25,587 nucleotides of DNA from Cladosporium sp. IMV 00045 (lineage: Eukaryota > Ascomycota > Dothideomycetes > Cladosporiales > Cladosporiaceae), in the NCBI GenBank assembly GCA_001931905.2, contig MSJI02000274.1, positions 1 through 25,587 of the forward strand, in the 5' to 3' direction. A model generated the notes under the pieces. The model was not told the DNA's origin. It did not search any database and was given only the letters and a program-made list of their open reading frames with translations. Below are positions 1 to 25,587 of the stretch, one piece after another (positions within the stretch are counted from its first letter, which is position 1; the number at the start of each line of letters is the position of its first letter). A program made the translations under genes and the position numbers.

Positions 1-881
1 GCGGCTCCAAGAATTGTGAACTCATTGTCATCGTAGTCCTCCGATGATAAAACTTCGTCATGTGCCGAGGGACCGAGATGTCTAGCCATCTCAACATATC
101 TGCGGATGGCTCTGTCTCGCTGCGAGCCCTGCAGGCCACGAATGGCGGCCCTGACCATGATGACAAGCAGCTTCTCATCGGGCGTCACGCCCTTCGAGTG
201 AACCTCCACCTCGAACCATTTCTGCATCTTCAATTGAAAGGAAGGGCGCTCTGCCGAACCTGCTGCTGCAAGGTGGCGTAGCAACTCCCCTAGGTATGCA
301 GTGTGTGCATGTAACAGTTCTGGAGCGTGTGGCGAATTGCTCTCGGCGAGCCTCTGGATGATACTTTCCGCCCTGGACATGCGACCAACGCGCAGAGTTG
401 TGTGTAGGTATTGCAACAGATCCATTATATTGCCGACGACGCCGTGTGCCACTTTGACCATGGGCTGTGGCGTAGATGTTGTGTTGTTGATGACGATGGG
501 ATCCGAGTAGGGTCGTAGCTTCGCAAGGCCTTGATCCGCGATTTTCGTGAAGTCCCAAGGAAGATGCGCATCCTGACCTGTGTTCCGGAATGCACCGGGG
601 TTCACGCCTTCCACTGTGTATTCATGCTCTTGACGGGCCGAGTGATGGTCGGCAGCGGTGGCGAGGTGTCGAATATGCGCTCTCGCCTGCTGCGATACTT
701 TCGAGTCGCTTCGTCTGCGCGGTCGGGAGGTAGGCTGTGAGGATGATGACGCTGCGGTGTGTGATGCACTCCATCTCAACTGCGCCGGAGCAAGCCATGG
801 CAGATTGAGCTGTGCGAAGGAGGAGGCGAGGACTCTTGTTGCATGACGCTGCTGTCTCCGTCCAGCAGAGCGAACGAGCAT
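1..881 (-). CDS. RPO41: Mitochondrial DNA-directed RNA polymerase, N-terminal part (runs off left edge)
   Basis: An open frame with no stop runs on the minus strand from ATG at 881 to the window edge (293 codons plus two bases), so the gene is 3'-truncated by the window. Rpo41 is the single-subunit T7-like polymerase that transcribes mitochondrial DNA. The start MLVRSAGRRQQRHATR is rich in Arg and lacks acidic residues, as expected for a mitochondrial presequence. It is followed by LPWLAPAQLRWSAS (residues 27-40), a pattern I associate with filamentous-fungal Rpo41 N-termini. Further on come PWDFTKIADQGLAKLRPYSDP (split here as PWDFTKIADQ and GLAKLRPYSDP), TTLRVGRMSRAESIIQRLAE and LKMQKWFEVEVHSKGVTPDE, resembling the helical PPR-like N-terminal region. 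The catalytic domain lies outside the window, so the call rests on N-terminal resemblance recalled from the family and not on active-site residues. No intron is needed in this part. Confidence 0.8.
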   Translation of the reverse strand, partial: MLVRSAGRRQQRHATRVLASSFAQLNLPWLAPAQLRWSASHTAASSSSQPTSRPRRRSDSKVSQQARAHIRHLATAADHHSARQEHEYTVEGVNPGAFRNTGQDAHLPWDFTKIADQGLAKLRPYSDPIVINNTTSTPQPMVKVAHGVVGNIMDLLQYLHTTLRVGRMSRAESIIQRLAESNSPHAPELLHAHTAYLGELLRHLAAAGSAERPSFQLKMQKWFEVEVHSKGVTPDEKLLVIMVRAAIRGLQGSQRDRAIRRYVEMARHLGPSAHDEVLSSEDYDDNEFTILGA

Positions 882-2204
882 GATGCACAGCCCGGGGGAA
901 GGATTAGAATAGTACAAATGGCGGAGAAAAAAGCCTCATCGACCAAACTCCAGGCACGGCGCTGAACAGTAACAAAAGAATGGCGAGAGGGTAATGATGG
1001 ATGGATTAGGAGAGTGAAAAAAAAAGACAACGATATGGAGTAGCAAAGCAGTGCCCACGACCCTCGCGCGAAAGTTCGGCTTCAGGGAAAGGAGATTGCT
1101 AGAAGGCCTAGAGAAGGCTTGGCGGGGAGAGGATCCTCGCCACCTGAGAGCATAGACCTCAAGGACGAAATCATGTCAACATCACATACACGGGAAGCAT
1201 TACTGTTATTGTGAGCATCATCGCCACGCTGGATTCTTGGTCATAGTCAGAGGTCATTAATTACATGTCGCTCTCAGAATCGATTGCTGGTCGTAATCTT
1301 CGGCGACAATGATGTCTTGCCGGTTGCATGCATGAGAGGCCGATAATGGCCACTTGCTATATGATATTGAAAATCAGACCACAGCAATACTCCATTGTCG
1401 AGACCAATTGTCCAGAGAAAGATCTGTCTGAGATTGTCATAAGTTGACCTAGATGGTGTTCGTCTTCGGATAGCAAGCAACAAATCTAGCGACGTGCGGA
1501 CCGCCTGGACTCCTCAAACAGCACCCAATCCTTATACTTGACCAAGTGATTTAGATAAAAGTCCAACAAATGGAGAAATGGCAAGGTAGATCCAAGAATG
1601 ATCGGCGCTTTTCGAATGGATCGATTAGTTGATTAAAGTCGCGACATCAAACGTGGAGAAGCCAACTTCGTGTCTCTCGATGTATCTGAAGAATTGATAG
1701 AAGTTAGCAGTCTCGTGAAATCGAAGTAACTGACATTTGTGGTAGCTGGAGATAGGGGCATGAAGCATTCGCTTCTATTTTGGGGATCTAATGGGAGTGG
1801 CTTCAAGAGTTTTTTTGTAATCATCACTGCAAATTTCAGATCAGTGCGGGTTTTCCAGATATTCAAATCAAATGGCATGTTCATAAGATTGCACAAATGA
1901 CAAGGAATGTGTCTAGCTCAAATATGCCTTCAATTCCCTGCCTCTCCGGTATTCGTGACCTTCTCTGTCGGGTCCGTAAGCCTTGTGCTGCTGTGGAGGG
2001 ATCACTGCCCAAAATTTCACTTCCGCCAGCCTCGGCCGCACAAAACAGGCAAGCACGCATCCGATGTGATTTGAGTGAAGTGAACAGAACTAAAAGGAAA
2101 AACGCGCTGAGTGAGAGGACAACCGGGTCAGATTACTGCACGGCAAAAAACGAAGTATGTCGCTGAACCTGACAATAGTCATTCTGGATGGGCCAAAAAT
2201 CGAC
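882..2204. other. Intergenic region upstream of RPO41
   Basis: This 1.3 kb holds no frame I can support. The short frames on both strands look random, with no recognisable domain. It contains the RPO41 promoter side (882 to about 1200) and, at its right end, the 3' flank of the initiator tRNA gene. From about 1200 it looks richer in A+T than the gene regions, by eye only. Confidence 0.5.
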
Positions 2205-2210
2205 AAAAAA
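2205..2210 (-). terminator. RNA polymerase III terminator of tRNA-iMet
   Basis: On the minus strand a run of six T begins three nucleotides after the tRNA 3' end (2213). This is the normal Pol III termination signal and supports an intact, transcribed tRNA gene. Confidence 0.85.
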
Positions 2211-2248
2211 GATAGCTGAGAATGGTTTCGATCCATTGCCCTCCGGGT

Positions 2249-2260
2249 TGCTTAGTTTCC
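2249..2260 (-). other. 12-nt intron at the canonical 37/38 site of tRNA-iMet
   Basis: GGAAACTAAGCA lies between A37 (2261) and A38 (2248), the standard position for introns removed by the tRNA splicing endonuclease. Excision leaves the loop CTCATAA closed by a perfect five-pair stem. It is very short for a tRNA intron but within the range known for eukaryotes. Confidence 0.75.
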
Positions 2261-2274
2261 TATGAGCCCGGCGC

Positions 2275-2330
2275 CTTTTCCTTTGTTAGTTTTGATTCAA
2301 TTCAAAGGTCATTGTTGAGTAAGAACTTAC
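2275..2330 (-). other. 56-nt GT-AG intron inside the D stem of tRNA-iMet
   Basis: On the minus strand the insertion begins GTAAGT and ends GGAAAAG, with AAAACTAACAAAG placing a consensus CTAAC branch site about 15 nt before the end. These are the donor, branch and acceptor signals used by mRNA introns in this window. Excision joins D-stem halves GC and GC and gives the family-standard GCGC-AGCGGAA-GCGC-G. It lies between nucleotides 23 and 24 of the mature tRNA, away from the 37/38 site used by the tRNA splicing endonuclease. Whether the spliceosome removes it is inferred. The boundary could slide slightly without changing the product. Confidence 0.8.
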
Positions 2331-2352
2331 GCTTCCGCTGCGCCACTCAGCT

Positions 2353-3523
2353 GATGCAAGATTTGCGTTGATTGATGACGGTTGTTGCACTACAATCTTG
2401 AATAGCCCTTCAATTTTCCGAGAAATCCCCAAATGAACGTCTTGATGCTCACCTTTATATGTTCTCAGTCTCACTAGACAGAGATGGTCAGGTGTTGCTC
2501 AACGATATCCTAGTAGTTCGAGGTACATTACTGGCATTAGAATCGATCCACTATCTTCTCACGAAGTTTTTAATTCACGGACGACTAGGTATAATAAGTG
2601 ACTGATGGGTTACACATGTACGTTAGTTTGGCTTTTGTGATACTCAGTATACCAATTACTTCAGCTGTCTACATCAAGAGATTTGATGATGTTATGTAAT
2701 GATATCAAACACAATCCAGACTTGCTACCTAGGTATCAAATCTATATAAAAGGGAGTGAATTCAAGATCTGCTGGGTATTCATATTTGATCTTAACTTGT
2801 CATTGTTAGGTATTTGGCTGCTTCGGCTGATTCTTCGACAAGGACATGGTTCGTGGTGGACATATAGTTGCACGAGAGGAAAGGTCACGAGATCAGTGAA
2901 ATCTATGGCGATATACAATAGGATACATTGGTCAGACTAGGTGAACGAACTGGATTGTATAGTTCTCTGGTGATTAGTGACTCACATTAACCAGGCCCAT
3001 CAAGCAACCAGATATCGGAGACTTGGGCTTGCAGTCTGAGAGACGCCATCTTTGCGACTTGAAATCAAGAGTGCTACTACAGTGAGCTCACTCCATCAGA
3101 AGTGTAACTTTACTTCATCTTCATGGAAGTAAATGCAGCAACAAAGTAGTGGTTGGCCAGCAACCAGTTCCGCTGACGTCGCATGAGCCTTTGGCAGTGC
3201 AGCCAAATCTCTAGGACATGCTAATGCTCTACACCTCAGAGTCTACTGCCCAGTCCTCATAGCTTCTACAGTTCTCACTCTCGACCATTGTAGGACTCAA
3301 CCACGGGGATCTTGCAATGCATCGAGCTCAGATCCTCACCTCGCTCCTATCTAGAAACTGTGGAAATACCATCCATCGCGATTGTCGATGAGAATCTCAG
3401 AATCTGGTCGCACATCCCTGCAAGTACCCTCAATGCTAGAATTGGTCGATGCTTGTCATATTTGAGAAGAATGCTGACACCTTGGTACGTCGTCAATAAA
3501 AACACAGCTGCATCTACAAGTCA
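2353..3523. other. Intergenic region between tRNA-iMet and the SDR gene
   Basis: No supportable gene. There is a good TATA-like string (TATATAAAAG, from 2743) and an ACCTAGGT palindrome near 2728, but no convincing reading frame follows. The composition looks AT-rich compared with the coding regions. The part near 3300-3523 is the 3' flank of the minus-strand SDR gene. Confidence 0.45.
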
Positions 3524-4586
3524 TCAAGCCAACTTGCCCGGTACAAAAGGATGCCCAGCACTCAACCCACCATCAACCGCCCACGCCTGACCATTCACAT
3601 AGCTCGCGCTGTCACTGCCCAAGAAAGCGACCACTCTCGCGATCTCATCAGCGATTCCACCCCTTGCCAACGGATTCAGCTGGCCCAGCTTCCTCTCAGT
3701 GCCTCTTTTCCGCGCCGCGTTGTACACTTCGCTTGTCATGCCTGTCTCGATGAGTCCAGGGCATACTGCATTACAACGAATGCCTTTGCCTGTCAGCTGG
3801 AACGCGGCAGTCTGCATGATGCTGATGACGGCGGCCTTGGACGCCGAGTAGTCGGTCGGGCCGGCATTAGAGCGTAAGCCGGCGACGGAGGCGGTGGCGA
3901 CAATGCTACCTGCAGGGTATGGTTTGGAGTCGGATGTCTTCAGCATGCCTCTTGCGGCGTGCTTGGTCGCTAGGAAGACGCTGCAGTGGACTGTCAATAC
4001 AAAACAGCGCTGGAACAGCTAAGTGTGGCAAAATCTCACCCCAACGCATTGGTCTTCATAATCTTCATGAAATCGTCCGCAGTCGCATCCAAAACCGTCA
4101 CCGCACCAGCAGTGATGCCTGCATTCGCAAAGAAGATGTCAAGCCGGCCATACTTCTCCAGCACCTCGTCGACGAGTTTCTCGACATCTGCTTCCTCGCC
4201 TGCATCGACTCTCCGGGCGTGCACTTCAACATTTGGGTACAGACTTTTGATTTCGCGGGCATGGATGTCCAGCAAGTCGGTCTTGTAGTCACAAATGAAG
4301 ACTGCTTTGGCGCCGTTGCGGGCGAATTGATGTGATGTTGCCCGGCCGATGCCGTTGGGCGAGTTGGCCCCAGTTACAACTACGACTTTGTCTTTGACGC
4401 TTCTGAATGGATGTCAGTTCTGAGATCGTCACGCCCAATCCTGCTCCACACTTACGGTCCTACTGTTTCTTTGGCAATGGTAGGGATGTTGGGAACCCCT
4501 TCGAAGGATCCGAGGTCGGCAGGGTTCAATGGCTTTACGAGCTGCTCGCTCAGCGCGGCCACACGAGCTTTCGAATTCAAGGACAT
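3524..4586 (-). CDS. Short-chain dehydrogenase/reductase (classical-type SDR), three exons
   Basis: Minus-strand join of 4586-4456, 4402-4040 and 3980-3524, giving 316 residues. The introns are 53 and 59 nt. The first is GTAAGT...TTCAG in phase 2. The second uses donor GTGAGA and acceptor CTGCAG, which restores the family string NALGVFLATKHA; the earlier AG (GACAG) would break the frame. This is an NAD(P)(H)-dependent oxidoreductase with a Rossmann fold. The cofactor loop TGANSPNGIGRA is at residues 54-65, FANAGI at about 135-140, active-site Asn in the NALG string at 162, catalytic Ser in ATASVAG at about 196, and YSASK at 209-213 supplying Tyr and Lys. A 44-residue N-terminal extension precedes the fold. 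There is no signal peptide, so it is probably cytosolic. AVFICDYK, with Asp after strand 2, hints at NAD(H) preference (inference). The substrate cannot be told, and no biosynthetic cluster is visible around it. Confidence 0.9.
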
Positions 4587-6706
4587 AGCTGAGTGATGGC
4601 ACTGGAAGATGAATATACTGTTACTGAATTACAAAGGAGCAGTAGTTCCATATGCCAGATGCTACTGCTTCCGAGGATGTCTGGTCAGCTCCTGGTATGG
4701 CAGTACCTCCATGTCCAGCTGAGCCGAGGCATCACAACATGAGACAACGGTGATCGGGTATCAATGATCCGAGAAACGCAGTACGTGACTTGGACTGCAT
4801 CTGCGCTGTTTGCTGTCTCTTCTGAGCAGTAGTAGTGGCCATACTTAAGGCATGAATGAATGAAAAGGGAATTGTCTCTGTATGTCGTAGCTCACTAACG
4901 CACCATCGTTCGATGCTGTCCGAGTCGTAACGCTAAAGAGAAAATGGATTCGAGCGGTGGTTGGGGTTTAATAATGTTGCGGTGACACATTTAGCATGTT
5001 ATTCCCAATTCGTCAAAAACATCCTCGAGTAAGGAAACACGCGCTCGGGACAAATAGCCTAGTCAAGGTGTCTCTCAAACCTCTTACTTCTGGAGCTTCC
5101 TTCATCGAAATTTACCACGCGATCTATCATCTAGTTTTGCTTACTGCAATACCAATAGAAGAGGGCGTCATCGCAGCGATAGTGCGACCGTCTGGACCGC
5201 ACGATGCCGGGAAAATGACATGGCCGTCCTATATCCTCCGGTACCATGCGATGCAGCAGGGGGCGTTTAAGTGTGGTCGAGATGTTAGCTTCATGTTTAC
5301 TCCTCGCTCCTTTCGCTGTCGTCGCAACAGCGAGGTGCGCGTGACGTGCCATGTCCACTCTGAAGGTCACAAGCGCTATCGAAAAACCCACCATCACAAA
5401 GCATAACGAAATCTGCTATGAGATCGACTGTCCTGGGGAAAGACTTTCTCGGTGCCGAACAAATGCCTGCGGATCATCAGGCATCTTCTAGCAGAATTTT
5501 TCTGTATAGAGTTGACCGCCATATCAATTTCCGAGCAGTTGTAGCAATTTCCGCCCGACGCAGAAACGCTGGCGCTCGCCTCCACTTGCTAGAGAAAAAC
5601 GGCGACCTGCAGGTAAAATTGACAGATCATTACCACCAGCCCACAAAGGAGTGAGGGCGTGTGTGCCTGCAGCCAAGTGCAGCGCCACCGAACCAACACC
5701 CCGATACGAAGTCTCTCTAACACCCAACACAAGTCCCATGGTTGGCGCACACGCGTCTGCAAGCGTATTTGGGTCTTCACGCCCACGACACCTGTGGCGA
5801 CCGTGGCGACTTTTGTATGATGTGCTGGTCGGATCTACGCTTGCTCCAGTACCGTAGTTCATGCGCACCGCATGTTCCACAAACGCCCAAAGAGATCCGG
5901 AGCTGGCGGCAGGACGAACCCGAACCTGGTCCGACCTGCAAGGGCGGCACAGGGCGGCACATGGCTCTGCGACCGATCTACCCTAGACTATCCAGAAAAC
6001 TTCCTTCCGCGCAGTCTTCTGCAGGCCTGGAACACTGCTTCAGTCTACTTTCGTCTATTGTTTCCGCGGCGCTCATGGCGAGGGCTGTCAGACATATCGT
6101 CACCATCCGGTACCAACCACGTGTGTAGCACAGCCTCCCGTGATCCTGCCGCCTGTGTGGTCTCAAGCATTCTGGCCTGACGAGCGCTGCCGGCCGCAAT
6201 AATGCTCGTTGCATCTCGACCCTCGACTGACCACAGAGACTGTGAATAATACCTGGTTAAGAAAGGCGAGACTGCAGGGTTACCAGAAAGAAACTCATAA
6301 CGGCTCGCAAGTCGAGCCGAATAGAACGGATATGAACCTTGCTCAGGTAAGGCCAGGATAGTCTCCGCGCGGCGCCAGACCCTGTGTGGGTTTTCACTCT
6401 GACGTGGTCGTGCGTGGTGTGCTAAGTGTGGAGGCTTTTGGCTTTGCGGTCTGTTTGTATGAGCCTTTCGGCGCCCACCTACTTGCGTGTTGTGCGACGA
6501 TCAATCATATCTCTACCCTTTCTGTCCCGCCCCTCGTTGGAAAGCGTTTCATCCTCCATCACAACACATACCCTGACTTACCTGCCGTCTACGATAAGTG
6601 CCCTGGTTCTTCGCTCGATCGATCGATTGCTTCAACTTTGTTCAACATCACCATACCGCATTTGCGAAAAAAGCAATCAAGGATATTCGAACTATCAAAA
6701 CCGACA
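4587..6706. other. Divergent intergenic region between the SDR and the small Ser-rich gene
   Basis: About 2.1 kb without a supportable gene. Open frames of 60-136 codons occur on both strands (for example 4996-5406 plus and 5524-5880 minus), but they overlap each other, show no domain and have no credible intron or start context. It should contain the promoters of both flanking genes. The last 320 bases before 6707 are pyrimidine- and A-rich in the manner of a fungal 5' leader. Confidence 0.5.
5941..5960. repeat. Perfect tandem duplication of a 10-mer
   Basis: AGGGCGGCAC occurs twice in direct succession. It is non-coding and probably a replication-slippage product. Confidence 0.8.
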
Positions 6707-6958
6707 ATGTCGTCCTCCAAATTCGTCGAGATTCTCGACAACGATGCGACTCCCTACTCTCACGCCAACGTCAGCCTTGAGGCGACACTCGACGAGACCC
6801 GCAGACGCTCGGCTTCAAGCATATCCAGCAGCAGTGACAGCGACAAGTCAACAAGCCAAAGGCCAACATCGCCGCCTTCGCCAACATCATCAACGTCACC
6901 AACCACGCAAGTGAAGACCCGACTTCGCGCTTTCTCTTTGCGCAAGAACAAGGCGTGA
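6707..6958 (+). CDS. Small Ser-rich protein, 83 residues, unknown function
   Basis: ATG at 6707 sits in a good fungal start context (CGACAATGTCG) after an A-rich leader. The frame is also open upstream to 6386, but that part reads like 5' UTR and not protein. The product begins MSSSKFVEILDNDATPYSHA and then has LEATLDETRRRSASS. A run of Ser/Asp (residues about 43-55), a Pro/Ser/Thr-rich stretch, and a basic tail TRLRAFSLRKNKA follow. RRRSASS and RAFSLRK look like basophilic kinase sites. There is no signal peptide or membrane segment. I do not recognise a named family. The structured N-terminus followed by a phospho-site-rich tail resembles small conserved fungal proteins of unknown role. No intron is needed. 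Confidence 0.65.
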   Translation: MSSSKFVEILDNDATPYSHANVSLEATLDETRRRSASSISSSSDSDKSTSQRPTSPPSPTSSTSPTTQVKTRLRAFSLRKNKA

Positions 6959-8544
6959 GCGAATACAGTCTTCGGACCGCGACAGTAGCATTCGAACCCA
7001 TCTTCCAGGGTCAACGCACAACTTTCACGATCATGAATGTACGACTACTACGATTTTATCTGAACACCACCTACCAAGGTCGCATCAACTCGACGGAGGC
7101 TTGCATCCACCCGGCTGAACAACAGCACGCGGATTGTCTAGCCGGCATCGCATTATTGCAACAACCGAGCGGTTGAATACAGTGACAGTGGGCGCACACA
7201 CCCAACATCGCCAAATCACCAAACCACGCACTTTCTGAGCACGATAGCCTGCGTTATTTACGGGTTGATTCGCAGCGTTGAAGCACCGCTATGAGAGTCA
7301 CATGGCAGGGATAATTGCAGAGGGCCTTATCAACTTGGCCAGGAAGAGGAGAATGGAATAGCATGTATTGCAGGTTCCGGCGGAGAAGGACATAATTAGT
7401 GACGAGAGCTGTAAACATATCACGGCCACTTTGAGAATCACATTTACTTTGCATACTATTCGATTCCTCGTGTTCTCTCTTTCATTCCCTTCATTGTAGA
7501 TCGACGTTCAGTCCACATTCTGAAATAGCTACTGCAATACCCAAACGCCCATAAGTTATCAACCAGGAATAACAGACAACTAACAGCAGAACCGAACGCA
7601 ACAAAGTGGTGTCGTGCGACAGGTCGCGAGCTCTGCGCCTCTCGCGTCTATATGTCGCCGCCATTAATCAAGCAGGTACGTACCTGAGACCCTCCCGAAT
7701 GATCCCCGCTTCCAGGGACCAATATTTCTTCTCGTGAGGCACATATAAGCGGCACGGGGAGAGCTGCAGACTCGCTACACCAGTGAGAGACCTGTTCAAT
7801 CGGGAGTTTCGAATTTGGAAGCGAGGTTGCATGTTAAGTTGTGGTTGGGGGTTTGGAACGATTGATGGTGGTCGTGTGAGAGGGGTGGTGGTATATTCGA
7901 CTCAGCCTTAGTGAGAACAGGCACAGCATACTTTCGCGATGGCAATATGATGCATGAAGACAAGAGGGATAATTCGCGATGTTACACTTAATATCAGACG
8001 GCAATATATGGCTAGTCTACCTAATGCAGATGGTCAGGAAGACACCGTGGTGGTGCTGGAGTTCACCGTAGAATCACATATGTTCGGGTTAGGGTTGGGG
8101 TTGAGACCAAGTCGAATAAGCCACATGTTTAACTCGATATGCTTGAAAGTCTGTGACAAGAGATTTTTCTCCATTTTCGTGGGCATATAACGCTCGAAAT
8201 AATTGATCGAAAACGATACAATGCTGGGCAGCCCGTTGTGAACAACACAGTATCAATATATTTGGGTGAAGACTGTGTCAGATGGAAGTGTACTGGATCG
8301 ATGAATTCGAACCATCACAAATCGCTCGACGCCTCAAAATGAGCGATCGATGCACCCAGGATGCACTGGAAATTCGTCCCCCACTTTTGGCTTCGATTTG
8401 GAACTTTTCACTAACACCTTGGCGCTCCTTCCTCATCTGAACCAACTCTCGCAAATCGACTCCGTTTTCGATCCGGTTTTCGATGCTCATAATCTAGTTA
8501 CATATACAAACAAGCCCCTTGTCTTCCATCAATCAATATCCCTT
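6959..8544. other. Intergenic region between the small Ser-rich gene and tRNA-Lys
   Basis: About 1.6 kb without a supportable gene. It contains a perfect 14-bp palindrome, CAGGTACGTACCTG (7673-7686), and a short telomere-like G-rich run (8086-8103). Frames such as 7954-8190 show no recognisable domain. Confidence 0.45.
8086..8103 (+). repeat. Short interstitial telomere-like repeat
   Basis: GGGTTAGGGTTGGGGTTG is three imperfect units of the fungal telomere repeat (TTAGGG). It is too short to be a telomere remnant with certainty. It may be chance, a repair scar or a binding site for a telobox protein. Confidence 0.5.
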
Positions 8545-8647
8545 GCCGGGGTAGCTCAATCGGTAGAGCGTGTGGCTCTTAGAAAATGTCACTGGCATCA
8601 TTCAAGAGACAACCTCAAGGTCGTGGGTTCGAGCCCCACCTTCGGCT
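8545..8647 (+). tRNA. tRNA-Lys (CTT) with a 30-nt canonical intron
   Basis: The acceptor stem GCCGGGG (8545-8551) pairs with CTTCGGC (8640-8646), with U73 at 8647 as in yeast tRNA-Lys(CUU). The D arm is GCTC-AATCGGTA-GAGC. The anticodon loop is CTCTTA|A with anticodon CTT at 8578-8580. The intron spans 8582-8611, after position 37. The T arm is GTGGG-TTCGAGC-CCCAC. Intron bases AAGAG (8604-8608) are complementary to CTCTT (8576-8580), the anticodon-intron pairing typical of pre-tRNAs. The mature length is 73 nt. One oddity is that the anticodon stem TGTGG/CCTCA has a U-U mismatch at 29:41 (8573 and 8615), where TGAGG would pair fully. It is probably functional. Confidence 0.9.
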
Positions 8648-9167
8648 ATTCCTATACAAAGCTCCAAGAGACCTTCTTTTTTGCTCATTGTCCTCCTTCT
8701 CAAGCCAAGGAATCGATCTACTTCGACCAAGGACCGATCTTTTTATCACTGCCATGTATTGCTAGATAGTCCAGGGTGGCGGAACGCACCCCAAAGGCCT
8801 GAGCCCACCCCTGGGATACGACATTACCTGGGCCGATCGACTACGGACGATATTGCATTCACATCTTCAGCGAAACGTAGGGCTGTATCAACAGCATTGC
8901 ACAGCTGTCAAGACAAGCCCCAGCAACCTGCGGTAGGTGTTCATCCAGTTCTGTTCATTACGAATCCTCACGTTCAGCCTCCTGTACCGACAATACGGAC
9001 GAAGATAGATCGCCCATCCACCTCGTTGGTTCAGGAATGCAATGGACATCCCGTCTCAAGCACGGCGCACCCAACAACAACACATCTCAAAAGCCCTTGT
9101 CTCCTTGGTTAGGCCATCATAGTCTTCTTGCAACAACACTATCGTTTGTTGGAAAAATACCGTCACA
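8648..9167 (+). other. tRNA-Lys 3' flank and WSC-gene promoter/leader
   Basis: Apart from the Pol III terminator at 8677-8682, this stretch has no gene. The last 150 bases, with CAAT-like and A/C-rich sequence up to CACAATGGC, are a plausible promoter and 5' UTR for the WSC gene. Confidence 0.5.
8677..8682 (+). terminator. RNA polymerase III terminator of tRNA-Lys
   Basis: A T6 run 30 nt after the tRNA 3' end, consistent with Pol III termination. Confidence 0.7.
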
Positions 9168-9534
9168 ATGGCTGGCGCGTCGCGTTTCTCGGCATTACTC
9201 GCCTTCACGGTCCTATTTTCACACCATGTTCAGGCAGGATGGGAGATGCTATCGCCAGAGTATGCGGCGGCAGTCCCACAGCCTGGTTACGACAAACGGC
9301 AAGCACCACCTGGAAATACAGGACCAAGAACAGTCATCGATGCTGGTTATGGTGCGAATCGCAGTCGAACCGTTCCCTTGTATATTGATGAGTGAACTGA
9401 CATTTAGCTTTCACGCGACAGGATTCTCATGGATTGGCTGTTATAGAGACGAAATCACACAGAGAGTGCGAGCGCTCTCCGATGACAGGCTCCCGGAAGG
9501 CATCAATGTGACCGTCGAAGGCTGCGCGCAATAT

Positions 9535-9718
9535 GGTGAGTCTAGGTCGTGAATACGAGATTGAGAATCATACTGACCGCATCGAAGTATGTGATTCACC
9601 CCATTCAAAACTATATAGGAGAGCAGGGGAGATCTCCCTTGTCAGCTCGACCGGCGATTCCATCGGCTCCGTCAAGCATTCTGCAGAAGGACGATGCCGA
9701 TTCATTAACATCAATTAG
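9535..9718 (+). other. Stwintron 1 (twin intron, type D1,2) in WSC domain 1
   Basis: The internal intron 9536-9587 (52 nt) has GTGAGT, TACTGAC and GAAG. Its removal joins G9535 to TATGTGAT, creating the donor GTATGT for the outer intron, whose acceptor is ATCAATTAG at 9718. Outer length after the first step is 132 nt. Only the two-step product joins CAQY directly to CQGYNFFGVEYGSE in phase 0 with canonical WSC Cys spacing. Confidence 0.8.
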
Positions 9719-10355
9719 TGCCAAGGATACAACTTCTTTGGGGTTGAGTATGGATCAGAATGTCAGAACACCTTTGACCATTGGCATTGATCGTACGCCA
9801 GTGAGCTAAACTAGTTCCAGGCTACTGCGGCAACGTCTTGAATGGCAACTCTCGCCAAGTCAACACGGAATCTGCTTTGACTTGCTTTGATCCCAAATAC
9901 GCCTGCAACGGCGATGAAACGGAGCTATGCGGCGGTTTTGGAACCTTCGGTTTCGTGTGTATAGTCTTGTATTTCTACTCCGACAGGATTCAGCTGACGA
10001 TGTGTTCACACAGTATGCCAAAGCAGGCCAAACCACCACCGCGTACGATCCCTATCCGACGGGCTTTCAATACATCATTGACTCGTTCATCGCGCCCAAA
10101 TACGGAGACTACATCTACATCGGATGCTACGGCGACAATGTGGATGATAGAGCTCTCAAAGGAAACTTCTCGAACGTTGGGACTGGATCGATCGAGCTTT
10201 GCGCGGGTTTCTGCCAGGGATACACCTTCTTTGGTCTCGAGAATGGAAATGAGTTGGTATCAGGATATTTGGACGGCTTTGAATCAGCTGATTTCTCAAA
10301 GGCTACTGCGGCAATCAAATGGAGGGCGGTGCTGATCAAGTCGACTGCCAAAAAG

Positions 10356-10537
10356 GGTAAGCATACATGCGGATATGATCAATATTTCTTACTGACAAGG
10401 TCGCAGTATGTGATCATACAATGATATCTCACCACGATGTCAAAGTGCACTATGCGTTCAAATTACGTTTTCAAGTGGCTTGAAACGTGTCGCCCACCTT
10501 CCTATACTCTGGGCATATTGACCCGACAATCGTGTAG
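10356..10537 (+). other. Stwintron 2 (twin intron, type D1,2) at the end of WSC domain 2
   Basis: The internal intron 10357-10406 (50 nt) has GTAAGC, TTACTGAC and GCAG. Its removal joins G10356 to TATGTGAT, forming GTATGT. The outer acceptor is GTGTAG at 10537 with TATTGAC upstream. Outer length is again 132 nt. The product reads DCQK-D-CYSCCADDITERCGG in phase 1. Treating 10407-10537 as an exon fails because TGA follows at once in frame. Confidence 0.8.
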
Positions 10538-11227
10538 ACTGCTATTCCTGCTGCGCCGACGACATCACGGAACGATGCGGAGGCTACTTCCGACTGAGCA
10601 TGTATCAGATCAACGGAACTAGATACAGTCCTCGACCGCAGCAGTCGGCATGCACTTACAACGGTGTTGCTCGTGAACCGCTTACGAAAATCTCCACTAC
10701 CGACTCAAGTGGCAGCGTGACTGAGTACACTAGCACTGGTCCTACTTATTACGGTCCTATCACGACGGGCACAACCATATATCCTGTCACTACCACAGAT
10801 TCTGCTGGTTTGACCACGAGGTATCCAACAACTCAACCTCTCTGCGAGGGCGGCAATTGCGAAGCAAACCAGCACACGCCTGGCGGTTCGATAAGCACAA
10901 CACATATGCCGAGTTATGCGACACCTTTGGCCACCCCATTGATTGTCAGCGACTGCACTCGGCAAGGCTGCTTTGATGATGTTGGCCGGTGGAGCACTAG
11001 CAACAGCGAACCCAGAACTGGATCGCAACGATATGAGCATTGAGCTTTGCGTTTCGATCTGCCTGGGCAAAGGTTTCGCTTACGCCGGTTTGAAGTATGG
11101 CTCGGAATGTTACTGCGATAGCATGATCCATCCTCCTCATCAGCAGGCTTACAGAAATACCTCGACGGAGGACATCTTGATCACCTGCGACAACCCTGAG
11201 TTTGCCTGCAGCGGGAACAAGGCCTAG

Positions 11228-13186
11228 ATGTGTGGTGGCTTCGCTGCGATTGGGATCTATTACTGTCCTGCTAATGCAGCCACGACGACATTCGCAACGT
11301 AAGTTCCTTATTTGCGTTCGATAGAAATCTCTGGCATATTACCAGGAAGATAGTAACTTGCCTCAGAATCACCACAAGCACCAGCAGCAGCGGCTCTTCG
11401 GCAACTCCCAGCTCATCGCAGACAGGCTGTGCTGACCTGAGAACAATGGGCCTATACGATGGGGCGACCTTTACATCAGGCGAGCCTTACACCGTCTACT
11501 GTGATGTGATCCCCGACTCTCCCGCATATGCGGCCAATACCAGCGACTCCGCAATCAACTGCGTGCCAGATTGCAATGCCAACCCGCAATGTGCAGCTGT
11601 ATACTTTGTCGACGGCTATTGTTACTTCTATTATGCGCCTATCACTTACAAGCCTTCGGACGGAGGATACATTGTTGTCAGAGTCGATGAGCCACCTCCG
11701 TATTATCCGGACTCTACCACTACTACCACGTGAGTAAGTTATTTTTCGAAGATGGATGCATACTGATCGCATTGAAGGACAACAACTTCTTCGGAGAGTG
11801 AGACTTCCAGCAGCTCTAGTGCACCGGAGACTACAACTACGACCACGTATGTTGAACATATTTGTGAGGTTGGAGATATGCTGACTAGATCAAAGGACCA
11901 CTACGACTTCAAGCTCGGAGAGTTCTACGTCGAGTAGTAGCGAGCTACCCACGACTACAACGACTACAACGTGAGTTGAGGCATTTGAGAGCATCACATG
12001 AAGAGACATATTTGACGCATAATAGTACCACGACTTCTTCGAGCACTGAGACCTCTAGCTCCAGCAGCGAAATTGTGCCACCAACGACAACGTAAGGCAG
12101 CTGTGTTGCTCTATTTGGGCGAAGACTCCATGCTAATCATCTTCGAACAGAACAACAACAACATCGACTACCACTACGACGACGTATGCTCATCAATCAG
12201 CCCGTCCTATCGGTTATTGCTGACGCATTCGCAGAACCATGACGACCTCGTCTTCATCCTCCAGTTCGCCGGACATTACAACGAGCAGCTCCAGTTCGTC
12301 GAGCAGCAGGGTTTTAATTTCGACTGAGAGTACATCTTCATCACCGAGTATTTCTTCATCGGAGATGAGCTCAACGTCTTCTTCGTCGAGCAGCAGCAGC
12401 AGCAGTAGTTCGATCGAAACACCAAGTCCAACACCATCGAATTCGAGTACTTCTCGCTCCACTTCTAGCTTGGATCTGAGTTCGAGTTCGAGTTCATCTT
12501 CCACATCCTCACCAAGCAGCAGCAGCCCAACGTCAACTTGGAGCTTGTCGTCTTCTTCGGTTCCGTTTACGACGACAACGACAACGACTACCTCTACGCC
12601 GTCTAGCTCGAGCTCGTCTTCATCCTCATCCTCAGCACCATTCACGACAACGACGACGACAAGCAGCTCAAGCTCATCATCTTCATCAATGTCCAGTTCG
12701 ATCATGTCCTCTGCATCCTCCTCCAGCTCCGATTCCAGTCACAGCAGCTCCAGCACCGTCTCAAGTTCAACAACAAGCACACCCCCCTCCACAGCCTCAA
12801 CCTCATCAACATCATCGATATCGCCACCAACCAGTACAGCGCCTACATTCACCACCAGTAGCAGCAATAGTACCGCCTCAAGCAGCAACCCATCCTCAAC
12901 AACAAGCACATCCTCCTTCCCCTCCAGCACCTCATCCCAACCCAGTCCTCCCTCCTCATCCCCACCCCCACCAATAACCATAACAACAACCAAAAACCTG
13001 TGCACCGACTCAACCAGCTGCCACCACACCCAACCCCCCTCCGTCACGACGACCAAGCACGTCTGCAAGCATTCGAGCGGCTGTCACCACGAAAAGGAAA
13101 AAGAATCGATGTCCACGCGCTACGGCTCGATAGAAGGGAGCTACTGTGTGAGGAAGACGGCTGTTGTTCCCGTGCTTGGGTATTAG
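11228..13186 (+). CDS. 3' portion of the WSC gene still open: WSC end, PAN-like domain, Ser/Thr stalk
   Basis: Downstream of the in-frame TAG the original frame is open to TAG at 13184-13186. It passes through exons 11228-11298, 11367-11729, 11778-11846, 11896-11970, 12026-12091, 12151-12183 and 12235-13186. An ATG lies directly after the stop (11228), so a gene finder may call a separate gene here. The part contains CGGFAAIGIYYC, then a Cys-rich PAN/apple-like domain (YTVYCDVIPDS, CVPDCNANPQCAAVYF, GYCYFYY). About 300 residues of Ser/Thr-rich, presumably O-mannosylated stalk follow, ending with two CxxxxxCHH motifs and a basic/acidic tail. I regard it as part of the upstream gene, not as an independent one; without that gene's signal peptide it would not be secreted. 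Confidence 0.5.
11730..12234 (+). repeat. Run of five phase-2 introns separating small Thr/Ser exons
   Basis: Introns 11730-11777, 11847-11895, 11971-12025, 12092-12150 and 12184-12234 (48-59 nt) each follow ...AC and split a Thr codon after its second base. The exons between them are 69, 75, 66 and 33 nt, all divisible by three. The first three run from Thr to Ser-rich and back to Thr; the fourth is mostly Thr. Intron 11299-11366 has the same phase and exon context. Confidence 0.8.
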
Positions 13187-15699
13187 GTTCTGAGCTCTTG
13201 AGTGATTCGCATGGGTTGGAATTGAAAGGGAAGAGGTGCTTGCTTTTGTTTGTATTCTGGAGAAGGAGACATGAGGCACCGGTTTGAGCTTGCGAGTCCT
13301 CTTTCGTGACTGGGTTTGTGATTTTAGACTTGCTTGTCAGCCATGACTGAAGTGAGACAGCCAGTGCAAAATCGATGGCTGATGCTGCAACCTGTTTATT
13401 CGTGGTCGTGAAATCGGATAAGATGATTCGGTGTGCGTGTCTCCTTCTCGACTGACAGATATCCCCCGCTACTTTCCCTCCGTCCAGTTCATGAATGCCT
13501 GATCTTCTCTAACCTTGTCTTAAAGTCAGATTCCCTTTCGAGCTGCGTTTGTTCGAATCGAGTTGATTCACCTCTCAAAATCAGCTGCAGAGAATACATT
13601 GACCAGTCCAATCCCTCACCCGCCATCTAACGAATCAATCTCATCAACCAAACCAACCAACTTCCAACCGTGCAAATAACAATACAGTGCATTCACGCAC
13701 CGCGCCTCGAAACAGCAACCAAACGCCCCTCCACAACCGCAGCGCTGCGATCATCATGCAGGGGCATTTTTATAGCTAGCGTTCCAATCCTGCTCCATAC
13801 GCGCATCTTACAGTAACCATAGAACGGCTAGCGGCTATGTATGTCAGCGATCTCCGTCGAGCGGGAGACGAAACGTCAAGGCTGTGCGTCTTGAAACAGA
13901 CAGGGAGTTGAGAGAGTGAGTGGTAAGGATGGGTTTCATCGTCTAGGATATCTTATAGAGATGGTGATGGTGACTGTGGTTGTTTTGTTGAGGAATCGAT
14001 CATTGTTGACGGAGTTGGAGGCACGGGCTGGGCAGATGGGAGTCATCCCTTCCCGGGTATATTGAGGATCTGTGAGGCACATTGAAAACAGGCGAATGTT
14101 GACCGGCGAAAGAGATGACAAGTGAGATGTCGCGGTGGATTACCTACGATGTTGTTCTTCTTTGCTGTTGCATTCGAGAAGGATGTGTGACATAGTAGTA
14201 CTGAGATACATGCATAGATACATGGCAAGTAGATGCCATGAATACTTCCCAACACACAAGCACACAAGCATCGAAACACTGAGGTACATACATGGCAAGG
14301 CTGACGTGGGAGTGTACCGTAGACGAAACAGATCGACCTTCCGTCTCACCCCGACCACCATTACCTACTGGTCAAACGGAGCGGAAGCAGCTCCTCCTCA
14401 GCATAAGCGCAGCCAGGATACAGCAGCCCTGCCAAAGCGCCACCAGCAAAAATTCTACCCAGCAGCGTGATGTATACAAGAATAACACCTACAGGCGGCA
14501 GAACCGCCGCCGCCGTATCATTGTACACCGTACCGTAAGTAAGGAGCGGCGTTGGTGGAAGGCTTTGCCAGCCCAGCCGCCCGGGGCTGGGTCACGCGCA
14601 GAGCCATGCAGGAGTCAAACAGAGCGAAGCACAAGAAACCCTCGGGCCTAGCCCTATGACCGGCCATCCACATTTGGGCGCAGCTGGTGTAGGGAATTAA
14701 TGCTAACGACGCAAGACAATATGAGGTGAGGTAAGCGAGTAATTTGGCTTGACTCCTGAGGAAAAGGCAAAGACCATCAATCAGGGGGGAGAGAGACTAC
14801 TGCCGGTGCGCGGATTGAATTGATGATGGATGAAGGCGGGGTTGGGGGAGATGGCGTGGACGGATGGGATAGGCGGTGGCGGCTTTTGGTTGATGAATTA
14901 TTGTTTGAGCTCGTGCGCCGGGAGGAGCGGTGTAGGGCACGTGTTTGGTGGTGCCTTTGTACAGAGAACGGCGCGCGGCAAACTGCGCCTGCGCCATGTT
15001 TGAATTCGGTCGGCAAGTGAAGGGGAAGAATAGTACAGACTCGTCATTGTCGGACTGTACCGGTGGACTGTTGTAGTGACTCGCGTGCGTCAGCCAGCGT
15101 CAGGGCACGGCGGCAAGCGCCTACATGCTCTGCACAGGCCTGCAAGGGAGAGCCCTGGAGGAGCAATCAGGAATGGGGATGGCGAGGGAGAGGTGGGTGA
15201 GTGTGTTGGGCGGCGGCAGGGTAGGCGGATGGATCTCAGGCTTCTCAGCAGGACTGGACTATTAACTACTACTGAACTACTGCAGGACTTGTAACTTCGA
15301 CCTGCAAAGCTACGTCGACTCAGGCACTGGAGGCGGGAGTTGTTGGCAGTGGAGGTGGGAGTGAGGGTCTTCACGCAGCCAAGGTGCAGGTTGGCTGGCA
15401 AGGCCTTGCCACAGTAGTGATGCTCTCTCCATAGTGGTATTGTTGTCGCGGTGCGCATGGCAACGCTGTGAGGCAGTGTATTCCTCTTCAAAGGCCTATA
15501 CATCTCTCAATCCTGCGACAGGATGATATCAAGAGTCTCAGGCCGGGCGGTTGTACCATGGGAGCAAGCCGTAGACGGAGGCGCGGGTGTTACCTTGTCG
15601 CCTGTGGCTATCTTGGGGTAAGTTCTCGAATGATGGATCGGCAGAAGTCGCTTAACCGCTCTCGATCAAGTGGCGAGGCTAAGGGGGTGGTGGCTGCGC
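13187..15699. other. Intergenic region downstream of the WSC gene
   Basis: About 2.5 kb with no supportable gene. Frames of 60-137 codons on both strands overlap one another and have no domain. Around 14205-14300 there is a loose duplication around CATGGCAAG. The right half becomes GC-rich and is probably upstream regulatory DNA for the gene at 16265. Confidence 0.45.
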
Positions 15700-16264
15700 A
15701 TCTGATAGGCCGACGATGCTCTCCCATGCTCCACCCCAAGCTGCTTCGCCATCTGCCGCACCTGCCGCCCTCCCACACTCTTTGCTGCTGCTGCTGCTGC
15801 TGTGCTGCTTGTGTGTCTCTCGTCTCGTTTGGCTTCTCTCGTCTACTCCTTCTGCCTCCCATTCCCTGCTTTTTCTATTCCCGCTCTATACCTCTTGTCA
15901 GACTCTCCGAAGCATCTCATCGCTTTCTCAACACCAACCTTCCATTATACATACGACTACATTTGTTCGTCTTAAAAGACAAACAACAACAAACCCCTTC
16001 GCCTCGCCCAAATCCGGTCAAGTCGCCACCCACATTTCTCGGCACTATCCGCTAGCCACCCTTTGTTGTTGGCTCTAATTTCCGCCCGTCTTCAGCTGCC
16101 TCCTCTCCCACACAACACACAGACCGCCCACACACATCGCACAATCGCAGCACCTCCTCTATCATCATCATCACCACCATCATCACCACCATTCATCATC
16201 ACCACATCGACACATCTATTATTACCACCATTTCAACTTCAACAAAGAAATAATATTCGCCACA
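15700..16264 (+). promoter_or_regulatory. Promoter and pyrimidine-rich 5' leader of the 16265 gene
   Basis: A (CTG)6 run at about 15784-15801 is followed by nearly 450 bases of C/T-rich sequence. It changes to CAT/CAC-rich sequence (about 16160-16235) and ends CGCCACAATGTCT. Pyrimidine-rich tracts just upstream of the start region are typical of well-expressed filamentous-fungal genes. The transcription start is not determinable. Confidence 0.5.
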
Positions 16265-16905
16265 ATGTCTAACCAATACCACTACGGTGTCCCTCACTAC
16301 CCTTCCATCCCGTCGCATGCGCCGCACAGCTCCCACGGCCACCACGGTCGCAGTCGCAGAGGCCCCAGAATCTCCTCCCAGAATGCGCACAGGCAGTTCA
16401 AGACTCAGCGCAACGTCAAGGAGATCGTTCCCGAGCCTCCAGCATACTCCGAGTACCTGCAGCGCATGGAAGCGGCCAAGAGTTTCGAGTTTGACGACGA
16501 CGAGCTCTTCTGCCCCTTCCACCTCTTGACTGAGGACGATGTATGTTCACTCTCCATGTCATCACCATATACCTGCGCACCGACTGACTCTCCATTCAGC
16601 TGCAATCCATCCACTCTTCGTCCGCTTCCGACCGTGGCTCCCTCTCCTCGGGCTCCCCGGAGAGCTCCCCGCTTCAGCAGCAGGTTCAACCTACTCCTCA
16701 ATTCCTCCTCTCGACTGCCCCTACCACCTTCAACCCTGCGCCCACTGGCTACCAGCACAGCATGAAGCTGCACCAGCCCATGGCCCAGCGTACTCGCAAT
16801 GCCATCCCCATCGTCGACCCGTCGACCCGCTCCGCCGCGAGCCCGCCTCTTAGCATCTCACCCGCCCGCCAGATGCAGCACCAGCACATGCAGCGCCGCT
16901 GGTAA
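16265..16905 (+). CDS. Conserved-looking fungal protein of unknown function, 193 residues, two exons
   Basis: Join of 16265-16540 and 16600-16905. The 59-nt phase-0 intron is GTATGT...ACTGACTC...TTCAG. The product has a His/Ser/Pro-rich N-terminus, a basic patch GRSRRGPRISSQNAHRQFKT, then EYLQRMEAAKSFEFDDDELF and CPFHLLTEDD. A phospho-site-like segment SSSASDRGSLSSGSPESSP follows. The C-terminus is strikingly ordered: MKLHQPMAQRTRNAIPIVDP, SPPLSISPARQ, and terminal RRW. That C-terminal block and the FDLDDD-like acidic block resemble a protein I associate with many filamentous ascomycetes, with no function known to me. No signal peptide or membrane segment. Long 5' and apparently long 3' untranslated regions suggest post-transcriptional control (inference). 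Confidence 0.85.
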
Positions 16906-17146
16906 ATCCAGCGCGCGGTGTCTGTGATGCTCTGCTGATGCGTCTTGGCGTTGTCGGTTCGGCGAGGTGCTCTTCACATCCGCTTGGTCTCGTCCTTTCC
17001 TTGGGTCCAAGCGGGTGCCTCTCCTTGGAAAAGCTCTTTTTTGCTTTGTACAAAACCCATCATGAAACACGACTCCTAACCTTCTTGATACCCGGAATCT
17101 TCGGCTTCACAGTACCCCTTTTGGGACGACGGCGTTCACCTAGCAT

Positions 17147-17173
17147 CAGCAGCAGCAGCAGCAGCAGCAGCAG
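17147..17173 (+). repeat. (CAG)9 microsatellite
   Basis: Nine uninterrupted CAG units, about 240 bases after the stop of the 16265 gene, probably in its 3' UTR. Confidence 0.9.
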
Positions 17174-17810
17174 CAATAGCACGCATCACGATATCCTGCT
17201 TTTCTTGCGAGCGAGCATTTTTTTACGGCAAACAAAAATCATTTTCAGCGGAAAGTGTACATGATCTTGCGGCTAGCATATCTGGAATCTTTTCTCATAT
17301 TTCTCTGCGCATCGCGCATGGAGTTTGGATTTGAAATCACACGATCTTTTCTCGGATCAGCAACAACACTAACAACACGGCGGCGAAATTCTTCTTCACG
17401 GCATCAACCACCACAAAAGAAGGTTTCTTCTTTCATTTGGCGAAACAAATCCACCTCTCACGAAGCGCGACACGAAATCTTGGAGCAAAGCCTTTGGCAC
17501 GGTCTTTTATTAGGGTGTTATCTGTAACTTGCTTGCGCGGGTCGGGGGGTTGTGCTTTTTCGAATACAGCGAAAAGAGGTGTTATATCCCCTTCTTTTGT
17601 CCCCACGCTTCTTTCGCTGGGATGGCTGAGCGTGCACTTTGGCTTTTTTTGTTCTTCTTGTTTTGTTTTCTTCTTTCTCGTTATATCTGTCTTGACTGCA
17701 ATTGGAAGTCGACAGTGGTGTTCTTTGCTAAGGAAATGGATGGGAGGGGGTCTTTTTCGGGGAACGGGATGAATATGGTCATTTTCTGGTCGATACCACT
17801 TTTGCTTCTA

Positions 17811-17831
17811 TTCTTCTTCTTCTTCTTCTTC
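17811..17831 (+). repeat. (TTC)7 microsatellite
   Basis: Seven uninterrupted TTC units in a T-rich non-coding stretch. Confidence 0.9.
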
Positions 17832-17946
17832 CTGCTAGACTCGCCTTTGGGCGCAATGTCTTTTGGTTATACAGAGAAAAAACGAGTCTTCTTCTTCCTC
17901 CATTATCCAATTTCGCATGTTTTGCATTTCCGTCTGTCTTTTTCAT

Positions 17947-17966
17947 GGGATGGGATGGGATGGGAT
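17947..17966 (+). repeat. (GGGAT)4 tandem repeat
   Basis: Four perfect GGGAT units followed by GTGGG, in a non-coding stretch. Confidence 0.9.
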
Positions 17967-18446
17967 GTGGGTCGGTTCGTGGTTTGGGAGGCAATCAATA
18001 TACGAGTACCGTGTGAGAATGGGAAGAATTCTCCTTTTTCGCTTTCGTGCTTCGTTTCTAGGTCTGTACTACTCTTGTATGGGAAACTAGCATGATCTTT
18101 CTTTGGGAATATGACATCTCGCTCGCTTCTTTCAAGGTGTCGGAGAATGGGCCTCTCCTGTTTCCCTTGGAACCACTCAACAGACGGACATCTCACTTGT
18201 TGTATGAGAAACTCTCAGCGGTGAACGGAACTCTCATTCAAGCCTCTTGGTTGTGATATTGGCTGGGCGATTCTGCACGCAAATGTGAGATCCGGAAGAT
18301 TTGAGGAATGGGACATATTCTTAAATAATACCCGTATGAGAATTTTACCTAGGTACCTTACTTCTTGTGCCAGACGACGGGATTCAGGTCTCTCCTGCTG
18401 CTCTGTTCTTGGAATGGGGCTCTCTGGTGAGGATTGTTTGATAATA

Positions 18447-18456
18447 GTCACGTGAC
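18447..18456. promoter_or_regulatory. Perfect GTCACGTGAC E-box palindrome
   Basis: A ten-base perfect palindrome centred on CACGTG, the core bound by fungal bHLH factors of the Cbf1/Pho4 type. A second CACGTG core lies near 18560. It lies about 0.7 kb before the 19186 gene. Function is inferred only. Confidence 0.4.
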
Positions 18457-19185
18457 CGTCCAAGGTATGTTTGGACCAATCGCACGTAAGCGGAGTTGTC
18501 TGACGTCGCGGGCTGGGCTGGGGTTGATGGCTGGTACCGGTCTCCTTCGCTTCCTCAGTCACGTGTACCTTGTTCAGATGTGAGCTGAAAGCAAAGGGTT
18601 GGGAAGAGAGAGTACGAGCTTCTGATTATTGTGCCTGCTGAATATCGTTTGCGCCCATGGTCACTGCGTTAAAAGGGAGGGAGTTCATGGTGATGAGGCG
18701 TCGGAATCAACTCCCACCAACTATGACGTCGTTGGTCTCTTCTTTCTTCTCGCTCCAGAGACGAAACCGACGATCCCTTGTGTCCGTCGGCGGTAAGGTC
18801 TCCGTGAGGAAGAGAGGATTGTTTTGTTCATGGTGATGAGGTTGTTACACTGGAATAGCAGGTGGACATCGTAATCGCCCGTGAGCCACCAGCCTTCAAA
18901 TGTTGTTATACATGTAGCCTCTTCCAAGTCTCCCCGTCTCCCTCTTCCAAATCATCATCATCGTCACTAAAACCAACCAAGCTCCACCCCAAAGCCTCGG
19001 CAAACCACGAGATCCCATTGCTCTGTACCTTAGCTAGTCCTAGCCCATCATCATTCTCGAAAACCCACGCGCGTTCAAGCTCTCCCTTGTTTTTCCTCTT
19101 CCCATCTTCAGTCCTTTCACAATCAATCTACTTGTTCTCAAACCATCGAATTCCCCATACACCTGAGAGCTTCTATCCACCCACC

Positions 19186-20047
19186 ATGCCCTCCATGATC
19201 ACCCGCTTCGCTTTCAGAGCACCCGCCATCACCGCCGCGCGCTCCGTCGGCGCTTCAAGGAGTTTCAGCGCTGGCGCGCGTGTCGCTGCTGGGAAGGAGA
19301 GCTCGTTGCGTAAGTCTTTCTGTTTTCCTGGCATTCTTTCTTGGCTGGTTGCTGCTGCTGCTGCTGTTGCTTGTCTGCTTGCTTGGATACCGTCTGGTAT
19401 ACGCGCAGCCGCCCAAAAGGGACCCGGTGAGAGCAGGCATGCATCGCATCGCATCGCTCTACGCTGGTAACTCTCTTGCGCTGCTGAAGGAGGTTGGGAG
19501 GTTGGGAGGTGGATGTGCTTTCCATCTGGCCTGAGAGTTTGGCTCTGCCTTTTCCTCTTCCACCGCGCTACTGCCCTTCCTCTGGCGGGCTTTTCATCTC
19601 TATGGACTTCCACATGTATTGCACAATGGCTGACGATATGTTTGCCTCCCAACAGACAACGAAACCCGCCCTCAGGAAGCCGAGAACCTCAAGCAGCAGC
19701 AGCTGAAAGAGCAGAAGGAAGGCAAGGGAGAGTGGAAGGAGGGCTTGGCTAGTGATAGTGAGAGTGCGGTGAGTCTTCTTCTCCCTCTGATGAGGTCCTC
19801 TTGCATGGTCGTCTTGAGCTGTTGTCCGTTTGGGGTATTCCGAGGGCACAGAGGCAATCCGCTACATGCCTCTTGAGTGGTTCCTGGAGCTTTTTCAAAC
19901 TTTCCGATTTGAGAACTGAGCTGATGTGTATTTCTTTCCCCCCTAAAGGTCAAGGCCGACCGTGGCGATCAGAAAGACTCGAAGAAGTCCATCAAGGAAA
20001 TGCAGCAGGATACCGCTACTAAGGCGCAGAAGGAGGGTAAGCCTTGA
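19186..20047 (+). CDS. Small probably mitochondrial protein of a conserved fungal type, 111 residues, three exons
   Basis: Join of 19186-19309, 19656-19768 and 19949-20047. The introns are 346 nt (phase 1) and 180 nt (phase 0). Both use GTAAGT/GTGAGT donors, with acceptors CAACAG and CTAAAG. The start context CCACCATGCC is strong. The N-terminus MPSMITRFAFRAPAITAARS followed by VGASRSFSAGARV is Arg/Ser/Ala-rich and acid-free, a mitochondrial presequence. RSFSAG resembles a processing region. The mature part is very polar and helical: KESSLHNETRPQEAENLKQQ, GKGEWKEGLASDSESAVKAD, then a Lys/Asp/Gln-rich tail. The GEWKE-LASDSESA-KADRG block is a pattern I recall from small conserved fungal mitochondrial proteins whose function I do not know. 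Joining the exons restores it exactly, which supports the intron calls. The introns are much longer than others here. Confidence 0.88.
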
Positions 20048-20884
20048 AAAGGTGATACCTCGAAGGATGTGGCCTGATGAGAGTATGGGATAAGAGCTGG
20101 GATGGGAGATGGGAACGTGCTTTTGTGATATTCGAGATATCAGGCATGGGAGGGACGGTTCGGTGCGGTTGTGAAATACCTACCACCAGCAGCACCGAGG
20201 AGAGGGACGGAGAGGGAGGCAGCACTGGGTGGACATGATATACGCGATTCTTGTATGATTGTATCTCTATTTTCCAGTTTGGATTACTTCACTTGGGTGC
20301 GTGGATTTGAGGAAGCTTTGCTACTGTGCTGTTGCCCTTGTTCACGGGACGAGGCATCAAATAGCTGAGTGCTGTGCTTCGGCAGAGACTGGCCAAGAAG
20401 CCCGTCAGCCAACTTGTCTTTCATGTCGTCAGTCAGAAAAGTTGTCGAGTGGTCGATTCCAATCTTGTAATAAAGCAGCGTGGCATGCTTACAGATGCAT
20501 TCCTGAACGCCATGTTGGGTAGAAGCATTGCGGTTCAGCAGTGCATACCTTACGCAAACTGGAGCTGCAGATACCGCTCCTCACCCCTCTATTCTCTGGT
20601 ATTGTTAGATACGAGTAATGTGGATGTAGAGAAGGAGACACTTGATCTCATTGCTTCAGAAGCACAAGGTAAGGTATCTAGGGCGGCCACCAACATCCTC
20701 AATCCACATGCGGCGTTCCTCCACCCAAGCGGCAAAACAACCTGTGGAAAAAGCTCGGGGCGTTCTCGGCGTTTGCCTGTCCTTCCACCATCGCCACGAA
20801 CGAAGCATCAACTCCATCTCCGACTCCGACAACGAGACCAAGACCCAAACAGCTGAAACATCACACCGGTCTTTTCTATCCAAA
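20048..20884 (+). other. Intergenic region and leader of ELC1
   Basis: About 0.8 kb. A 160-codon frame (20374-20856) shows no domain and overlaps other frames, so it is left out. The last 150 bases, rich in C/A and ending CCAAAATGTC, look like the elongin C leader. Confidence 0.45.
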
Positions 20885-21428
20885 ATGTCAGAGCCGGGAG
20901 CGGAAAGCGACTACGTCACCCTCATCTCGTCGGACGGCTACTCGTTCGTCGTGCAGAGGTCGTCGGCCTGCATCAGCGGCGCGATTAAGAGGATGTTGGA
21001 TCCTTCTTGTATGTGTGCATACCTTACCTGAAGAGCTATTCCGAACGACGTGGGAGTGTCGATAGGAAGCAGACAAAAAACTGACAAATGAACCACAGAT
21101 GGCTTCGCCGAATCCAAAACAAACACATGTCGATTCGAGAATATCAAGTAAGTACCTTACCTACCTTACCTTCACCCACACACACAGACCATAGACGCTG
21201 ACAGTTCCATAATAGTGGCCTCGTCCTCGAAAAAGTCTGCGAGTACTTCTACTACAACGAAAAGCACAAGAACAGCAAAGACGTGCCGGATATCGACGTC
21301 CCTGCCGAGCTGTGTCTGGAGTTGCTCATGGCGGCGGATTATTTGAATGGTATGTTTCCTTCTTTGTCGGGGGTTTGCTGTGTTGTTGGTGAGGTGAGGC
21401 AGTGTGCTGATTTGTTGGTACAGTCTAG
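20885..21428 (+). CDS. ELC1: Elongin C (Skp1/BTB-fold E3 ligase adaptor), four exons
   Basis: Join of 20885-21008, 21099-21147, 21216-21349 and 21424-21428, giving 103 residues. Elongin C is the Skp1-like adaptor that links elongin A or other BC-box proteins to cullin in nuclear ubiquitin ligases, for example for stalled RNA polymerase II. Family features appear in order: YVTLISSDGYSFVVQR, ACISGAIKRMLDPS, YGFAESKTNTCRFENI, GLVLEKVCEYFYYNEKHKNS, and the C-terminal PAELCLELLMAADYLNV. These match the human protein's order of LISSDG, SGTIKAML, FAE, VCMYF and ELLMAANFL. Introns are 90, 68 and 74 nt with GTATGT/GTAAGT donors and CTGAC/CTGAT-type branches. The last exon has only five bases: TC finishing a Val codon, then TAG. 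Retaining the last intron would extend the frame with low-quality sequence, so splicing to the microexon is preferred. Confidence 0.93.
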
Positions 21429-22203
21429 GGTGGCATGGGGATTATGAGCGGTCGGCGAGCGTGGTGGCATGGATGGATGAATTGTCGGGTCACGCGAGTT
21501 GGTGGTTGGTGTTTTCTTGCATTGCATTGCTCTTTTCACGGAAGAGGTGAGCGAAGGTGTTTCGTGGCGTTTCGGTTTTCTTCTGTTTGGTGTCGTGCTT
21601 GGGCCGTTAGGGGTTTTCGTTCTACAACAGAGAAATACAACAGACTGGCCTTCACCTCGCGTCGAGTCCAGTCCAGTCTTGTCTAACTTGCTAAGAAACC
21701 AACATACTACCTTGAGCACCCGGAACGATTCATGCTGATCACGCGAGGAAGAGTGTTTGGTCCTCGTGTATGCATGCAGAGGGTAGAGGGAAGGTCTAAC
21801 AAAATAATGCTCATCAAAGGTATACTCTCTCGAACAGCGAAATCTCCCTCAGTTTCTTCCTTTTCTAGTAAGCCCTTCTCACGATTCAAGGACACCCACG
21901 ATACGACGTGTACGCATGCATGCAGAGACATCCAACGAGCAGGAGGAAGAAGGGCGGCGGCGACGTCAGCAGCAGAAGCACCTGCCCACCTTCTCTGAGC
22001 CGAGTCCTAAGGGGAGTTGTACACAATCTCGATGGAAGAGGAGGCACAAGGCATAGCCGAAAGGGAGAAAAGGAAAAAGGTATCAATACAAAAAGTCCCA
22101 ACCTAACCTACCTCGCTGGTCACGCCTCACAACACAGAGAAATATTATTTCCCGAATGTCCACCCGCCCGTCCGTTGCACCTTCGCACACGCCCGTTTGC
22201 GAT

Positions 22204-22259
22204 ACTCTTTTTTTTCTTTTCTTTCTCTTCTTTTCTTCTCTTCTTTTCTTTTCTTTTCG
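22204..22259 (+). repeat. Polypyrimidine (TTTTC-like) low-complexity run
   Basis: About 56 bases almost entirely T and C, dominated by TTTTC/TTCTC units. It is non-coding and lies between two convergent genes. Confidence 0.8.
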
Positions 22260-22686
22260 TATTTCATTTTCTTTCCAGCTTCACTTCCTGAGCAGATGAT
22301 AAGGATCATTTCCGCACTGTACACTGCACTAATCATCCAGAGTCTGAGACTCCATGACATTCTCTCTGCTTCCGCGAGTAGTTAGCTGTAGCTCACCACG
22401 CCACTTCGCAGCAGTAGAAGGGTGGCGGCGCAGTCAAGCGTAGTTGCAAAAAAGGCACAGAGATGAAACGGAACGGTAAAGACTAAAAGATCAAATAAAA
22501 TAGAGAAAAAGTAAAAACCGATTTTTGATATCTTCCAGGAAAAAAGTACAGACATCAAAGAGAAAAGGTTGGGTTGTTCGAGGGTATTTTGTCTCATCCC
22601 TCCACCATTCAGAATAGAGACAAGCCGCTGGATCCCGGGCTTCTGATTTAAGAAAAGAAAAAGGTGAGGAAGAAAAGCAAGCAGGC

Positions 22687-22786
22687 AAGCAAGCAAGCAA
22701 GAGCGGCCGTCCGCCCCTTCCGTCCCGCCGTCCAGGAACCTTTATTTCGCTTTCGAGTATTAGATCCGCTTCTTGCTTGCTTGCTT
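22687..22786. repeat. 16-bp inverted repeat of GCAA units with a 68-nt spacer
   Basis: AAGCAAGCAAGCAAGA (22687-22702) is the exact reverse complement of 22771-22786. Transcribed as part of the G-gamma 3' UTR it could form a long hairpin. Confidence 0.8.
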
Positions 22787-22955
22787 TGCGATCAGACATT
22801 GCTGAAGATTTGCAGTTCGAGTTTTGGGTTTTGGCTGTCGGTTTTGTCTTTGGGTTCGGGTGGCCAAGTTGTTTTGACTGCTGCTGCTGGAAAGGTTGTA
22901 ACCCGTCGTTTTATCATTTTGTTGTTCTTGTTGTCGTCTGTCCTCGGCGATAGTC

Positions 22956-23362
22956 CTACATCACTGTGCAGCAACCACTTTGTTGCTGAGGCGCGTAAGG
23001 GTCTTCACGCTTGTCGATCTGGTGGGAACGGATTAGTATGCTTGATCATGTGTTGAGGTCGTTTGGCAATGTTGGACTTACAGTTCCCCATCTGCTTGGG
23101 ACCATGAAGTCTTTGGGTTCCTTGTCGGTGAATGCGATGAGGCTGGGATGGTTGTCAGCAATGGATGTTGCACATATATACCAAGTACTCCACGGGCTGC
23201 AACATACTCAAGCGCGGCCTCAGACACGGGTATCCTTCTACGGTTAAGGTCTTCCTGCAGACGCTGGTTGAGTTCTGTGAGCCTTCTAAGCTTCAGCTCG
23301 GCCATTGACTGCTTCTTGCTCTTGCCATTGTCGTTGCTGCGAATCTCGTATGGGCTAGACAT
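22956..23362 (-). CDS. gng1: Heterotrimeric G-protein gamma subunit, three exons
   Basis: Minus-strand join of 23362-23208, 23142-23082 and 23018-22956, giving 92 residues. G-gamma pairs with G-beta as an obligate dimer at the plasma membrane and acts in pheromone, nutrient and development signalling. The N-terminus MSSPYEIRSNDNGKSKKQSM leads into the coiled-coil helix AELKLRRLTELNQRLQEDLN and then RRRIPVSEAAL. After intron 1 (65 nt, GTATGT...TTGCTGAC...CCCAG) comes LIAFTDKEPKDFMVPSRWGT. After intron 2 (63 nt, GTAAGT...ATACTAATCC...ACCAG) comes IDKREDPYAPQQQSGCCTVM. The end is a CaaX box (C89-T-V-M), expected to be farnesylated, with C88 next to it as a likely palmitoylation site. An in-frame ATG 81 bases upstream is ignored because the family starts near MSSPYEIR. 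Homologues are yeast Ste18 and Neurospora GNG-1. Confidence 0.96.
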
Positions 23363-23881
23363 GATGGCGATATTGAAGGTGTTGGTGGTAATGAGAGACT
23401 GGAAGAGCGCGCTGCTGGTGAGATTGAGGAAGGAGAGGAGCAACGGCGGGCGAGCGGCGGTCGGTCAAGTCGCGGTGTGCGGAATGATGACGAGGAGGAT
23501 GCTTTGCGCGAATATGCGTCGCGACAATGCAAAGAGAATGTGAAATGAGAGGGCCTGTCTGGCGCGAAGAGGCCGGGTCAGCTCCTGCAAAGTCAAGGGT
23601 CGCACGTCATGTCAAGTCTGGTTCGTGCGACATACCTCTTTTGCGTGTAGCGGGCCGGGGGTCAGCACTGCGAGGGCGAGGCGTGGGAGGAGGGTTGAGC
23701 GTATGCTCTCGCGAGGCACAACTGACACTGCGTCTGGCCGGGGTTGGAGGGGTGTGCGCGCGCGTGTGCGTGTGCAACGAGAGCTGAGGAGGGAGAGGGA
23801 GGGAGAGAGTGAGAGACAGCGAGGGATTGGCCGGCGAGAGAAGGCGACGGACACGCGCGGCAGTGGAGGAGGGATGGAGGA

Positions 23882-23908
23882 CAGCAGCAGCAGCAGCAGC
23901 AGCAGCAG
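23882..23908 (+). repeat. (CAG)9 microsatellite
   Basis: Nine uninterrupted CAG units in the divergent promoter region, about 520 bases upstream of the G-gamma start. Confidence 0.9.
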
Positions 23909-24005
23909 TTGCAGAGACCGAAGCTCGTGCAGGCTGTGAGGATTATCCTGTGACTGCGCGGGAGGAGTGCGGCGGGTGTCTCAGTGGGAGTGGTGGTAGA
24001 GAGAG

Positions 24006-24020
24006 CAGACAGACAGACAG
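24006..24020 (+). repeat. (CAGA)n short tandem repeat
   Basis: CAGACAGACAGACAG, nearly four units, in the same promoter region. Confidence 0.85.
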
Positions 24021-24781
24021 AATATAGGCGTCGTGCTATTCACGAACGATTGGAGAGAGAGAGCGAGAGGTCGGACGGAGCACAGCGAGCTCCACCCTCC
24101 TCCCATTCCCCCTGTCTCCTCGCTCCTTCACACAGACAGGCTCTAGCAGCAAGAACCATCGCGCGGGAAGCGCCATCTCCCGTGCTCTCCCGTCTCTCCC
24201 GTCTCTGCTAGTGGCTTTTCCTTTCACGCCTTCACTTACTCGCAGACTGCCAGACTCGCTGCTGCCGCCTCTCACACCGCTCGTATGTGTCTGTCTACCT
24301 CTGAGAAGACGGCCATTCCACATGTCTTGCATGCGCAGTAGGTATTTATTACTGCTTTCACTCTGGGCATATGCAGAGTGACGCTTTGTTTTGGCCCGCA
24401 TTTATTTATTCCCTGTATGTGGACTGTTTGTGTCGTGACTCACGTGTTTGGCCCTTCGCCGTCCCATCCCTCCCCCCCCTTGCACTATTGAATACTGCCA
24501 ATAGGGCAAGCCAGCTATAAGTCGCAGCTCAAGCTATAGATCTCAGATTGCACGTGACCTCACCCAACTTCTAGCAGCAAGGCCCGTGCGCCCGTTCGAA
24601 TTCGAGAGGTGAAAGTTATGTGCGTCGCTTCGACGTCGCCGTAGCAGCACGCCTAGGTCGACATCACCACCACCCACGCATCCAACGCGACATCTGCCAC
24701 GACCTGACCACGTCGTGAGCATCTCGAACTAATTCCTCTCCACCCGTCAACGCACCAGAGGAGGTCGCCCCCACCGCCAAC

Positions 24782-25587
24782 ATGCCTCCGCCGCCGCATA
24801 CCCGCCCGGAGAATGTTCTCAAGAGGGCCCAGGAGTTGATTGGCGTCAACCAGCAGCAGGCCGCCCTGTCCATCCTCCACGAGCATGTCACCTCCAAGAG
24901 GACGCGCAACAGCACCATCGCCGCTCTCGAGCCGGTGATGCTCCTCTTCGTCGAGCTTTGCGTCGACCTCAAGAAGGGCAAGGCCGCCAAGGATGGTCTC
25001 TACAACTACAAGAACACCAGCCAGAACACCAACGTCGCCACCATCGAGCTGGTCTTCCGCAAGTTCATCGACCTCGCCGAGGGCAAGGTCAAGGAGGCCC
25101 AGGCCAAGGCTGACGAGGTCTCTGGCGTGCAGTCCACCGACGCTCAGCTCGACAATGTCGGCGATCTCGAGGCCATGGAGACCCCGGAGTCCATCCTGCT
25201 CTCCACCGTTTCCGGCGAGCAGTCGCGCGACAGGACCGACCGCGCCATCGTCACCCCCTGGTTGAAGTTCCTGTGGGAGACTTACCGCACCGTTCTGGAT
25301 ATCTTCAAGAACAACGCCCGTCTCGAGGTCATGTACCAGACCACCGCTCACCAGGCCTTCGACTTCTGCAAGAAGTACACCCGCAAGACCGAGTTCAGGC
25401 GTCTGTGTGAGCTGCTGCGCAACCACTTGCAGAACGCTGCCAAGTACTCCCAGCAGGTCCACGCCATCAACCTCAGCGAGCCCGAGACTCTCCAGCGCCA
25501 CCTCGACACCCGTTTTCTCCAGCTGAACGTTGCCGTCGAGCTCGAGCTCTGGCAGGAGGCTTTCAAGAGTGTCGAGGACATTCACAC
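24782..25587 (+). CDS. TIF32: Translation initiation factor eIF3 subunit a, N-terminal part (runs off right edge)
   Basis: ATG at 24782 (GCCAACATGCC) opens a frame that stays open to the window edge (268 codons). eIF3a is the large scaffold subunit of eIF3, which binds the 40S ribosome and helps recruit the initiator tRNA complex and mRNA. The N-terminus [20 protein letters not shown] followed by [20 protein letters not shown] is the family signature. Further matches are [111 protein letters not shown] and [20 protein letters not shown]. This is the helical TPR-like region before the PCI domain, which lies beyond the window. No intron is needed. The long minus-strand frame opposite it is a by-product of the codon bias. 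Confidence 0.97.

Follow-up and report, generated by a model that had tools for sequence, protein, structure and literature searches.

The window, by which we mean the whole stretch of DNA analysed here (25,587 nucleotides), carries on its minus strand an initiator tRNA-Met gene that reads as three exons separated by two inserts (Table 1). The hallmarks of a eukaryotic initiator tRNA-Met are all found in its exons, namely the A1:U72 pair, the three pairs G29-31:C39-41 of the anticodon stem, A54, A60, and the anticodon CAU. The gene is directly followed, on the same strand, by TCTTTTTT. The first insert, I1, lies in the D arm; the ambiguity of its boundary is a single base, and in our reading of the sequence only one placement yields GT at the start and AG at the end.

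An earlier note on this DNA had described a 56-nt insert with GTAAGT, ACTAAC, and AAAAG between nucleotides 23 and 24, in a gene with A1:U72, three G:C pairs in the anticodon stem, and a T6 terminator, and our analysis agrees with it in each of these points. It had also claimed that exact removal of the 56 nt leaves a perfect initiator tRNA. For I1 alone this does not hold, because the anticodon loop is still interrupted by a second insert, I2, a 12-nt intron at position 37/38 that was absent from the note and was found here. Once both inserts are removed, the claim stands: the product is a 72-nt tRNA identical to that of an intronless gene on another contig (C174).

Table 1. The initiator tRNA-Met gene of the window and its parts, in window coordinates
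Feature	Position	Strand	Remarks
Initiator tRNA-Met gene	2352 to 2213	-	Two inserts, three exons (sequence reading)
Exon 1, nt 1-23 (AGCTGAG...GGAAGC)	2331..2352	-	22 nt; same letters in 6/6 intact genes
A-box region	2332-2345	-	Within exon 1
D-arm insert I1, at nt 23/24	2275..2330	-	56-nt GT-AG intron of spliceosomal type
5' splice site GTAAGT	2325..2330	-	
Branch-site motif ACTAAC	2285..2290	-	Branch A followed by 11 intron nt
3' splice site AAAAG	2275..2279	-	AAG type; competing AG 6 nt upstream
Exon 2, nt 24-37	2261..2274	-	14 nt; anticodon CAT
I2, canonical-position intron GGAAACTAAGCA, at 37/38	2249..2260	-	12 nt; G(-3) able to pair with C32
Exon 3, nt 38-73	2213..2248	-	36 nt; bears A54 and A60
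B box GGATCGAAACC	2224..2234	-	
RNA polymerase III terminator T6	2205..2210	-	

Elsewhere in the window there is a second tRNA gene, on the plus strand at 8545-8647, with an apparently ordinary anticodon-loop intron (Rfam, 51.2 bits). A short-chain dehydrogenase is 87% identical to a metagenome protein and 74% identical to proteins of Cryoendolithus antarcticus and Hortaea werneckii, its nearest named relatives. The ITS region found in the genome resembles that of Cladosporium. The contig that bears the initiator tRNA also holds, at 24782-25585, the start of a gene that we take to resemble eIF3a, a translation initiation factor.

Initiator tRNA loci and their duplicates

The genome that contains the window comprises 49.9 Mb in 954 contigs, among which the contig of the window is labelled C272. 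A genome-wide search with the 136-nt window gene gave 11 matches, which correspond to eight initiator tRNA loci. A GT-AG insert interrupts the D arm in five of them. In C272 and C908 it is located at 23/24 and is 56 nt long, and in C594, C705, and C745 it is located at 26/27, measures 58, 83, and 69 nt, respectively, and begins with GTATGT or GTAAGC. The inserts at 26/27 differ in sequence from those at 23/24, and the branch region ATTACTAATCCGA is common to all three of them. All five genes have a second insert of 10-20 nt at 37/38, and excision of both inserts produces exactly the 72-nt tRNA of C174 in every case. C174 itself is a complete initiator tRNA gene with neither intron, followed by T8, so that six intact genes were found, the five interrupted ones and C174. 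The remaining two loci, C454 and C102, also have no introns, and their D arm contains two substitutions and one deletion; they do not differ over 3,054 nt and may be a single locus assembled twice. To judge from these sequences, most copies of the initiator tRNA gene seem to be interrupted by an mRNA-type intron.

The differences between C174 and C454/C102 (L008, L006) show a strand asymmetry, with 64 changes of G to A and none of A to G, and 55 of T to C and one of C to T; they cluster at the tRNA gene, with 72-88% identity within 200 nt and 93-95% beyond 500 nt. Perhaps this asymmetry reflects transcription-associated mutation.

Are the interrupted genes alive? One objection is that all five are dead or nearly so, that their inserts are never removed, and that C174 makes all of the initiator tRNA. 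In favour of this objection, C174 is a complete gene without introns and with T8 behind it; the Rfam tRNA model scores it at 64.6 bits and finds no match in the five interrupted loci even at an E-value of 0.1; and the D arm shows clear damage in the copies of C454 and C102. The earlier note had named other intact initiator genes that carry all the expression as a finding that would overturn its reading, and the first half of this applies: one intact intronless gene does exist. That C174 could supply all initiator tRNA by itself is a point against a functional role of the interrupted genes. On the other side, all five interrupted genes have exons unchanged at 72/72 letters, with both promoter boxes and a T6-7 terminator in place, and two pairs among their loci are duplicates that differ by 10-21% overall.

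The loci of C272 and C908 are such a pair, with 79% identity over 3.2 kb, and those of C594 and C745 are another, with 87% and 90% identity in blocks of 2.1 and 0.7 kb; C705 has no duplicated partner locus of that kind. In both pairs the exons are identical at 72/72 positions, whereas the identity of flanking segments up to 1 kb away lies between 61 and 92% (C272/C908) and between 78 and 90% (C594/C745). The probability of finding no change in 72 letters is about 4e-8 at an identity of 78.9% and about 6e-5 at 87.3%. Concerted evolution could also be the cause of the exon identity.

The introns of the two pairs have changed in different ways. Between C272 and C908, the D-arm intron is conserved at 51/56 positions, compared with 123/198 in the 200 nt upstream (Fisher p = 1.6e-5), 108/150 at 50-200 nt downstream (p = 0.003), and 6/10 in the 37/38 intron (p = 0.02); the first 50 nt downstream of the gene, with the terminator, are level with it (46/50). 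Between C594 and C745, the D-arm intron matches at 44/58 positions with 11 gaps, which is no better than the flanks. In this intron the middle is scrambled and GTATGTCTA and ATCGAATGATTACTAATCCGA are unchanged; in other words, the changes spare one block of 9 nt at the donor and another of 21 nt at the branch. Intron middles that change around splice signals that stay, like the intact exons, argue against dead genes, and we regard that explanation as unlikely.

By eye, L209/L218 and L214/L217 are further pairs of diverged loci; the pairs that were aligned show 79-90% identity. The presence of such paired loci suggests that the genome is hybrid or anciently duplicated.

Splice signals and the enzymes they point to

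The donors of the five D-arm inserts are GTAAGT (two), GTATGT (two), and GTAAGC (one), so that all conform to GTRWGY and four of them to GTRWGT exactly. The branch sites are ACTAAC (two) and ACTAAT (three), every one of them an RCTRAY motif 6-36 nt before the acceptor, and the branch A is followed by 11-12 nt to the end of the intron in all five. The acceptor is the first AG past the branch in four, the exception being C272, in which a competing AG lies ahead. YAG, which is typical of acceptors but not absolute, occurs in one insert (TAG, in C745), and the other four end in AAG. By comparison, 18 candidate mRNA introns of the same genome, whose selection by donor and branch consensus biases their signals, end in CAG (14), TAG (2), AAG (1), and GAG (1), i.e., in YAG in 16 of 18; an initial list of ab initio mRNA introns was too noisy and was excluded from these counts.

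The introns of fungal U3 snoRNA offer a second comparison. Excerpts of the survey by PMC5832005 report GTRWGT in nearly two thirds of the donors, RCTRAC at 129 of 138 branch sites, a branch distance of 6-36 nt, and YAG at every acceptor but one. The D-arm inserts match these rules in donor, branch, and distance, and deviate from them in the acceptor. Of all the signals, only the AAG ending of four of the five inserts is unusual for the spliceosomal type.

How often such a combination arises by chance was estimated with a set of signals consisting of a GTRWGY start, RCTRAY 6-36 nt before the end, and a final AG. The set is present in 13 of 1,181,512 genomic segments of equal lengths, a tally that includes these introns themselves, and in 13 of 4,302 segments that start with GT and end with AG. 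It did not appear in any of 20,000 single-letter shuffles per intron. A further argument, that the inserts are depleted of RNA polymerase III stop signals, was dropped, because TTTT is absent from all five inserts but is already scarce in the candidate mRNA introns (3/18).

Which enzymes, then, would remove the inserts? One alternative is that the tRNA splicing endonuclease cuts out the D-arm insert, which would then be a non-canonical tRNA intron like those of Cyanidioschyzon merolae or the nucleomorphs of Guillardia. Introns in the D arm are known in those algae, some together with a 37/38 intron (parts of PMC4090602 and PMC9602550), and the same five genes do possess an ordinary 37/38 intron. 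The bulge-helix-bulge motif, here defined as a 4-bp central helix with 3-nt bulges at both cut sites, is held critical for the enzyme of C. merolae and would need intron nucleotides 2-5 to pair with nucleotides 2-5 of the next exon. Tested in three registers, none of the five genes forms a central helix of this kind. The best pairing reaches three of four, two of which are G-U, and falls to one of four in the register in which an outer helix is available; a 3-bp outer helix is possible in the three 26/27 genes in one register. Furthermore, the 56-nt insert folds like its own shuffles (z = -0.05) and thus holds nothing structural. The earlier note had named a bulge-helix-bulge at the insert as a finding that would speak against its reading, and none forms here. 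The conserved letters at the donor and branch also stand against the endonuclease, which is not known to depend on them. We therefore consider it very unlikely that this enzyme cuts the D-arm inserts. Self-splicing group I or group II introns were rejected as well: their catalytic core takes about 200 nt or more, far above the 56-83 nt seen here.

The second insert has the properties of a canonical intron. It follows nucleotide 37 in all five genes, with a G at position -3 opposite C32; the pairing of nucleotide 32 with intron nucleotide -3 is the A-I pair known from yeast. With a D-arm insert that forms no bulge-helix-bulge and a 37/38 insert that has the A-I pair, each interrupted gene seems to bear one intron for each machine, the spliceosome and the tRNA endonuclease. 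The spliceosome would be expected to act first, since the endonuclease reads the folded body of the tRNA, which the D-arm insert breaks. A similar order has been supposed for C. merolae, in which the D- and T-arm introns are removed ahead of the anticodon intron (according to part of PMC9602550).

As to the origin of the inserts, the earlier note had raised a mobile introner-like element, recent copies of which would also lie in mRNA introns of the genome. Such elements are documented in the Dothideomycetes (excerpts of PMC4457414), the class of the nearest named protein relatives of the window, and the use of two sites points to more than one insertion. The hallmark of introners is a large number of near-identical genomic copies. 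In our searches all 11 matches of the 136-nt window gene lie at initiator loci, and the 83-nt intron of C705 matched only itself, in a search insensitive enough to diverged copies to miss its own paralogues. Within this limited sensitivity no copy of the element was found outside the initiator tRNA genes. A recent mobile introner is accordingly very unlikely, about as improbable as endonuclease cutting.

A probable spliceosomal intron in a tRNA gene

The case for a spliceosome that accepts RNA polymerase III transcripts draws on the U6 snRNA of the same genome. Rfam scoring of 47 of the 2,535 first-look candidates identified a single U6 locus, L049 (G000:C83:41429-41597, minus strand), and a DNA search of the genome with this U6 gene revealed no second one. 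The part matched by Rfam is the conserved one, from GAACAATACAGAGAAG onward, and the first 31 positions of the model are out of place. Immediately ahead of AACAATACAGAG there is a 59-nt insert of the form GTAAGT...GCTAAC...CTGCAG, and the missing 5' part of U6 is located upstream of it. When the two sides are joined, ACATTTGGTCAATTTGA runs into AACAATACAGAG, which is the sequence of yeast U6. U6 is essential, and an mRNA-type intron resides in the only U6 gene found, so that the spliceosome of this fungus probably splices at least one RNA polymerase III transcript.

Several lines of observation now support the earlier proposal of a spliceosomal-type intron: five genes with inserts at two sites, each with donor, branch, and AG; the exact rebuilding of the tRNA; the lack of a bulge-helix-bulge; and a similar intron in U6. 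On this sequence evidence we think it highly probable that the window gene and its four paralogues are functional initiator tRNA-Met genes, each with a spliceosomal intron in the D arm and an endonuclease intron at 37/38. RNA polymerase III would transcribe the five genes from their intact A and B boxes to the T6-7 terminator. The spliceosome would then excise the GT-AG intron of 56-83 nt at 23/24 or 26/27, which allows the D stem to form; the tRNA splicing endonuclease (SEN) and ligase would presumably come next and remove the 10-20-nt intron at 37/38; and the interrupted genes may thereby feed the initiator tRNA pool of the cell.

A stronger version of this proposal, to which we give an even chance, is that the spliceosome is needed for most of the initiator tRNA supply. 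D-arm splicing would be required in five of the six intact genes before the endonuclease can act on the tRNA body and the second intron, and the rate of translation initiation would be tied to the capacity of the spliceosome. The introns at two sites would have arisen by two insertions, or by one insertion and intron sliding.

The nearest known parallels are in other small RNAs. The U6 snRNA genes of fission yeast and other fungi likewise have a short GT-AG intron of the spliceosomal type in a small structured RNA polymerase III transcript, whose splicing is reportedly impaired in splicing mutants, to go by the title of one study. In contrast to U6, the host here is a tRNA, which would also need the tRNA splicing endonuclease, and its splicing is deduced from sequence. 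Fungal U3 snoRNA resembles the present genes not only in its mostly GTRWGT donors, RCTRAC branch, and branch distance, but also in the occurrence of intron-bearing beside intronless paralogues and of slightly shifted sites in the Dothideomycetes; its acceptors are different, and it is not a tRNA (parts of PMC5832005). The tRNA genes of C. merolae and the algal nucleomorphs share the extra D-arm intron, whereas the inserts here have spliceosomal signals in place of the bulge-helix-bulge held critical in C. merolae. The I2 of each gene belongs with the canonical 37/38 introns of Eukaryota, from which the D-arm insert differs in both position and signals.

In 2017, U3 and U6 were described as the sole small structured RNAs in which an intron was known to be frequent (excerpts of PMC5832005). 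Non-canonical tRNA introns of Eukaryota have been reviewed in algae, and elsewhere insertions in the D or T arm are mostly presumed to mark pseudogenes (parts of PMC4090602). The earlier note knew of no described case in a tRNA D arm, and among the PMC titles and abstracts listed in our searches, a scope outside which most subscription papers fall, none reports a spliceosomal intron in a tRNA gene. Nor is such an intron described in the portions at hand of PMC4035089, PMC4457414, PMC8450103, PMC9602550, PMC9789556, and PMC10484740. The sequences support the interpretation that tRNA is a novel host class for spliceosomal introns.

The introns of tRNAs and mRNAs have been treated as separate worlds with separate enzymes. 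If the proposal is true, a nuclear tRNA requires both machines, which means that the spliceosome can handle a short, tightly folded RNA polymerase III transcript and then pass it on to the tRNA pathway. How the spliceosome picks RNA polymerase III transcripts, and whether splicing can limit translation initiation, would become testable questions.

The search for other interrupted RNA genes in the genome

The failure of the Rfam tRNA model at the five interrupted loci marks a blind spot. In tRNAscan-SE 2.0, the step for non-canonical introns is described for archaeal searches only (part of PMC8450103), and interrupted tRNA genes of this type may go unnoticed in other fungi.

Within this genome, further cases were sought with two whole-genome patterns in which a B box is preceded by branch and donor motifs. 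With 14 and 22 matches against 17 and 50 for their reversed controls, the patterns show no enrichment of their own. The first recovered the five initiator genes; the second is unfit for the initiator B box. Together the matches fall at 31 distinct loci, and a script checked 30 of them, all but L230. Among these 30, a T stem of 5/5, an acceptor stem of 7/7, and an A box following were found in the five initiator genes and in one tRNA read as Val(AAC), which has an ordinary 37/38 intron. No other tRNA with a D-arm GT-AG insert is present in these 30 of 31 loci, as far as the positions and signals that the patterns can detect. The 48 tRNA matches that were read (of 63 scored by Rfam, from 1,428 candidates) likewise include no D-arm insert. 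In a wider search, GTGGCGCAGCGGAAGCG matched 14 stretches in viral contigs and at least 119 in genome contigs; of the 133 matches listed, 10 have TCGAAA or CTCATAA nearby, and none of the 10 looks like a eukaryotic initiator tRNA.

Other small RNAs of the genome include SRP RNA, with three matches that each run in one stretch across the whole model, and U3, with five loci above the cut-off. One tRNA gene, L052 (G000:C717:16542-16691), reads as tRNA-Ser with an anticodon-loop insert of about 70 nt that contains an apparent inverted tRNA T arm. In L050, a stretch before the 3' end of the 18S rRNA resembles an intron. Finally, a second rDNA copy, L051 (G000:C220:35811-35964), contains numerous G-to-A and C-to-T changes, the pattern expected of repeat-induced point mutation.
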